This document shows positions 1 to 64,000 of a stretch of 64,000 bases of DNA, one piece after another. Within the stretch, counting starts at the first letter, position 1. The number at the start of each line of letters is the position of its first letter. This stretch comes from Roseicyclus persicicus (GTDB lineage: Bacteria > Pseudomonadota > Alphaproteobacteria > Rhodobacterales > Rhodobacteraceae). A model generated the notes under the pieces. That model was not told where the DNA came from and ran no database searches. It saw only the letters and a list, made by a program, of their open reading frames with translations. The stretch covers positions 62,001 to 126,000 of the forward strand of contig NZ_JAAZQQ010000003.1 of NCBI RefSeq assembly GCF_012395815.1, given 5' to 3'. The position numbers and the translations under genes were made by a program.

Positions 1-134
1 ACGCGATCCTGCAGATGGAGGGCGCGGGGTCGGCGGGCCTTTACGCCGTCGACCTCGGGACCGGGGCCGCGACGATGCTGGCCGACCTCGGCATGGGCGG
101 GTTCACCGGCTTCGCGGCGTCGCAGGGCATGTAA
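1..134 (+). CDS. C-terminal end of a DUF4394-like protein (partial)
   Basis: Only the last 43 codons are in the window, read in the frame that ends with TAA at 132-134. The visible peptide contains the motif LYAVDLGTGAATML, which resembles the repeated 'LYxVDxxTGAAT' strands of DUF4394 proteins, a secreted beta-propeller-like family of unknown role. The family assignment rests on this one repeat and is tentative. The 5' part lies outside the window, so signal peptide and length cannot be judged. Confidence 0.5.
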   Translation, partial: AILQMEGAGSAGLYAVDLGTGAATMLADLGMGGFTGFAASQGM

Positions 135-157
135 GCCCCCCGCCGGACATGAATCGG

Positions 158-180
158 GGCGGCGCCGGAGCGGTGCCGCC
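158..180. terminator. possible bidirectional terminator hairpin
   Basis: A 9-bp GC-rich stem (158-166 with 172-180, one G-T pair) and a 5-base loop sit between two convergent genes. No clear T-run follows on either strand, so this is a weak prediction. Confidence 0.3.
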
Positions 181-182
181 TC

Positions 183-470
183 TCAGCGCGCCAGGAGCCG
201 CCCGAGGCCCAGCGCGACGCCCATGTCGCCCGATACCTTGAGCTTGCCCATCATGACGCCCGTCATCGGGTTCAGCTGGCCCGACAGGAGCTTGACCAGG
301 GTGTCGCGGCTGAGGCGGATGGTGCAGTCGGTGTCGCGGTCGTCGGTCGTGGCGGTGCCGTCCGCCAGCACGATCACCCCGTCCTCGCCGCAATCGAACT
401 TCATCGAGCCGTCGAAGCCCTTGCCCGCGAGGCCCTCGCGGATGCGGGCGGCGATGTCTGTCAGGCTCAT
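183..470 (-). CDS. SCP2 sterol-binding domain protein
   Basis: A small 95-residue cytosolic protein that is almost entirely one SCP2 domain, a fold that binds lipids or fatty acyl chains in a hydrophobic tunnel. The diagnostic C-terminal half is visible: DCTIRLSRDTLVKLLSGQ followed by NPMTGVMMGKLKVSGD, typical of bacterial SCP2 proteins. The start at 470 (MSLTDIAA) is preferred over an upstream in-frame ATG at 506 because a GGGGG ribosome-binding site lies about 9 bases before it. It lies downstream of argG on the same strand but is separated from it by a strong hairpin, so it is probably transcribed separately. The ligand is unknown. Confidence 0.85.
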   Translation of the reverse strand: MSLTDIAARIREGLAGKGFDGSMKFDCGEDGVIVLADGTATTDDRDTDCTIRLSRDTLVKLLSGQLNPMTGVMMGKLKVSGDMGVALGLGRLLAR

Positions 471-505
471 GGTGGCGATCCCCCGTGCAAGGGGCCGGAA
501 CGACA

Positions 506-534
506 CCGGCCCGCCTCATCGCTAGGCGGGCCGG
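506..534 (-). terminator. argG terminator hairpin
   Basis: A perfect 10-bp stem (506-515 with 525-534) and a 9-base loop lie about 30 bases after the argG stop. There is no strong T-run on the minus strand, but position and stem strength suit a transcription end. Confidence 0.5.
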
Positions 535-565
535 CCGGGTCGTGCAATCGCGACGTTGCGGCGGA

Positions 566-1792
566 TCAGCCCTTGAGGCGGCGGTTCCGCGACGCGATCA
601 GCTTGAGCCGCAGCGCGTTGAGCTGGATGAAGCCCTGCGCGTCCTTCTGGTCGTAGGCGCCGGCGTCCTCCTCGAAGGTCACGTGCGCCTCGGAATAGAG
701 GCTGCGGTCGGACCAGCGGGCGACGGTGCGGGCGAGGCCCTTGTAGAGCTTGACCCGGACGGTGCCGGTGACGTGCTCCTGGCTCTTGTCGATCAGGGCC
801 TGCAGCATCTCGCGCTCGGGCGAGAACCAGAAGCCGTTGTAGATCAGCTCGGCGTAGCGCGGCATGATCGAATCCTTCAGGTGCCCCGCCCCGGAATCCA
901 GCGTGATCTGCTCGATCCCGCGGTGCGCCTCGAGCAGGATGGTGCCGCCGGGCGTCTCGTAGATGCCGCGGGACTTCATGCCGACGAAGCGGTTTTCCAC
1001 CAGGTCGAGCCGGCCGACGCCGTGCTTGCCGCCCAGCTCGTTCAGCCGGGTCAGGATCGCGGCGGGCGACATCGCCACGCCGTCGATGGCGACCGCATCG
1101 CCCTTCTCGAAGGTGATTTCCACCATCTCGGGCGCGTCGGGCGCGTCCTCGGGATGCACGGTGCGCTGGTAGACGTAGTCAGGGGCTTCCTCGCCGGGGT
1201 TTTCCAGCACCTTGCCCTCGGACGAGGTGTGCAGGAGGTTCGCGTCGACGCTGAAGGGCGCCTCGCCGCGCTTGTCCTTGGCGATCGGGATCTGGTTGGC
1301 TTCCGCGAATTCCAGCAGCTTGGTCCGGCTGGTCAGCGACCACAGCCGCCAGGGCGCGATCACCTTGATCTCGGGGTTCAGCGCGTAGGCCGACAGCTCG
1401 AACCGCACCTGGTCGTTGCCCTTGCCGGTCGCGCCGTGGGCCACCGCGTCGGCGCCGGTCATCGCGGCGATCTCGACCAGACGCTTGGAGATCAGCGGCC
1501 GCGCGATCGAGGTGCCGAGCAGGTAGAGCCCCTCGTACAGCGCGTTCGCCCGCATCATCGGGAAGACGAAGTCGCGCACGAATTCCTCGCGCAGATCCTC
1601 GATGTAGATGTTCTCGGGGCGGATCCCCAGCATCTCGGCCTTCTTGCGCGCGGGCTCCAGCTCCTCGCCCTGGCCGAGATCGGCGGTGAAGGTCACCACC
1701 TCGCAGCCGTATTCCGTCTGCAGCCATTTCAGGATGATCGAGGTGTCGAGGCCGCCGGAATAGGCGAGAACGACCTTCTTGGGGGCGGACAT
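566..1792 (-). CDS. argG: argininosuccinate synthase
   Basis: Joins citrulline and aspartate with ATP to make argininosuccinate, the next-to-last step of arginine synthesis. The 408-residue length is normal for the family. The N-terminal PP-loop is clear ([18 protein letters not shown]), followed by [16 protein letters not shown] and the synthase motif [13 protein letters not shown]. The start at 1792 (MSAPKK) is chosen because the nucleotide-binding loop must lie near the N terminus; an upstream in-frame extension is out of character. It is divergent from the membrane protein at 1874, with about 80 bases between starts for both promoters. No other arg gene is nearby. Confidence 0.97.
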
Positions 1793-1873
1793 GGGCAGGC
1801 TCCGTCGCGTTCTGGATTGACCGCGCGGGCGATACCGGGTTTTCAAGGGGCAAGCAAGGTGACGGAGGGTGTG

Positions 1874-2665
1874 ATGGACTACGGGTACCAGTTGCTGCGC
1901 CATGTGGTGCAGCAGGTCTTCGGCAACCTGGCGGCCGCGGCGCGGCTGACGCTGCTGCTGTTCCTCGCGCCCTTCCTTGCCTTTGTCCTCCTGGGCGGCG
2001 GCACCCTGGCCATGGGCGGCACCGAGACGCCGGCCGGCGGCCTGTTCCTCGGCATCGTCGTCGTGGGCCTCGTGGCGGTGGTGGCCTATTGCTGGGCGGC
2101 GGTCGGGTGGCACCGCTACGTCCTGCTGGAGGAGGGCGGCAACGGCCTGCTGCCGGCCTGGCGCGGCGACCGCGTCCTGTCCTATTTCGGGCGCGCCTTC
2201 GTCGTGGTGATCGTGGTGCTGATCGCGGTCCTGGGCGGCGGCATCGTGATCGGCCTTGTCAGCGCGATCACCCAGTCGGTGACTGTCGCCGTGGCGCTCG
2301 GCATCGGCCTTGTCTTCGGCGCGTCCTGGGTCGCCACGCGGATCGGCCTGGTGCTGCCGGCCGCGGCGCTGGGCGAGCGCATGACCATCGGCGAGAGCTG
2401 GGCCGCGACCCGCCCGGTGGCGAGCCAGATCCTGCTGCCGCTGATCGTGATCGCGCTGGTGGTCGGCGTGGTCCAGCAGGCCATCCTGCTGGCGTTCGGC
2501 CAGACCGTGACCGTCAACACCTTCGGCATGGCACAGGAACAGATCGTGCTGTCGGTGGCGGGCCAGGTGGTCAACGGGGTGGTGTCGTGGCTGCAGATCC
2601 TGGTGAACCTGTCGCTGATGACCACGCTCTACGGCAACCTGATCGAGGGCCGGCAGCTCAACTGA
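1874..2665 (+). CDS. multi-pass inner-membrane protein, unknown function
   Basis: A 263-residue protein with about six hydrophobic segments (roughly residues 22-45, 55-80, 105-130, 133-160, 190-215, 230-255) and few charged residues. I recognise no transporter signature or catalytic motif. The ATG at 1874 follows a GGAGGG ribosome-binding site. The family may be a general membrane or YciC-like type, but I cannot assign it. It ends 38 bases before ilvA on the same strand, so the two may share a transcript; it diverges from argG. Confidence 0.75.
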
Positions 2666-2703
2666 CGCTGGACAGACGGGCGGGCTTGGGGCAGGCCGGG
2701 CGC

Positions 2704-3951
2704 ATGAGTGATTTCGCCGACAGAGCCTGGGCCGCGACGCGCAGCTTGCGCGACCTGTTCCCGCCGACGCCGCTGCAGCGCAACCTGCACCTGTCCGAGC
2801 GTTTCGGCGCGGACATCTGGCTGAAGCGCGAGGACCTGTCGCCGGTGCGGTCCTACAAGCTGCGCGGCGCCTTCACCGCGATGCGCAAGATCCGCGCGGC
2901 CGACCCGTCGGCGACCCGCTTCGTCTGCGCCAGTGCCGGCAACCACGCGCAGGGCGTGGCTTTCGTCTGCGCGCATTTCGGGGTGACGGGGCGCATCTTC
3001 ATGCCGGTGACGACACCCGAGCAGAAGATCCTCAAGACCAAGACCTTCGGCGGCGGCGCGGTCGAGATCGTGCTGACCGGCGATTTCTTCGACGAGACGC
3101 TGGCCGCGGCCAAGGCCGACTGCGCCCGCACCGAGGCGCATTTCCTGTCGCCCTTCGACGACCCCGACGTGATCGAGGGGCAGGCCTCGGTCGCCGTCGA
3201 GATCCTGGAGGAGATGGGGCGCGCGCCCGACCGGCTGATCCTGCCGGTGGGGGGCGGCGGGCTGTCGGCGGGCATGATCTCGTTCCTCGATGCGGTCGGG
3301 GCGGGCACCCATGTGACGCTGGTCGAGCCCGCGGGCGGCGCCAGCCTGACCGCCGCGCTGAAGACCGGGGCGCCGCAGACCATTCCGATCACCGACACCT
3401 TCGTCGACGGCGCGGCGGTGGCGCGGATCGGCGACAGGACCTTCGAGGTGCTGCGGCGGGTCGATCCGCGCGACGTGCTGGTGGCCCCCGAAAACCGCAT
3501 CTGCGTGACGATCCAGGAGATGCTGAACATCGAGGGCATCGTGCTGGAGCCCGCCGGCGCCCTGTCGGTGGACGTGCTGGGCGAGCTGCGGGACCAGATC
3601 GCGGGGCAGACGGTGGTTTGTGTCACCTCGGGGGGCAACTTCGACTTCGAACGGCTGCCCGAGGTCAAGGAGCGCGCGCAGAACTGGCAGGGGCTGAAGA
3701 AGTATTTCATCCTGCGCCTGCCCCAGCGCCCCGGCGCGCTGCGCGATTTCCTCGACCTGCTGGGCCCCGGCGACGACATCGCGCGGTTCGAGTACCTCAA
3801 GAAGAACAGCCGCAACTTCGGTTCGGTCCTGATCGGGATCGAGACCGACGACCCGGGGAACTTCGACCGCATGGTCGAGCGCGTGACCGCGCGCGGCTTC
3901 GGCTTCCGCGACATCACCGCGGACGAGGTGCTGGCCGATTTCCTGATCTGA
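2704..3951 (+). CDS. ilvA: threonine ammonia-lyase (threonine deaminase)
   Basis: Pyridoxal-phosphate enzyme that deaminates threonine to 2-oxobutanoate, the entry step of isoleucine synthesis. The 415-residue protein has the PLP lysine in SYKLRGA (K52), the asparagine loop ASAGNHAQG, and the phosphate-binding loop [10 protein letters not shown]. Residues from about 330 to the end form one ACT-like regulatory domain ([18 protein letters not shown]), so feedback control by isoleucine is likely from family knowledge. This single-ACT form is shorter than the two-domain enterobacterial enzyme but normal for alphaproteobacteria. Start ATG at 2704; the weak upstream Shine-Dalgarno may mean coupling to the membrane protein before it. 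Confidence 0.95.
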
Positions 3952-3963
3952 GCCCCGCGCCGG

Positions 3964-4287
3964 TCAGGCGGCGGCGAGGCCCGGAAGGTCGGGCGCGACG
4001 GCGGCCAGCGCGGCGGCGAATCCCTGCGCGACGGCGGCGATGTCGGGGGGCGTGCCGGCGAGGCAGGCGGCCTCGGCGGCGTGACAGGCCGCGACCATTC
4101 CGGTGAAGCCGAGGTTCGCGGCGCTGCCCCGCAGGAAATGGAAATCGTCGGCCCGCGCGGAGGCGGGATCGGCCTGCAGCGCCGCCAGCCGCTCCTCGAT
4201 CTCGGAGACGAACAGCAGGACGACCTCGGCGAAGTCGTCCTCCCCTATGTCGGCGCGCAAGGCGGTGAGGCGGTCGAGGTCTATCAT
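3964..4287 (-). CDS. histidine phosphotransfer (Hpt) domain protein
   Basis: A 107-residue single-domain phosphorelay protein. The phospho-accepting site is the classic HxLxGSAxxLG motif, here FHFLRGSAANLGF with H50. The rest is helical and alanine-rich, as expected for the four-helix Hpt bundle. It receives a phosphoryl group from a hybrid kinase or response regulator and passes it on. It diverges from the response-regulator/phosphatase at 4445 across a short intergenic region with an inverted repeat, which suggests that the two belong to one relay. No histidine kinase is adjacent. Confidence 0.88.
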   Translation of the reverse strand: MIDLDRLTALRADIGEDDFAEVVLLFVSEIEERLAALQADPASARADDFHFLRGSAANLGFTGMVAACHAAEAACLAGTPPDIAAVAQGFAAALAAVAPDLPGLAAA

Positions 4288-4329
4288 CTCTCGCTCCTTG
4301 CCCCCTGTCCGCGGTCAGGCTAGCGCCCG

Positions 4330-4402
4330 CCGGGTTAACGGGGCCCTACCGGCCGGCGGCCCGATACGGCGCATTGTCCGCTTCACGCCCCGTTAACGCG
4401 GG
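4330..4402. promoter_or_regulatory. inverted repeat with GTTAAC cores between divergent signalling genes
   Basis: An 11-base arm, GTTAACGGGGC (4334-4344), is repeated in inverted form as GCCCCGTTAAC (4387-4397), about 42 bases apart, in the gap between the Hpt gene and the response-regulator gene. Paired sites at this spacing could bind one dimeric regulator controlling both promoters. The binding protein is unknown. The TTAAC core recalls CtrA half-sites, but the TTAA-N7-TTAA spacing is absent. Confidence 0.4.
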
Positions 4403-4444
4403 CCGGTGCAGGACGGGTCCGCCCCTGCCCGAGTCGCCTGCGCC

Positions 4445-5719
4445 ATGCTGCACCGCCCCGACCACCTCGCCTGGCCCCTCGACCGCCCGCCCGACGCGCC
4501 GCTGCGGGTGCTGGTGATCGACGACAGCCGCGCCCAGCGCCTGATGCTGTGCACGCTGCTGCGGCGCTGGGGCCACGCGGTCGTCGAGGCCGGCACCGCC
4601 GAGGAGGCGCTGGAGATCGCCCGCGATCCCGCCATCGGGCTGGTCATCAGCGACTGGATGATGCCCGGGCTGACCGGGCCCGAGTTCTGCCGCCGCCTGC
4701 GCGCGCAGCGGCGCGAGGGCTATGCCTATGTCATCCTGCTGACCTCCAAGACCGCCGATAGCGCGCTGGCCGAGGGGCTGGAGGCCGGCGCCGACGATTT
4801 CCTGACCAAGCCGGTGCGCCCGCCCGAACTGCGGGCGCGGCTGACCGCGGGGGCGCGCATCGTCGCCATGCAGCGCGCGCTGGTCGACAGGAACCTGCGC
4901 CTGACCGACGCGCTGGGCGAGATCCGCAGCCTCTACGACGCGCTCGACCGCGACCTCGAGGAGGCGCGCCGCCTGCAGCGCTCGCAGATGCAGGACCGGT
5001 TCCGCCGCTTCGGGCCGGTCGACGTGTCGCTGTGGCTAAAGACGTCGGGGCATGTCGGCGGCGACATGGTCGGCTCCTTCCCGGTGGGCGACGGGATGGT
5101 GGGGGTGTTCGGGCTGGACGTGTCCGGGCATGGCGTGGCCTCGGCGATGATCGCCGCACGGGTCGCCGGCATCCTGAGCGCGGCGACGCCGGACCAGAAC
5201 ATCGCGCTGACCCGCCGCCGCGACGGGAGCCTGTGCCCGCTCGCGCCGCAGGAGGCCGCGGTGCGGCTGAACCAGATGATCCTGAGCGAGATCCGCTCGG
5301 ACCGCTACTTCACCCTCGGGCTCGGCATCCTCGACACCGGTTCGGGGCGGATGTGGATGGTGCAGGCGGGCCACCCGCACCCGCTGATGCTGCGCCGGGA
5401 CGGGCGGGTGGAATTCGTGGGGCCCGGCGGCCTGCCCATCGGCCTGATCGAGGGCGCCGCCTATGACGGGTTCGACATCGCCTTCGGCCCCGGCGACCGG
5501 ATGCTGCTCTATTCCGATGGCCTGATCGAGTGCCCCGACCCGGACGGCCGCGCGCTGGACGAGGCGGGGCTTGCGCGGCTCGTCACCGAGGCCGCGCGCC
5601 TGACCGGGCCGCGGTTCCTTGCGGCGCTCGAGGCGGGGCTGGCGCGGCACGCGGGCACCGACAGCTTTCCCGACGACGCCTCGGCGGTGCTGATCGACTA
5701 CCACGGGCCGCCCGGCTAG
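4445..5719 (+). CDS. response regulator fused to a PP2C-type (RsbU-like) phosphatase
   Basis: The 424-residue protein starts with a receiver domain (about residues 20-140): LVIDDSRAQR, phospho-acceptor aspartate D70 in VISDWMMPG, and the lysine in FLTKPVRPP. A helical, coiled-coil-like linker (about 145-185) leads to a SpoIIE/PP2C serine phosphatase domain with the metal-binding motifs GHVGGDMVG, LDVSGHGVAS and LLYSDGLIE. Such proteins dephosphorylate anti-sigma-factor antagonists in partner-switching stress or motility control. No such antagonist or anti-sigma gene is adjacent. ATG at 4445 is preferred; a GTG at 4406 in frame is an alternative, and neither has a strong ribosome-binding site. 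The stop overlaps that of the convergent Nudix gene within CTAG. Confidence 0.9.
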   Translation: MLHRPDHLAWPLDRPPDAPLRVLVIDDSRAQRLMLCTLLRRWGHAVVEAGTAEEALEIARDPAIGLVISDWMMPGLTGPEFCRRLRAQRREGYAYVILLTSKTADSALAEGLEAGADDFLTKPVRPPELRARLTAGARIVAMQRALVDRNLRLTDALGEIRSLYDALDRDLEEARRLQRSQMQDRFRRFGPVDVSLWLKTSGHVGGDMVGSFPVGDGMVGVFGLDVSGHGVASAMIAARVAGILSAATPDQNIALTRRRDGSLCPLAPQEAAVRLNQMILSEIRSDRYFTLGLGILDTGSGRMWMVQAGHPHPLMLRRDGRVEFVGPGGLPIGLIEGAAYDGFDIAFGPGDRMLLYSDGLIECPDPDGRALDEAGLARLVTEAARLTGPRFLAALEAGLARHAGTDSFPDDASAVLIDYHGPPG

Positions 5720-6165
5720 CGGCGCAGCGCCCCCCACGCCATCCGCAGGAAATGCCGGTCGCCGGACACGGCCAGGCGTTCGGCCGCCACGTCCCAGGGC
5801 AGGAACACCGCGGTATGCCCCGGCTCGGTCGGCGCGCCGCGGCGGGGGCCGAGGCGGGCGACGTAGACGTGGCACAGCTTCTGCGCGAAGAGGTCGTATT
5901 CCGGCATGTAGGTGTAGCGGTGGAACATCCCCAGCCGCCGGGCGGCGTGGATCAGGTAGCCGGTTTCCTCCATCACCTCGCGGTGCAGCGCGACCAGCGG
6001 TGCCTCGCCGGGGTCGATGCCGCCGCCGGGCAGCTGCAGCTCGGGGCGCGGTTCCTCCTGGAAGGTGGCGAGGATGCCGTCGCCCGCGTCGATCACGGCA
6101 TAGACCCCGGGCCGCGGCGTGTAGCGGCGGGCGGGGTCGGGCGGCTGGCCGAAGCGTCGGTTCAT
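5716..6165 (-). CDS. Nudix hydrolase
   Basis: A 149-residue protein built around one Nudix domain. The Nudix box is complete: GGGIDPGE followed by seven residues and then REVMEETGY, giving the metal-binding RExxEExG core. The substrate cannot be told from sequence; nucleoside-diphosphate-linked compounds are typical. The C-terminal part lacks any extra domain. The gene converges on the response-regulator/phosphatase and shares the 4-base CTAG with its stop codon. It is divergent from kdsD with about 95 bases between starts. Confidence 0.88.
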   Translation of the reverse strand: MNRRFGQPPDPARRYTPRPGVYAVIDAGDGILATFQEEPRPELQLPGGGIDPGEAPLVALHREVMEETGYLIHAARRLGMFHRYTYMPEYDLFAQKLCHVYVARLGPRRGAPTEPGHTAVFLPWDVAAERLAVSGDRHFLRMAWGALRR

Positions 6166-6261
6166 GCGGGCCTCCTGCGGTCGCGCCCTTCATGCCAGAG
6201 CGCGGTGCGGGGCGAAATCCCCCCTCTCGCCAAGGACGCGGCTCTGCGCTAGGGGAAGGCC

Positions 6262-7227
6262 ATGACCGAAGATCAGAACGCCGCGATCCGTGCCACCGCC
6301 GCCCGCGTGCTGCGCACCGAGGGCGCGGCCGTCACCGCGATGGCCGACGCCCTGCCCGCGGATTTCGCCGCCGCGGTCGAGGCGATCCTGGCCACCAAGG
6401 GCCGCGTGATCCTGTCGGGGATCGGCAAGTCGGGCCACATCGCGCGCAAGATCAGCTCGACCTTCGCGTCGACCGGCACGCCCTCGGCCTTCGTGCACCC
6501 GGCGGAGGCGAGCCACGGCGACCTCGGCATGGTCACGCCGGGCGACCTGACGATCCTGATCTCGAACTCGGGCGAAACCGCCGAACTGCGCGACATGGTC
6601 GCCCACGTCGCAAGGTTCTCGATCCCGATGGTGGCGATCTCGGGCCGGGCGGAGTCGACGCTGATGCAGGCGGCCGACTACCGGCTGCTGCTGCCCGATG
6701 CGCCCGAGGCCTGCGTGATCGGCATGGCGCCCACCACCTCGACCACGCTGACGCTGGCGCTGGGCGACGCGCTGGCCGTGGCGGTGATGGAGCGGCGCGG
6801 GTTCCTGCCCGAACATTTCCGCACCTTTCACCCCGGCGGCAAGCTGGGCGCGCGGCTGTCGAAGGTGGCGCAGCTGATGCACGAGGGGCCGGCCCTGCCG
6901 CTGGTCGACGCGGCCCAGCCCATGGCCGACACGCTGATCGTGATGAGCGAGAAGGGCTTCGGCATCGCCGGCGTGATGGAGGGCGGGCAGCTGGTCGGGG
7001 TCATCTCGGACGGCGACCTGAGGCGCAACATCGCCCGGCTGATGGACCGCACGGCGGGGCAGGTCGCCACCCGCAAGCCCCGCGTGATCGCGCCCGACGA
7101 CCTCGCCGCCGAGGCGATGGCGGTGATGTCGGGCAACCGGATCACCGCGCTGTTCGTGGTGGATGGCGAGATGCGGCCCGTGGGGCTCTTGCACATCCAC
7201 GACTGCCTGCGCGCCGGGCTGGTCTGA
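6262..7227 (+). CDS. kdsD: arabinose-5-phosphate isomerase (KpsF/GutQ family)
   Basis: Converts ribulose 5-phosphate to arabinose 5-phosphate, the first committed step toward the sugar Kdo of lipopolysaccharide or capsule. The 321-residue length and domain order are typical: an N-terminal SIS sugar-isomerase domain with LSGIGKSGHIARK (about residues 51-63), SNSGETAELRD and a histidine in FHPGGKLGARL, then two CBS domains (about 205-320) that may sense nucleotides. It opens the polysaccharide block and is convergent with the cupin gene, separated by only 4 bases. Paralogs differing in capsule or LPS use cannot be separated here. Confidence 0.93.
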   Translation: MTEDQNAAIRATAARVLRTEGAAVTAMADALPADFAAAVEAILATKGRVILSGIGKSGHIARKISSTFASTGTPSAFVHPAEASHGDLGMVTPGDLTILISNSGETAELRDMVAHVARFSIPMVAISGRAESTLMQAADYRLLLPDAPEACVIGMAPTTSTTLTLALGDALAVAVMERRGFLPEHFRTFHPGGKLGARLSKVAQLMHEGPALPLVDAAQPMADTLIVMSEKGFGIAGVMEGGQLVGVISDGDLRRNIARLMDRTAGQVATRKPRVIAPDDLAAEAMAVMSGNRITALFVVDGEMRPVGLLHIHDCLRAGLV

Positions 7228-7231
7228 GCCG

Positions 7232-7627
7232 TCAGCCGAGGTAATCCGCGTCGCTGACCTGCTCCTGCCAGTCGGCGGCGGAGCCATCCACGGCCTCCTG
7301 CACCGCGACATGGGTCATGGCGGATTGGGCTGTTGCCCCGTGCCAGTGCCGTTCGCCCGGCGGGATCCAGACCACGTCGCCGGGGCGCAGCACCAGCCGC
7401 GGCTGGCCTTCGGTCTGCGCCCAGCCCTCGCCCTCGGTCACGATCAGGAGCTGGCCCAGCGGGTGCGTGTGCCACGCCGTCCGCGCACCGGGCGGAAAGG
7501 TCACGCGCACCGCGTTGCTGCGCGAGGGCGGCGCGGTCTCGTGCAGGCGTTCGATGGTCACGGCGCCGGTGAAATAGGCGGCGGGGCCGGGGCCGGTGGG
7601 GATCTCGGCCTTGGGGGTCAGTTTCAT
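7232..7627 (-). CDS. small cupin-domain protein
   Basis: A 131-residue single-cupin protein. The first cupin motif is visible as TAWHTHPLGQLLIVTEGEG, with two histidines as metal ligands, and the second as PPGERHWHGA. Related proteins are often annotated as cupins similar to bacterial hydroxynitrile lyases, but the reaction here is unknown. The start at 7627 (MKLTPKAE) is used because it lies 1 base after the stop of the upstream epimerase gene (7629) on the same strand, which suggests translational coupling at the end of a galE-epimerase-cupin operon. A role in sugar modification is only inferred from that position. Confidence 0.82.
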   Translation of the reverse strand: MKLTPKAEIPTGPGPAAYFTGAVTIERLHETAPPSRSNAVRVTFPPGARTAWHTHPLGQLLIVTEGEGWAQTEGQPRLVLRPGDVVWIPPGERHWHGATAQSAMTHVAVQEAVDGSAADWQEQVSDADYLG

Positions 7628-7628
7628 C

Positions 7629-8645
7629 TCAGACCTCGTAGTAGTCGCGGTACCAGGCGACGAAGCGGGCGACGCCATCGGCCACCGGCGTCTGCGGCCG
7701 GTAGCCCGTCAGCCGCTGCAGGAGCGAGGCGTCGGCCCAGGTGGCGGGCACGTCGCCCGGCTGCATGTCCATCAGGTTGCGCTGCGCGGTCCGGCCGGTC
7801 GCGGCCTCGATGGCGGTGATGAAGTCGGTCAGCTGGACGCTGTCGGAGTTGCCGATGTTGACGATGCGGAACGGGGCGACGGGGCTGAGGCTGTCGCCCT
7901 CGGGGATGGCGTCGGCAGTGTCGGGGCGCACCGGCACCGCGTCGATCAGGCCGGTGATGCCGGTCACGAGGTCGTCGATGTAGGTGAAGTCGCGCCGCAT
8001 GTCGCCGTGGTTGTAGACGTCGATGGGCCGCCCTTCGAGGATCGCGCGGGTGAACTTGAACAGCGCCATGTCGGGCCGGCCCCAGGGCCCGTAGACGGTG
8101 AAGAAGCGGAACATCGTCACCGGCAGGCCGTAGAGGTGGGCGTAGCTGTGCGCCATCGCCTCGTTCGCCTTCTTGGTCGCGGCGTAGAAGGACATCTGCG
8201 TGTCGGCCTTCTGCGTCTCGGCATAGGGCAGGGCGGTGTTCGCGCCGTAGACCGAGGAGGTGGAGGCGAGCAGGCTGTGCGCGGGCGGAAAGGCCCGGAT
8301 CGCCTCGAGCAGGCGGAAGGTGCCGATCAGGTTCGCCTCGACGTAGCTTTCGGGGTTGTCGATGGAGTAGCGCACGCCCGCCTGCGCGGCGAGGTGGATC
8401 ACCGCGTCGGGCCGCGTGTCGTGCATTAGCGTGTGGAGAAGGCCCGGCGCCTCGATCCGGTCGTTCACCGCGCGGAAGCCCTCGGATTGCAGCAGCATCG
8501 CCTGCCGCCGGTCCTTGAGGCGGACATCGTAGTAGTCGGTCATGGCGTCGACGCCCACCACGCGCCAGCCCGCGGCCAGCAGCCGTGCGCAAAGGTGGTA
8601 GCCGATGAAGCCGGCCGAGCCCGTGACCAGAGCGGTCCGCGTCAT
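7629..8645 (-). CDS. UDP-glucuronate 4-epimerase-type NAD-dependent epimerase
   Basis: A 338-residue extended short-chain dehydrogenase. The Rossmann motif GSAGFIG is at residues 9-15, and the catalytic YxxxK is in FYAATKKANE. The motifs YSIDNPESYVEANLIGT and MFRFFTVYGPWGRPDMALF are typical of the UDP-glucuronate to UDP-galacturonate epimerases (LspL/WbnF type) used for capsule and LPS. It overlaps galE by 4 bases (ATGA) and precedes the cupin gene by 1 base, so the three form one operon. Substrate assignment rests on family resemblance. Confidence 0.9.
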   Translation of the reverse strand: MTRTALVTGSAGFIGYHLCARLLAAGWRVVGVDAMTDYYDVRLKDRRQAMLLQSEGFRAVNDRIEAPGLLHTLMHDTRPDAVIHLAAQAGVRYSIDNPESYVEANLIGTFRLLEAIRAFPPAHSLLASTSSVYGANTALPYAETQKADTQMSFYAATKKANEAMAHSYAHLYGLPVTMFRFFTVYGPWGRPDMALFKFTRAILEGRPIDVYNHGDMRRDFTYIDDLVTGITGLIDAVPVRPDTADAIPEGDSLSPVAPFRIVNIGNSDSVQLTDFITAIEAATGRTAQRNLMDMQPGDVPATWADASLLQRLTGYRPQTPVADGVARFVAWYRDYYEV

Positions 8646-9652
8646 TCATGCACCTCGTCGTTGGAGACCCATTTCCACGAGCTCGCGCACATTTCGTCCA
8701 GCCCCTTTTCGGTGCGGAAGCCCAGCACCTCGGCCGCCCTGTCGGCGCGGGCCACGTAGATCGGCACGTCGCCGGGGCGGCGGTCGGTGATGGTGTAGGG
8801 CAGTTCGCGGTTGCAGGCCCGCTGGTAGGCGGCGATCACCTCGAGCACGGAATAGCCCCGCCCGGTGCCGAGATTGACGAGGTGGCTGTCGCCCGTCTCG
8901 AGCAGGCGCTTGAGCGACAGGACATGGCCGCGGGCGAGATCCTCGACATGGATGTAGTCGCGCACCCCGGTGCCGTCGGGCGTGTCGTAGTCGTTGCCGA
9001 AGACGTTGACCCGCTGCAGCTCGCCGGTGGCGACCTTCGCCACGAAGGGCATCAGGTTGTTGGGGATGTCGCGCGGGTCCTCGCCGATCAGGGCCGAGCC
9101 GTGGGCGCCCGCGGGGTTGAAGTAGCGCAAGGTGCCGATCGCCCAGCGCGGGTCGGACTGCCGCAGCCAGTCCAGCATCTGCTCGCCGATGATCTTGGTC
9201 TGGCCGTAGGGGTTCATCGCCCGGAACTCGGCCGTCTCGGGCGTCGGCGTCTCGTCGGGCACCCCGTAGACGGTGGCCGAGGACGAGAACACGATTCGCC
9301 GGCAGCCCGCGGCCTCCATCGCCTTGAGGAGCGTCGTGAGCCCGCCGATGTTCACGTCGAAGTAGTCCAGCGGCCGGACCATGCTTTCGCCCACGGCCTT
9401 GAGTGCGGCGAAATGCACCACCGCGTCGATCGGGAAGGCAGCAAAGACCTCGGCCAGCCGCGCCGCGTCGCGCACGTCGCCCTCGACGCAGGTGACGGGC
9501 TTGCCGGTGATGCGCTCCAGCCGCGCGGGCACCGAGGCGCGGGCATTGCTGAAATTGTCGAGGATGATGACGTCGTGGCCCGCCGCGACCAGCGCGAGAT
9601 AGGTGTGGGAGCCGATATAGCCGGCGCCGCCGGTCAACAGGATGGTCGTCAT
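8642..9652 (-). CDS. galE: UDP-glucose 4-epimerase
   Basis: Interconverts UDP-glucose and UDP-galactose with tightly bound NAD. The 336-residue protein has the Rossmann motif LTGGAGYIGSHT at the N terminus, the serine region SSSATVYG and the catalytic tyrosine-lysine pair in NPYGQTKIIGE. The late motifs GTGRGYSVLEVI and RRPGDVPIYVARAD are specific to GalE. It is the first gene of a minus-strand operon with the UDP-glucuronate epimerase (4-base overlap) and the cupin. It diverges from the polysaccharide export gene at 9886, with a 233-base gap. Together they supply galactose- and galacturonate-type precursors for a surface polysaccharide. Confidence 0.96.
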   Translation of the reverse strand: MTTILLTGGAGYIGSHTYLALVAAGHDVIILDNFSNARASVPARLERITGKPVTCVEGDVRDAARLAEVFAAFPIDAVVHFAALKAVGESMVRPLDYFDVNIGGLTTLLKAMEAAGCRRIVFSSSATVYGVPDETPTPETAEFRAMNPYGQTKIIGEQMLDWLRQSDPRWAIGTLRYFNPAGAHGSALIGEDPRDIPNNLMPFVAKVATGELQRVNVFGNDYDTPDGTGVRDYIHVEDLARGHVLSLKRLLETGDSHLVNLGTGRGYSVLEVIAAYQRACNRELPYTITDRRPGDVPIYVARADRAAEVLGFRTEKGLDEMCASSWKWVSNDEVHE

Positions 9653-9817
9653 GGGAAAAACACCTTCTCGCTACGGACAGACGCAACCACGCTTCGGCCC
9701 CGGGGTTCAAGCCCGGGCCGGTCGCGCCGGCCGCCGCGGGGCGATCGGCGGCCTTTTGCCCAAGCTTCGGGCAGGTCGGCAAATTTGCATCGCTCCCCCT
9801 GAAAACCGCACTCGGCG

Positions 9818-9845
9818 TTGACCCCGCCCCGCCGGCGGGTATCGT
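9818..9845 (+). promoter_or_regulatory. sigma70-type promoter for the polysaccharide export gene
   Basis: A TTGACC -35 (9818-9823) and a TATCGT -10 (9840-9845) are separated by 16 bases, about 40 bases upstream of the start codon at 9886. Confidence 0.45.
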
Positions 9846-9885
9846 TCCGCGCAAGCTGTAGGGCGAAGACATTTTCGGAGTGACG

Positions 9886-11010
9886 ATGGATTTTCGGTTT
9901 GTCCGGGCCACCGCCCTGGTTATGGCGGGCATCCTGGCCCTTGCAGGATGCGAGCAACTCCCCCGCGGCGCGGCTGTCGAGCGCGAGATCGTCGAGGCCG
10001 CGGACGGCGAGGCCGTGGATTTCGCCATCTACACCGTGGATCGCGCCTTCCTGCCCGTGGTCGCCGACTGGCCGGTAACCGGCGAGCGCCAGCTGGGCTG
10101 GATCCCCACCAGCGGCGGCGCCCGGACCCAGGTCATCGCGCCGGGTGACGAGCTGGAAATCACCATCTGGGACAGCAACGAAAGCTCGCTCCTGTCGCAG
10201 CCCGGCCAGCGCGCCGTGCAGATCCAGGCCCTGACCGTGGCGCCCGACGGCACCATCTTCGTGCCCTATGTCGGCAACACCACCGTGTCGGGCATGACCA
10301 TCCAGGTCGCGCGCGAGCATCTGCAGGACGAGATCGACATGATCGTCCCCTCGGCGCAGGTTCAGCTGACGCTGGTCGAGGGCCGCACGAATTCCGTCGA
10401 CCTGGTGGGCGGCGTCGGCGCGCCGGGGGCCTACCCCCTGCCCGACCGCAACTACACCGTGCTGAACCTGATCGCGCAGGGCGGCGGCGTGCAGGCCAGC
10501 CTGGTGAATCCGCAGGTGCGGCTGATCCGGGGCGGCAGCATCTACGGCACCTCGGTCGAGCGCCTGTTCGCCAACCCCAACCTCGACACGCTGCTGCACG
10601 GCGGCGACCAGGTCATCATCGAGGAAGACCGCCGCTATTTCCTGTCGCTCGGCGCCGCCGGGCAGCAGAGCCAGCACCGCTTTACCCAGGACCAGGTCAG
10701 CGCGCTCGACGCCATGGCGATCATCGGCGGCGTCGACGACCGCCGCGGCGATCCCGGCGGCATCCTGATCCTGCGCGAGTATCCCGACAGCGCGGTGCGC
10801 CCCGACAGCCGCGGCCCCGACCAGTCGCGGGTCGTGTTCACCGTCGACCTGACCTCGGCCGACGGGCTGTTCAGCGCGCGGAACTTCCGCATCCATTCCG
10901 GCGACCTGGTGCTCGTCACGGAAAGCCCGATCACCTCGGCGCAGACGATCTTTGGCCTCGTGGGGTCGGTGTTCGGCCTGGCCCGGCAGACGGTCAACCT
11001 GACCAACTGA
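9886..11010 (+). CDS. Wza-like outer-membrane polysaccharide export lipoprotein
   Basis: A 374-residue protein with a lipoprotein signal peptide: a basic start, a hydrophobic stretch and the lipobox LALAGC, so the mature protein begins at the cysteine near residue 24. It then has a Poly_export domain (APGDELEITIWDSN, FVPYVGNTTVSG) and SLBB-type repeats (VDLVGGVGAPGAYPLPDRN). Wza-type proteins form the outer-membrane channel for capsule or exopolysaccharide. ATG 9886 has a CGGAG ribosome-binding site 5 bases upstream; a GTG at 9880 is the alternative. No Wzc/Wzb partner lies next to it; the neighbours are galE and a glycosyltransferase. Confidence 0.9.
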   Translation: MDFRFVRATALVMAGILALAGCEQLPRGAAVEREIVEAADGEAVDFAIYTVDRAFLPVVADWPVTGERQLGWIPTSGGARTQVIAPGDELEITIWDSNESSLLSQPGQRAVQIQALTVAPDGTIFVPYVGNTTVSGMTIQVAREHLQDEIDMIVPSAQVQLTLVEGRTNSVDLVGGVGAPGAYPLPDRNYTVLNLIAQGGGVQASLVNPQVRLIRGGSIYGTSVERLFANPNLDTLLHGGDQVIIEEDRRYFLSLGAAGQQSQHRFTQDQVSALDAMAIIGGVDDRRGDPGGILILREYPDSAVRPDSRGPDQSRVVFTVDLTSADGLFSARNFRIHSGDLVLVTESPITSAQTIFGLVGSVFGLARQTVNLTN

Positions 11011-11013
11011 CGG

Positions 11014-12264
11014 CTAGCCCGGCAGGGGGATCGCGCGGGCCGACGGCACCAGCCCGTTGATCCGCGCGAGATGCACCGGCAGGCAGCGCGTTGCGAAGTC
11101 GTAGCGCTCCACCATCTCGGCCCGCGCCGCGCGGCCCAGCGCCGCGTGGTCGCCCGGCGCCGACAGCACGTCGATCACCTGGCGGGCCAGCGCCTCGTGG
11201 TCGTGGAAGTCGACCAGCAGGCCGGTCTTGCCGTGCTCGATCACCTCGCGCACCGGCGCGGTGTCCGAGGCGACGATGGTGGCGCCCATCGACATGCTCT
11301 CCATGCAGGACCAGGACAGCACGAAGGGCACCGTCAGGTAGATGTGGCAGCGGCTGACCTGGATCACCGACTGGTAGGCGGAATAGGGCACCTTGCCGAG
11401 GAAATGCACGCGGCTCCAGTCGACGCGGCCGCCCACCTCGCGCTCCATCTCGGCGCGGTAGCCGCCCTGCGCGGCGCTGGCCTTGCCGTAGGACACCTCG
11501 CTGCCGCCGATGATGAGCGCCCGCGCGTTGGGCCGCGCATCGAGGATATGCGGCAGGGCGCGCATGAACTTGTGGAAGCCCCGGGTGGGTTCCATGTTGC
11601 GCGCCATGTAGGTGAAGATCTCGTCCTCGCGCGTCACCGGCCGGCCCAGCCGGCCCAGCGGCACCTGCGCGGCGGGGTTCGGCACCAGCCGGTCGGTGCG
11701 GATGCCGTCGTGCTGCACGTAGATCTTGTCGTGGAAGCTGGCCGGGTAGGTGTCGCGCTGGAACAGCGTCGGCGACTGGCCCAGGTCGACCGTCTGGATG
11801 TTGGCGAAGTTCACCGCGTTGCGGGCATGCATCAGGAACGGCGCGTGCTCGGAGGCCGGGAATTCCGGGTCGAACCCGACCGACCCGCCCTTGGCCAGGA
11901 AGAAATACTCGAAGAACCCCACGATCGGCACGTCCGGCCAGACCTCCTTGAGAAAGGTCAGCTCGCCCCAGCCCACATGGCCCAGGATCACGTCGGGCCG
12001 GAACCCCTGCGCCGACAGCGTCCGCGCCGCGAAGGCCGCACCAAGCCCGTTGCCGACGCATTCCTCCCAGTATTTCGTGGGGGCATAGGCATCCTCGGCG
12101 GGCACGTGGTGCGCGGCATAGCTCACCACCCGCGCGCCCCTGATCTCGGGCAGGTCCTTGCGCTGGGTCAGGAACACGAGCTCGTGCCCGCCCTGCGCCA
12201 ACAGCCACTGGAACAGCTCGCGGTACTGGGCGGGAAAATTCTGGTGCACGAAGAGGATGTTCAT
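11014..12264 (-). CDS. glycosyltransferase family 4 protein
   Basis: A 416-residue two-Rossmann (GT-B) transferase. The N-terminal half looks like the Glyco_trans_4_3 domain (MNILFVHQNFPAQYREL; VILGHVGWGELTFL). The C-terminal half carries a Glyco_transf_1 domain with ESMSMGATIVASDTAPVREV, the nucleotide-sugar-binding segment with its glutamate. The donor and acceptor sugars are unknown. The start at 12264 is chosen because GT4 proteins begin directly with the first beta strand; the upstream extension is arginine-rich and unlike the family. It converges on the Wza-like gene with a 3-base gap, completing the polysaccharide block. Confidence 0.9.
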   Translation of the reverse strand: MNILFVHQNFPAQYRELFQWLLAQGGHELVFLTQRKDLPEIRGARVVSYAAHHVPAEDAYAPTKYWEECVGNGLGAAFAARTLSAQGFRPDVILGHVGWGELTFLKEVWPDVPIVGFFEYFFLAKGGSVGFDPEFPASEHAPFLMHARNAVNFANIQTVDLGQSPTLFQRDTYPASFHDKIYVQHDGIRTDRLVPNPAAQVPLGRLGRPVTREDEIFTYMARNMEPTRGFHKFMRALPHILDARPNARALIIGGSEVSYGKASAAQGGYRAEMEREVGGRVDWSRVHFLGKVPYSAYQSVIQVSRCHIYLTVPFVLSWSCMESMSMGATIVASDTAPVREVIEHGKTGLLVDFHDHEALARQVIDVLSAPGDHAALGRAARAEMVERYDFATRCLPVHLARINGLVPSARAIPLPG

Positions 12265-12336
12265 CTGCCGCCTGTCACTCGTCCGGGTGGCGGCCATCCT
12301 TCCCGATCCCCGGGCGCGCGGCAAGCGTGCGGCGAT

Positions 12337-12364
12337 TTGGGATTGCGGCGCACGCCCCTATATG
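12337..12364 (+). promoter_or_regulatory. possible promoter of hslO
   Basis: TTGGGA (12337-12342) and TATATG (12359-12364) are separated by 16 bases, about 35 bases upstream of the hslO start. The -10 is good and the -35 only fair. Confidence 0.35.
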
Positions 12365-12398
12365 GAAACCCGGACACGCGAGACCGGGACACGCCGAC

Positions 12399-13409
12399 AT
12401 GACCTTGACCACCAGGATCGCCTGGGACGACACCATCCTGCCCTTCCAGCTCGACCGCTCGGACATCCGCGGCCGTGTGGCGCGGCTTGACCGCACGCTG
12501 GAGCGGGTGCTGCACCAGCACGACTACCCCGCCCCGGTCGAGGCGATGGTGGCCGAGGCGGCGCTGCTGACCGCGCTGATCGGGCAGACCATCAAGCTGC
12601 GCTGGAAGCTGTCGCTGCAGGTCCGCGGCGACGGGCCGATCCGCCTGATCGCCACCGATTTCTACGCCCCGGCCGAGGACGGCGCGCCGGCCCGGATCCG
12701 CGCCTACGCAAGCTACGACGCCGCCCGGCTGGACCCCGCGGCCGATCCCTTCACGCAGATCGGCAAGGGCTATTTCGCCATCCTGCTCGACCAGGGCCAG
12801 GGCACGACGCCCTACCAGGGCATCACGCCGCTGGCCGGCGGGTCGCTCGCCGCCTGCGCCGAGGCGTATTTCGCCCAGTCCGAACAGCTGCCCACCCGGT
12901 TCCAGCTCAGCTTCGGCCAGAGCCGCCTGCCCGGCGAGGCCGCGGCCTGGCGGGGCGGCGGCGTCATGCTGCAGCACATGCCCAAGGCCTCGCCCCTGAT
13001 GGGCGAGGGCGGCTCGGGCGAGGGCGGGCTGATGGCGCCGGTCGACCTGCTGGACGACGAGGAAGGCGAGAACTGGTCGCGCGCCAACATCCTGCTCGAC
13101 ACCGCCGAGGCGATGGAGCTGATCGGCCCGCGCGTCGCGCCGACCGACCTGTTGCTGCGGCTGTTCCACGAGGAAGGCCCGCGCGTGTTCGACGCGCTGC
13201 CGGTGCAGTTCGGCTGCACCTGCTCGGCCGAGCGCGTGCGGACCTCGCTGTCGATCTATTCGGCCCGCGACATCGGCCACATGACCACCGACGACGGCCG
13301 CGTGACCGCCGACTGCCAGTTCTGCGGCGCGCATTACGAGTTCGATCCCCGCACGCTGGGCTTCGAGGCCGAGATCGACCCGGAGGACGGGGATGGGACG
13401 GCCGATTGA
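12399..13409 (+). CDS. hslO: Hsp33 redox-regulated chaperone
   Basis: A cytosolic holdase that is activated when its zinc-bound cysteines are oxidised, protecting proteins during oxidative stress. The 336-residue protein has the C-terminal redox switch CxC...CxxC: C273 and C275 in FGCTCSAERV, C306 and C309 in DCQFCGAH. Spacing and position fit the family. The start at 12399 (MTLTTRIAWDD) follows an operator/promoter-like region; an upstream in-frame ATG at 12327 would overlap the predicted promoter. The last 17 bases overlap the Nudix gene, and cca follows, so the three are probably co-transcribed. It diverges from the glycosyltransferase. Confidence 0.95.
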   Translation: MTLTTRIAWDDTILPFQLDRSDIRGRVARLDRTLERVLHQHDYPAPVEAMVAEAALLTALIGQTIKLRWKLSLQVRGDGPIRLIATDFYAPAEDGAPARIRAYASYDAARLDPAADPFTQIGKGYFAILLDQGQGTTPYQGITPLAGGSLAACAEAYFAQSEQLPTRFQLSFGQSRLPGEAAAWRGGGVMLQHMPKASPLMGEGGSGEGGLMAPVDLLDDEEGENWSRANILLDTAEAMELIGPRVAPTDLLLRLFHEEGPRVFDALPVQFGCTCSAERVRTSLSIYSARDIGHMTTDDGRVTADCQFCGAHYEFDPRTLGFEAEIDPEDGDGTAD

Positions 13410-13986
13410 CCTCGACGGGATCTGTGCCGCGCTCGCCGCGACCCCGCCGCGCCCGTCCTCGGACTACGACCTGAACCCCGACATCGTGCTGCCCGAGGGC
13501 CGCGTCCTGAAACCCGCCGCGGTGCTGATCGGGGTGCAGGCGGGCCGCGTCATCCTGACCAAGCGCGCCTCGCACCTGGCCCACCACCCGGGCCAGATCG
13601 CGTTCCCCGGCGGCAAGGTCGACGCGACCGACGCCGACCCCGTCGCCGCCGCGCTCCGCGAGGCGCAAGAGGAGATCGGCCTCGACCCCGGCGCGGTCGA
13701 GGTGGTCGCCACCATGCCCGCCCACGAGACCGTAACCGGATACATGGTAAATCCGGTTATCGCCCGCATTTCCGAGGATTTCCGCCCCACGCCCGAGCCC
13801 GGCGAGGTGGCCGAGGTGTTCCGCGTGCCCCTGCCGCTCCTGATGGATCCCGCCGCCTACCGGGTGGAACACCGGCGCTGGCGCGGCGTCTGGCGGCGCT
13901 ACTATGTCGTGCCCTATGGCCCTTATTACATCTGGGGCGCCACCGCGCGGATGCTGCGCACGCTGGCCGACCGGGTGGCCCCGTGA
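13393..13986 (+). CDS. Nudix hydrolase, CoA pyrophosphatase type
   Basis: A 197-residue Nudix protein. It carries the CoA-specific NuCoA signature LTKRASHLAHHPGQIAFPGG directly before the Nudix box (GGKVDA..., then REAQEEIGL). From family knowledge such enzymes cleave CoA or oxidised CoA to 3',5'-ADP and phosphopantetheine. The gene starts 17 bases inside hslO and its stop overlaps the GTG start of cca by 4 bases. This hslO-Nudix-cca order fits a single operon. An oxidised-CoA housekeeping role would agree with hslO's oxidative-stress role, but this is inference. Confidence 0.92.
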   Translation: MGRPIDLDGICAALAATPPRPSSDYDLNPDIVLPEGRVLKPAAVLIGVQAGRVILTKRASHLAHHPGQIAFPGGKVDATDADPVAAALREAQEEIGLDPGAVEVVATMPAHETVTGYMVNPVIARISEDFRPTPEPGEVAEVFRVPLPLLMDPAAYRVEHRRWRGVWRRYYVVPYGPYYIWGATARMLRTLADRVAP

Positions 13987-15134
13987 AACTGGCCGCCGAC
14001 TGGCTCGCCACGCCCGGCACCCGCGCCGTGATGGGCGCGCTGGCCAGCGGCGGCCACGGCGCCTGGTTCGTCGGCGGCTGCGTGCGCAACGGCCTGCTGG
14101 GCACGACGGTCGACGATATCGACATCACCACCGACGCCCGCCCCGAACAGGTCATGGCGCTGGCCGAGGCCGCCGGGATCAAGGCGGTGCCCACCGGCAT
14201 CGACCACGGCACCGTGACGCTGGTCGCGGGCCACCGCCCCTACGAGATCACCACGCTGCGCCGCGATGTCACCACCGACGGCCGCCGCGCCACCATCGCC
14301 TTCACCGACCGGCTGGAGGAGGACGCGGCCCGCCGCGACTTCACCATGAACGCGCTCTACGCCACCGCGGACGGCACGCTGATGGACCCCACCGGCGAGG
14401 GGCTGGCCGACCTTGCCGCGCGCCGCCTGCGCTTCATCGGGCACCCCGAGGACCGCATCGCCGAGGATTACCTGCGCATCCTGCGCTTCTTCCGCTTCCA
14501 CGCCTGGTATGCCGACCCCGCCGGCGGGATCGACGCCGACGGGCTGGCCGCCTGCGCCGCCCTGTCGGACGGCATCGCGCGCCTCTCCCGCGAACGGGTG
14601 GGGGCCGAGATGAAGAAGCTTCTGGCCGCCCCCGACCCGGCCCCGGCCGTCGCCGCCATGGCGCAGTCGGGCGTCCTTGCCCACACCCTGCCCGGCGCCG
14701 AGGCCCGCCTCCTGCCCCTGCTCGTCGCGCTGGAGGACGTGCCGCCCGACGCGCTCCGCCGCCTCGCCGCGCTGGGGGGCGAGGAGGTGGCCGAACGCCT
14801 GCGCCTCTCCAAATCCGACCGCGACCGCCTCGCCACGCTCCGCGCCGGCATGGCCTCGGCCGAGGCGCCCGGCCCGCTGGCCTACGCCCACGGACCCGAC
14901 ACCGCCTGGGACATCGTCCTGCTCCGCGCGGCACTGTTTGAAACGCCCCCAGACCCCGCCGCCAGGGCGCAGATCGCGCAGGGCGCGGAGGCCCGCTTTC
15001 CCGTCCGCCCCGCCGACCTGATGCCCGCCCTCCAGGGCCCCGCCCTCGGCGCGGAGCTCAAGGCGCTGGAACGCGACTGGATCGCCTCGGGCTTCACGCT
15101 GACCCGCGCCGAGCTCCTCGCCCGGCCCCGTTAA
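13983..15134 (+). CDS. cca: CCA tRNA nucleotidyltransferase
   Basis: Adds or repairs the 3' CCA end of tRNAs, or polyadenylates RNA; the class II nucleotidyltransferase fold cannot by itself separate CCA-adding from poly(A) activity. The 383-residue protein has the head-domain motif GGCVRNGLLGTTVDDIDITT with the metal-binding DxD, RRDFTMNALYA, and the RNA-binding segment EDYLRILRFFRFHAWY. The start is GTG at 13983, overlapping the Nudix stop (GTGA), so translation is probably coupled. After the stop comes a 143-base gap before the LysE gene. Confidence 0.94.
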   Translation: MKLAADWLATPGTRAVMGALASGGHGAWFVGGCVRNGLLGTTVDDIDITTDARPEQVMALAEAAGIKAVPTGIDHGTVTLVAGHRPYEITTLRRDVTTDGRRATIAFTDRLEEDAARRDFTMNALYATADGTLMDPTGEGLADLAARRLRFIGHPEDRIAEDYLRILRFFRFHAWYADPAGGIDADGLAACAALSDGIARLSRERVGAEMKKLLAAPDPAPAVAAMAQSGVLAHTLPGAEARLLPLLVALEDVPPDALRRLAALGGEEVAERLRLSKSDRDRLATLRAGMASAEAPGPLAYAHGPDTAWDIVLLRAALFETPPDPAARAQIAQGAEARFPVRPADLMPALQGPALGAELKALERDWIASGFTLTRAELLARPR

Positions 15135-15167
15135 CCCCGCATCAAGGTTAACGCGCGCCCCCTCCAT

Positions 15168-15202
15168 CTTTGCTTTCCAAATACTCCCGCCGGAGGCTCC
15201 CG
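15168..15202. repeat. Rhodobacteraceae-type intergenic repeat unit
   Basis: The segment contains the GC-rich palindromic core CCTCCGGCGGGAG on the minus strand, followed by TATTTGG. In my memory of Rhodobacteraceae genomes, CCTCCGGCGGG(G/A)xTATTTGG-like units recur between genes, often near gene ends. Only this one copy is evident in the window, so its repeat status is based on knowledge, not on this sequence. Confidence 0.4.
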
Positions 15203-15277
15203 CACCCGCAACCGGCGCACCGCTTGACAATCCGGGCGCCCCGCCGTCCCGTCCGGCAACCCGCGACGGAGCCCCAT

Positions 15278-15856
15278 TTGGACCCCCTCTACCCTTTCGT
15301 CTTCTTCGGCCTGTTCAGCCCCGGGCCCAACGTCCTCCTGCTCACCGCGTCGGGGGCGCGCTTCGGCTTTCGCGCCACCCTGCCCCATGTCGCGGGCGTG
15401 GTGATCGGCGTCGGCCTCGTCGCGGGCGTCACCGGCCTCGGCATCGGCGCGCTGCTCGCCGGCCAGCCGGCGCTCCAGTTCGCCCTCAAGCTCGCCGCGG
15501 CGGCCTGGATCCTGTGGATGGCGCGCGCGCTCTGGCTGTCGTCGGCCAGGGGCCCGCAGGACGCCCGCGCCCGGCCCTTCACGCTCGTCGAGGCGATCCT
15601 GTTCCAGGGCGTGAACCCCAAGCTCTGGGCCGTCGCGCTGGCCGCCGCCTCAGGCTATGCCGCGGGCCTCGGGCCCTGGGGCGAGGCGCAGCGGCTGGCC
15701 ATCGCCTTCTCCGGCCTCAACCTTTTCGTCTGCCTGTTCTGGAGCCTGGCCGGCGCGCTCCTCGCGCTCCTGCTGACCACCCCGCGGGCCTGGCGGATCT
15801 TCGCCCGCGCGATGGCGCTGGGCCTCGCCGCCTCGGCCGTCATGGTCTTTCCCTGA
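15278..15856 (+). CDS. LysE/RhtB family amino-acid exporter
   Basis: A 192-residue inner-membrane protein with about six hydrophobic segments. The N-terminal signature SPGPNVLLLTASGARFG is diagnostic of LysE/RhtB translocators, which export amino acids or derivatives. The substrate is not predictable. The start is taken as TTG at 15278, because the family begins almost directly at this helix and a CGGAG ribosome-binding site lies 6 bases upstream; the upstream in-frame ATG at 15170 would add 36 atypical residues and has no such site. It precedes the ABC transporter operon by 39 bases. Confidence 0.88.
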   Translation: MDPLYPFVFFGLFSPGPNVLLLTASGARFGFRATLPHVAGVVIGVGLVAGVTGLGIGALLAGQPALQFALKLAAAAWILWMARALWLSSARGPQDARARPFTLVEAILFQGVNPKLWAVALAAASGYAAGLGPWGEAQRLAIAFSGLNLFVCLFWSLAGALLALLLTTPRAWRIFARAMALGLAASAVMVFP

Positions 15857-15895
15857 CGGCCGGCCTATATGAGGGGCTCAGGACCAAGCGTGCCC

Positions 15896-17743
15896 ATGTT
15901 CCGTTTCTTCGAATCCCTGGTCGATCCCTACACGGCCTATCCCGAGACCGACGCCCCCCCGCGCCGGCTCTGGGCCTTCCTGTGGTCCTATTCCCAGCCC
16001 TTCAAGCCGCTGTTCGCTGTAACCGCTTTCATGTCCATAGTGGTTGCGGCCATCGAGATCGGCCTGTTGTGGTACATGGGCCGCGTCGTCGATCTGCTGT
16101 CTTCCGGCCCGCCGGCCGAGGTTCTGGCCGCCCATGGCTGGGAACTGGTGGCCGCCGGCGTCTTCATCCTGACGCTGCGCCCGGCGCTGCAGGGCCTGTC
16201 GGTCGCGCTCCTGAACAACGGGATCCTGCCGCAATACGGCGCGCTGATCCGCTGGCGCGCGCACAGGCAGGTGCTGCGCCAGTCGGTGGGCTGGTTCGAG
16301 AACGACTTCGCCGGCCGCATCGCCAACCGCATCATGCAGACACCCACCAGCGCCGGCGACGCGATCTTCCAGATCTTCGACGCGATCACCTTCTCGCTCG
16401 CCTACCTGATCGGCGCCGCGGTGCTGCTGGCCGATGCCGACCCGCGGCTGGCGATCCCGCTGGTGCTGTGGTTCGGCCTCTACGCGATCCTCCTGCGCTG
16501 GACGATCACCCGCGTCGGCCCGGCCTCCAAGGCCAGCGCCGATGCGCGGTCGATGACCACCGGCCGCGTGGTGGACAGCTACACCAACATCCATTCGGTC
16601 AAGCTGTTCGCGCACCACGACCGGGAAATCGCCTACGCCAGGGAGGCGATCGAGGAAACCCGCGCCACCTTCGCCCGCGAGATGCGGCTGTTCACGATCA
16701 TGGACGTGACCCTGACGCTGCTGAACGGGTTCCTGATCGTGGCCGTCGTCGGCTGGGCCGTCTGGCTCTGGGCGGGCGGGGCCGCCAGCGTCGGCGCCGT
16801 CGCGGCGGCCACCGCGCTGACGCTCCGGCTGAACGCCATGACCGGCTGGATCATGTGGGCGGTGTCCACCTTCTTCCGCTCGCTCGGCGTGGTGGCCGAG
16901 GGGATGGAGACGATCACCGACCCCATCGCGCTGACCGACGCGAAGGACGCGAAACCGCTGGCCCTGACCCGCGGCGAGATCGTGCTCGACGGCGTCAGCC
17001 ACCACTACGGCCGCGGCGCGGGCGGGCTCGACCGGCTGTCTCTGACGATCCGGCCGGGGGAAAAGGTCGGGCTGATCGGGCGGTCGGGCGCGGGCAAGTC
17101 GACGCTGGTGAAGCTGCTCCTGCGGTTCTATGACGTCGAGGGTGGCCGCATCCTGATCGACGGGCAGGACATCCGCGGCGTCACGCAGGACAGCCTGCGC
17201 AAGGAAATCGGCATGGTGCAGCAGGACAGCTCGCTCCTGCACCGGTCCGTCCGCGACAACATCCTCTACGGCCGCCCCGACGCCACCGAGGACCAGATGA
17301 TCGCCGCCGCCCGGCGCGCCGAGGCGCATGACTTCATCCTGACGCTCGAGGACCCGCAGGGCCGCCGCGGCTACGACGCCCATGTGGGCGAGCGCGGCGT
17401 CAAGCTGTCGGGCGGCCAGCGCCAGCGCGTGACGCTGGCCCGCGTCATCCTCAAGGACGCGCCGATCCTCGTGCTGGACGAGGCCACCAGCGCGCTCGAC
17501 AGCGAGGTCGAGGCCGCGATCCAGGACACGCTCTACCGCGTGATGGAGGGCAAGACCGTGATCGCCATCGCCCACCGCCTGTCCACCATCGCCCAGATGG
17601 ACCGCATCGTGGTGCTGGAGGACGGCCGCATCGCCGAGGACGGCACCCATGCCGAGCTGCTGGCCCGGGGCGGGCTCTACGCCGGGTTCTGGGCGCGGCA
17701 GTCGGGCGGCTTCATCGGCACCGAGGCGGAGGCCGCGGAATGA
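15896..17743 (+). CDS. ABC half-exporter (permease fused to ATPase), first of a pair
   Basis: A 615-residue ABC exporter half: a transmembrane domain with six helices (about residues 30-330), then an ATPase domain. The Walker A is GRSGAGKST, the signature LSGGQRQR, the Walker B ILVLDEATSALD and the H-loop IAHRLS, so the site looks fully catalytic. It forms a three-gene operon with the next two genes, each overlapping by 4 bases. ATG 15896 is listed; GTG at 15890 is a fair alternative, since an AGGA lies 6 bases before it. The substrate is unknown; lipid, peptide or drug export are all possible. Confidence 0.9.
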   Translation: MFRFFESLVDPYTAYPETDAPPRRLWAFLWSYSQPFKPLFAVTAFMSIVVAAIEIGLLWYMGRVVDLLSSGPPAEVLAAHGWELVAAGVFILTLRPALQGLSVALLNNGILPQYGALIRWRAHRQVLRQSVGWFENDFAGRIANRIMQTPTSAGDAIFQIFDAITFSLAYLIGAAVLLADADPRLAIPLVLWFGLYAILLRWTITRVGPASKASADARSMTTGRVVDSYTNIHSVKLFAHHDREIAYAREAIEETRATFAREMRLFTIMDVTLTLLNGFLIVAVVGWAVWLWAGGAASVGAVAAATALTLRLNAMTGWIMWAVSTFFRSLGVVAEGMETITDPIALTDAKDAKPLALTRGEIVLDGVSHHYGRGAGGLDRLSLTIRPGEKVGLIGRSGAGKSTLVKLLLRFYDVEGGRILIDGQDIRGVTQDSLRKEIGMVQQDSSLLHRSVRDNILYGRPDATEDQMIAAARRAEAHDFILTLEDPQGRRGYDAHVGERGVKLSGGQRQRVTLARVILKDAPILVLDEATSALDSEVEAAIQDTLYRVMEGKTVIAIAHRLSTIAQMDRIVVLEDGRIAEDGTHAELLARGGLYAGFWARQSGGFIGTEAEAAE

Positions 17744-18675
17744 GCCTTGACCGCACCGCCGCGGGCCTCCGGCGCACGGCCAACATCCTCTTGCTCCTCG
17801 GCATCGCCATGATGGCCGCGGCGATGCTGGCGGGATCGGCCGGGCATGGCCTGCAGGGCGCGCTCCTGTCGGCGGCGGCGCTGATCGTGGCGCGGGTCAT
17901 GGCCAAGCCGTGGCTTGTCACCCGCATCGGTCAGCCCGGCATGGCGATGCGCCTTGCGGGCGAGGCCGCGGGTCAGGCGGGTCTCGCCTTCCTGCTGGTC
18001 TGGGCGGGCGGCGGGGTCGCGGCCCTGACCGGCATGGGCACGCCCGCGCCGCTCTGGCTGCCGCCCGTGATGATCCTTGCGCTGGCGCTGGTGATGCGGG
18101 CGGTCTGGCGGCCCGTCCCGCTGGAGGTTGACGGCCTGCTGGATGACGCCATCGCCAGCGTCGAACGCGCCGCACCCGCGCCCGACCTTGGGCCCGAACC
18201 CGCGCCCGATCCCCGGCCCGCGCTGCCCGATGTCCCCGCGCTCGACGCCCTGCCCGAAACCGGCCTGCCCGCCGCAGCCCTTGTCGATGCCCTGATCCCC
18301 CTGATGGCGACGCTCCCGCCCGAGGAGCTGTGTCTCACCCTCCACGACCGGGCCGAGGCCAGCCGCACCGACCGCGACCTGCGCCTGATGGTGGTCGGCC
18401 TGACCGACCCCCATATCGCCCGCCAGCGGCTGGGCCATGGCGACCTGATCGCGGCCTTCGACCTTGTCCGGGACGATGGCTCCGTCGATGTGGTCAGCTG
18501 CTTCGACATGCAGGTGACGGCGCTCCTCGATCTCGTGCCCGAGGCCGCCCGCGACCTGCCCGACCCCGAGCGCATCGCCGCCCTTGGCCGCGACATCGGC
18601 GGGCCGCTCGGGGACAACCTCGCCGATCTGGCCGCGCGGGCCGACCGGCTGCGCCGGCAGGAGGCCGCGGAATGA
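17740..18675 (+). CDS. unknown membrane protein between two ABC half-exporters
   Basis: A 311-residue protein with about four hydrophobic segments in the first 125 residues (for example ILLLLGIAMMAAAMLAG and AGLAFLLVWAGGGVAAL). A proline/alanine-rich linker (about 145-175) follows, then an acidic, mostly helical soluble region to the end. I recognise no known domain. It overlaps both flanking ABC genes by 4 bases (ATGA), so it is co-translated with them and may be an accessory or regulatory subunit of that exporter. The soluble part contains LMVVGLTDPHIARQRLGHGD, of unknown meaning. Confidence 0.75.
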   Translation: MSLDRTAAGLRRTANILLLLGIAMMAAAMLAGSAGHGLQGALLSAAALIVARVMAKPWLVTRIGQPGMAMRLAGEAAGQAGLAFLLVWAGGGVAALTGMGTPAPLWLPPVMILALALVMRAVWRPVPLEVDGLLDDAIASVERAAPAPDLGPEPAPDPRPALPDVPALDALPETGLPAAALVDALIPLMATLPPEELCLTLHDRAEASRTDRDLRLMVVGLTDPHIARQRLGHGDLIAAFDLVRDDGSVDVVSCFDMQVTALLDLVPEAARDLPDPERIAALGRDIGGPLGDNLADLAARADRLRRQEAAE

Positions 18676-20531
18676 GGGCGATGTTCAGACCCCTTCTCCT
18701 CTGGCTGGCCGACCTGATCGACGGCTTTGCCCATGCCGAGGGGCCGCCGCCGCGCGCGCTCTGGCCCTTCATCCGCTGGTGCCTGTCGGGCGCCTGGCCG
18801 GTGATCTGGGTGGCCACGGCGTTCTCGGCCGTCGCCGGCGCGCTCGAGGTGGTGTCGGCCTGGCTCCTCGGGCTGGTCATCGACACCGCGCTGTCCTCGG
18901 GCCCCGAGGGGTATTTCGGCGAGAACGCCCTCCTGATCGCCGTCTACGTCGCCTTCTACCTGCTGCTGCGCCCGTTCTTCTTCGGCGCCTCGGCGGCCTT
19001 CAACGGCATCGTCCTGCCGCCGAACCTCGCCCCCCTGATCCAGAGCCGCCTGCACCGCTGGTCGCTCGGCCACGCGGTCAGCTTCTTCGACAACGACTTC
19101 GCCGGCCGCATCGCGCAGAAGCAGATGCAGACCGCCACCGCGCTGGTGAACGTGGTGACCGAGATCATCAACGCCGGCGCCTTCGCCATCGCCACCATGG
19201 TCGGCGCGGTGGTGATGCTGGTCGCCATCGACTGGCGCATCGGCCTGATGCTGGCCGTCTGGACGGTCGGCTACTACTACATGATCCGCTGGTACCTGCC
19301 GCGGATCCGCAAGCTGTCCAAGACGCGGGCCGCCGCGCGGGCCAACGTCACCGGCCAGATCGTCGACACCATCACCAACATCAAGACGGTCAAGCTGTTC
19401 GGCCACACCGACTACGAGGATGAAAGCGCGCTGAACGCCATGCGCGGCTACCGCGAGGCGGCGCTCGACTTCGGCTACCTGTCCACCGGGTTCCGCTTCG
19501 CGCTGATGGCGACCGCGGGCGCCCTGCCGGTGATGCTGGTGCTGGGCGCGGTGGCACTGTGGCAGGCGGGCAGCGTGACCGCGGGCGAGATCGCCGCAAC
19601 CGGCGCGGTCGCCATGCGCATCGCCCAGATGACCGGCTGGGTCAGCTTCACCCTGATGACGATCTACGCCAACGTGGGCGAGATCGAGGACGGGATGCGC
19701 ACCCTGACGCCGCCGCACCAGCTGACCGATGCCGAGGGCGCGACGGAGCTGCCGCGTGCGAAGGGCCGCATCGCCTACGAGGGCGTCAGCTTTGCCTACG
19801 GCCGAGAGACCGGCGGGGTGGACGGCATCGACCTGGTGGTCGAGCCGGGGCAGAAGCTCGGCATCGTCGGCGCGTCCGGGGCGGGGAAATCGACGCTGGT
19901 GGCGCTGCTCCTGCGGCTCTACGACACCGAGGGCGGCCGCGTGACGCTGGATGGCGTCGACGTGCGGCGGCTCAAGCAGGACAGCCTGCGCCGGCAGATC
20001 GCGATGGTCACGCAGGACACCGCGATGTTCAACCGCTCGGCCTATGACAACATCCTCTACGGCCGTCCCGACGCCACCGAGGCCGAGGTCTACGCCGCCG
20101 CCGCCCGCGCCGAGGCGCACGAGTTCATCGAGCGGCTGGTCGACCACAAGGGCCGGCGCGGCTACGGCGCCTTCCTCGGCGAGCGGGGGGTCAAGCTGTC
20201 GGGCGGCCAGCGCCAGCGCATCGCGCTTGCCCGCGCCTTCCTCAAGGACGCCCCGGTGCTGGTGCTGGACGAGGCGACCTCGGCGCTGGACAGCGAGGTC
20301 GAGGCCGCGATCCAGGACACGCTGCAGCAGGTGATGGAGGGCAAGACGGTGATCGCCATCGCGCACCGCCTGTCCACGCTGTCGTCGATGGACCGGATCG
20401 TGGTGCTGGAGGGCGGCCGCATCGCCGAGGACGGCACGCACGAGGGGCTGCTCGAGGCCGGCGGGCTCTACGCGCGCTACTGGGCGCGGCAGTCGGGCGG
20501 GTTCCTGGGGACGGCGGAGGCGGCGGAGTAG
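18672..20531 (+). CDS. ABC half-exporter (permease fused to ATPase), second of a pair
   Basis: A 619-residue ABC exporter half with the same layout as the one at 15896: six transmembrane helices (about residues 35-330), then an ATPase with Walker A GASGAGKST, signature LSGGQRQR, Walker B VLVLDEATSALD and H-loop IAHRLS. Both halves keep the catalytic glutamate after the Walker B, unlike many heterodimeric exporters with one degenerate site. The pair could be a heterodimer or two homodimers. The start is ATG 18672, overlapping the preceding stop. The two ATPase domains are very similar, suggesting an old tandem duplication. It ends 10 bases from the convergent brnA stop. Confidence 0.9.
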   Translation: MRAMFRPLLLWLADLIDGFAHAEGPPPRALWPFIRWCLSGAWPVIWVATAFSAVAGALEVVSAWLLGLVIDTALSSGPEGYFGENALLIAVYVAFYLLLRPFFFGASAAFNGIVLPPNLAPLIQSRLHRWSLGHAVSFFDNDFAGRIAQKQMQTATALVNVVTEIINAGAFAIATMVGAVVMLVAIDWRIGLMLAVWTVGYYYMIRWYLPRIRKLSKTRAAARANVTGQIVDTITNIKTVKLFGHTDYEDESALNAMRGYREAALDFGYLSTGFRFALMATAGALPVMLVLGAVALWQAGSVTAGEIAATGAVAMRIAQMTGWVSFTLMTIYANVGEIEDGMRTLTPPHQLTDAEGATELPRAKGRIAYEGVSFAYGRETGGVDGIDLVVEPGQKLGIVGASGAGKSTLVALLLRLYDTEGGRVTLDGVDVRRLKQDSLRRQIAMVTQDTAMFNRSAYDNILYGRPDATEAEVYAAAARAEAHEFIERLVDHKGRRGYGAFLGERGVKLSGGQRQRIALARAFLKDAPVLVLDEATSALDSEVEAAIQDTLQQVMEGKTVIAIAHRLSTLSSMDRIVVLEGGRIAEDGTHEGLLEAGGLYARYWARQSGGFLGTAEAAE

Positions 20532-20541
20532 GGCGAGCGCG

Positions 20542-20823
20542 TCAGTCCGGCGCCCGGTTCCGCCGCGCGAAGGCCGACAGCACCGCCGCCATGCGGCGTG
20601 TATATCCCTTGGGGTCCTCGCGCTTGAAATAGGCGATGACGTCCTCGTCCAGCCGCATGGTGACGGTCGGCTTGGGCGCGGGGCGGGACCAGTCCACGTC
20701 CCCCATGTCGGGGATCTCGTCGTAGTCGATCCTCTCGTCGCCCGTCGTGTCATGGGCCGCCTTCGCCGCCTCGCTCAGCGCGGGCGGATGCGCGGGGTCA
20801 AGCCTGTAGGTCCGTTTGCGCAT
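20542..20823 (-). CDS. brnA: BrnA-type antitoxin
   Basis: A 93-residue antitoxin of the BrnT/BrnA type II system. The C-terminal half holds the ribbon-helix-helix DNA-binding part with the family motif KPTVTMRLDEDVIAYFK, followed by the helix region DPKGYTRRMAAVL. From family knowledge BrnA dimerises, binds BrnT and represses the operon. The start at 20823 lies 26 bases inside the brnT 3' end, so the two are translationally coupled, toxin first, as usual for brnTA. The N-terminal 45 residues are the likely toxin-binding segment. Confidence 0.85.
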   Translation of the reverse strand: MRKRTYRLDPAHPPALSEAAKAAHDTTGDERIDYDEIPDMGDVDWSRPAPKPTVTMRLDEDVIAYFKREDPKGYTRRMAAVLSAFARRNRAPD

Positions 20824-21082
20824 CGTAGCGTTTCCTTTCCCGCGAGTTCGCCTTCCGCGCCGATATGATGCGAATGGCAGCGCCGCGCCGCGTATAGGCG
20901 ACCGCGAAGAGCCGGCCTTCGACAAGGCCGAAGGTGATCCACCGTTCCTCGCCGTAGGGGACGCGGTCGTCGGGGAAGATCACCCTGTCCGGGTCGAGGA
21001 ACACCGGCGTCACCTCGTCGAACCCGAAGCCGCGGCGTGCCTTCGTGTCATCGGACTTGGCCTCGTCCCACTCGAACTCCAT
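20798..21082 (-). CDS. brnT: BrnT-type ribonuclease toxin
   Basis: A 94-residue RelE-fold toxin. Family marks are the N-terminal MEFEWDEAKS, the RVIFPDDRV and EERWITFG segments, and the diagnostic C-terminal IRIISARKANSRERKRY. BrnT cleaves RNA and stops growth when free of BrnA. The usual KHG motif after the first helix is replaced by KARRGFG, a divergence worth noting. It is the promoter-proximal gene; the brnA start lies inside its 3' end. The gene sits between an ABC operon and a VOC protein, in a typical accessory position. Confidence 0.85.
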   Translation of the reverse strand: MEFEWDEAKSDDTKARRGFGFDEVTPVFLDPDRVIFPDDRVPYGEERWITFGLVEGRLFAVAYTRRGAAIRIISARKANSRERKRYDAQTDLQA

Positions 21083-21107
21083 CCGCGGCACTCCGCAACG
21101 TAATGCA

Positions 21108-21122
21108 AATCGTCTTACGATT
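21108..21122. promoter_or_regulatory. candidate BrnA operator
   Basis: A perfect inverted repeat, AATCGT-CTT-ACGATT, lies 26 bases upstream of the brnT start in the only AT-rich patch of the region. This fits autorepression by the RHH antitoxin, which is established for brnTA of other species. No binding data exist for this site. Confidence 0.5.
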
Positions 21123-21286
21123 CCAGAGGGCGATGACCTCCGCTGCCGTGACTGTCCCCGGAACCTCCTAACGCTGCGTGAACGCGGCGCGGAGCTCGGC
21201 TGTCTGCCTGTCCGCCGCGACAGCCGCCCGCTCTGGCCTGTCCCGCCCCCTTGCGGCATCCTGCCCGCACGTGACAGGAGCCCGGC

Positions 21287-21709
21287 ATGGATTACGAGAC
21301 CGTCCCCGCCCCCGACCTCGGCCGCAGCCTGACCGGCATCGGCCTCAACCTGCTGACCCGCGACGTGCGCGGCCTCGCGGGGTTCCTGGCGGGCGTGATG
21401 GGCCTCGCCGTCCACCGCCTGTCGGACGATTTCGGACTGGTGCGCCACGGCGGCATGACCCTGCAGATCCACGCCGACCGGACCTTTGCCCGGCATCCGC
21501 TGCCGGGCCTGATCCCGGAAAACCCGCCGCGCGGCGGCGGCGTGCAGGTCTACCTGTTCGGCATCGACCCCGACGCCGCCATCGCCCGGGCCGAGGCCGC
21601 GGGGCATGTCGTGCTGGAGCCCGCCGCCGACAAGCCGCACGGGCTGCGCGAGGGCACCATCCTCAGCCCCGAGGGCTACGCTTTTTCCCCCGCGGTCGCG
21701 CTGCCATGA
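21287..21709 (+). CDS. VOC (glyoxalase/bleomycin-resistance fold) protein
   Basis: A 140-residue single-domain protein. The pattern of beta strands around GIGLNLLTRDVRGLAGFLAG (the N-terminal VOC half) and the C-terminal EGTILSPEGYAFSP fit the vicinal-oxygen-chelate fold. The expected metal ligands are poorly conserved, so the reaction is not predictable. Its last 4 bases overlap the start of the RNA methyltransferase (ATGA), so the two are co-translated, although a functional link is not obvious. It diverges from brnTA over about 200 bases in which I see only the brn operator. Confidence 0.75.
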   Translation: MDYETVPAPDLGRSLTGIGLNLLTRDVRGLAGFLAGVMGLAVHRLSDDFGLVRHGGMTLQIHADRTFARHPLPGLIPENPPRGGGVQVYLFGIDPDAAIARAEAAGHVVLEPAADKPHGLREGTILSPEGYAFSPAVALP

Positions 21710-22935
21710 CCGGCCCCCTGACCATCGAGCGCCTCGGGCATCTGGGCGACGGCATCGCGCCCGGCCCCGTGTTCGTGCCGCTGGCGCTGCCCGGCGAGGT
21801 GGTGGAGGGCGAGATCGGGGGCGACCGGATCGAGGCGCCGCGCATCCTGACCCCGTCGCCCGACCGGGTGCGCCCGCCCTGCACGCATTACAGGGCCTGC
21901 GGCGGCTGTTCCCTGATGCACGCCTCGGACGGGTTCGTCGCCCGCTGGAAGGCCGAGGTCATCGCCACCGCGCTCGCCGCCCACGGCATCGACGGGACCC
22001 CCCTGCCCACTGTCACCTCGCCCGCCCGGTCGCGCCGCCGCGCCACGCTGGCCGGGCGGCGGACCAAGAAGGGCGCGCTGGTCGGCTTTCACGCCCGGCG
22101 GTCGGACGTGATCGTGCCGCTGAGCGACTGCCACGTCCTCGCCCCGCCGCTCGTGGCGCTGCTGCCGACGCTGGGGGAGATCACGCAACTGGGCGGCTCC
22201 CGCTCGGCCACGCTGTCCTTCGCGCTGACCCTGACGGACACCGGCGTCGACTGCGCGGTGACCGGGGGCAAGCCGCTCGACGCGGGCCTGCGGGCCGAGC
22301 TGCCCCGGTTCCGCGACCGCATCGCGCGGATGACCTGGGGCGACGAGCCGGTCTATGCCGACCCGCTCCCCAGCCTGCGCTTCGGCCCCGCCACGGTGGC
22401 CCCGCCGCCGGGGGCCTTCCTGCAGGCCACCGCGGCGGGCGAGGCCGCGCTGCTGGCCGCCGTGCGGCGCGCGGTGGGCAGCGCGGCGCGCATCGCCGAC
22501 CTCTTCGCCGGCTGCGGCACCTTCGCCCTGCCGCTGGCCACCGGCGCCGCCGTCCACGCGGTCGAGGGCGACGCGGCGCTGCTGGCCGCGCTCGACCGGG
22601 CCGCCCGCCACGCGCCGGGCCTGCGCCCCGTCACCACCGAGACGCGCGACCTGTTCCGCAAGCCGCTTCCCCCCGATGACCTCGCCAGCTTCGACGCCGT
22701 GGTGATCGACCCGCCCCGCGCCGGCGCCGAGGCGCAGACCCGCGCCATCGCCACAGCGCAGGTGCCGCGCGTCGCCATGGTGTCCTGCAACCCCGTGACC
22801 TTCGCCCGCGATGCCGCGCTGCTCATCGCGGCGGGCTATCGCCTCGATTGGGTGCAGCCGGTGGATCAATTCCGCTGGTCGCCCCACGTGGAGCTTGCAG
22901 CCGGCCTCAGCCTGCCCCATCTCACCGGCGAATGA
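21706..22935 (+). CDS. class I RNA m5U methyltransferase, RlmD/RumA-like
   Basis: A 409-residue S-adenosylmethionine-dependent tRNA/rRNA (uracil-5-)methyltransferase of the TrmA/RlmD family. It has four iron-sulfur cysteines, C59, C65 and C68 (CTHYRACGGC) plus C142 (SDCHVL). The SAM-binding motif is DLFAGCGTFALPLA, the DPPRAGAE loop follows, and the catalytic cysteine is C361 in SCNPVTFARD. The likely target is U1939 (or U747) of 23S rRNA, but the RlmC/RlmD/TrmA subtypes cannot be told apart. An N-terminal TRAM-like region (about 1-45) supports rRNA binding. The start overlaps the VOC stop. Confidence 0.92.
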   Translation: MTGPLTIERLGHLGDGIAPGPVFVPLALPGEVVEGEIGGDRIEAPRILTPSPDRVRPPCTHYRACGGCSLMHASDGFVARWKAEVIATALAAHGIDGTPLPTVTSPARSRRRATLAGRRTKKGALVGFHARRSDVIVPLSDCHVLAPPLVALLPTLGEITQLGGSRSATLSFALTLTDTGVDCAVTGGKPLDAGLRAELPRFRDRIARMTWGDEPVYADPLPSLRFGPATVAPPPGAFLQATAAGEAALLAAVRRAVGSAARIADLFAGCGTFALPLATGAAVHAVEGDAALLAALDRAARHAPGLRPVTTETRDLFRKPLPPDDLASFDAVVIDPPRAGAEAQTRAIATAQVPRVAMVSCNPVTFARDAALLIAAGYRLDWVQPVDQFRWSPHVELAAGLSLPHLTGE

Positions 22936-22945
22936 GGGAGCGCGC

Positions 22946-23746
22946 ATGAGCGACAGTGTTTTCCCCGCCGAGGGGTTCCGCGGGCGTCTGGCCGACTGGC
23001 TGGACCGCCCGTCCGTCCGCAACACGATCATCGGGGTGATCCTTTTCAACGCGGTGATCCTGGGGCTGGAGACCTCGCCCACGGTCATGGCCGCGGCGGG
23101 GCCCCTGATCCTGGCGCTCGACAAGGCGTGCCTGGCGATCTTCGTGATCGAGATCGCACTGAAACTCGTCGCGCATGGGCCGCGCTTTTTCCGGTCGGGG
23201 TGGAACCTGTTCGACTTCGCCATCGTCGGCATCGCGCTGGTGCCGGGCGGTCAGGGCCTGTCGGTGCTGCGGGCGCTGCGCATCCTGCGGGTGCTGCGCA
23301 TCGTGTCGGCGGTGCCGTCGCTGCGGCGGGTGGTCGAGGGGCTTCTGACCGCGCTGCCGGGGATGGGGTCGGTTTTCCTGCTGATGTCGATCATCTTCTA
23401 CATCGGCGCGGTGATGGCGACCAAGCTCTTCGCCGCCAGCTTCCCCGACTGGTTCGGGTCGATCGGCGCGTCGCTTTACACGCTGTTCCAGATCATGACG
23501 CTGGAGTCTTGGTCGATGGGCATCGTGCGCCCTGTGCTGGAGGTCTACCCCTATGCCTGGGCCTTCTTCGTGCCCTTCATCATGGTCACGACCTTCGCGG
23601 TGGTGAACCTGATCGTGGGCCTGGTGGTGAACTCGATGCAGGACGCGCATTCCGAGGAATCGAACGCCGCCACCGACGCCTACCGCGACGAGGTGCTGGA
23701 CCGGCTGCGCAAGATCGAGGAACGGCTGGACCGCGACCCGCGCTGA
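22946..23746 (+). CDS. bacterial voltage-gated sodium channel (NaChBac/NavAb type)
   Basis: A 266-residue one-domain channel subunit that assembles as a tetramer in the inner membrane. S1-S4 form the voltage sensor: S4 has arginines at every third place, R109, R112, R115 and R118 (LRALRILRVLRIV). The pore filter TLESWSM (185-191) is the exact NaChBac-type Na+ filter. A polar C-terminal neck and coiled coil (about 235-262, ending DRLRKIEERLD) is as expected. Marine Roseobacter genomes often carry such channels, where a link to motility or pH has been proposed. ATG 22946 follows GGGAG 6 bases upstream. Confidence 0.95.
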   Translation: MSDSVFPAEGFRGRLADWLDRPSVRNTIIGVILFNAVILGLETSPTVMAAAGPLILALDKACLAIFVIEIALKLVAHGPRFFRSGWNLFDFAIVGIALVPGGQGLSVLRALRILRVLRIVSAVPSLRRVVEGLLTALPGMGSVFLLMSIIFYIGAVMATKLFAASFPDWFGSIGASLYTLFQIMTLESWSMGIVRPVLEVYPYAWAFFVPFIMVTTFAVVNLIVGLVVNSMQDAHSEESNAATDAYRDEVLDRLRKIEERLDRDPR

Positions 23747-23824
23747 CGCGACCACGGGGCCGGTTTCCAAGCCCGCCGCGCCCCGCTATGCCGGGCCGGT
23801 ATGCAGCGGCGGGGTATCGGTGAC

Positions 23825-24844
23825 ATGACCAGCTTTGAGCGCTTCCTGTCGGTCTGGGTGCTGGCGGCGATCCTCGCCGGGCTGGGGCTCGGGCAGGTGC
23901 TGCCGGGGGTCTTCGGCGCGCTGGCCGCCGTGGAATACGCGTCGGTCAACCTGGTGGTGGCGGTGCTGATCTGGGCGATGGTCTATCCCATGATGATCGG
24001 CGTCGATCTCGGCAGCCTCGGCCGCGTCGGGCGGATGCCCCGGGGCCTGATCATCACCGTCGTGGTCAACTGGCTGATCAAGCCCTTCACCATGGCCGCG
24101 CTGGGCGTCCTGTTCTTCGAGCATGTCTTTGCCGGGCTGATCGACCCGGCCTCGGCGGCCGAATACATCGCCGGGCTGATCCTGCTGGGCGCGGCCCCCT
24201 GCACCGCGATGGTCTTCGTCTGGTCGCAGCTGACCCGGGGCGACGCGAACTACACGCTGGTGCAGGTGTCGCTGAACGACGTGATCATGGTGTTCGCCTT
24301 CGCGCCGATCGTGGCCTTCCTGCTGGGCGTGACCGACATCGACGTGCCGTGGCAGACGCTGCTCCTGTCGGTGGTGCTCTACGTGGTGATCCCGCTGGCG
24401 GCGGGGCTGGTGACGCGGGCGGCGCTGATGCGGCGGGGCGGCGCGGCGGCGGTCGAGGCCTTCACGGCGCGGATCAAGCCGGGGTCGATCGCGGGGCTTC
24501 TGCTGACGGTGGTGCTGCTGTTCGGGTTCCAGGGTCCGGTGATCCTGTCGCAGCCTGTGCTGATCGTGCTGCTGGCCACGCCGATCCTGATCCAGTCCTA
24601 CGGGATCTTTGCGCTGGCCTATGGCTGGGCGTGGCTGTGGCGGGTGCCGCACCGGGTGGCCGCGCCCTGCGCGCTGATCGGGACGTCGAACTTCTTCGAG
24701 CTGGCGGTGGCGGTGGCGATCGGCCTGTTCGGGCTCGACTCGGGCGCGGCGCTGGTGACGGTGGTCGGCGTGCTGGTCGAGGTGCCGGTGATGCTGAGCC
24801 TTGTGGCCTTCGCCAACCGGACGCGGGCGCGGTTCCCGGGTTAG
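23825..24844 (+). CDS. acr3: arsenite efflux pump, ACR3 family
   Basis: A 339-residue permease with about ten hydrophobic segments that exports As(III) using the proton-motive force. The conserved cysteine of the family is C126 in [15 protein letters not shown], and the late [18 protein letters not shown] with its glutamate is also typical. The gene stands alone, about 23 kb from the arsR-arsC/gapdh/arsJ operon, with no ArsR next to it; how it is regulated is not visible. Start ATG 23825; ATG 23801 is an alternative, both with weak ribosome-binding sites. Its stop overlaps the convergent dxs stop within TTAG. Confidence 0.93.
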
Positions 24845-26766
24845 GCCCGCCGCTCCATCCGCGCCACGCCCAGCACGTCCAGCACCCTGGCCTCGATGTC
24901 GGACGCGTTCATCCGGGCGACGGCATACATGTCCTCGGGGCTGGCCTGGTCGATGAAGATGTCGGGCAGCACCATCGAGCGGTATTTCAGCCCGGTGTCG
25001 AACACGCCCTCCTCGGCCAAGAGCTGCGCGACGTGGCTGCCGAAGCCGCCCACCGCGCCCTCCTCGACGGTGATGAGCGCCTCGTGGTGGCGGGCCAGCT
25101 GCAGCACCAGATCGCGGTCGAGCGGCTTGGCAAAGCGGGCGTCGGCCACGGTCGGGGCCAGCCCGCGCTGCGCCAGCGCCTCGGCGGCCTCGCGCACCTC
25201 CTTGAGCCGGGTGCCGAAGTTCAGGATCGCCACCCGGTTGCCCTCGGCGATGACCCGGCCGCGCCCGATCTCCAGCACCTGCCCGCGCTCGGGCAGCTCC
25301 ACCCCCACGCCCTCGCCGCGAGGGAAGCGGAAGGCCGACGGGCCCTCGTCATAGGCGATGGCGGTGCGGACCATATGCTTCAGCTCCGCCTCGTCGGCGG
25401 CGGCCATCACGACGAAGCCGGGCAGGTTCGCAAGAAACGCGATGTCGAAGCTGCCCGCATGGGTCGCGCCATCGGCACCCACGAGCCCCGCCCGGTCGAT
25501 GGCGAAGCGCACGGGCAGGCGCTGGATGGCCACGTCATGCACCACCTGGTCGTAGCCGCGCTGCAGGAAGGTGGAATAGAGCGCGCAGACGGGTTTCAGC
25601 CCCCCCGCCGCCATCCCGGCGCAGAAGGTGACGGCGTGCTGTTCCGCGATGCCCACGTCGAAGCAGCGGTTGGGGAAGCGTTCGGCAAACAGGTCGAGGC
25701 CGGTGCCGTCGGGCATGGCGGCGGTGACCGCGGTGATCTTGGGGTCTTCCTCCGCCTCGCGGATCAGGGACTGGGCAAAGACCTTGGTGTAGGACGGCGC
25801 ATTCGAGGGCGCCTTCTTCTGCTCGCCGGTGCGGATGTCGAACTTCGCGGTCGCGTGGCCCCCGTCCCGTTTGCCCTCGGCGTGGATGTAGCCCTTGCCC
25901 TTCTTGGTGATCGCGTGGATCAGCATCGGCCCGTCCGCCCGCGCCTTGACGGTGCGCAGGACGGCCAGAAGCTGCTCCATGTCGTGCCCGTCGATGGGGC
26001 CGACGTAGGAAAAGCCCAGCTCCTCGAACAGCGTGCCGCCCACGGTGGCGGCCTTGAGCAGCTCCTTCGCGCGGCGGGCGCCCTCCTGGAAGGGTTCGGG
26101 CAAGAGCGACACGGCGCTTTTCGCCGCCGCCTTCAGCTCCTGGAACGGCGCGCCGGCGTAGAGGCGCGACAGGTAGGACGACATCGCGCCGGTGGGCGGC
26201 GCGATCGACATCTCGTTGTCGTTCAGGATGACGATCAGCCGCTTCTTCAGGTGGCCCGCGTTGTTCATCGCCTCATAGGCCATGCCGCCCGACAGCGCCC
26301 CGTCGCCGATCACGGCGATCGCGTCGCCATGCCCGGTGTCGCAATCCCCGCCAAGGTCGCGCGCCACGGCGAAGCCGAGCGCCGCGGAAATACTTGTAGA
26401 AGAATGCGCCGCGCCGAAGGGGTCATAGGGGCTTTCGCTGCGCTTGGTGAAGCCAGACAGCCCGTCCTTCTGCCGGATCGTGCCCATGCGCGTGCGCCGC
26501 CCGGTCAGGATCTTGTGCGGGTAGCACTGGTGGCTCACGTCCCAGATCAGCTTGTCGCGCGGCGTGTCGAAGACAGCGTGGATCGCCACGGTCAGCTCGA
26601 CCACGCCAAGGCCCGCGCCGAAATGGCCGCCGGTCCGGCTGACCGACCAGATCGTCTCCTGCCGCAACTCGTCGGCCAGCCGGCGCAGCTCGTGGTCCGA
26701 GAAGCGCTTGAGGTCGGCGGGCGAGGTCACGCGGTCGAGAAGCGGCGTGGAGGGTCGGTCGGTCAC
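24841..26766 (-). CDS. dxs: 1-deoxy-D-xylulose-5-phosphate synthase
   Basis: Condenses pyruvate and glyceraldehyde 3-phosphate, with thiamin diphosphate, to start the MEP isoprenoid pathway. The 641-residue protein has the thiamin-binding motif [18 protein letters not shown], the histidine in [13 protein letters not shown] and the transketolase segment [18 protein letters not shown]. It follows ispA by 23 bases on the same strand, so xseB-ispA-dxs are a probable operon, an arrangement common in alphaproteobacteria. It supplies precursors for ubiquinone and, in phototrophic relatives, carotenoids and bacteriochlorophyll. Confidence 0.97.
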
Positions 26767-26789
26767 GGGCGGCTGGCCTCCTTCGGGGC

Positions 26790-27656
26790 CTACTTGTCAC
26801 GGTCCACGATGTAGCGGGCGAGGGCGGCGAGGTTATGCGCCCTTTTGCCATAGGGCGACAGCGCCGCCTCGGCCTCGGCCACGAGGTCGGCGGCGCGCCG
26901 TTTCGCGCCGTCCAGCCCCAGCAGCGACACGAAGGTTGCCTTGCCCGCCGCCGCGTCCTTCTGCAGGGCCTTGCCGGCGGTGGCGGCGTCGCCCTCCACG
27001 TCGAGGATGTCGTCGGCGATCTGGAACGCCAGCCCGATGGCGCGGGCGTAGGCGCGCAGCGGCGCGGGGTCGGAGCGGCCGAGGATGGCCCCCGCCTCGG
27101 CCGGCCATTCGATCAGGCGGCCGGTCTTGTTGCCCTGCAGCTCGGTGATCTGCGCCAGCGTCAGGGGGGCGGCGGCGGTCTCGGCGGCGATGTCCTGCGC
27201 CTGGCCCAGCACCATGCCTTGCGCCCCCGAGGCGCGGGCAAGGCTGCCCACCAGCGCGATCCGCTGGCCATCGTCGCCGGCGCGCGGGTCGGCCAGAAGC
27301 TCGAAGGCGAAGGTCTGCAGCGCGTCGCCCACCAGAACGGCGGTCGCCTCGTCCCATTTGACGTGCACCGTGGGCTGGCCCCGGCGGAGGTCATCGTCGT
27401 CCATGCAGGGCAGGTCGTCGTGCACGAGGCTGTAGGCGTGCAGGCATTCCACCGCGCCCGCGGCGAACAGCGCCTGCGCGGGTGCCACGTCGAACAGCGC
27501 CGCGGTCTCGAGCGCGAGGAAGCCGCGCAGCCGCTTGCCGCCGTTGGTGGCGTAGCGCATCCCCTCGGCCACGCGGTCGTCCCCGAGCCGCGCCATTTCT
27601 TGTACCAGAAAGCCGGAGATGGCCTGTTGGGCCGCGCCGAGCGCCTGCTGGAACAT
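26790..27656 (-). CDS. ispA: farnesyl/polyprenyl diphosphate synthase
   Basis: A 288-residue all-helical prenyl synthase that extends dimethylallyl diphosphate to geranyl and farnesyl diphosphate. The first aspartate-rich motif is [11 protein letters not shown] (79-89) and the second is FQIADDILD (211-219), both typical of type II FPP synthases. Chain length is inferred from the residues before the first motif (HAYSLV) and could be longer (geranylgeranyl). It lies between xseB (5 bases) and dxs (23 bases), so it belongs to one operon. Confidence 0.95.
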
Positions 27657-27661
27657 GGGTG

Positions 27662-27907
27662 TCAGAGACCTTCCACCGGGGTGGTGCCGGTCGGCTGGCC
27701 GCCGGCGTCGAGCGTGATCTGGGCGACCTTCTCCTCGGCTTCCTTCAGCTTGGCCTCGCAGCGCGCCTTGAGCTTCGCGCCGCGCTCGTAGAGCTTGATC
27801 GACTCCTCCAGCGCCACGTCGCCGCGGTCGAGCGCGGTCACCACCTGCTCCAGCTCGCGGATCGCTTCCTCGAAGCTCATCTCCTCGATCTGTTTCTGCC
27901 CGCTCAT
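27662..27907 (-). CDS. xseB: exodeoxyribonuclease VII small subunit
   Basis: An 81-residue helical subunit that binds XseA; the complex degrades single-stranded DNA into oligonucleotides. The signature FEEAIRELEQVVTALDRGDV (residues 10-29) and the following LEESIKLYERGAKLK are diagnostic. The gene for the large subunit is not in the window. Its start region overlaps the 3' end of the upstream hydrolase gene by 4 bases, and ispA follows, so it is cotranscribed with isoprenoid genes as in many proteobacteria. Confidence 0.94.
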   Translation of the reverse strand: MSGQKQIEEMSFEEAIRELEQVVTALDRGDVALEESIKLYERGAKLKARCEAKLKEAEEKVAQITLDAGGQPTGTTPVEGL

Positions 27908-28836
27908 GCGCTCCGCTCCTTCAGTTCCGTCACATGCACCGCGACCGAGGCCGCCAGCGCCGCCAGATCATAGCCGCCTTCGAGAGTCGAGACCACGCGC
28001 CCGCCGCACAGCTCGTCGGCCAGGTCGCAGAGGCCGCGGGTGATCCAGGCGAAATCCTCCTCGCGCCACATCAGGTTGGCCAGCGGGTCGTCGGCATGGG
28101 CGTCGAAGCCGGCCGAGATCAGGATCAGCTCCGGCTGCCACGCCCTGAGCCGCGGAAAGGCGCGGGTCTGGTAGGCGGCGCGCATCTCGGCCCCGCCGCT
28201 GCCGGGGGCGAGCGGCAGGTTCAGCACGTTGTCCGACCCGCCGCGCTCCGACGCCGCGCCGCTGCCGGGGTAGAGCGGCATCTGGTGCGACGAGATGAAC
28301 AGCGCGCGGGGCTCGTCCCACAGCACGTCCTGCGTGCCGTTGCCGTGGTGGACGTCGAAATCCACCACCGCGACACGCGACAGCCCGTGCACCTCCAGCG
28401 CGTGCCGCGCCGCGATGGCGACGTTGGAGAACAGGCAGAAGCCCATCGCCCGGACCTTTTCGGCGTGGTGCCCCGGCGGCCGTGTCGCCACGAAGGCATT
28501 GCGCGCCCGCCCCTCCAGCACGGCGTCGACGGCGGCGAGGCAGCCGCCCACGCCCTTGACCGCCGCATCCCACGACCCGGGGCTGGCCCAGGTGTCGGGG
28601 TCGAGCGCCTGCCGCCCGCTGTCGGGGATCTGCCGGCGCACCGCGTCGATATACAGCTGCGGATGGCCGAGCAGCAGCGACGCCTCGTCGGCCATCGGCG
28701 CCTCGATCCGGGTCAGGTCGTCGAACTCGGGCGCCGACAGCGCCTCGTTGATCTCTTCCAGCCGCTCGACGCGCTCGGGGTGGCCGGGCGGGGTGAGGTG
28801 ATCGAGCCCCGCGGGGTTTTCGACGAGAAGGGTCAT
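27904..28836 (-). CDS. histone deacetylase family (acetoin utilisation/acetylpolyamine) hydrolase
   Basis: A 310-residue zinc deacetylase of the HDAC/AcuC/AphA family. The catalytic histidine pair is H123/H124 in RPPGHHAEK. Zinc ligands are D161 and H163 (VDFDVHHGNGTQD) and an aspartate in SAGFDAHADDPLA. The active-site tyrosine is in LEGGYDL near the end. Bacterial members deacetylate proteins, polyamines or drug-like amides; which applies here is not known. ATG 28836 is chosen because the family begins near TLLVENPAG. It overlaps xseB by 4 bases, so it may lead the isoprenoid operon. Confidence 0.9.
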   Translation of the reverse strand: MTLLVENPAGLDHLTPPGHPERVERLEEINEALSAPEFDDLTRIEAPMADEASLLLGHPQLYIDAVRRQIPDSGRQALDPDTWASPGSWDAAVKGVGGCLAAVDAVLEGRARNAFVATRPPGHHAEKVRAMGFCLFSNVAIAARHALEVHGLSRVAVVDFDVHHGNGTQDVLWDEPRALFISSHQMPLYPGSGAASERGGSDNVLNLPLAPGSGGAEMRAAYQTRAFPRLRAWQPELILISAGFDAHADDPLANLMWREEDFAWITRGLCDLADELCGGRVVSTLEGGYDLAALAASVAVHVTELKERSA

Positions 28837-28853
28837 GGGAACAGCTCCGCCGG

Positions 28854-29567
28854 TCAGTCCGGTGCCAGCATGTAACCCGCCCCGCGCACCGTCTGCAAAT
28901 AGCGCGGCTGCTTCGGGTTGGTCTCGATCTTGCGGCGCAGGCGCGTGATCTGCACGTCCACCGCGCGCTCCTGCACCTGTTCCGCGCCGGCCTTGTCGCG
29001 GTTCAGCAGGCTCACCAGCTCGGTCCGGCTGAAGGCGCGGTTCGGCTCGGCGGTGAAGATCCGCATCAGCGCGGCCTCGGTCGCGGTCAGGCGCACGGGC
29101 TCGGACCCGTGCCACATCTCGCTCCGGTCGAGGTCGTAGCGGATCGGCCCGAGGTGGAGCACCTGCGGCACCTCGGCCTCGTCGGCGGGCTTGGGCATCC
29201 GGCGCAGGATCGCGTTGATCCGCAGGAGCAGCTCCTTGGGCTCGAAGGGCTTGGCGAGGTAGTCGTCGGCTCCGGCTTCGAGCCCGCTGATGCGGTCGCC
29301 CGCCTCGCCCTTGGCGGTCAGGAGCAGGATCGGCGTGCCGTTCTTGGCCCGCAGGTCGCGCGTCAGGCTCAGGCCGTCCTCGCCCGGCATCATCACGTCG
29401 AGCACGATCAGGTCGAAGGCCAGCCCCTTGAGCAGCCGCCGCGCCTGGCCCGCATCGCGCGCGACCGTGGCCATGAAGCCGTGGCGCATCAGGAATTTCT
29501 GCAGCAGTCCGCGGATGCGTTCGTCGTCGTCGACGATCAGCAGGTGCGCGCCGATGTCCCGGGTCAT
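28854..29567 (-). CDS. petR: OmpR/PhoB-type response regulator, PetR-like
   Basis: A 237-residue two-domain regulator. The receiver domain has acidic residues in LIVDDDERIRG, phospho-acceptor D57 in VLDVMMPGEDG, and the lysine of YLAKPFEPKEL. The C-terminal winged helix (about residues 135-237) ends with the standard DVQITRLRRKIE and TVRGAGYML. It overlaps the MarR gene by 4 bases. The MarR-OmpR gene pair matches the petP-petR pair described upstream of the cytochrome bc1 genes in Rhodobacter capsulatus; here petABC are not adjacent. No sensor kinase is nearby. The symbol rests on this pairing. Confidence 0.88.
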   Translation of the reverse strand: MTRDIGAHLLIVDDDERIRGLLQKFLMRHGFMATVARDAGQARRLLKGLAFDLIVLDVMMPGEDGLSLTRDLRAKNGTPILLLTAKGEAGDRISGLEAGADDYLAKPFEPKELLLRINAILRRMPKPADEAEVPQVLHLGPIRYDLDRSEMWHGSEPVRLTATEAALMRIFTAEPNRAFSRTELVSLLNRDKAGAEQVQERAVDVQITRLRRKIETNPKQPRYLQTVRGAGYMLAPD

Positions 29568-30079
29568 CGCTGCCCGTCGCCCCCGTCGACGTAGTGGCGC
29601 CGCATGTCGGGGTCCATCATCTGTTCCAGCACGGCGCGGAACCCGGCCACCGCCTCGGGCCCGGCGGCGCGGTAGGCGTCGCGCATCCGGTTGCGCTGCG
29701 CCTCGCTCAGGTCGCGCTCCAGCGCGGCACCCTTGGGGGTCAGGAACAGGTGGCGCTCGCGCTTGTCGCGGGTGCCGACGCGGCTGTCGACCAGCCCGTC
29801 CTCGACCAGCGTGCGCAGCACCCGGTTCAGCGACTGCTTGGTGACGCCGAGGATCGACAACAGGTTGTTCACCGTGGTGCCCGGCGCGCGGTTGATGAAG
29901 TGGATCGCCCGGTGATGGGCGCGGCCATAGCCGTAATCCTGCAAGATGCGGTCGGGGTCGGCGGTGAAGCCGCGATAGGCGAAGAACATCGCCTCGATGC
30001 CCCGCCTGAGCTGGTCGTCGGTGAGGAACAGCAGGCTTTCCCCGCGCCCCATCAGGTTCGCCGCGTTGCGATCCGCCAT
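29564..30079 (-). CDS. petP: MarR family regulator, PetP-like
   Basis: A 171-residue winged-helix repressor. The DNA-binding part is visible as TTVNNLLSILGVTKQSLNRV followed by a wing region (DSRVGTRDKRERHLFLTPKG). It is the first gene of a petP-petR-like pair, overlapping by 4 bases. The N-terminal dimerisation helices begin MADRNAANLMGRGESLLFL. It diverges from ilvE over a 190-base AT-richer intergenic region containing a perfect 10-base palindrome, a possible autoregulatory site. The ligand, if any, is unknown. Confidence 0.85.
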   Translation of the reverse strand: MADRNAANLMGRGESLLFLTDDQLRRGIEAMFFAYRGFTADPDRILQDYGYGRAHHRAIHFINRAPGTTVNNLLSILGVTKQSLNRVLRTLVEDGLVDSRVGTRDKRERHLFLTPKGAALERDLSEAQRNRMRDAYRAAGPEAVAGFRAVLEQMMDPDMRRHYVDGGDGQR

Positions 30080-30136
30080 CGGATGCCCCTTCCTTCCGTC
30101 CCGTCAGGGATTTTGCCCCAGTTTATGTCAGCCTTG

Positions 30137-30165
30137 TTGACTTTCCAAGAATCAATTGATAGCGA
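30137..30165 (+). promoter_or_regulatory. possible ilvE promoter with a palindrome
   Basis: TTGACT (30137-30142) is followed 17 bases later by TAGCGA, a weak -10. Between them lies the perfect palindrome ATCAATTGAT (30151-30160), which a MarR-type repressor from the divergent petP gene could bind. Both readings are inferred from sequence only. Confidence 0.35.
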
Positions 30166-30268
30166 GAGGGGCGTTTTGCGCAAGATTATGTCCGAACCGG
30201 ACGCAACCTGCGCAACATTCGGAAATCCGCCGGTGGGAAGAGCCGGTGACTGGACGGGGATACGGACG

Positions 30269-31138
30269 ATGGCCGGGGCCTATGACGATCGTGACGGCAA
30301 GATCTGGATGGATGGCGAGCTTGTGGACTGGCGCACGGCCAACGTCCACATCCTGACCCACGCGATGCACTACGCCTCGTCCGTGTTCGAGGGCGAGCGC
30401 GCCTACAACGGCAAGATCTTCGAGAGCCGCTGGCACTCCGAGCGCCTGCTGAAGTCGGGCGAGATGATCGACATGCCGATCCCGTGGACGGTCGACGAGA
30501 TCGAGGCCGCGAAATACGCGGTGATGCAGGCCAACGGGCTGACCGACGCCTATGTCCGCGCGGTGGCGTGGCGCGGCTCGGGCGAGGACATGGGCGTGTC
30601 GTCCAAGCGCAACCCGGTGCGGATGGCCGTCGCGGCCTGGAGCTGGGGCAACTACTACGGCGACGCCAAGACCAAGGGCGCCAAGCTCGACATCGCCAAG
30701 TGGCGCCGCCCCGCGCCCGAGACCGCGCCCTACCAGGCGAAGGCCGCGGGCCTCTACATGATCGCGACCATGTCCAAGCACGCGGCCGAGGCCAAGGGCT
30801 GCTCGGACGCGATGATGTTCGACTACCGCGGCTATGTCGCCGAGGCGACGGGCGCGAACATCTTCTTCGTCAAGGACGGCGAAGTGCACACGCCCAAGCC
30901 CGACTGCTTCCTGAACGGCATCACCCGGCAGACGGTGATCGGGATGCTGACCGAGCGCCAGATCAAGGTGCACGAGCGCCACATCATGCCCGAGGAGCTG
31001 GAGGGCTTCGAGCAGTGCTGGCTGACCGGCACCGCCGCCGAGGTCACGCCGGTGGGCCAGATCGGCGACTACAACTTCGAGGTGGGCGCGCTGACGCGGC
31101 ACATGTCGGATGCCTACGAGGCGCTGGTGCGGGCGTAA
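30269..31138 (+). CDS. ilvE: branched-chain amino acid aminotransferase
   Basis: A 289-residue fold-type IV PLP enzyme that transfers the last amino group onto the keto acids of leucine, isoleucine and valine. Motifs include THAMHYASSVFEGERAYNG near the N terminus and FLNGITRQTVIGML and TGTAAEVTPV near the end; the PLP lysine is in QAKAAGLYM. The ATG at 30269 is chosen because the protein begins at MAGAYDDRDGKIWMDGE, as in relatives; upstream in-frame sequence is not protein-like. It has its own terminator at 31164. ilvA is elsewhere in this window, 27 kb away. Confidence 0.95.
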   Translation: MAGAYDDRDGKIWMDGELVDWRTANVHILTHAMHYASSVFEGERAYNGKIFESRWHSERLLKSGEMIDMPIPWTVDEIEAAKYAVMQANGLTDAYVRAVAWRGSGEDMGVSSKRNPVRMAVAAWSWGNYYGDAKTKGAKLDIAKWRRPAPETAPYQAKAAGLYMIATMSKHAAEAKGCSDAMMFDYRGYVAEATGANIFFVKDGEVHTPKPDCFLNGITRQTVIGMLTERQIKVHERHIMPEELEGFEQCWLTGTAAEVTPVGQIGDYNFEVGALTRHMSDAYEALVRA

Positions 31139-31163
31139 TCGCGCGCGTGCACTCTGTGACCCT

Positions 31164-31194
31164 AAGGGGCCCCGGCAAGGGGCCCTTTTCCTTT
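31164..31194 (+). terminator. ilvE rho-independent terminator
   Basis: A 10-bp stem (31164-31173 with 31179-31188, one G-T pair) and the loop GGCAA are followed by TTTCCTTT. It lies about 25 bases after the ilvE stop. Confidence 0.85.
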
Positions 31195-31235
31195 GTGCGC
31201 TTGATTTCCGCCCCCATCGCCCCCACCATCCCCCC

Positions 31236-31583
31236 ATGGTGATGCAGTTCCAGCCCATCGGGCCCGCCGCGCGCACGGATCAGGTTGCCTTCGACCGCAA
31301 GGAACTGGGCGTGATCCTCGCCCTCTACGGCCGCATGGTGGCCGCCGGGGAATGGCGCGACTACGGCATCTCGCACCTGTCCGACGCCGCGGTCTTCGCC
31401 GTGTTCCGGCGCACCGCCGAGCACCCGCTCTACCGCATCGAGAAACGGCCCAAGCTGCGCGACCGGCAGGGGCAGTACAGCGTCATCGGCATGGACGGCC
31501 AGATCCTGAAGCGCGGCCACGACCTGAAAACCGTGCTGCGGGTGCTGGAGCGCAAGCTGATCCGCGCGGTCGACGACCTCTAG
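31236..31583 (+). CDS. DUF2794 protein
   Basis: A 115-residue protein matching the alphaproteobacterial DUF2794 family. The marks are LSDAAVFAVFRRTAEHPLYR, IEKRPKLRDRQGQYSV and ILKRGHDLKTVLRVLERKL. The function is unknown; it is small, soluble and basic in the centre. ATG 31236 is used, with a second ATG at 31242 (two codons later) also possible; no clear ribosome-binding site precedes either. It lies after the ilvE terminator and converges on the NlpC/P60 gene, sharing the stop-codon CTAG. Confidence 0.85.
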   Translation: MVMQFQPIGPAARTDQVAFDRKELGVILALYGRMVAAGEWRDYGISHLSDAAVFAVFRRTAEHPLYRIEKRPKLRDRQGQYSVIGMDGQILKRGHDLKTVLRVLERKLIRAVDDL

Positions 31584-32412
31584 AGCGGCAGCCGCTTGCG
31601 CGCCGTCACCGCGCCGAACTCGCGCGCGCCGATGCGGGCCAGCGCCTCGTCCAGCGGCTCGTAGGCCACGGCCATGTGGTGGGCGTTGGCATGGAGCAGC
31701 ATCGTCTCGCTCGACATGATGCCGACATGGCCCTTCCAGAACACCAGGTCGCCGCGGCGGAGCGGTTCGTCCTCGGGCAGGTCCACGCCCAGCGCGGCCT
31801 CCTGCTGGTCACTGTCGCGCGGGCAGTCGATGCCGCAGGCGATCAGCGCCGCCTGGATCAGCCCCGAGCAGTCGATGCCCCAGCGGCTGGTCCCGCCCCA
31901 GAGGTAGGGCGTGCCGAGGAACAGGTCGGCCACGCCCACCGGGTCGGAAAACCGCGCCTTCATCGGCACCAGGTGCTGCTGCGGGATGTAGTGGCCGGTC
32001 TGGATGCGCAGGTAGCCGTCGCGCTCGCCCGCGACCCGGACCTGGCTTCCGAAGAACAGCGCCACGTCGGGCGGCGCCTTGAGGTCGGGCTTGGGGTAGA
32101 GGTGCGTGGCGGGGGCGACGACCCAGTGCGTCGCGTCCTCGGCCCCGGTCAGGGCGCCCGACAGGATGTAGCCCACGTAGCCGTCGCGCTCGGCCATGCC
32201 GAAGGAAAAGCCGTCGGCCGTCTCCAGCGCCAGGAACCGCTCGCCGAACAGGAGCTGGCTCACCCGCGCGCCGCGGGGGGCGTCGGTGATGTTGACCATG
32301 GGCTGCTGCACCATCATCCAGCGCCCGGTCACGAAGCGCTCGGCCTCGACCTGCCCCTCGAGCGAGACATGCGCCACCCGCCCGTTCGACGGCGTCATGC
32401 GCGGATCCATGG

Positions 32413-32416
<4 letters not shown>
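31580..32416 (-). CDS. NlpC/P60 (C40) peptidoglycan peptidase
   Basis: A 278-residue cysteine peptidase. The C-terminal catalytic domain has WGIDCSGLIQAAL with the nucleophile cysteine and KGHVGIM with the histidine. The N-terminal part (about residues 15-140) looks like paired SH3-like domains (GYVGYILSGAL, GERDGYLRIQTG), as in alphaproteobacterial NlpC/P60 dipeptidyl peptidases. There is no signal peptide, so it may act on imported murein peptides in the cytosol or use another export route. Its start overlaps the aminopeptidase stop by 4 bases (ATGA), so the two peptidases form an operon. Confidence 0.9.
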
Positions 32417-33804
<1,388 letters not shown>

Positions 33805-33867
33805 GGCAATCGGGCTCCGGTCGGTCGGGCGCCACACTAGCGCCGTGCCCCGCCGCCGCAAGTGGCC

Positions 33868-34251
33868 TCAGCCCGAAAGATCCTCGAGGTCCCAGACCGC
33901 GTGGATCGACCGGTCGCCGACCCGCTCCAGCCGCGCCAGCGTGGCCGCCAGCGCCGTCGGATCGCCCGCCCCGAGGCAGTCGAGCACGTGCCGGCCGACG
34001 GCCGCCAGCGTCGCCATGCCGATCATCTGCGCGTCCGACACCAGCGCCGCCAGCGCCGGCTCCAGCGCCGCGAGGTCGCCGCCCGGGGCCAGCCGCCCCA
34101 CCTCGGCAAGACGCGCCGACAGACGCTCCAGCGCCAGCGCCACCTCGGCCTCGGCGTGCAGCTCGCCCAGCCTGTCGCACAGTTTTTCCAGCTGGCCGGG
34201 GTTGAAGCGCGCAGGCTCCCCCAGCGGAAGAAGCGTGATTCCCGCCCTCAT
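33868..34251 (-). CDS. conserved-looking helical protein, unknown function
   Basis: A 127-residue protein, leucine/alanine-rich and probably all helical, without signal peptide or membrane segments. The start at 34251 has a well-placed GGTGGAG ribosome-binding site 8 bases upstream, which supports it as a real gene; extension upstream would be arginine-rich. I recognise no domain; segments such as GQLEKLCDRLGELHAEAEVAL suggest a coiled coil. It ends 63 bases before the aminopeptidase start on the same strand and diverges from the carbonic anhydrase gene. Confidence 0.65.
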   Translation of the reverse strand: MRAGITLLPLGEPARFNPGQLEKLCDRLGELHAEAEVALALERLSARLAEVGRLAPGGDLAALEPALAALVSDAQMIGMATLAAVGRHVLDCLGAGDPTALAATLARLERVGDRSIHAVWDLEDLSG

Positions 34252-34403
34252 CTTGTTGCTCCACCTTCTGCCCCCACCACGGGCAGGCAGGACCCTGCCG
34301 GGACGCGCTGAAGAAACCCTTAGGGCGGCGGCAAAAAGCGCCTCCAATTTGCAGGGCATTCGGTTTATTCAACCGTGACGAGAGACGACGGACGGCCTGA
34401 CCC

Positions 34404-35054
34404 ATGCATCGCGTGAAATCCCTGCCCGACTACCTGCTGGAGCGCTACAAGGACTGGAAGTCGCATGACTTCCCGACCAACCGCGACCTGTTCCGCAAGC
34501 TCGCCATCGAGGGGCAGAACCCCCGCGCCATGGTGATCGCCTGCTGCGACAGCCGGGTTGCGATCGAGGCGGTGTTCGGCCAGCAGGTGGGCGAGGTCTT
34601 CGTGCACCGCAACATCGCCAACATGGTGCCGCCCTACACGCCCGACGGCCAGCACCACGGCACCGCGGCGGCGGTGGAATTCGCGGTGAAATACCTCAAG
34701 GTCAGCCACATCATCGTCATGGGCCATTCCAACTGCGGCGGCGTGCGCGGCTGCCTGGCGATGTGCGCGGGCGAGGCGCCCGACCTCGAGCGCAAGGAAA
34801 GCTTCATCGGCCGCTGGCTGGACGTGCTGCGCCCGGGCGTCGCGCGGATCGCCGACATCACCGTGGCCGCCGACCGCCAGACCGCGCTGGAGAAGGAGGG
34901 GATCCAGGTCAGCCTGGAGAACCTGATGGGCTACCCCTTCGTGGCCGAGGCGGTGGATTCGGGGCAGATCACGCTGCACGGGCTCTGGACCGACCTGGCC
35001 GAGATGGACCTCGAGACCTTCGACGGCGGCGTCCGCCACTTCGTGCGCGGCTGA
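34404..35054 (+). CDS. beta-class carbonic anhydrase
   Basis: Interconverts CO2 and bicarbonate. The 216-residue protein has the zinc ligands C48 (in ACCDSR, with the D49-R51 dyad), H108 and C111 (GHSNCGG). A standard cytosolic beta enzyme, typical in length, with no targeting signal. It is followed 60 bases later by an SbtA-type bicarbonate transporter and then a PII-like gene on the same strand, so the three look like one inorganic-carbon unit. Start ATG 34404, preceded by a GACGGACGG stretch rather than a strong Shine-Dalgarno. Confidence 0.95.
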   Translation: MHRVKSLPDYLLERYKDWKSHDFPTNRDLFRKLAIEGQNPRAMVIACCDSRVAIEAVFGQQVGEVFVHRNIANMVPPYTPDGQHHGTAAAVEFAVKYLKVSHIIVMGHSNCGGVRGCLAMCAGEAPDLERKESFIGRWLDVLRPGVARIADITVAADRQTALEKEGIQVSLENLMGYPFVAEAVDSGQITLHGLWTDLAEMDLETFDGGVRHFVRG

Positions 35055-35114
35055 CGCTTTACCCGCGGGCCCGGCGCCCGTAGACCGCAGGGGACAGGGC
35101 AAGGGGGACCGGCG

Positions 35115-36095
35115 ATGGACGGCATACTGGCACTGGCGGCCGAGAACCTGCTGTCGCCGATCATCCTGTTCTTCGCGCTGGGGCTGCTTGCGGCCTTCGC
35201 GCGGTCCGACCTGACGATCCCCGAGGCGGTGGCCAAGGGGATGTCGATCTACCTGCTGTTCTCGATCGGGTTCAAGGGCGGGGCCAGCGTCGCCGACCAC
35301 GGCATCGACGCCACGCTTCTGCTGTCGCTGGTGGCCGGCGTGATCCTGTCCTTCGGGCTCCCGATGATCGCCTTCGCGCTGCTGCGCGCGATGACGCGGC
35401 TCGACGTGACCGACGCGGCGGCGGTGGCGGCGCATTACGGCTCCATCTCCATCGTCACCTTCGTGGCGGCGACCTCGGTGGTGGGCTCGGCGGGGCTGAG
35501 CTCCGAGGGCTACATGGTCGCCGTCGCCGCGGTGATGGAGGCGCCCGCGATCCTGTCGGCGCTGTGGATCGTGGCGCGCTTCGGCAAGGCGGGCGGCGAG
35601 ATGGAGGAGGGGCTGATGCGGGAGATCCTGCTGAACGGCTCCATCGTGCTGCTGGTCGGGTCGTTCCTGATCGGATGGATCACCGGGGCCGAGGGCATGG
35701 ACCGCATCGCGCCCTTCATCGTGGCGCCGTTCCAGGGGGTGCTGTGCCTGTTCCTGCTCGACATGGGGCTGGTCGCGGGCCGCGGCCTGCGCGAGGCGCG
35801 GTCGGTGCTGACGCCGGGTGTGTTCCTGTTCGGCGTGGTGATGCCGCCCATCGGGGCCACGCTCGGGCTTGCCGCGGGGCTCCTGCTGGGCCTGTCCACG
35901 GGCGGCGTGGTGCTGTTCATGACGCTCTGCGCATCCGCGTCCTACATCGCGGTGCCGGCGGCGATGCGGGTGGCGCTGCCCGAGGCGAACCCGTCGGTCT
36001 ACCTCACGCTGTCGCTTGGCGTGACCTTTCCCTTCAACCTGACGCTGGGCATCCCGCTCTATCTCGCGGTCGCCAGCGCCGTCACCGGAGGCTGA
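35115..36095 (+). CDS. sbtA: SbtA-type sodium-dependent bicarbonate transporter
   Basis: A 326-residue inner-membrane protein with about ten hydrophobic segments, belonging to the SbtA (formerly DUF897) family of Na+/HCO3- symporters first known from cyanobacteria. Diagnostic segments are LFSIGFKGGASVADHG near the N terminus, AAHYGSISIVTFVAATSVV in the middle and LFMTLCASASYIAVPAAMRV near the end. The downstream gene encodes a PII-like SbtB partner, which strengthens the call. Substrate specificity is inferred from family; direct transport by proteobacterial members is less well studied. Confidence 0.88.
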   Translation: MDGILALAAENLLSPIILFFALGLLAAFARSDLTIPEAVAKGMSIYLLFSIGFKGGASVADHGIDATLLLSLVAGVILSFGLPMIAFALLRAMTRLDVTDAAAVAAHYGSISIVTFVAATSVVGSAGLSSEGYMVAVAAVMEAPAILSALWIVARFGKAGGEMEEGLMREILLNGSIVLLVGSFLIGWITGAEGMDRIAPFIVAPFQGVLCLFLLDMGLVAGRGLREARSVLTPGVFLFGVVMPPIGATLGLAAGLLLGLSTGGVVLFMTLCASASYIAVPAAMRVALPEANPSVYLTLSLGVTFPFNLTLGIPLYLAVASAVTGG

Positions 36096-36100
36096 GCCCC

Positions 36101-36412
36101 ATGCAGACCCACAAGGCGAAACGGGTCGAGATCACCATCGAGGCGGTCATGGAGGGCCGCCTGACAGCCGCGCTGATCAAGGCGGGGGTCAGGGGGTTCA
36201 CCGTGCTGCCGGTGCTGGGCGGCTCGGGCCGGTCGGGACAGTGGAGCCGCGAGGGGCAGGTCAGCCGCGCGGGGGGGATGGTCTGCGTCGTCTGCATCAT
36301 CCGGCCCGAGCGGCTGGACGCGCTGCTGGACGCGGCCTTCGCGGTGGTGGAGCGGCACATCGGCGTGGTCAGCGTGGTCGATTGCGAGGTGCTGCGCGCG
36401 GAGCGGTTCTGA
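36101..36412 (+). CDS. sbtB: PII-like SbtB-type regulator
   Basis: A 103-residue protein with the ferredoxin-like PII fold. The T-loop region is GGSGRSGQWSREGQVSRAGG (about residues 40-59), followed by the strand MVCVVCII. In cyanobacteria SbtB binds adenine nucleotides and gates SbtA. It starts 5 bases after the sbtA stop, so the two are co-translated. It lacks the C-terminal CGPxGC redox/apyrase loop seen in some cyanobacterial SbtB proteins and ends at CEVLRAERF. A canonical GlnB is excluded by the absence of the uridylylated tyrosine motif. Confidence 0.82.
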   Translation: MQTHKAKRVEITIEAVMEGRLTAALIKAGVRGFTVLPVLGGSGRSGQWSREGQVSRAGGMVCVVCIIRPERLDALLDAAFAVVERHIGVVSVVDCEVLRAERF

Positions 36413-36454
36413 GGCGTTCACGATCCGTTAACCGGCAGGTGCGAGGGTGGCGGC

Positions 36455-36964
36455 ATGAGTGCCAGCCGTCGCCTGATCGTGGACCTGCCCGAGACCCTGT
36501 TCGCCGCGCTTGCCGAGGCCGCGGCGCAGAACGGGCGCAGCCTGCACGAGGAGGTCAGGCTGCGGTTGCGGCGGAGTATCCCGCAAGAGGGCGGGGCGAG
36601 GTCGTCCGGCAGGACGGACGAGCAGCTCCTCGCGCCCATCCGGGCGCGCATCGCCGGCGACATCGGCCAGGCCACCGGCTGGGACGACCTGCAATCCCGC
36701 CTGCGGGCCAAGGGCTTCATCTTCCGCGAACGCGGCGGCGGCCTCGCGCTCCACCGCCTGTCCGACGGCGAACGTATCTGCAAGGGCTCCGAGATCGGCG
36801 CCGCCTACGCCGACCTGATCCGCCGGTTCCGCGCGCCCTTTCCGGGCCACAGCCACCACTACATGGTGGCCCGCGTCCTCGGCGGCGACCCCGCCGCCAC
36901 CCGCCCCAGGCCGTCGCCGCCCGACTGGGACGACGACGACCCGGTGCTCATCGAACCGTGGTGA
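36455..36964 (+). CDS. ribbon-helix-helix N-terminus joined to an unknown C-terminal domain
   Basis: A 169-residue protein. Residues 5-45 look like an Arc/MetJ-type ribbon-helix-helix (RRLIVDLPETLFAALAEAAA then SLHEEVRLRLRR), which would bind DNA as a dimer. The rest includes a glycine/aromatic segment (KGFIFRERGGGLALHRL) and a histidine-rich stretch (FPGHSHHYMVAR), which I do not recognise. The end is acidic and proline-rich. It stands alone after sbtB (42-base gap) and converges on the DUF4139 gene with a 3-base gap. Regulation of a target promoter is inferred, not shown. Confidence 0.65.
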   Translation: MSASRRLIVDLPETLFAALAEAAAQNGRSLHEEVRLRLRRSIPQEGGARSSGRTDEQLLAPIRARIAGDIGQATGWDDLQSRLRAKGFIFRERGGGLALHRLSDGERICKGSEIGAAYADLIRRFRAPFPGHSHHYMVARVLGGDPAATRPRPSPPDWDDDDPVLIEPW

Positions 36965-36967
36965 GGC

Positions 36968-38617
36968 TCAGGGCCACCAGGTCAGCTCCTGCCCCTCGGG
37001 CCAGTCGAACTCCACCCGCATCTCGACCAGCGCGGTCGCACCGGGCGCGACCTCCAGCGTCCAGGCATGGACCCCGCGCAGGTCGTCCACATCCCGCTCG
37101 GAGGGCGGCGGCGCCAGCGTCAGGTCCAGCCCGAGGTCCTCCTGCTCGGCAAAGGGCGTCGCGTAGAGCAGACGCACCGTTTCGGCCGCGTCCGACAGGT
37201 TTTCCACCCCGAAGGCGATCTCGCGCAGCTGCGTGCTGGCGGTGGTGAACACGCCACGGTCACCCTCGGCCAGCGACCGGTCGATCCAGACCAGCCGCAG
37301 GTGGTCGAGCGGCCCGAAGCCCAGCTCGGCTTCGGCCCCGGCCGCGACCATGGGCAGCCAGTCCTCGCCCACCAGCGCCCCGTCGCGGTAGAACCGCGCG
37401 AGGCCCGGCAGGAGCGGCTCGCCGGTGTCGTTGGTCGCCATCGCCACCAGGAAGGCCGTCTCGTCGTAGCGCGGGATGGCGCGGGCCTCGGTCTCGGCGG
37501 TCAGCGCCAGCGTGTCCAGCGGCAGCACCGCGATGCCGTCGGGCCCGAGGCTGACCGGCTCGGCATAGGCCCAGGACAGCGACAGCCCCTCGACCTGCAG
37601 CGCCGCGCGGTCGTCGACCATCACGGGCTCGGCCACCGGCGCGGCCTCCAGCATCACCATGTCGCCGCTGGCGATGCGCGGCACCGCGCCCAGCACCACG
37701 GGGGGCGCGGGCTCGACGATCCGGGCCGGTGAGGGCGACAGCTCCGAAGGTTCGCGCTGCCGGGCCGGCGTGGCGGTGGAGAACACCATCGCCACCTCCT
37801 GCCAGCGCGCGCCGCCGCCGGCCTGAACGGTCACGAAGCGGGCCACCTCCAGCGCGCCGGTCTCGCTGTCGAGGCGCAGCTCGTAGCTCGGCTCCCAGCC
37901 CGCGGCGTAGCTCAGGTAACCCAGCGCGATCTCGGCCTCCGTGTCGGCGGCCACGCGGACGGGCACCTCGACCACGTCCACCGCGGTGCCGAAGGGCCGC
38001 AGCCGGGCCAGCGCGTCGCGGGCGGCCGCCAGCGCGACACCGCGGTCCGTCACCGCCTCGGCCAGGTCGCGGCGGGCGACGCGGGCGGCCTGAAGCTCGG
38101 CCTGCACCCGGGCGGTCTCGGCCCCCAGCGTGGCCAGCAGCTGCGGCACCAGCCCCGGGTCCGCGGGCATCGCCGCCCCCTCGGGCCCGCCGCGGGTAAG
38201 CGCGGTCAGGTAGGCCATCTGCGCCTCGAGCGCCCGGATGCCGCCATCGGCCGTGGCCAGCGCGTCCTCGGCGGCGAGAAGCGCGTCCTCGGCCGCGTCG
38301 ACCGCGGACCGGGCGACGGCCTGCGACGGGTCGTCCAGCACGCCCTCGGCGATGACATGCCCCGCGCGCCGCTGCGGCGGCCCGAAGGACAGCCCGTCCG
38401 GCCCGCTGATCTCCAGCAGGTCGGCGGCGGAGAGGTCGGGCACCGGGATCAGGAGCCGGTGCTCGCCGGCCGGCAGGCTCACCGTCGCGCGGCGGGTGAC
38501 CTCGGCGCTGGACAGGAAGACGGTCGCCTCGGCGATGTCGGCGCGCAGCAGGATGTCGTCGGCAAGGGCCGCCGTGCTGGCCATCAGCGCGGCGGTGAGG
38601 GAGAGGGCGAAACGCAT
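36968..38617 (-). CDS. DUF4139 (mucoidy-inhibitor MuiA-like) secreted protein
   Basis: A 549-residue exported protein with a clear signal peptide (MRFALSLTAALMASTAALAD). An N-terminal DUF4140 part (ATVFLSSAEVTRRATVSLPA) is followed by an alanine-rich coiled coil (about residues 100-200) and the DUF4139 domain (IALGYLSYAAGWEPSYELRL and on). The order DUF4140-coiled coil-DUF4139 is standard. The function is unknown; the family name derives from a mucoidy phenotype. ATG 38617 follows AAGGAG about 10 bases upstream. It is on the same strand as asd but separated by a terminator. Confidence 0.88.
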   Translation of the reverse strand: MRFALSLTAALMASTAALADDILLRADIAEATVFLSSAEVTRRATVSLPAGEHRLLIPVPDLSAADLLEISGPDGLSFGPPQRRAGHVIAEGVLDDPSQAVARSAVDAAEDALLAAEDALATADGGIRALEAQMAYLTALTRGGPEGAAMPADPGLVPQLLATLGAETARVQAELQAARVARRDLAEAVTDRGVALAAARDALARLRPFGTAVDVVEVPVRVAADTEAEIALGYLSYAAGWEPSYELRLDSETGALEVARFVTVQAGGGARWQEVAMVFSTATPARQREPSELSPSPARIVEPAPPVVLGAVPRIASGDMVMLEAAPVAEPVMVDDRAALQVEGLSLSWAYAEPVSLGPDGIAVLPLDTLALTAETEARAIPRYDETAFLVAMATNDTGEPLLPGLARFYRDGALVGEDWLPMVAAGAEAELGFGPLDHLRLVWIDRSLAEGDRGVFTTASTQLREIAFGVENLSDAAETVRLLYATPFAEQEDLGLDLTLAPPPSERDVDDLRGVHAWTLEVAPGATALVEMRVEFDWPEGQELTWWP

Positions 38618-38761
38618 GGGATCATGCTCCTTCTGGTCGAGGTCCCCGGGCTCGGGGTGCCCCAACGGGTGCAGGCCCACAATGCGGGGAAACCCGCGTC
38701 CACGCCAGCGCCGCGCCCCGGCGCCCCGCGCCGTCGGCAGGCTTCCACCGATGCCGCAACG

Positions 38762-38798
38762 ACAAAGGGGCCGGCCCGGACAACGCCGGACCGGCCCC
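38762..38798 (-). terminator. asd rho-independent terminator
   Basis: A strong 13-bp stem with one mismatch (38767-38779 with 38786-38798) and a 6-base loop are followed on the minus strand by TTTGTCGTT. It lies about 20 bases after the asd stop. Confidence 0.8.
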
Positions 38799-38819
38799 CG
38801 ATGTCCCGGCCGCGCCGGA

Positions 38820-39842
38820 TCAGCCCTTCTTGAGCACCCGGTTGCCCAGCGTCTCGGCGATCTGCACCGCGTTCAGGGCCGCGCCCTTGCGCAGGTTGTC
38901 GGAGACGCACCAGAGGTTGAGGCCGTTATCCAGCGTCGAATCCTGCCGGATCCGGCTGACGAAGGTGGCGTAGTCGCCCACGCATTCCACCGGCGTGACG
39001 TAGCCGCCGTCCTCGCGCTTGTCGACGACCAGCACGCCCGGCGCCTCGCGCAGGATGTCGCGCGCCTCCTCCTCGTCGAGGAACTCCTCGAACTCGATGT
39101 TGATCGCCTCGGAATGACCGACGAAGACCGGAACGCGCACGCAGGTCGCGGTCACCTTGATCTTGGGGTCGAGGATCTTCTTGGTCTCCACGACCATCTT
39201 CCATTCCTCCTTGGTCGACCCGTCCTCCATGAACTTGTCGATGTGGGGAATGACGTTGAAGGCGATCTGCTTGGTGAACTTGGCGGGCTCGCGCTCCTGT
39301 CCCGGCACGTACATGCCCTTGGTCTGGTCCCAGAGCTCGTCCATCGCCGCCTTGCCCGCGCCGGAGACCGACTGGTAGGTCGACACCACCACCCGCTTGA
39401 TCCGCGCGCGGTCATGCAGCGGCTTCAGCGCCACGACCATCTGCGCGGTCGAGCAGTTGGGGTTCGCGATGATGTTCTTCTTGGCGTAGCCCTCGACAGC
39501 CTGCGGGTTCACCTCGGGCACCACCAGCGGCACGTCGGGGTCGTAGCGGTAGAGCGAGCTGTTGTCGATCACGATGCAGCCGGCCTTGGCGGCCTTGGGC
39601 GCATAGACCGCGGTGGCCTCGGAGCCGATCGCGAACAGCGCGATGTCCCAGCCGGTGAAGTCGAAGGTGTCCAGGTCCTTGGTCTTGAGGGTCTTGTCGC
39701 CAAAGCTGCACTCGGTGCCCAGCGATTTGCGGCTGGCCAGAGCGACGATCTCGTCGACGGGAAACTCCCGCTCGGCGAGGATGTTGAGCATTTCGCGGCC
39801 CACATTGCCCGTGGCGCCCGCGACGACGACTCGGTATCCCAT
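38820..39842 (-). CDS. asd: aspartate-semialdehyde dehydrogenase
   Basis: Reduces aspartyl phosphate to aspartate semialdehyde with NADPH, feeding lysine/diaminopimelate, threonine and methionine synthesis. The 340-residue protein begins with the Rossmann motif VVVAGATGNVGREML; the catalytic cysteine is C130 in IANPNCSTAQMVVAL, and the C-terminal segment HSEAINIEFEEFL includes the acidic catalytic region. Start 39842 (MGYRVVV) is fixed by the family N-terminus; an ORF extension upstream is unlike any dehydrogenase. The gene is monocistronic with its own terminator. Confidence 0.97.
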   Translation of the reverse strand: MGYRVVVAGATGNVGREMLNILAEREFPVDEIVALASRKSLGTECSFGDKTLKTKDLDTFDFTGWDIALFAIGSEATAVYAPKAAKAGCIVIDNSSLYRYDPDVPLVVPEVNPQAVEGYAKKNIIANPNCSTAQMVVALKPLHDRARIKRVVVSTYQSVSGAGKAAMDELWDQTKGMYVPGQEREPAKFTKQIAFNVIPHIDKFMEDGSTKEEWKMVVETKKILDPKIKVTATCVRVPVFVGHSEAINIEFEEFLDEEEARDILREAPGVLVVDKREDGGYVTPVECVGDYATFVSRIRQDSTLDNGLNLWCVSDNLRKGAALNAVQIAETLGNRVLKKG

Positions 39843-40159
39843 ATCCTTGATCCTTCGGGCTGATGGATGGGCGGCACATAAAGGAACCGCCTGCAAAGGA
39901 AAAGAGCCGCGAGGCTTGACAGCCGCGCCCTGAGGCCGCATGTGCCCTTCATGTCGCTGCACTGCCGCGTGAGCAGTCGGAGGGCGGGCAGGATCCCGCA
40001 GGCCTGACGGCGACAGATGCATTCCCCCAGTTCCCCTTCACGCAGGGTTCTGACGATCGCGGCCCTGACGGCCCCGGTCGCACCCTCGTCCGGTCCGCGC
40101 GCTGTCGCGGCCAATACCTGTGGCGACCGCGCATCCCGCGGCGCCCGAAAGGATACGAT
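39843..40159. other. intergenic region between divergent asd and DEAD-box genes
   Basis: These 317 bases hold no gene I can support. They must contain promoters for both flanking genes. A plus-strand TTGACA is at 39916-39921, with only a poor -10 (CATGTG) 17 bases downstream. If that is the helicase promoter, the mRNA leader would be over 200 bases, which is common for cold-inducible DEAD-box helicases. I see no obvious hairpin cascade or riboswitch. Confidence 0.4.
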
Positions 40160-41446
40160 TTGTTCGACTTCGACATGCTGGGGCTTTCCCCCGCGCTGCT
40201 GTCCGCCATCAAGGCCAACGGTTTCGACACCCCCACCCCGATCCAGAACCAGGCGATCCCGCTGGCGCTGGACGGTCACGACATCCTCGGGCTGGCCCAG
40301 ACCGGCACCGGCAAGACCCTTGCCTTCGGCCTGCCGCTGATCGCGCATCTGTCCGAGGCGACGGGCAAGCCCGCGCCGCGGTCGGTCCGCGCGCTGATCC
40401 TGGCGCCGACGCGGGAACTGGTGAACCAGATCGCCGACAGCCTGCGCGCCTTCACCACCGGCACGCCGCTCAAGGTGGCCACGGTCGTGGGCGGCCAGTC
40501 CATCGGCCGCCAGATCGCCACGCTGGCCCGCGGCACCGACATCCTGGTGGCCACGCCCGGCCGGCTCATCGACCTGATGGACCGCGGCGCGGTCGACCTG
40601 CGCACCGCGCAGCACCTGGTGCTGGACGAGGCCGACCAGATGCTGGACCTCGGCTTCATCCACGCGCTGCGCCGGATCGCCCCCGCGCTGGGCACGCCGC
40701 GCCAGACCATGCTGTTCTCGGCCACCATGCCGAAGCAGATGGAGGAGCTGTCGCGCGCCTACCTGACCAACCCGCGCAAGGTGCAGGTCTCGCCCCCCGG
40801 CAAGGCCGCCGACAAGGTGACGCAATCGGTCGTCTACATGGACAAGGCCGACAAGCCCGCGAAACTGCGCGAGATCCTCGACCGTGACCCCGACGCCCTG
40901 ACGCTGGTCTTCGCCCGCACCAAGCACGGCGCGGAAAAGCTGATGAAGGGCCTCGTGGCCGACGGCTACAACGCCGCCTCGATCCACGGCAACAAGAGCC
41001 AGGGCCAGCGCGACCGCGCGATCAAGGCGTTCCGCGACGGCACCATCACCACGCTGGTCGCCACCGACGTGGCCGCCCGCGGCATCGACATTCCGGGCGT
41101 CGCCTACGTCATCAACTACGAGCTGCCCGACACGCCCGACAACTACGTCCACCGCATCGGCCGCACCGCGCGGGCCGGGCGCGAGGGCGAGGCCATCGCC
41201 TTCTGCTCGGCCGAGGAGGTCGACCTGCTGGTGCAGATCGAGAAGCTGATGAAGGTCGAGATCCCGGTCGCCGGCGGCACCCGTCCGCGCGCCGTGGCGA
41301 TGGAAAAGCCGCAGCGCGGGGGCGGACGCGGCCGTGGTCAGGGGCAGGGCAAGCCGCAGGGCCATGCCAAGCCCGCGGGCCGCGTGATGGCGGCCGAGGC
41401 CGCGCCGGCCAAGCGCCGCCGCCCCCGCCGCCGCCGGGCGGCGTGA
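40160..41446 (+). CDS. DEAD-box ATP-dependent RNA helicase (RhlE-like)
   Basis: A 428-residue RNA helicase. All core motifs are visible: Q motif region TPIQNQAIP, motif I AQTGTGKT, Ia PTRELVNQI, II DEADQMLD, III SATMPKQ and VI HRIGRTARAGR. The C-terminal tail (about residues 375-428) is basic and glycine/arginine-rich (ending RRRPRRRRAA), typical for nonspecific RNA binding. The start is TTG at 40160, supported by AAAGGA 6 bases upstream and by the family start FDFDMLGLSP. Likely roles are ribosome assembly or cold adaptation. It converges on an MFS gene with a 4-base gap. Confidence 0.94.
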   Translation: MFDFDMLGLSPALLSAIKANGFDTPTPIQNQAIPLALDGHDILGLAQTGTGKTLAFGLPLIAHLSEATGKPAPRSVRALILAPTRELVNQIADSLRAFTTGTPLKVATVVGGQSIGRQIATLARGTDILVATPGRLIDLMDRGAVDLRTAQHLVLDEADQMLDLGFIHALRRIAPALGTPRQTMLFSATMPKQMEELSRAYLTNPRKVQVSPPGKAADKVTQSVVYMDKADKPAKLREILDRDPDALTLVFARTKHGAEKLMKGLVADGYNAASIHGNKSQGQRDRAIKAFRDGTITTLVATDVAARGIDIPGVAYVINYELPDTPDNYVHRIGRTARAGREGEAIAFCSAEEVDLLVQIEKLMKVEIPVAGGTRPRAVAMEKPQRGGGRGRGQGQGKPQGHAKPAGRVMAAEAAPAKRRRPRRRRAA

Positions 41447-41450
41447 CGCC

Positions 41451-42626
41451 TCAGCTGCGGCTGTCCCGCGCGAAGGCGTAAAGGGACAGCCCGGCGAGGA
41501 TGGCGAGGCCCACGATCCCGAACAGCGCGCCATAGGCGTCGGCGGGGTTGCGCGTTTCGGCCAGCCCGGCAAAGGTCGGGCCGGACACGAACTGCATCAC
41601 GCCCGCGCCGCCCATCCCGAACAGGTTCAACAGCGTCACCCCCCGCCCCGTCAGGTGCGGGGGGCAGAAGCTGCGCCCGTGGCTGATGACGATGGGGTAG
41701 GACGCGCCGAACAGGCCGATCAGGGCGAACATCGCCACCGCCATGCCGAACCCCGCGGGCGGCGCGGCCCAGAAGGCGAGGCACAGGGCCGCCACCACGG
41801 TATTGCCGATGAGGATCGGCCGCTTGCGGCCGCCGAAGAGGCGGTCGGCGGGGCCATACAGGAAATTCCCCGCCACCATCGCCAGCCCCATCACCAGCGT
41901 CGCCGTCCCGATCTGTGCCAGCTCTGCCCCGAACCGGTCCGCGAGATAGGGGCTGATCCACAGCCCCCTGAGCCCCGCCGCCGGGAAGTAGCAGACGAAC
42001 ATCATCGCCATGACCGGCCAGAGCTGCGGCATGCGCAACAGGTCGATCAGCGACCCCTTCGCCTCGCCCTCCGGCTTCACCGGGTCGCGCACCAGCGCCG
42101 CGATGACCAGCGCGATCGCCGCCGTCAGCACCGCGAATCCCCCCACCGTCTCGCGCCAGCCGAAGGCCCCGATCAGGGCCGCCAGCGGCGCCGCCGACAG
42201 GATGTTGCCGAGCGAGGACAGGCCCACCGTCACCCCCGCCAGCGTGCCGAAGATCGCCGCCGGGAACTGGCGGGCAAAGATGTAGTAGGTCGACATCAGC
42301 ACCGGCGCGCAGCCCATGCCGATCAGCACCATCGCCGCCGTGATCGCCCCCGGCCCCTGCGCCAGCGCGAAGACCGCCGCGCCCCCCGCGCCCCCCAGAA
42401 GGAACAGCACCGAACAGGTCCGCCGCGGCCCGAGGTGGTCCAGCGCCCAGCCCACCGGCAGCTGCATCAGCGCGAAGGCCACGAACCACAGCCCCGAGGC
42501 GCGGGCGAGGTCGCCCGTGGTCGCCCCGATCTCGGCCTGCAGCACGGGTGACAGCACCGCGAGGAAGGCGCGGTAGAACTGGCTCAGCATGTAGGCGACG
42601 ATCAGGAACGCGATCCCGGCGCGCAT
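41451..42626 (-). CDS. MFS transporter
   Basis: A 391-residue permease with about twelve hydrophobic segments of the major facilitator superfamily. The loop 2-3 motif is DHLGPRRT, and the second half repeats a similar loop (GPADRLFGGRKRPIL). I find no drug- or sugar-specific signature, so the substrate is unknown. The first helix begins at MRAGIAFLIVAYMLSQFYRA. It diverges from fbpA across 190 bases that carry the iron box; whether it is itself iron-regulated is unclear. It converges on the DEAD-box gene. Confidence 0.87.
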   Translation of the reverse strand: MRAGIAFLIVAYMLSQFYRAFLAVLSPVLQAEIGATTGDLARASGLWFVAFALMQLPVGWALDHLGPRRTCSVLFLLGGAGGAAVFALAQGPGAITAAMVLIGMGCAPVLMSTYYIFARQFPAAIFGTLAGVTVGLSSLGNILSAAPLAALIGAFGWRETVGGFAVLTAAIALVIAALVRDPVKPEGEAKGSLIDLLRMPQLWPVMAMMFVCYFPAAGLRGLWISPYLADRFGAELAQIGTATLVMGLAMVAGNFLYGPADRLFGGRKRPILIGNTVVAALCLAFWAAPPAGFGMAVAMFALIGLFGASYPIVISHGRSFCPPHLTGRGVTLLNLFGMGGAGVMQFVSGPTFAGLAETRNPADAYGALFGIVGLAILAGLSLYAFARDSRS

Positions 42627-42766
42627 GGCCTCCCCCCCTCCCCGTTTCCGGCGACGGCGCGACCCTGCACCGGGCCCGGGCCTGCGGCAAGCCGGCGCGG
42701 TTTCCGAGCAATTTGGTCGGGAATCTTGACAGGCGGTCCGAGATGGGGTTCAAGGGCGCCACCCCA

Positions 42767-42790
42767 CCCGACTAAATCGGTCAGGTATTA
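42767..42790 (+). promoter_or_regulatory. iron-Rhodo-box / IscR-type operator upstream of fbpA
   Basis: The segment GACTAAATCGGTCAGGTATT (42770-42789) has the GAC-N7-GTC dyad and trailing GGTATT of the IscR type-1 and Rhodobacterales iron-Rhodo-box motifs. It lies about 28 bases before the fbpA start. From family knowledge, repression under iron-replete conditions is expected. A TTGACA (42726-42731) further upstream may be the -35. Confidence 0.7.
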
Positions 42791-42817
42791 GACCAGGACA
42801 TCTTCAGGGAGTCTTCC

Positions 42818-43837
42818 ATGACCCGCACCCTCGCCGCCCTGCTGGGCACGGCCATCGCCGCCTCGACGCTGACCGCCGCGCAGGCGCAGGAGCTGAACCT
42901 CTATTCCTCGCGTCACTACGACACCGACGAGCGGCTCTATTCCGATTTCACCGAACTGACCGGCATCACCATCAACCGCATCGAGGGCAACGCCGACGAG
43001 CTGATCGCCCGGATGCAGGCCGAGGGCGCCAACAGCCCCGCCGACGTGTTCCTGACCGTCGACACCGTTCGGCTTGCGCGCGCCACCGACATGGGCCTGC
43101 TGCAGCCGATCAACAGCGACGTGCTGGAAACCCGCATCCCGGCCTACCTGCAGGACGACGGCAACCACTGGTTCGCCTTTTCCCAGCGCGCCCGGATCAT
43201 CTTCTACGACCGCGAGGACGTGGCGAACCCGCCGCTGACCTACCAGGACCTCGCCAACCCCGAATACGCGGGGCAGGTCTGCATCCGGTCCTCGACCAAC
43301 GTCTACACCCAGAACATCACCGCCGCTCTGATCGCGCATCTGGGCGAGGCGGCCGTGCAGGACTGGGCCGCGGCGGTGGTCGGCAACTTCGCCCGCGCGC
43401 CCCAGGGCGGCGACACCGACCAGCTGCGCGGGATCGCCTCGGGCGAGTGCGACATCGCGATGTCGAACACCTACTACTTCTCACGCATCCTGCGGGAAGG
43501 CGACGACCAGATCACGCCCGAGCAGCTGGCCAACATAGGCTGGGTGTTCCCGAACCAGAACGACCTCGGCGCGCACATGAACGTGTCGGGCGGCGGCGTG
43601 GCGGCCCATGCGCCGAACCTCGAGAACGCGATCCTGTTCCTCGAGTACCTCGCCTCGGACCAGGCGCAGCAGTACTTCTCGGCCGGCAACGACGAATACC
43701 CGGCGGTGCCGGGCGTGGGCCTGTCGCCCTCGGTCGCCGCGCTGGGCATCTTCCGGCCCGACGTGATCGACCTCAGCGACATCGCCGCGAACGTCGAGAC
43801 CGCGGTGCAGGTGCTGAACGCCGCCGGCTGGGAGTGA
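42818..43837 (+). CDS. fbpA: periplasmic Fe(III)-binding protein of an FbpABC-type transporter
   Basis: A 339-residue protein with a Sec signal peptide (MTRTLAALLGTAIAASTLTA, cleaved after AQA at about residue 23). The mature protein is a type II periplasmic binding protein, beginning ELNLYSSRHYDTDE. The tandem iron-binding tyrosines Y219-Y220 are in MSNTYYFSRIL. It captures ferric iron for an inner-membrane permease, here encoded 1.4 kb away on the opposite strand. The ATPase gene is not in the window. It is preceded by an iron box and followed by its own terminator. Confidence 0.94.
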   Translation: MTRTLAALLGTAIAASTLTAAQAQELNLYSSRHYDTDERLYSDFTELTGITINRIEGNADELIARMQAEGANSPADVFLTVDTVRLARATDMGLLQPINSDVLETRIPAYLQDDGNHWFAFSQRARIIFYDREDVANPPLTYQDLANPEYAGQVCIRSSTNVYTQNITAALIAHLGEAAVQDWAAAVVGNFARAPQGGDTDQLRGIASGECDIAMSNTYYFSRILREGDDQITPEQLANIGWVFPNQNDLGAHMNVSGGGVAAHAPNLENAILFLEYLASDQAQQYFSAGNDEYPAVPGVGLSPSVAALGIFRPDVIDLSDIAANVETAVQVLNAAGWE

Positions 43838-43865
43838 TCCGGTCACGGATTGCAGGACGGAATGG

Positions 43866-43897
43866 AACGGGCGCTCCCTCGGGGGCGCCCGTTTCCG
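43866..43897 (+). terminator. fbpA rho-independent terminator
   Basis: A 12-bp stem with one T-G pair (43866-43877 with 43882-43893) and a 4-base loop (CTCG) are followed by a weak TCCGTT tail, about 28 bases after the fbpA stop. Confidence 0.7.
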
Positions 43898-44013
43898 TTC
43901 GGGGGTCTGCGCCGTTGGGAACGCCAGCGAAGGCCGCCGCCGTGCGCCGGGCACCTGTCGACCGACCGTCACGCGGACTTTCCTGGCCTTCGACGACCGC
44001 GTAGCCTCCGGGG

Positions 44014-44457
44014 ATGACAAAGGGCGCTCTCAGGTTCTTCTTCGATCATGGCGCGGGCGGGTGCCTGTGGGCGGGTGACGAAGACACGCGCGCGCGGCTG
44101 GGCGTCGGGCCGGTCGATGCCGGATCCTTCGACCTGAAAGGGCGCGTCCTGTCGCCGGCCAGGCTGCCCCTCTCGGCAGCTGCCCAACGCCTGCGAGATG
44201 ATCTTGGGTTCCAGCATTCCCGCTATCTCAACCCGTTGTATCCACCCGACCCAAGCCTCTGGTCACAGGCGCTTTGCGACCGGTTCAACGCGGATGTGGA
44301 TCGGCTGCTGGCGCTTCTGCGCCGGGAGCTGGGTGGGGACTACGACATCACGGACGAACAACCGCGCTATGCCGAGGATCCCCGGCTCGCCGACTATCTG
44401 GCGAAGAACCCCGGTCTCAAGGTGATGGACCGGGTGACGCGGCCAACCATCGGATGA
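44014..44457 (+). CDS. hypothetical protein
   Basis: A 147-residue soluble protein I do not recognise. It begins MTKGALRFFFDHGAGGCLWA, has no signal peptide or membrane segments, and contains the run YLNPLYPPDPSLWSQALCDR followed by a helical segment with many charged residues. Its base composition looks slightly less GC-rich than its neighbours (for example near 44190-44240). It lies between fbpA and an unrelated secreted protein gene, without operon partners. The start at 44014 is the first ATG; the ribosome-binding site (CCGGGG) is fair. Confidence 0.6.
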   Translation: MTKGALRFFFDHGAGGCLWAGDEDTRARLGVGPVDAGSFDLKGRVLSPARLPLSAAAQRLRDDLGFQHSRYLNPLYPPDPSLWSQALCDRFNADVDRLLALLRRELGGDYDITDEQPRYAEDPRLADYLAKNPGLKVMDRVTRPTIG

Positions 44458-44484
44458 CGGGCGGCACGCCCGGAGCCCGCCGGT

Positions 44485-45078
44485 CTAGTCGAACAGCACG
44501 AGGGTCGTCGGGTTCACCTCGCCGTCATAGGTCGGATCGACATCGTAACGGACAAGGCGGAAGTTGAGGTCGACAAGCCGCCAGACCGCGGCCGACGACG
44601 CGTCGCCCATGCCCCGCCAATAGCCGATCTCGCGCAGTTCGCCGATTGCGGTGTCGATCTCCGCGTTGACGACGATCTGCGACGCGGACCAGCCGACGAT
44701 CCTGACCTCGCGCACGGCGCTGTCCAGATCATCCGGGTCTTCGAGGACGATATCGAGATCGGGGCTGGCGACGGACAGCGGGGTGATCCCGTCCGCCTCC
44801 GTATATCCGATCAGGACCGACTGGACGTTGTAGGCGCCGACATTGCAGCGAAACAGCCAGACCTCCATCGGCACCGGCGCGTCGCCGTAGGTCATCGGCG
44901 ATACCACCGCATACCGCCGCGGCGGTTCGATCAGGCGGCCGTCCTCCAGAAAGGCGCTGTAGCAGGTATCCGCATAGGCGGCCGAAAACACCGCCGTGGC
45001 CCGGTCGTCCAGCGTGTCGGCAAGGGCCGGCATCCCCAGCGCCAGCGACGGAAGCATCAGCACAGGAAGAAGTTTCAT
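44485..45078 (-). CDS. hypothetical secreted protein
   Basis: A 197-residue protein with a clear Sec signal peptide (MKLLPVLMLPSLALGMPALA, cleaved before DTLDD). The mature part is acidic, with two cysteines (DTCYSAFLEDG and WLFRCNVGAYN) that could form a disulfide. The C-terminal segment (YWRGMGDASSAAVWRLVDLN) looks conserved and resembles the end of DUF1176 proteins, but I cannot confirm this. It is convergent with the hypothetical gene at 44014 and on the same strand as fbpB, 126 bases downstream of that gene's stop. Confidence 0.7.
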   Translation of the reverse strand: MKLLPVLMLPSLALGMPALADTLDDRATAVFSAAYADTCYSAFLEDGRLIEPPRRYAVVSPMTYGDAPVPMEVWLFRCNVGAYNVQSVLIGYTEADGITPLSVASPDLDIVLEDPDDLDSAVREVRIVGWSASQIVVNAEIDTAIGELREIGYWRGMGDASSAAVWRLVDLNFRLVRYDVDPTYDGEVNPTTLVLFD

Positions 45079-45204
45079 CGAGGGCTCCGAAGATCATGGG
45101 GTCGAGGTCCGGCATCGTGCGGTCGCCGCACCCCCAGATCAGAGGCCAGGCCGGCGGATTGCAAGGCCGAACGGGGTGCCTGGCCGCTGGCGTTGCCGCC
45201 CCCC

Positions 45205-46899
45205 TCACGCCGTCCGCTGCACCTGCGCCGCCGCCGCGGCGATGGCGTCGCGGGAGGGGCGGCCCTCGCGGCCGATGCTCCAGCACAGGATCGCCACGGG
45301 GATGAGGCCCACCGCCCCGATCACGAGGCTCGGCACCGCCGCCTCGGCCAGCCGCTCGTCCGAGGCGAGGCGATGCGCCTGCACCGCCAGCGTGTCGTAG
45401 TTGAACGGCCGCAGGATCAGGGTGGCCGGCAGTTCCTTCATCACGTCCACGAACACGATCAGCAGCGCCGTCAGGATCGAGGGCCGCAGGATCGGCATGT
45501 GGATGCGGCGCAGCATCGGCGCCGGCCCGTGGCCCAAGGTGCGGGCGACCGCGTCCATGTTGGGGTTCACCGTCGCAAGGCCGGATTCGTAGGTGTTCAG
45601 CGCCACCGCCATGAAGCGCACCATGTAGGCCGCGATCATCAGCCAGATGGACCCGGTGATCAGGAGGCCGGTGTCGATCCCGAACCGCGCCTCCATCACC
45701 GCGTCGAGCGCGTTGTCGAAGGCCGCGAAGGGGAACAGCAGGCCCACCGCGATCACGCCGCCCGGCACGGCATAGCCGATGCCCGCGACCCGGAGGGCCG
45801 ACTGCGCGCCCCGCGTCGGGTGCAGGCGGGCGTTGAACCCCAGCGCGATGGCCGCGCCGACGGTCAGCACCGCGGCGATGGCGGCCAGCGTCACCGAATG
45901 CTGGAGGAAGCCGAGGTAGCGCGGCGAGAACAGGAGCTGGCTGGTGTCCGCGGCCAGGGTCACGAGGATGACCGTGGGCAGCAGGAAGCCGAACAGCACC
46001 GGCAGCCCGCAGAGCAGGATCGCGCCGGCCGCCGCGCGGCCCGAAAGCGTCGCCGGCTCCATCCGCTCGAAGCGGCGGCCGGCGTCGTGGTGGCGCAGGT
46101 GCTGGCGCTGGCGCCGCTCCAGCACGGCCAGCGTCAGCGCGATCACCAGCAGGCAGAGCGCCAACTGCGCCGCGGCGCCGCGGTCGAACAGGCCGAACCA
46201 GCTGACGTAGATGCCGGTGGCGAAGGTCTGGACGCCGAAATACGAGACGGTGCCGTAATCGGCGAGCGTCTCCATCAGCACCAGCAGCACGCCGCCCGCG
46301 ATGGCCGGCCGAGCCACCGGCACCGACACCCGGAAGAAGGCGCCCCAGGGCCCCTGCCCCAGCGTGCGCGCCGCGATGTAGGCGGTGGAGGACTGGCGCA
46401 GGAACGCCGCGCGGGCCAGCAGGTAGACGTAGGGGTAAAGGACGAAGGTCAACATCGCCGCCGCGCCGCCGAGGCTGCGGATCTCGGGGAACCAGTAGTC
46501 GCGCGGGCCCCAGCCGGTCAGGTCGCGCAGCGTCGACTGCACCCAGCCGGGGTGGTCCAGAAGGTCGGTATAGGCATAGGCCAGCACATAGGCCGGGTAG
46601 GTCAGCGGCAGGGCCAGCGCGATTTCCAGCACCCGCCGGCCCGGGAAGCGCGTGGCCGTCACCAGCCAGGCTGTCGAGGTCCCGATCACCGCCGTGCCGA
46701 CGCCGACGATCAGCGCAAGCAGCGCCGTGGTCCCGGCGTAGCGCGGCAGGACGCTGCCCGCGAGGCCCGCCAGCGTGTCCGTCCCGCCGCCCAGCGCCGC
46801 GACCGCGACCGCCGCCATCGGCAGCAGGCACAGGCCCGCCGCCAGCCAGGCGATCACGGACATGCGGCGCGGAGGGGTCGGGCGGGCAGGCTTGGCCAT
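45205..46899 (-). CDS. fbpB: Fe(III) ABC transporter permease of FbpB type
   Basis: A 564-residue inner-membrane protein with about twelve helices in two homologous halves, each carrying the permease EAA-type loop (about residues 190-210 and 470-500). Such fused two-half permeases are typical for FbpB/AfuB ferric-iron transporters. The start at 46899 (MAKPARPTPPRR) is preferred over an in-frame TTG at 46965, because the iron box lies between them. It pairs with fbpA (42818), but here the two genes are 1.4 kb apart and on opposite strands, with two unrelated genes between. No ATPase gene is seen. Confidence 0.9.
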   Translation of the reverse strand: MAKPARPTPPRRMSVIAWLAAGLCLLPMAAVAVAALGGGTDTLAGLAGSVLPRYAGTTALLALIVGVGTAVIGTSTAWLVTATRFPGRRVLEIALALPLTYPAYVLAYAYTDLLDHPGWVQSTLRDLTGWGPRDYWFPEIRSLGGAAAMLTFVLYPYVYLLARAAFLRQSSTAYIAARTLGQGPWGAFFRVSVPVARPAIAGGVLLVLMETLADYGTVSYFGVQTFATGIYVSWFGLFDRGAAAQLALCLLVIALTLAVLERRQRQHLRHHDAGRRFERMEPATLSGRAAAGAILLCGLPVLFGFLLPTVILVTLAADTSQLLFSPRYLGFLQHSVTLAAIAAVLTVGAAIALGFNARLHPTRGAQSALRVAGIGYAVPGGVIAVGLLFPFAAFDNALDAVMEARFGIDTGLLITGSIWLMIAAYMVRFMAVALNTYESGLATVNPNMDAVARTLGHGPAPMLRRIHMPILRPSILTALLIVFVDVMKELPATLILRPFNYDTLAVQAHRLASDERLAEAAVPSLVIGAVGLIPVAILCWSIGREGRPSRDAIAAAAAQVQRTA

Positions 46900-46927
46900 G
46901 GCGCGGTCGGGTGTCTTTCGCTGCGTC

Positions 46928-46947
46928 AATCCGATCTCTTTTGTCAG
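46928..46947 (-). promoter_or_regulatory. iron-Rhodo-box-like site upstream of fbpB
   Basis: On the minus strand the segment CTGACAAAAGAGATCGGATT shares 13 of 20 positions with the fbpA box, including the GAC, AAA and TCxG cores. It lies 29-48 bases before the fbpB start. A second box upstream of the partner gene supports common iron control. Confidence 0.55.
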
Positions 46948-47030
46948 GCTTTCGGCGGATTGCAAGCGGCCGGGGCCGGGCTGGGCGGCTCTGTCGCAAA
47001 AGCTTCACTTGAGCCGCGGCGATGATTCTG

Positions 47031-47052
47031 TATTTCCAGAATTATGGAAATA
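47031..47052. promoter_or_regulatory. ArsR operator overlapping the start codon
   Basis: A perfect dyad TATTTCCA-GAATTA-TGGAAATA covers 47031-47052. The start codon ATG of the arsR-arsC gene is at 47044-47046, inside it. A TTGAGC (47009-47014) and a TATTTC (47031-47036), 16 bases apart, could be the -35 and -10, which would place transcription start at or near the start codon, making the mRNA leaderless. Binding by the fused ArsR is inferred. Confidence 0.65.
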
Positions 47053-47886
47053 GACCTGACAACCAGATTCGCGGCCCTCAGCCACCCGGCGCGGCTCGAC
47101 GTGCTGCGGCTCCTGATCCGGCGCCACCCCGACCCGCTGCCGGCGGGCGAGATCGCGGGGGTGCTGGGCCTGAAGCCCAACACGCTCAGCCCCTACCTGG
47201 CCGAGCTGTTGCGCACCGGGCTCGTGACGCGCACCCGCAGCGGCACCTCGCTCCTCTACGGGGCCGACCTGCCGGGGCTGCGGTCGATGACCGAGGCGCT
47301 GCTGATCGACTGCTGCCGGGGGCGGCCCGACCTTTGCCCGCCCACCTCCCTTTCCCTTCCCACCGGAGACAGGCCCATGACCGCCCCCCGCTACCGCGTG
47401 CTGTTCATCTGCACCGGCAACTCCGCCCGGTCCATCTTTGCCGAATCGATCCTGCGCAAGCTCGCGGGGGACAGGTTCGACGTCCACTCTGCCGGCACCC
47501 GCCCGCAGTCGGAGCTGAACCCGCTGGCCGTCCGCATGTTGCAGGACAAGGGCTACGAGACCGAAACCCTCCGCGCCAAGAACGTGTCCGAGTTCCAGGG
47601 CCATGACGTGGTGCCCTTCGACTTCGTGTTCACCGTCTGCGACCGCGCCGCGAACGAGGAGTGCCCGACCTGGCCGGGCCAGCCGCTGACCGCCCATTGG
47701 GGCACCCCCGACCCGGTGAAGGCCGAGGGCACCGACGCGCAGCGGATGCTCGCCTTCCAGCAGGCCTACGGGATGCTGCGCAACCGGATCATGGCCTTCG
47801 CCGCGCTGCCGCTGCACACGCTCGACCGGCTGTCGCTGCAGCACGCGCTGGACGACATCGCCCGCACCAAGGAGGGCACGGAATGA
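47044..47886 (+). CDS. ArsR repressor fused to ArsC arsenate reductase
   Basis: A 280-residue two-domain fusion. Residues 1-90 are an ArsR/SmtB winged-helix repressor ([17 protein letters not shown] and the recognition helix [13 protein letters not shown]), with candidate As(III)-binding cysteines C90, C91 and C98, close to the CC-x5-C site of Acidithiobacillus ferrooxidans ArsR. Residues 115-280 are a low-molecular-weight-phosphatase-type ArsC with P-loop CTGNSARS (C123, R129) and the redox cysteines C199 and C207, indicating thioredoxin-coupled reduction. An internal ATG (47377) after a GGAG may also start ArsC alone. The stop overlaps the gapdh start by 4 bases. Confidence 0.9.
47365..47379 (+). 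promoter_or_regulatory. internal ribosome-binding site and start for the ArsC half
   Basis: GGAG at 47365-47368 lies 8 bases before an in-frame ATG (47377-47379) at the junction of the ArsR and ArsC domains. It could allow separate ArsC synthesis and looks like the remains of an independent arsC gene start. Confidence 0.5.
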
Positions 47887-48881
47887 CCGTCTACGCGCTG
47901 AACGGCCTCGGCCGGATCGGAAAGCTGGCGCTGCGCCCGCTGCTGGAGCGGGGCGCGCGGATCGCCTGGCTGAACGACGCGGTGGGCGATGCGGCGATGC
48001 ACGCGCATCTGCTGGAATTCGACACGGTGCACGGGCGCTGGACGGCGGACATCCGCGCCGAGGGCGACGCCATCACCATCGACGGCACCCGCCTGCCGGT
48101 GCTGAACGAACGCGATCCCGCGAAGCTGCCGCTTGCGGGCGTAGACGTGGTGATCGACTGCACCGGCGTGTTCAAGACGGCGGCGAAGATCCAGCCGTAT
48201 CTCGACGCGGGCGTGAAGCGCGTGGTGGTCAGCGCCCCGGTCAAGGACGGCGGCGCGGCCAACATCGTCTACGGCGTGAACCACGACATCTACGACCCCG
48301 CGCAGCACCGCATCGTGACGGCGGCGTCCTGCACCACCAACTGCCTCGCCCCGGTGGTCAAGGTGATCCACGAGGGGCTGGGCATCCGGCATGGCTCCAT
48401 CACCACGATCCATGACGTGACCAACACCCAGACCATCGTCGACCGCCCCGCCAAGGACCTGCGCCGCGCGCGGTCGGCGCTGAACAGCCTGATCCCGACG
48501 ACCACGGGCAGCGCGACGGCGATCACGCTGATCTACCCCGAGCTGAAGGGGAAGCTGAACGGCCACGCGGTTCGGGTGCCGCTCCTGAACGCGTCGCTGA
48601 CGGACTGCGTGTTCGAGGTGGAGCGCCCGACGACGGCCGAGGAGGTGAACGCGCTGTTCAAGGTCGCCGCCGAGGGGGCGCTGGCCGGCATCCTCGGCTA
48701 TGAGGAGCGGCCGCTGGTCAGCGCCGACTACACCAACGACACGCGGTCCTCGATCGTCGACGCGCCCTGCACCATGGTGGTGAACGGCACGCAGGTGAAG
48801 GTCTACGCCTGGTACGACAACGAGATGGGCTATGCCCACCGGCTGGTCGACGTGGCCCTGATGGTCGGCGCCGCGCCATGA
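47883..48881 (+). CDS. ArsJ-associated glyceraldehyde-3-phosphate dehydrogenase
   Basis: A 332-residue type I GAPDH. The NAD-binding start [12 protein letters not shown] and the catalytic cysteine C150 in [13 protein letters not shown] are intact. In arsJ operons such a GAPDH, given arsenate, makes 1-arseno-3-phosphoglycerate, which ArsJ exports. The position here, overlapping arsR-arsC by 4 bases at the start and arsJ by 4 bases at the end, makes the same role very likely. It is not expected to be the housekeeping glycolytic gene; the family is often annotated 'ArsJ-associated'. Confidence 0.93.
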
Positions 48882-50128
48882 CCGACAGCGCGGGGCGCCC
48901 GGAGGGGCTGGCCGCCTACATCGCGGTCACGGCGGCCTACTGGGCCTTCATGCTGACCGACGGCGCGCTCAGGATGCTGGTGCTGCTGCATTTCCACACG
49001 CTGGGGTTTTCCCCGGTGCAACTGGCCTACCTGTTCCTGCTCTACGAGCTGGCTGGGATCGTGACCAACCTGAGCGCGGGCTGGATCGCGGCGCGGTTCG
49101 GGCTGACGGCGACGCTCTATGCGGGGCTGGGGTTGCAGATCGTCGCGCTGCTGGCGCTGGCGCAGCTCGACCCCGGCTGGGGCATCGCGGCGTCGGTGGC
49201 CTTCGTGATGGCGGTGCAGGGCCTGTCGGGCGTGGCCAAAGACCTCGCCAAGATGTCGTCGAAGTCGGCGGTGAAGCTGCTGGCGCCCAAGGGCGACGGG
49301 GCGCTGTTCCGCTGGGTGGCGGTGCTGACCGGGTCGAAGAACGCGGTGAAGGGGCTGGGCTTCCTCCTCGGGGCGGCTGCGCTCGCCCTCGTCGGCTTCG
49401 TGCCGGCGGTGCTGGGCATGGCGGCGGTGCTGGCGGCGATCCTGCTGGTGATCGCGCTGCGGATGCCCGCAGGGCTGCCCACCGGGCGCAAGGGCGCGAA
49501 ATTCTCCGAGGTGTTTTCCAGATCGTCGAACGTCAACTGGCTGTCGGCGGCCCGCGTGTTCCTGTTCGGCGCCCGCGACGTGTGGTTCGTGGTCGGCATC
49601 CCGATCTACTTCTACGCGGTGCTGTCGGACGGCACCGTCGCCGGCAACCGCGCCGCCTTCTTCACCATCGGCACCTTCATGGCCGCCTGGATCATCCTCT
49701 ATGGCGCCGTGCAGGCCAGCGCGCCCAGGCTCCTGCGCGCGCAGGCGGTGGGCGACGCGCGCCTGATCCGCCGCGCCTGGGCCTGGGCGGGCGGTCTGGC
49801 GCTGGTCCCCGCCGCGCTGGCGCTGACGGTCTGGGCGGCCGGGGCGCCCGCGCCCTGGCTGACCGCGACGCTGATCGGCGGCCTCCTCCTCTTCGGCGCG
49901 GTGTTCGCGCTGAATTCGGCGCTGCACTCCTACCTGATCCTCGCCTTCACCGAGGCCGAGCGGGTGACGATGGACGTGGGCTTCTACTACATGGCCAACG
50001 CCGGCGGCCGGCTGCTCGGCACGCTTCTGTCGGGCGTGTCCTACCAGCTTGGCGGCCTGCCCGCCTGCCTCGGCACCGCGGCGGTCATGCTGACCCTCAG
50101 CGCGCTCTGCGCCCGCCGGCTGCGTTAA
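48878..50128 (+). CDS. arsJ: organoarsenical efflux MFS transporter ArsJ
   Basis: A 416-residue MFS permease with about twelve helices that exports 1-arseno-3-phosphoglycerate. Its first helix region ([20 protein letters not shown]) and the segment [19 protein letters not shown] are characteristic of ArsJ. It overlaps the GAPDH gene by 4 bases (ATGA), completing the operon arsR-arsC, gapdh, arsJ. Arsenite itself would leave by the separate ACR3 at 23825. The gene ends only 34 bases before the motB remnant, so transcription may run into it; I see no strong terminator. Confidence 0.93.
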
Positions 50129-50162
50129 GGCCCCGTTCACGCGCGGCTGCTAGGACCGGCCC

Positions 50163-50252
50163 ATGGCCGAGAACCAGCCCCGCCCCCTGATCGTGAAACG
50201 CAAGAAGGTGATCGCCGGCGGCGGCCACCACGGCGGCGCCTGGAAGGTCGCC
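50163..50252 (+). pseudogene. motB: motB remnant, first 30 codons only
   Basis: The first 30 codons encode MAENQPRPLIVKRKKVIAGG and then GHHGGAWKVA, which is the N-terminus of roseobacterial MotB just before the expected YADFVTAMMAFFLL membrane helix. After codon 30 (about 50252) the similarity stops and the frame continues into 53 unrelated arginine/proline-rich codons, ending at 50414. The plug, helix and OmpA-like domains are absent from the window, so this is a truncated gene. It sits at the edge of a flagellar remnant. Confidence 0.8.
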
Positions 50253-50458
50253 ATGAGAGTCACCTTCCTTGGTTCTGTCGCGGCGCGTGTTCGGCGCCGG
50301 TTCCATCGAGGCCGGTCCGGGCCTCCACGAAGCGTCCTTCTGACACCTGCACCCCGTTGGTCGGGGGCACGCCACCCGGGCGGGTGCGAGGGGCAGAGTC
50401 GCGCCGAAGCCTGAACAACCCCCTAACCCGGACAGCTTGTTGCCTTGGATTTTACCGG
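50253..50458. other. non-coding junction next to the motB break
   Basis: No gene is supported here. On the minus strand a strong ribosome-binding site, AAGGAAGGTGA, precedes an ATG at 50252-50254 exactly at the point where motB similarity ends; the frame it opens runs backward through motB for only 34 codons (to 50150). This looks like the 5' leader of a minus-strand gene downstream of flgN, possibly a flagellin, joined to motB by a rearrangement. The flagellin identity is a guess. Confidence 0.5.
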
Positions 50459-50788
50459 TCAGCGCCGGGACAGGGTCTGGCCGGGCGCCGCGGCGCCCTG
50501 GCGCTGCCCGCGCGAATCGTAGGTGGTCAGCGTGGCGGTCGCGGGGGCGGTGCGGGCGGTGACGCGTGCAAGACCGCCGCGCGCCGCGTCGACGAGGCGC
50601 GCATTGTCGCGGGCCGCCGCCGACAGGGCCGCGAGGCGGTCCGCGTCCGGCGGCGCGGCCATGAGCCGGCGCATGGCGCGGTCGAGACGGTCCGGCAAGG
50701 CGGCGAGGGCGGCGAGGTCGCCGGCAAGAAGCGCCCGGCGCTGGTCGCGCAGCAGGGTCTCGACGGTGTCGGCGGCGTTCCGGCTCAT
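50459..50788 (-). CDS. flgN: FlgN-like flagellar protein
   Basis: A 109-residue, mostly helical protein. Length, heptad-like leucine/alanine pattern (ETLLRDQRRALLAGDLAAL) and the C-terminal TYDSRGQRQ are characteristic of alphaproteobacterial FlgN-type chaperones for hook-filament junction proteins. Identity is supported mostly by position, since it overlaps the flgJ-like gene by 4 bases (ATGA). Its export partners FlgK and FlgL are not in the window. Confidence 0.7.
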   Translation of the reverse strand: MSRNAADTVETLLRDQRRALLAGDLAALAALPDRLDRAMRRLMAAPPDADRLAALSAAARDNARLVDAARGGLARVTARTAPATATLTTYDSRGQRQGAAAPGQTLSRR

Positions 50789-51081
50789 GGCGCGCCGCCG
50801 CCGCTTCGGGCGACGAGCGCCCGGAACAATGATTCGGACAGCCCGAGACCGCCGCGGGCCACGAGGGCGCGGGCGTGCTCGGCCCGCAGGAGCGAGGCGA
50901 ACTGGGCCTCGCCGGCGCCGCCGCCAAAGGCGCCCGGGGCCTCGCCGAGACCCGCATGTTTCAGCATTTCCGACAGGAAACTGGCCTCGAGCTCCCGTGC
51001 GACAGACAGCAGGGCCGCGGTGTCGGCGGTGGCGCGGGCGGAGGCCGGGGCCGGCAGGGAAGACAGGGCGTCGAGCGTCAT
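50785..51081 (-). CDS. flgJ: FlgJ-like rod-binding protein
   Basis: A 98-residue protein equal to the N-terminal rod-binding domain of FlgJ, without the muramidase domain, as in many alphaproteobacteria. The motifs are ARELEASFLSEMLKHAGLG and the end EHARALVARGGLGLSESLFR. It caps the growing flagellar rod in the periplasm. The start at 51081 has GAGG 7 bases upstream. It overlaps flgN by 4 bases and diverges from fliK over a 110-base gap. Confidence 0.82.
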   Translation of the reverse strand: MTLDALSSLPAPASARATADTAALLSVARELEASFLSEMLKHAGLGEAPGAFGGGAGEAQFASLLRAEHARALVARGGLGLSESLFRALVARSGGGAP

Positions 51082-51191
51082 GGCGGTGCCTCGAATGCGA
51101 CGGATTTTCCCGAGCTTCCCAGCCCCGCGTAAAGAATTCGTAAGGGGCCGGTCTGGCATACCGGGCCGACGACCACAGTCGGACAGCCAGA

Positions 51192-53648
51192 ATGGATGAC
51201 CTGTTTCCCGGCCTCACGCCCCGCGCCGCCCGGCCGGACCGCACCGCGATGACCGCCCTGCCCGGCGCCGCCCCGGAGGGGTTCCTCGCCGCCTTCTCGG
51301 GCGCGGTTTCCGCGGCGCCGGGCCTCGCCCCGGTGCGATCTCCCCCGGGCGTGAAGGTGAGCATAATGCATCCGCGGATGGGTGTGGCGGACACGCACTT
51401 GGTCACGCCTCCGCCGATGCTGGCGCTGCCGGAGTCGGAGGGTCAGGCCCCTGAGCCCGGCGATCCCGCGCCACGCCCGGGCCCCGGGGCGGCCGGCGAC
51501 ACGGGGGAGATGGCCGATCCTGAAGCGGCGCCCGGCCCCGGGCTGCCCCCCATGGGTCCTGCCGCGGCGCCACCGGCCCCGGAGCCGGAGGAGGTGAGGC
51601 AGGACGTGCCTTCGCCGCGCGCCGCGCCGCCCTTCCCGCCAGCGGGTACGGTGGGGCCGGCGGCTCCACCTTCTCCGGTAGGCGCTCCGGCCGAGAGACC
51701 GGAGGCGGGCGAACCGCCGGTGCACGGTCCGGGGCCGACCCGCCGAGCCCAGACCGCGCCGGATCGCCCCGATGCGGCCCCGGGCATGGCAGACAGGCGC
51801 GCGGCCGCCGCGCCGATCCTGCCCCGGCGGGTCGTCGCCCCCGGTGCCGGTTCCCACCCGGTTCCGCGCGACGTGCCTCCGCAGGTCCTCGCCAACCCGC
51901 CTGTCCCCGGGCCACGGCCGCCTGCCTCCGCGATCATGGCCACGAGGGTCGGGGGTGCCCGGGCGATGACTGACGGGCCGACGCAGGGCGTGCAATTGGC
52001 GCGGTCGCCGGGCTCCGGTCTGGGTGTCGAGCCGGCGGCGTTTCGGGGCGCGTCGAGCGGACCCGTGTCGCCCGTGCAGCACGCCGATCGTGGAGCACGG
52101 GGCGACGCACCGGGGTCCCCCTTGGACCGGACGACCGGGCCTGCCCGCCCTGCGCCAGCCGGGCCAGAAACTGACGACGCACCAACCCGCCCCGGGCCGG
52201 CCGCCAGAGCGTCCGGAGCTGACGGGCCCCGCACCACCGACGCGGTGGCCATGACCGCCGCGCCAGTGGTTGCCGGCGGCGCGCCTCGACCCTTGGTCGC
52301 GCCTAGTGAGCCCACTTCAGAGCCAACCCTGCCAAGGCCCCCGGCCGGGCGTGCAGACATCCCCGACATGGACTTGCGGGGTGCGGTGCAAAGGGTCGGC
52401 CCGCGCGGGGATCACGCTCCCGCCGTCCTTGCCGGACCTAGCCCACAGGGTGCCGACGCCACCTCGGCTGATGCGCAGCGGGCGGGTCCGAACCGGCGGT
52501 CCGAGCCGAGGGGCGACCGCACGGAAGCACCGCGCGGGATGCCGCCGGTCGCACTGCGCCCCTCCGGTTCGGCGGCCTTACTCGTCAATGCAGATCGGGC
52601 GGAGCCTCCGGCCGGCCATCGTCTTTCTACGGAGACTGCGTCCCGGATCGCGCCGGCCCCGCGGCTTGCCACTCCCATGGCGACGGGCGGTCCGATCCAG
52701 TCCGGCCCGCCGGAGATTGCGCCAGGGCAGCCACCTGAGCGTCTTACCGCGGCGGCGCCATCACCCCGGCCGCTTGTGCCGGACCGTATGGCCATCGGGC
52801 GACCCGAGCCGGCACCACCCGGCAGCACGCCGTCCCCTGCCCCACAACCCGTCCCGCCGACGGACGCCGAGACGCGCCCGCCGTTGGTTCTGGTCTCCGG
52901 ACCACGCCCGAGCCCCGACGCGGCCACGACCGCCCCGACCGGCACTTCCCGGTTTGCGTCCGTCACAGGGGCCCCGCCCGGCGCGACCGAGGCCCCGCCC
53001 GATCCCGAGCCGGGGCGTCCGGGGGCGGTCGAGGCATCCCCCGCGCCGACGCGCCCGGCCTTGCCCGCCGCCCCGGCCGCCGGCACGCCGGACCCTTCCG
53101 CGGCGGTTGCCGTGGCACCGTCCCTCGATACGGGTCCGGTCCCGCCCGCGGATGAGGAGCGCGGCCTGCCCGCCCTCGAGGCGCCGGGACGCCTGGCCGG
53201 GGGCGGGACCGCAGCCCCGGCCGCGCCGGTGCCCGCCGGGCCGGCGCCGCCCCCGACCCTCGCCCGGCAGATCCTGCAGGCGCTGGGGGACGCCCGGGAG
53301 CCGGGCGGCACCGTGGAGCTGACGCTCGACCCGCCGGAGCTTGGGCGGCTGCGGCTGAGCTTCGTGGAGGTGGGCGGCGCCCTGACGCTGGCGATCATGG
53401 CGGACCGCGGCGACACGGCCGAGATGATCCGGCGCCACCTGCCGCTGCTGGCGCAGGAGTTCGCCCGGGCCGGGCTGGATGCGCCCTCGGTCGACATCTC
53501 GGGCGGCGGGCGCGGCGACCGGCCACCACCGGATACCCCGGGCGGGGGCACGGGCGCGCCGCAGCCGGACGCCCCCCGCTCTGCCCCGCCCCCGCGCCCC
53601 GCCCCGGCCGCCCAGACGGCGGCCGGCGGGCTCGACCTGCGCCTCTAG
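51192..53648 (+). CDS. fliK: flagellar hook-length control protein
   Basis: An 818-residue protein. Residues 1 to about 690 are low-complexity, very rich in proline, alanine and arginine, and likely disordered, as expected for the ruler part of FliK. The C-terminal globular Flg_hook domain (about residues 695-780) is clear: VELTLDPPELGRLRLSF, then ALTLAIMADRGDTAEMIRRH. It measures hook length and switches export substrate. The start at 51192 is the first ATG; its ribosome-binding site is weak. flgD follows 13 bases after the stop. Confidence 0.85.
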   Translation: MDDLFPGLTPRAARPDRTAMTALPGAAPEGFLAAFSGAVSAAPGLAPVRSPPGVKVSIMHPRMGVADTHLVTPPPMLALPESEGQAPEPGDPAPRPGPGAAGDTGEMADPEAAPGPGLPPMGPAAAPPAPEPEEVRQDVPSPRAAPPFPPAGTVGPAAPPSPVGAPAERPEAGEPPVHGPGPTRRAQTAPDRPDAAPGMADRRAAAAPILPRRVVAPGAGSHPVPRDVPPQVLANPPVPGPRPPASAIMATRVGGARAMTDGPTQGVQLARSPGSGLGVEPAAFRGASSGPVSPVQHADRGARGDAPGSPLDRTTGPARPAPAGPETDDAPTRPGPAARASGADGPRTTDAVAMTAAPVVAGGAPRPLVAPSEPTSEPTLPRPPAGRADIPDMDLRGAVQRVGPRGDHAPAVLAGPSPQGADATSADAQRAGPNRRSEPRGDRTEAPRGMPPVALRPSGSAALLVNADRAEPPAGHRLSTETASRIAPAPRLATPMATGGPIQSGPPEIAPGQPPERLTAAAPSPRPLVPDRMAIGRPEPAPPGSTPSPAPQPVPPTDAETRPPLVLVSGPRPSPDAATTAPTGTSRFASVTGAPPGATEAPPDPEPGRPGAVEASPAPTRPALPAAPAAGTPDPSAAVAVAPSLDTGPVPPADEERGLPALEAPGRLAGGGTAAPAAPVPAGPAPPPTLARQILQALGDAREPGGTVELTLDPPELGRLRLSFVEVGGALTLAIMADRGDTAEMIRRHLPLLAQEFARAGLDAPSVDISGGGRGDRPPPDTPGGGTGAPQPDAPRSAPPPRPAPAAQTAAGGLDLRL

Positions 53649-53661
53649 ACAGGAGACCCGG

Positions 53662-54318
53662 ATGGAGATCTTTGCCAACAGCCCCGCCAGCGCCGCACGG
53701 TTCGGCGCCACCAGCGCGCGCCCCTCGGCCATCAGCGCCGATTTCGAGACCTTCCTGCGCCTGCTGACCACGCAGATGCAGAACCAGGACCCGCTGAACC
53801 CGATGGAATCGACCGAGTTCGCCACCCAGCTCGCCCAGTTCTCGGGGGTCGAGCAGCAGGTGCGCACCAACGACCTGCTGCTCGGGCTGCAGGCCGGGCT
53901 CGCGACGCTCGGCATGGGCCAGATCGGCAACTGGATCGGCATGGAGGCGCGGGCCGAGATGCCAGTGAACTTCGACGGGCAGACCACCAGCCTGTCGGGC
54001 ATCCCGCACCCGCTGGCCGACCGGATGGAGCTGGTGGTGCGCGACGAGTCGGGCGAGATCGTGCAACGCATCCCGATGCCCCTGTCCGACGCGCGGTTCG
54101 ACTGGGACGGCACCGGGGTCGACGGCACGACCGTGCCGCCCGGGCTCTATAGCTTCGCGGTGCAGAACTGGTCGGACGAGACCCTGCTCGAGGAGCGCGG
54201 GGCGATGGTCTACGGGATGGTCGAGGAGGCGGCGCTGGTCGGCGGCGAGGTCTGGCTGGCGCTGGAGGGCGGGGTCAGCATCCCCGCCAGCGACGTGCTG
54301 GGGCTGCGGGCGCCCTGA
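53662..54318 (+). CDS. flgD: flagellar hook cap protein
   Basis: A 218-residue hook-assembly scaffold. The N-terminal FlgD signature is clear: DFETFLRLLTTQMQNQDPLN and TEFATQLAQFSGVEQQ. The C-terminal part has the FlgD Ig-like/Tudor-like fold (ARFDWDGTGVDGTTVPPGLY). Start ATG 53662 follows AGGAG. It is the last flagellar gene of this block and is intact; the downstream gene, ubiB, is convergent with a 3-base gap. The hook protein FlgE is not in the window. Confidence 0.93.
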   Translation: MEIFANSPASAARFGATSARPSAISADFETFLRLLTTQMQNQDPLNPMESTEFATQLAQFSGVEQQVRTNDLLLGLQAGLATLGMGQIGNWIGMEARAEMPVNFDGQTTSLSGIPHPLADRMELVVRDESGEIVQRIPMPLSDARFDWDGTGVDGTTVPPGLYSFAVQNWSDETLLEERGAMVYGMVEEAALVGGEVWLALEGGVSIPASDVLGLRAP

Positions 54319-54321
54319 CGG

Positions 54322-55851
54322 TCAGAGCAGCAGCACCAGCGCCGCCGCGGCGACGCCCAGCAACAGACCCGCGGCGCCGTAGCCCAGCCGCTCGGGCCAG
54401 GGGTTGCGCGGCTCGGCGCGCGGCGGGTTGGCCTGCGCCAGCAGCGCGCGCTCGGCCAGCGCCGGCAGCCGCGGCCCGAAGCGCGCCAGCACCCGCGCGG
54501 TGGCGAGGAGATCGCGCACCGCCGCCTTGGGGCCGACGTTCTCGCGGATGTAGTCCTCGACCACGGGGCGCGCGACGGTCCAGATGTTGATCTCGGGGTC
54601 GAGCGATCGCGCCACGCCCTCGACCACCACCATGGTCCGCTGCAGCAGGATCAGCTCGGTCCGCGTCTCCATGCCGAAACGCTCGGTCACCTCGAACAGG
54701 TAGGCCAAGAGCCGCGCCATCGAGATGCGGCTCGCGTCCATGCCGAAGATCGGCTCGCCGACCGACCGCAGCGCCTGCGCGAACTCGTCGATGTCGCGGT
54801 CGGCGGGGACGTAGCCGGCCTCGAAATGCACCTCGGCGACGCGGCGGTAATCCTTGCGGATGAAGCCCATCAGGATCTCGGCGTAGACCCGGCGCGTATA
54901 GACGTCGAGCCGGCCCATGATCCCGAAATCCAGCGCCACGATGTCCCCGTTCGGGGCGACCTTGAGGTTGCCGTGGTGCATGTCGGCGTGGAAGAACCCG
55001 TCGCGCAGCGCGTGGCGCAGGAACATCTGCAGCACGCGCGCGGCCAGCGCCTTGCGGTCGAAGCCGTTGCCGTCGATCGCGCCGCCGTCCGACAGGGTGA
55101 TCCCCTCGACCCATTCCAGCGTCATCATCCGCCGCGAGGACAGGAACCATTCCACCTGCGGCACGACGAAGCCGGCGTCGTCCTTGGTGTTGGCGTGGAA
55201 CTCGCCGCAGGCCGAGGCCTCGATGCGAAGGTCCAGCTCCTGCGTCACGACCCCCTCGAAATGGGCGATCACGTCGCGCGGCCGCAGCCGGCGCGAGGCG
55301 GGCGACAGGGTCTCGACCACCCAGGCGATCAGGTAGAAGGCGTCGATGTCCTTGCGGAAGGCGCGCTCGATGCCGGGGCGCAGGATCTTGACCGCGACCT
55401 CGCGCCCGTCATGGGCCAGCCGCGCGCGGTGGACCTGCGCGATGGAGGCGGCTGCGACGGGCTCGGACACCTCGGAGAACAGGGTCTCGACCGGGCGCTC
55501 CATCTCGTGGGCGATGACGCGCAGCGCCTCGGCCCGGGGGAAGGGCGGCAGCTTGTCCTGCAGCACCTGCAGCTGAAGCGCCATCTCGGCGCCGACCACG
55601 TCGGGGCGGGTCGACAGGATCTGGCCGAACTTGATGTAGGCGGGGCCGAGGGCCGTCAGGGCACGGGGCACCGGCGGCGTCGCGGGGTTGCCGCGCAGGC
55701 CGAGCCACTTGAACGGCCAGCCCAGCACGCGGGCCGCGATGCGGATCGAGCGCGGCGCGTCCATCGCCTCGAGCACGGCCCCCATGGCGCCGGTGCGCTC
55801 GAAGGTGGCGCCCGTGCGGACGAGGCGCCAGATGTTGTGGGGGCCCCTCAC
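54322..55851 (-). CDS. ubiB: UbiB, ABC1/AarF-family ubiquinone biosynthesis protein
   Basis: A 509-residue atypical protein-kinase-like protein needed for ubiquinone synthesis. The family KxGQ motif is in [15 protein letters not shown], followed by an ATP-binding segment ([15 protein letters not shown]) and catalytic aspartates ([26 protein letters not shown]). The C terminus has two hydrophobic membrane segments (ending [13 protein letters not shown]). The start is GTG at 55851, 1 base from the end of ubiE, so the two are translationally coupled. The order ubiE-ubiB is typical. Confidence 0.95.
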
Positions 55852-55852
55852 G

Positions 55853-56608
55853 TCAGATCTTCCACCCCGAATGGAGGGCGGCGATGCCGAAGCTGAGGTT
55901 GCGGTAGCTGACCTGCTCGAACCCCGCGGCGCGGATCATCGACGCGAAGGTTTCCTGGTCAGGGAAGCGGCGGATCGATTCCACGAGATACTGGTAGCTG
56001 TCGCGGTCGCCTGCGATCAGCTGGCCCATGCGCGGGATCACGTTGAAGGAGTAGAGATCGTAGAGCTTCTGCAGCCCGTCGTTCGGCAGCTGCGAGAACT
56101 CCAGCACCATCAGCCGCCCGCCGGGTTTCAGCACGCGGAACGCCTCGGACAGCGCGTCGGGGATGCGGGTGACGTTTCGGATGCCGAAGCTGATCGTGTA
56201 GCGGTCGAAGCTGTTGTCCTCGAAGGGCAGCGCCATGGCGTCGCCAACGATCCAGTCGAGCTTGTCGGCCATCTGCGCGGCCTCGGCCCGCTTCTGCCCC
56301 TCGACCAGCATCGACTCGGTCATGTCGAGCACCGTTGCCGTGGCCCCCGGCGCGCGGTCGAGAAAGCGGAAGGCCACGTCGCCCGTGCCGCCCGCCACGT
56401 CGAGCAGGCGCTGCCCGTTCCGCGGCGCGAGCCAGTCCATCATCGCGTCCTTCCAGACGCGGTGGATGCCGACGCTCATCACGTCGTTCATGATGTCGTA
56501 TTTCGAGGCGACGTTGGTGAACACGCCGTGGACGAGCCCCGCCTTCTGCTCCTCGGCGACCTCCTGGTAGCCGAAATGGGTCGTGCGCCCTTGCGTGTCC
56601 TCGGCCAT
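55853..56608 (-). CDS. ubiE: UbiE demethylmenaquinone/ubiquinone C-methyltransferase
   Basis: A 251-residue SAM-dependent C-methyltransferase of quinone synthesis. The motif I is [15 protein letters not shown], the family signatures [18 protein letters not shown] and SFGIRNVTR are intact, and the end [11 protein letters not shown] is typical. The start at 56608 ([13 protein letters not shown]) is in the usual place. It leads the ubiE-ubiB operon and diverges from mutM by about 90 bases. Confidence 0.96.
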
Positions 56609-56695
56609 CGGGGCTTGTCCTTTCCTTGTCCCGCCCCTTCTTATAGGGGCCGTCCGGGGCGTTACAACGGCGCCCACGACATAGGAAAGCCCGCC

Positions 56696-57562
56696 TTGCC
56701 CGAACTTCCAGAAGTCGAGACAGTCCGTCGCGGCCTCGCCCCCGTGCTGGAGGGCGCCCGGATCGCGCGGGCGCAGGTGAACCGGCCCGACCTGCGCTGG
56801 CCGTTTCCGCCACGCATGGCCGAGCGGCTGACCGGCGCGCGGGTGGATCGGCTGCGGCGGCGGTCGAAGTACATCCTGGCCGATCTCGACACCGGCGAGA
56901 CGCTGATCGTGCACCTCGGCATGTCGGGGCGGATGATCGTGTCGGGCGGCGGGGCCGGGCGGGACATGCTGGCGCAGTTCCACCACCTGCACCCGGCGCC
57001 GGAAAAGCACGACCATGTCATCCTCGACACGGACGCCGGCGCACGCGTCACCTTCAACGACGCGCGGCGGTTCGGGGCGATGGACCTCTGCCCGACCGAG
57101 GCGGTGGAGGAACATTGGCTCCTGAAGGGGATCGGGCCCGAGCCGCTGGGCAATGCCTTCGACGAGCCCTACCTCGTGGCGGCCTTCCACGGGCGCAGGA
57201 CGCCGGTGAAGGCCGCGCTGCTGGACCAGCGGATCGTCGCGGGCCTGGGCAACATCTACGTCTGCGAGGCGCTGTTCCGGGCCGGCATCTCGCCGCTCCG
57301 GCAGGCCGGCCGCATCGCCGCGCCCCGAGTCGCGGCCCTCGTGCCGATCATCCGGGATGTCCTTACGGAAGCCATTTCCGCGGGCGGATCGAGCCTGCGG
57401 GACTACCGGCAGGCGGACGGGGAACTGGGGTATTTTCAACACACCTTCCGCGTCTACGGGCGCGAGGACGAGCCCTGCCAAACCCCCGGTTGCACTGGGA
57501 AAATCCGCCGGAAGGTGCAGGCGGGGCGGTCGAGCTTCTATTGCCCGGACTGTCAGAGATAA
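56696..57562 (+). CDS. mutM: formamidopyrimidine-DNA glycosylase
   Basis: Removes oxidised purines such as 8-oxoguanine. The mature enzyme needs an N-terminal PE: the start is TTG at 56696, giving (M)[13 protein letters not shown], with AGGAAAG about 8 bases upstream. The 288-residue protein ends with the zinc finger (CQTPGC...CPDC, about residues 264-287), and the H2TH region ([18 protein letters not shown]) is intact. It is divergent from ubiE and followed by the enoyl-CoA hydratase gene, the arrangement common near dnaA in Rhodobacteraceae. Confidence 0.96.
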
Positions 57563-57626
57563 CTTGAAACCGCGCGCCGGACTGATAACCCTCCGCCCCT
57601 GAGCAACAGCCGGAGAGCCGGACCAG

Positions 57627-58403
57627 ATGGCCTACGAGACCCTGATCGTCGAGATCGAAGATCACATCGCGCTCATCAAGCTGAACCGCCCCGATGCCCT
57701 GAACGCGCTGAACGGCCAGCTGCTGGGCGAGCTGGCGAAGGCCCTGAAATCGGCGGACGAGAACGACAAGGTGCGCTGCATCGTCCTGACCGGCAGCGAG
57801 AAGGCCTTTGCCGCGGGCGCCGACATCCGCGAGATGAGCGAGAAGAGCTTCGTCGAGGTCTTCACCGAGGACATGTTCGGCGGCGAGGTCGAGCAGATGC
57901 TGCGCGTCCGCAAGCCGATCATCGCCGCGGTGGCGGGCTACGCACTGGGCGGGGGCTGCGAGCTGGCCATGATGTGCGACTTCATCATCGCCGCCGACAC
58001 CGCCAAGTTCGGCCAGCCCGAGATCAACCTCGGCGTCGTGGCCGGCATTGGCGGGACGCAGCGGCTGACCCGTTTCGTCGGCAAGTCCAAGTCGATGGAC
58101 ATGCACCTGACCGGCCGCTTCATGACCGCCGAGGAGGCCGAGCGCTGCGGGCTCGTCAGCCGCGTGGTGCCCGCCAAGAAGCTGCTGGAAGAGGCGATGG
58201 GCGCCGCCTCCAAGATCGCGGAAAAGTCGATGCTGGCGACGATGGCCGTGAAGGAGGCCGTCAACCGCAGCTACGAGATGACGCTGCGCGAGGGGCTCCT
58301 GTTCGAGCGCCGGCTGTTCCACGCGCTGTTCGCCACCGAGGACCAGAAGGAGGGCATGGCCGCCTTCCTCGAAAAGCGCGAGCCGCAGTTCCGCGACAAG
58401 TAG
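57627..58403 (+). CDS. enoyl-CoA hydratase
   Basis: A 258-residue crotonase-fold enzyme that hydrates trans-2-enoyl-CoA in beta-oxidation. The oxyanion hole segments are [11 protein letters not shown] and [14 protein letters not shown], and the catalytic glutamates are in [19 protein letters not shown]. Length and motif spacing are typical for short-chain enoyl-CoA hydratases. It follows mutM by 64 bases on the same strand; a conserved neighbour of dnaA in this family, without a known functional reason. Confidence 0.94.
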
Positions 58404-58429
58404 GGTGCGCCGTCGGGCGCATCTCCCAC

Positions 58430-59746
58430 TCACACCACGAAATGCAGCCGGTCGAACCGCCCCCGCATCGCCGCAGTGCGCGGCGCCACCGCGTCGGGGT
58501 CGTTCGAGGCCAGCGCCTCGGCGATGAGGTCGGCCAGCGGGTCCACGTCACCCAGATCCACGCCCCAGCGCACCAGCTCCGGCGTCCCGATGCGCAGGCC
58601 GTTCAGGTCGCCCGCCACCTCCGCCACCGGCAACCCGATGCCGCAGGCAAGGAACCCCGCCCGGCGCAGCTTTTTCGACGCGGACTGCCCGCCGCCGTAG
58701 CCCGCGGCCAGCACCGCGAACTGGTGGCTGTCGGTGGCGCCGCGGGCGGTCTCGTAGACCGGCACGCCGCGCGCCTTGAGCGCCGCGGCGAGCGCCTTGG
58801 AGACCGCGATCATCCTGGCCGCGTAGGCCCGGCCATGGGCCTTCCAGTCCAGAAGCGTCACCGCCAGCGCAGCCGATTTCGCCGCGTCGAAGTTCGCCGT
58901 CATGCCGGGGAACGCGATATGGTCGAGGCGTTCCGCAAGGCCCGCGTCGTTGGTCACGATCAGACCGCCCGCCGGCCCCCCGAGGCTCTTGTAGGTCGAC
59001 ATGGTCATCAGGTGCGCGCCCTCGGCCAGCGGGTCGGCCCATGCGCGGCCGGCGATGATGCCGCACTGGTGGGCGGCGTCGAACATGAGGTGCGCCCCGA
59101 CCTCGTCGGCGATGGCGCGGACGGCGCGGACGGGGTGCGGGAACAGGTTCAGCGAGGCGCCCAGCGTGATCAGCCGCGGCCGCTCGCGCCGGGCGAGGTC
59201 GGCCAGCGCGGCCACGTCGATGGAATAGTCGTCGGGCGACACCGGCGCGGGCACCGTGCGCAGGCCATAGAGCCCCGCACAGCCCGCGGCGTGGTGGGTG
59301 ACGTGGCCGCCCACGCTGGCGGGCGGCGCGATGATGGTGTCGCCCGGCTTGCAGGTGGCCATGAAGGCGTAGAGATTCGCCAGCGCCCCCGAGGGCACCC
59401 GGATCTCGGCGAAGCGGGCGGAAAACACCTCGGCCGCCAGCTCGGCGGCGATGACCTCGATCTCCTCGATGGCCTCGAGGCCCATCTCGTACTTGTCGCC
59501 GGGGTAGCCCAGCGACGGGCGCGACCCGATGCCCGAGGACAGGAGCGCCTCGGCCCTGGGGTTCATCACGTTGGTCGCGGGGTTGAGGTTGAAGCACTCC
59601 CGCTCGTGGATGCGGCGGTTGTCCTCGGCCAGCGCCTCGATGCGGGCGAGCAGCGCCACGCTGTCAGCGGCGGCCGTGGCCTCGGCGATCTCCTCCACCC
59701 GCGCCTCGCAGGCCGCGGGCACCCATCCCCGGCGTTCCAGTTGCAT
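58430..59746 (-). CDS. serine hydroxymethyltransferase-like PLP enzyme
   Basis: A 438-residue fold-type I PLP enzyme related to SHMT. The PLP lysine is K253 in STYKSLGGPAGG, and D223 and H226 are in MFDAAHQCGI. It differs from standard GlyA: the conserved YAEGYPG is replaced by SLGYPGDKYEMG (about 78-89), and the N terminus is distinct. Possible roles include 2-methylserine hydroxymethyltransferase, an aldolase, or catabolic use of a hydroxy amino acid. It is monocistronic, convergent with the hydratase gene and divergent from rpsT. Confidence 0.82.
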   Translation of the reverse strand: MQLERRGWVPAACEARVEEIAEATAAADSVALLARIEALAEDNRRIHERECFNLNPATNVMNPRAEALLSSGIGSRPSLGYPGDKYEMGLEAIEEIEVIAAELAAEVFSARFAEIRVPSGALANLYAFMATCKPGDTIIAPPASVGGHVTHHAAGCAGLYGLRTVPAPVSPDDYSIDVAALADLARRERPRLITLGASLNLFPHPVRAVRAIADEVGAHLMFDAAHQCGIIAGRAWADPLAEGAHLMTMSTYKSLGGPAGGLIVTNDAGLAERLDHIAFPGMTANFDAAKSAALAVTLLDWKAHGRAYAARMIAVSKALAAALKARGVPVYETARGATDSHQFAVLAAGYGGGQSASKKLRRAGFLACGIGLPVAEVAGDLNGLRIGTPELVRWGVDLGDVDPLADLIAEALASNDPDAVAPRTAAMRGRFDRLHFVV

Positions 59747-59811
59747 GTCCGTGCCTCCCTGCCGTCACCGGGGCGATCATGGGCAGGGGCGGCGCGTTGC
59801 GCAAACGGCAT

Positions 59812-59840
59812 TTGCATCCCGCGGCGAAAGCCTGTATGCG
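59812..59840 (+). promoter_or_regulatory. likely rpsT promoter
   Basis: TTGCAT (59812-59817) and TATGCG (59835-59840) are separated by 17 bases, giving a leader of about 115 bases before the S20 start. Ribosomal protein leaders often carry autoregulation, but I see no clear structure here. Confidence 0.4.
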
Positions 59841-59962
59841 CCCCGCCAGACATGCGTGTGAGGCCCGCCTTGGCCAGAGTCGCCCGGTAGCGAACCCGGG
59901 GTCGGGATCTCCCGCGCAGTATGCATTGACCGAGACCCGACGAGACGAAAGAGAGACACGAC

Positions 59963-60229
59963 ATGGCCAATACGCCCCAGTCCAAGAAGCGCGCCCGCCA
60001 GGCCGAGCGCCGCTATGCCGTCAACAAGGCGCGCCGCTCGCGCATCCGCACCTACCTGCGCAAGGTCGAGGAGGCGATCGCCTCGGGCGATTACGCCGCG
60101 GCCGAGGCGGCCCTGAAGACCGCCCAGCCCGAGCTGATGCGCGGGGTCACCAAGGGGGTGTTGCACAAGAACACCGTCGCCCGGAAAATGTCGCGGCTGT
60201 CCTCGCGGGTGAAGGGCCTGAAGGCCTGA
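59963..60229 (+). CDS. rpsT: 30S ribosomal protein S20
   Basis: An 88-residue, very basic helical protein of the small ribosomal subunit. It begins [20 protein letters not shown], and the C-terminal [18 protein letters not shown] is diagnostic. The start has GAGAGAC upstream. It is transcribed alone and ends at a strong terminator 34 bases after the stop. Its position immediately before dnaA is conserved in the family. Confidence 0.97.
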
Positions 60230-60262
60230 GGGCCTGTCCCCGCACAGGGAAGTTGAGAAATG

Positions 60263-60295
60263 AAAAGGCGTCCGGGGGGTCCGGGCGCCTTTTTT
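60263..60295 (+). terminator. rpsT rho-independent terminator
   Basis: A 13-bp stem with one T-G pair (60263-60275 with 60281-60293), the loop GGGGT and a run of six T (60290-60295): a textbook terminator. Confidence 0.95.
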
Positions 60296-60833
60296 CATGT
60301 GAAAATGTCCTTGAATCCGAGGCCCGTAGACCGGGCGCCCAGATTCGAGTTTGGTTCACATATCTGTCAAGATCGAAGAGTCGTTGCAGCCCTCGCGCGC
60401 CATCCGATAGCTTCATGAGGCGATTCAGGCGCCTTGGGGGGCGAATTCAGGGGGTAAGACTGGCGGCGGCAAAGACGGGGAAAACGGGACGGTCCGGCCA
60501 ACGGCCGGAGACCCGATCCAGCTTACGCCACCAGAGGGGACAGGATGCGACCGGAGCGGTTTTCCGGGGCAGAATGTCGTTGTCTTGCCCCGAAGTCGAC
60601 ACCCAGCCGCCGGAGTGCCGGTTCATGACAACATGCGACTTGGCCGGGCATCCACATGCGCCGGGCTAGCGCCGGTTTTCATGCACCTGCGTTACGGCGG
60701 CTTGCCACATGCGGGGAGGGGACAGCCCCGCGGCATGGCGACTCGGATCGTGGTGCTCCCGCCTGCAGGGGGCATCGGTGCCAAGGGGTCCCTGGGCCGG
60801 GATCCACGAACAAGAACCGAGGATGGAACGGGA
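60296..60833. other. long intergenic region upstream of dnaA
   Basis: These 538 bases hold no gene I can support. The usual TTATCCACA DnaA box is absent; there are only imperfect matches, such as TGGTTCACA (60351-60359), GCATCCACA (60649-60657) and TCATGCACC (60679-60687), with 7 of 9 positions each. There is no AT-rich unwinding block. It probably holds dnaA promoters and possibly DnaA autoregulation; I would not call it the origin. Confidence 0.45.
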
Positions 60834-62228
60834 ATGACGCACGAGACGTGGGGGCAAGTCCGGGGGGAGCTGCTGAAGGCAGTGGGTGAGAACAATTTCA
60901 CGGCGTGGATCGACCCCATCGTGTTCGACCGCCTCGATGACCGAACGGCCCGATTCCATGTCCCGACGAATTTCTTCGGGTCCTGGGTCTCGCAGAATTT
61001 CAGCGACGTCATCCTGCGCCACCTGGTCTCGGCCGGGATCGGCGTGGACCGCGTCGAGTTCGCCGTGGTGCCGGGCCTGCGCGCCCGGGCCGGCAACGCC
61101 AACGCCGCGCCCTCCGACGCCGCCCCGCGCGCCGAGGTGCCCGCCGACCGGCCCGCCGCGGGCGCGGTGCGCACCGGCACGCAGGACCTGCCCGGCGCCA
61201 CGCTGAACCCGGGCTACACCTTCGAGAACTTCGTCGTCGGCAAGCCCAACGAGCTGGCCCATGCCGCCGCCCGCCGCGTGGCCGAGGGGCGCGACGTGAC
61301 CTTCAACCCGCTGTTCCTGTATGGCGGGGTCGGCCTCGGCAAGACGCACCTGATGCACGCCATCGCCTGGGAGCTGCGCACGCGGTTCCCCGAGGCGCGG
61401 ATCCTGTACCTGTCGGCAGAGCAGTTCATGTACCGCTTCGTCCGGGCGCTGCGCGAGCAGGACACCATGGCGTTCAAGCAGATCTTCCGCTCGGTCGACG
61501 TGCTGATGGTGGACGACGTGCAGTTCATCGCCGGCAAGTCGTCGACGCAGGAGGAATTCTTCCACACCTTCAACGCGCTGGTGGAAGAGGGCAAGCAGAT
61601 CGTCATCTCGGGCGACCGCGCGCCGGTGGACATGGAGGAGCTGGACGCCCGCATCGCCTCGCGGCTGCAGTGCGGCCTCGTCGTGGACCTGCACCCGACC
61701 GACTACGAGCTGCGCCTCGGCGTGCTGCAGCACAAGGCCGAGCAGGCGCTGGCCCGCAACCCCCACGTCCGCATCTCCGAGGGCGTGCTGGAGTTCATGG
61801 CGCAGCGCATCTCGACCAACATCCGCGTGGTCGAGGGGGCGCTGACCCGGCTCTTCGCCTTCGCCGACCTGGTGCGGCGCGAGATCACCATCGAGATGGT
61901 GCAGGACTGCCTGTCGGACATCCTGCGCTCGACCGACCGCAAGGTGACGCTGGACCAGATCATCAAGACCACCTGCGACTACTACAACATCCGCCAGGCC
62001 GACATCACCGGCTCCAGCCGCGCCCGCGCGGTGGCCCGGCCGCGGCAGATGGCGATGTACCTGTCCAAGACGCTGACCAGCCGCAGCTACCCCGAGATCG
62101 CCCGCAAGCTGGGCGGGCGCGACCACACCACCGTGCTCTACGGCGTGCGCAAGATCGAGGAGCTGATGTCGGTGGACAGCCAGATCGCCGAGGACGCCGA
62201 GATCCTGCGGCGGATGCTGGAGGCCTGA
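60834..62228 (+). CDS. dnaA: chromosomal replication initiator DnaA
   Basis: A 464-residue initiator. Domain I (about residues 1-75, MTHETWGQVRGELLKAVGEN) leads via a short alanine/proline-rich domain II to the AAA+ domain with Walker A LYGGVGLGKTHLMHA (about 161-175), Walker B VDVLMVDDVQFI, and the C-terminal DNA-binding helix-turn-helix with GGRDHTTVLYGVRK. ATG 60834 is selected because domain I must begin here, with a purine-rich GGAACGGGA just upstream. dnaN and recF follow in the conserved order. Confidence 0.98.
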   Translation: MTHETWGQVRGELLKAVGENNFTAWIDPIVFDRLDDRTARFHVPTNFFGSWVSQNFSDVILRHLVSAGIGVDRVEFAVVPGLRARAGNANAAPSDAAPRAEVPADRPAAGAVRTGTQDLPGATLNPGYTFENFVVGKPNELAHAAARRVAEGRDVTFNPLFLYGGVGLGKTHLMHAIAWELRTRFPEARILYLSAEQFMYRFVRALREQDTMAFKQIFRSVDVLMVDDVQFIAGKSSTQEEFFHTFNALVEEGKQIVISGDRAPVDMEELDARIASRLQCGLVVDLHPTDYELRLGVLQHKAEQALARNPHVRISEGVLEFMAQRISTNIRVVEGALTRLFAFADLVRREITIEMVQDCLSDILRSTDRKVTLDQIIKTTCDYYNIRQADITGSSRARAVARPRQMAMYLSKTLTSRSYPEIARKLGGRDHTTVLYGVRKIEELMSVDSQIAEDAEILRRMLEA

Positions 62229-62363
62229 ACCCCGCGCCCGGGCGGCGGGCCCCCGTTGGGGCTTGACGCCCGCGGCGGGCGCGGACACTCCTTGAAAAAA
62301 TCGGTTGTGCTGACGGGGGAGGCGGGTAGGCTCGCGGCCCCCGCACTTGTCGGAGCCAGGTCC

Positions 62364-63482
62364 ATGAAACTCTCGATCGAGCGCGCCACGCTGTTGCGCG
62401 CTGTCTCTCAGGCGCAGTCGGTGGTGGAGCGCCGCAACACCATCCCGATCCTCGCCAACGTGCTGATCGAGGCCGAGGGCGACACGGTCAGCTTCCGCGC
62501 CACCGACCTCGACATCGAGGTGGTCGACAAGGCCCCGGCCATGGTCGAGCGCGCGGGCGCCACGACGGTGTCGGCCGTCACCCTGCACGAGATCGTGCGC
62601 AAGCTGCCCGACGGGGCGCTGGTGACGCTGGCCGACGACGGCGCGCAGGGCCGGCTGACGGTGCAGGCGGGGCGGTCGACCTTCCAGCTGGCGACGCTGC
62701 CCAAGGAAGATTTCCCGGTGATGACCGCGACCGAGTACGCGGCCAATTTCTCCTGCCCCGCGCCGGTGCTGCGGCGGCTGTTCGACAAGTCGAAGTTCGC
62801 GATCTCGACCGAGGAGACGCGCTATTACCTGAACGGCGTGTTCTTCCACGTCGCCGACGGCGAGACCGGCCGCGTGCTCCGGGCGGTGGCGACCGACGGC
62901 CACCGGCTGGCGCGGATCGACGCCGCCGTGCCGCAGGGCGCCGACAAGATGCCGGGCGTGATCGTGCCCCGCAAGACGGTGGGCGAGCTGCGCAAGCTGC
63001 TGGACGACGACGAGGCGCAGATCGCGGTCTCGGTCAGCGAGACCAAGGTGCGCTTTGCCACGCCCGAGATCACGCTGACCTCCAAGGTCATCGACGGCAC
63101 CTTCCCCGACTACGCACGGGTGATCCCGGTGAACAACTCCCGCCGGATGGAGGTGGACGCCGCCGATTTCGCCAAGGCGGTCGACCGCGTGGCGACGGTG
63201 TCGTCGGAGCGGTCCCGCGCGGTGAAGATGGCGCTGGACGAGGACCGCCTGGTGCTGTCGGTCAACGCCCCCGACGCCGGCGCCGCCGAGGAGGAGCTGG
63301 CCGTGGCCTACGGCGACGACCGGCTGGAGATCGGCTTCAACGCGAAATACCTGCTCGAGATCGCCAGCCAGGTGGACCGCGAGAACGCGGTGTTCCTGTT
63401 CTCCTCGCCGGGCGAACCCACGCTGATGCGCGAGGGGAACGACACCACGGCGATCTATGTCGTGATGCCGATGCGGGTGTGA
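62364..63482 (+). CDS. dnaN: DNA polymerase III beta sliding clamp
   Basis: A 372-residue ring-forming clamp that tethers DNA polymerase III. The start MKLSIERATLLRAVSQAQ and the end TTAIYVVMPMRV are typical, and the three-fold domain repeat is present (for example around SNSRR-type segments at NNSRRMEVDAADFAKAVDRV). It follows dnaA by 135 bases containing GC-rich sequence and no clear promoter, so co-transcription with dnaA is possible. The stop (63482) lies 4 bases before the triple palindrome. Confidence 0.98.
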   Translation: MKLSIERATLLRAVSQAQSVVERRNTIPILANVLIEAEGDTVSFRATDLDIEVVDKAPAMVERAGATTVSAVTLHEIVRKLPDGALVTLADDGAQGRLTVQAGRSTFQLATLPKEDFPVMTATEYAANFSCPAPVLRRLFDKSKFAISTEETRYYLNGVFFHVADGETGRVLRAVATDGHRLARIDAAVPQGADKMPGVIVPRKTVGELRKLLDDDEAQIAVSVSETKVRFATPEITLTSKVIDGTFPDYARVIPVNNSRRMEVDAADFAKAVDRVATVSSERSRAVKMALDEDRLVLSVNAPDAGAAEEELAVAYGDDRLEIGFNAKYLLEIASQVDRENAVFLFSSPGEPTLMREGNDTTAIYVVMPMRV

Positions 63483-63486
63483 CGGA

Positions 63487-63554
63487 GCGGAAAACCCGGG
63501 TTTTCCGCACGGGAAATCTCGAGATTTCCCGTGCGTTTTCCTCGAGGAAAACGC
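63487..63554. repeat. three contiguous perfect palindromes between dnaN and recF
   Basis: Three perfect palindromes fill the gap: a 22-bp one at 63487-63508 (centre CCCGGG), a 30-bp one at 63506-63535 (centre CTCGAG), and a 22-bp one at 63533-63554 (centre CTCGAG); neighbours share 2-3 bases. The third contains GAGGAAAAC, the ribosome-binding site of recF, so folding would hide it. The first and third share complementary GGAAAAC/GTTTTCC arms and could also pair with each other, giving alternative structures. Confidence 0.95.
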
Positions 63555-63555
63555 C

Positions 63556-64000
63556 GTGACCCCCCACGTCGCCACCCTGTCCCTGTCCCATTTCCGCAGC
63601 CACCGCCGCGCGCGGCTGGACCTCGACGGGCGGCCGGTGGCGATCTTCGGACCGAACGGCGCGGGCAAGACCAACCTGATGGAGGCGGTGTCGCTCCTGT
63701 CGCCCGGCCGTGGCCTGCGACGGGCCGCGGCCGAGGAGATCATCCGCCGCCCCGAGGGGATCGGCTGGAAGGTCGCGGCCGAGGTGGCGGGCCCGGGCCT
63801 CGGCCACGAGATCGAGCTGACCGCCGAACCCGGCCAGCCGCGGGCCACGCGGATCGACGGCAAGGCGGCGCCCCAGACGGCGCTGGCCCGGCTTCTGCGC
63901 ATCGTCTGGCTGGTGCCCGCGCAGGACCGGCTGTGGATCGAGGGGGCGGACGGGCGGCGGCGGTTTCTCGACCGCATCGCGCTCAGCTTCGCGCCCGATC
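63556..64000 (+). CDS. recF: DNA replication and repair protein RecF (5' part, partial)
   Basis: An SMC-like ATPase that loads RecA at single-stranded gaps. The window holds the first 148 codons. The GTG start at 63556 is followed by MTPHVATLSLSHFRSHRRAR (as translated), the family N-terminus, and the Walker A FGPNGAGKTNLMEAVSLL (about residues 34-51). It also shows the IDRI-like segment FLDRIALSFAPD at the window edge. The ribosome-binding site GAGGAAA lies inside the third palindrome, about 8 bases upstream. The Walker B and signature are beyond the window. Confidence 0.95.
   Translation, partial: MTPHVATLSLSHFRSHRRARLDLDGRPVAIFGPNGAGKTNLMEAVSLLSPGRGLRRAAAEEIIRRPEGIGWKVAAEVAGPGLGHEIELTAEPGQPRATRIDGKAAPQTALARLLRIVWLVPAQDRLWIEGADGRRRFLDRIALSFAPD

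Follow-up and report, generated by a model that had tools for sequence, protein, structure and literature searches.

Stable hairpins stand at the 3′ ends of genes as intrinsic terminators, or between the genes of an operon as intercistronic stem-loops, of which the Rhodobacter puf operon has an example. Other bacterial palindromes are dispersed repeats. Among them, the CGTC REPs are high-copy short palindromes of Alphaproteobacteria with stems of 8-9 bp and loops of 4-5 nt, which lie in convergent or codirectional gaps close to stop codons and for which a dedicated transposase is not known, as portrayed in the main text of Di Nocera et al. (2013, PMC3733652). The same main text does not name Rhodobacter, Roseobacter, Dinoroseobacter, Jannaschia, Paracoccus or Ruegeria. 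Moreover, template switching is able to produce a perfect stem, or a change on both of its sides, in a single step that bypasses G-U intermediates, according to the relevant passages of a study of hairpin upkeep in RNA genes (Monttinen and Loytynoja 2022, PMC8794818). Here we compare with these systems a 68-bp triple palindrome located between dnaN and recF of Roseicyclus persicicus, for which no description was found in the literature as judged by titles and abstract openings, with subscription journals mostly outside the coverage.

The window, namely the whole stretch of 64,000 nucleotides that was analysed, contains dnaA, dnaN and recF, the identities of which were confirmed by Pfam (Table 1). 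Between the dnaN stop codon (63480-63482) and the recF GTG (63556) there is a gap of 73 bases, 68 of which belong to the triple palindrome, leaving four bases after the stop and one before the GTG. The first-pass annotation had described three perfect palindromes of 22, 30 and 22 bp that run back to back, occupy nearly all of the gap and enclose the recF Shine-Dalgarno in the third; all of this was borne out, with three bases shared at each join and the Shine-Dalgarno-like GAGGAAAA lying within 63533-63554. The palindrome centres are exactly 23 bp apart. Palindrome 2, whose outer three bases are common to its neighbours, is followed by TTTT on the + strand and appears terminator-like in a consensus scan.

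Table 1. Features at the dnaN-recF junction, in window coordinates
Feature	Position	Strand	Evidence and remarks
dnaN, DNA polymerase III beta clamp	62364..63482	+	ORF and three Pfam beta-clamp domains; upstream neighbour of the element
Whole 68-bp dispersed triple-palindrome element	63487..63554	.	R. persicicus copies elsewhere with 1-7 differences/68 bp; their flanks unlike (by eye)
Palindrome 1, 22 bp	63487..63508	.	Perfect; arms GCGGAAAAC / GTTTTCCGC, loop CCGG; -11.8 kcal/mol as RNA hairpin
Palindrome 2, 30 bp	63506..63535	.	Perfect; arms CGCACGGGAAATC / GATTTCCCGTGCG, loop TCGA; -22.2 kcal/mol
Palindrome 3, 22 bp	63533..63554	.	Perfect; arms GCGTTTTCC / GGAAAACGC, loop TCGA; -11.8 kcal/mol
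recF, N-terminal part, extends beyond the window end	63556..64000	+	Open frame with GTG start; Pfam RecF/RecN/SMC N-terminal match

These three are the longest perfect palindromes of the window, followed by two of 16 bp. As an independent-base estimate predicts only 0.09 palindromes of at least 22 bp and 0.0007 of at least 30 bp per window, three abutting ones are not a product of chance. In addition, a 161-nt RNA spanning the gap folds into three adjacent hairpins and does so better than all of 200 dinucleotide shuffles (z -5.3). Chance origin is thus ruled out by the expected number, the length rank and the fold z-score together. Searching positions 62000-64000 with Rfam covariance models at E up to 1 gave two sub-threshold matches, neither over the element, and a known RNA family was accordingly rejected as its identity.

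Genome-wide searches revealed that the unit recurs. The core pattern GGAAAACN{2,12}GTTTTCC occurs at 56 places in the 3.71-Mb R. persicicus genome against none for the reversed control, and at 2-56 places in each of the 13 genus genomes (controls 0-2), although the two places in G009, with one in its control, are background. It was also found at seven places (control one) in G023, a member of another genus that has the best RecF match outside the genus, and at 0-2 places in the other 47 of 61 genomes. With the 68-bp sequence as query, 55 matches were obtained in R. persicicus, both strands and partial matches counted; at least 20 places cover at least 66 of the 68 bases at 76-100% identity, the dnaN-recF copy included, and 12 of the 13 genus genomes gave matches. 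R. persicicus copies with few differences have ends that coincide with the outer palindrome ends and flanks that by eye are mutually unlike, and some copies in different genomes are orthologous with common flanks. The proposal of a mobile palindromic repeat inserted in a replication operon therefore holds as far as a dispersed repeat is concerned, with copies at many places in the genome and in other genomes of the genus; movement was not observed, and a mobilising enzyme was not found.

For further comparison, 62 copies from R. persicicus and its relatives were collected among the matches listed, namely those aligned to the 68-mer without gaps and with at most 18 differences, dropping gapped or partial alignments. 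Since the set includes orthologues and kin copies, counts drawn from it are not independent and P values are optimistic; the shuffles used below keep this relatedness. A collection of plasmids had no match to the 68-bp element, and plasmid carriage was rejected. Nine viral-contig stretches match CGGAAAACNNNNGTTTTCCG, but among the matches listed all their loops are non-palindromic and by eye their 50-nt flanks lack a second palindrome, so these stretches were not counted as members of the family and carriage by viruses was likewise rejected.

Like REPs in general, the element is a short palindromic repeat with many copies in gene gaps. It shares with the CGTC REPs, as the main text of Di Nocera et al. 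(2013, PMC3733652) describes them, the high copy number, short palindromes of like stem and loop size, the placement near stops and the lack of a known dedicated transposase. It differs from them in the absence of a terminal CGTC tag and in its architecture of three abutting perfect palindromes with mostly palindromic loops, where CGTC REPs pair tagged hairpins as head-to-head dimers. In the 8 nt next to the ends of the 62 copies, CGTC was found upstream of none and downstream of two, and GACG upstream of two and downstream of none, the TGTC and CCTC variants being outside this comparison. The corresponding numbers are 2/62 upstream and 0/62 downstream for GTAG, and 0/62 and 9/62 for CTAC. With GTAG REPs, REPINs and BIMEs the element has in common that they are dispersed, non-autonomous palindromes, mostly in gene gaps, but these systems possess RAYT/TnpA-REP transposases in the sections describing them (PMC3733652, PMC8266576), whereas a Y1 transposase match (PF01797, E ≤ 0.001) was absent from all 13 genus genomes in a search that matched 5 of 14 control genomes. 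A RAYT/REPIN system was rejected on this ground. Direct repeats of 3-9 nt flanking the 62 copies were found at 3 nt in three copies, at 4 nt in one and at 5-9 nt in none; a MITE was rejected because clear target duplications are absent and the unit ends share only a GCG...CGC inverted repeat. Terminators and the puf stem-loop likewise form stable hairpins where genes end or in the gaps within operons, but the 68-bp element is a defined repeated unit, with a T-run on one strand only, and neutral in orientation. Altogether, as the GTAG and CGTC tags, clear target duplications and the Y1 transposase are all absent, the element is REP-like and represents a new variety outside the tagged REP superfamilies.

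Gene context could be placed for 55 of the 62 copies, from counts that exclude the lower-GC genomes G015, G021, G025 and G045 and from gene calls and starts of a codon-usage script, which was checked only against dnaA, dnaN and recF of the window and at L297 sets the start later than the recF match does. None of the 55 lies inside a called gene. They occupy 29 convergent, 24 codirectional and two divergent gaps, mostly near a stop codon, in agreement with the REP placement in convergent or codirectional gaps near stops. Compared to 138 convergent, 595 codirectional and 138 divergent adjacent gene pairs in 864 kb of the R. persicicus genome, convergent gaps are enriched (P 3e-10) and divergent gaps depleted (P 0.005), both values being optimistic given the orthologues among the copies. 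In codirectional gaps, 12 of 24 copies begin within 6 nt past the upstream stop and 20 within 28 nt, the other four at 72-691 nt; in convergent gaps, 28 of 29 overlap the nearer stop, one of them by 12, or lie within 8 nt of it, and for 17 the farther stop is no more than 11 nt away. A role in mRNA processing, which the first-pass annotation had raised, or at mRNA 3′ ends would fit this location. The codirectional copies comprise 12 in sense and 12 in antisense orientation, and a polarity rule set by a terminator T-run was rejected. Only three placed copies end within 4 nt before a called start, the next nearest at 16 nt, and since all three are dnaN-recF copies (R. persicicus, G001 and G006), it is only at this junction that a placed copy covers a ribosome-binding site. 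When arrays of every family are counted, the R. persicicus stretches have 11 convergent, 14 codirectional and one divergent.

Comparison of two orthologous gaps showed that whole palindromes and whole elements are gained or lost between the genus genomes. The convergent gap at purD carries the 68-bp element in R. persicicus, G001, G008 and G010, a GTGCGCC-type hairpin in G005 and G006, and an imperfect hairpin in G002, and under the same palindrome rule no palindrome was found in G003, G009, G011 and G012; this comparison leaves out G004, the sequence of which is cut off, and G007, which lacks a purD match. Because four genus genomes retain it at purD, the element is not simply transient. In the aldolase gap, R. 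persicicus and G001 have three palindromes, G002 and G006 two along with a decayed third, and G005 two, and G008 has the first palindrome plus a second hairpin with a 5-nt loop, the middle one being absent; within 130 nt past the stop, no palindrome was found in G003, G007, G009, G010, G011 and G012 (G004, without a match, is left out). Separately, in L316, L317 and L319 downstream of purD and in G006 stretches, there is a recurring hairpin, GGTGCGCCT..AGGCGCACC or a similar one, which replaces the 68-bp element at an orthologous convergent gap.

The pairing symmetry of the copies is kept unevenly. Among the 62 copies, broken pairs amount to 137 of 1736 cells in the arms, with 37 of 1302 in the inner seven pairs of each hairpin, as against 91 of 372 loop "pairs" (arms versus loops, Fisher P 2.5e-17, optimistic because of kin copies). 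Covariation was evaluated in an alignment of 39 of the 62 copies (A1, in which the row of the window stands for L236), from which 19 copies with at least 14 differences and four found only in the own_C1/own_C3 stretches were omitted. Two-sided changes account for 54 arm cells compared to 12.6 in shuffles; column pairs 31/38, 4/19 and 27/42 have three pair types each and zero broken or wobble cells, and the inner columns contain hardly any wobble. The loops also change symmetrically, with 32 two-sided cells versus 8.6 shuffled and a covariation score of 0.459 versus 0.204, both reached by 0 of 500 shuffles, whereas two of the five loop measures are weak: 18 of 500 shuffles reach the number of pairs having a two-sided change, and 157 of 500 reach that of further pair types. 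A basal stem between a G-rich left and a C-rich right flank, which would make a cloverleaf, was rejected (162 of 372 flank pairs versus 153 shuffled; 249 of 2000 shuffles at least as high).

Loop bases of a hairpin cannot pair in RNA. On the gene strand of the codirectional copies, G.T mismatches number 5 and A.C mismatches 13, and wobble is therefore not favoured; on the element's own + strand, all 62 copies together have 40 G.T and 23 A.C, mostly in outer columns. Because the loop columns also change symmetrically and wobble is not favoured in codirectional copies, the pattern speaks for a symmetry that would be made at the DNA level, by template switching or by conversion between copies, with upkeep probably weaker in loops than in arms. 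A caveat to the wobble argument is that selection on both strands in convergent gaps would remove wobble too, and copies change contexts. Compared to the template-switch upkeep of hairpins in RNA genes, as far as the relevant passages cover it (PMC8794818), the symmetry of the 68-bp element includes the loop bases, and simple intrastrand switching would not be expected to make loops palindromic.

Besides the GGAAAAC-type family, a second family is centred on the octamer CTTGCAAG, and its architecture is the same as that of the 68-bp element. Tandem pairs of the octamer number 70 in R. persicicus, 37 each in G003, G004 and G011, and two in G001, with none in the other eight genus genomes and none for the control in 13 of 13. 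In 800 kb of the R. persicicus genome, 37 of 38 octamers are in tandem at 21-23 bp. Their five nearest flank positions pair in 185 of 185 cells, although two of them carry four pair types, and at the three positions beyond these 31, 29 and 28 of 37 are paired; the octamer served as search key, and flank pairing played no part in the selection. The family thus consists of three to four tandem perfect palindromes about 22 bp apart with variable arms that pair perfectly near the centre (e.g. G000:C1:25438-25524; stretches L127, L131, L132, L138, L141 and L183), and similar ordered arms recur at several loci.

Both families have two to four abutting perfect palindromes with centres 22-23 bp apart, mostly behind stop codons, and both show symmetric changes in the arms, the GGAAAAC-type family in the loops as well. 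Of 52 pairs of neighbouring perfect palindromes, taken across all families in the R. persicicus stretches and G006, 46 are spaced 22 or 23 bp from centre to centre. Arrays of at least two perfect palindromes were not found in 100-kb samples of eight other genomes; looser rules yielded two-hairpin units 23-24 bp apart in G017 (four) and G015 (one), and a small number of differently spaced tandem groups in G015, G045 and G050. One may ask whether some machinery of the genus, acting on DNA, makes, spreads and repairs tandem perfect palindromes by their shape and not their sequence, which we consider a speculative suggestion that is somewhat unlikely to hold; if true, at least two sequence-unrelated families, the GGAAAAC-type and the CTTGCAAG-centred one, would stand under one shape-reading machinery. 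Two-palindrome arrays with CTTCTAGAAG and TTCGTACGAA-like centres, observed at G000:C1:79026-79077, G000:C1:362933-362981 and G006:C1:1301111-1301166, are possibly further small families.

At the dnaN-recF gap itself, the relatives have two to four palindromes, mostly at 23-bp spacing and with different arms and loops, or quite different sequence, or few bases. The R. persicicus copy differs without gaps at 1-7 positions from nine copies of its own genome (among the matches listed) and at 8 from the best orthologous array examined; the gap sequence is therefore nearer to the genomic family than to its orthologues. Some of the more divergent arrays, with 19-21 differences, are carried by L017-L019, whose RecF is 90-91% similar. 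Relative to the array of G008 (L029), that of G007 (L028) is missing a segment that begins near the middle of palindrome 2 and extends to where palindrome 4 starts; a deletion stimulated by the palindromes could account for this. In the dnaN-recF gaps L101, L103, L105, L035 and L038 of other Rhodobacteraceae, a two-hairpin unit occurs at about 23-24 bp, e.g. CCGGAATTTTT..AAAAATTCCGG plus CGTTTTCTT..AAGAAAACG, and the latter hairpin is present in 14 of 149 genomes of the family. In the gaps L057, L060, L067, L077, L088 and others, a sequence resembling GCCTCCGGCGGGAGTATTT recurs with a purine-rich stretch behind it, whether a palindrome is present or absent.

We regard it as likely that the palindromes between dnaN and recF represent one copy of a non-coding REP-like element, 68 bp long and dispersed at the level of the genus, with spread at the DNA level and tolerance at 3′ ends. 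The element is a dispersed unit, lies mostly behind stops, turns over at orthologous sites and changes symmetrically in arms and loops. Copies would spread by a DNA-level process, in which either a hairpin-forming single strand is transposed or one locus is copied to another, and would survive where nothing breaks, that is, immediately after stop codons. The two-sided changes would stem less from selection on a single RNA strand than from conversion between copies or from template switching at quasi-palindromes, by which one arm is copied onto the other. In RNA, the three stable hairpins should protect the 3′ end of dnaN against exonucleases. Hairpin 3 should in this gap also lower recF translation, as it covers the ribosome-binding site, which is a weak step of the proposal.

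A possible but less probable explanation is a bidirectional transcript-end element selected as RNA, in which tandem hairpins end or protect the flanking transcripts and the symmetry serves both strands. The placement of copies near stops, with 29 of 55 in convergent gaps (P 3e-10), the TTTT behind palindrome 2 and the better preservation of arms than loops all agree with it, and selection on both strands in convergent gaps would also purge wobble pairs. It is at odds, however, with the neutral orientation in codirectional gaps, with a gene strand that has no excess of G.U over A.C and inner columns nearly free of wobble, and with loops whose bases change symmetrically although they are unable to pair in an RNA hairpin; besides, the T-run is only four long and one-sided. 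The regular spacing of centres, which would put them on one helix face at about two turns across sequence-unrelated families, brings to mind an array of sites to which a DNA-binding or nucleoid protein attaches, and the arms of the CTTGCAAG family indeed vary around a constant octamer, although the octamer was the search key. Yet a protein that reads sequence would need no arms that are variable and perfectly complementary, and the spacing may be just palindrome length plus a short spacer; we consider such an array very improbable.

Similarly improbable is a translational switch specific to this locus, in which the recF ribosome-binding site is masked by hairpin 3 and released by alternative folds, and RecF is thereby kept below DnaN. 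Hairpin 3 does lie over the Shine-Dalgarno-like sequence, most genus arrays in the dnaN-recF gap end 1-8 nt before the next start codon (L020/L049 excepted), and, in a hand-made list of loci, 13 of the 21 distinct genus-clade gaps have hairpins with arms of at least 8, as do 25 of 71 other gaps, against 0.8 and 0.9 in shuffles. But the 68-bp unit also stands at many unrelated genes, in codirectional gaps as often in antisense as in sense orientation, and in some relatives the dnaN-recF gap measures 4-22 nt or its sequence is unrelated. The outer arms GGAAAAC/GTTTTCC are mutually complementary, as previously noticed, but direct evaluation gave -39.9 kcal/mol for the three local hairpins and -19.7 and -20.9 for two cross-paired forms of the outer palindromes, so that the alternative folds expected from this complementarity are about 19-20 kcal/mol weaker. 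Nor do the arrays as a group reduce the predicted openness of the recF start, with medians of 0.34 at 15 loci with at least two palindromes, 0.42 at 12 with one and 0.35 at 66 with none, and start occlusion was rejected as a shared trait of array-bearing loci. The R. persicicus copy, at 0.23, has the lowest predicted openness of the 15; reduced recF translation at its junction is plausible but looks like a by-product of where the copy lies. A conserved RecF-specific switch, as envisaged in the first-pass annotation, is thus not supported, and the comparison of relatives that it called for showed palindrome arrays of differing arms and loops in some and an unrelated or very short gap in others. 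To all appearance, the dnaN-recF palindromes are no switch designed for RecF; they look like a genome repeat of a known kind in a new variety.

What appeared as a curiosity of a single locus thereby becomes a genus-wide repeat family with an unusual anatomy, and cautions against inferring a regulatory switch from one locus. As the two-sided changes include loop bases that are unpaired, apparent "compensatory evolution" is not creditable to RNA folding alone. Copies that abut a start codon, as at recF, offer a handle on whether such repeats retune operons, and the 68-bp family provides a natural test bed for the origin, spread and lasting perfection of bacterial palindromes.
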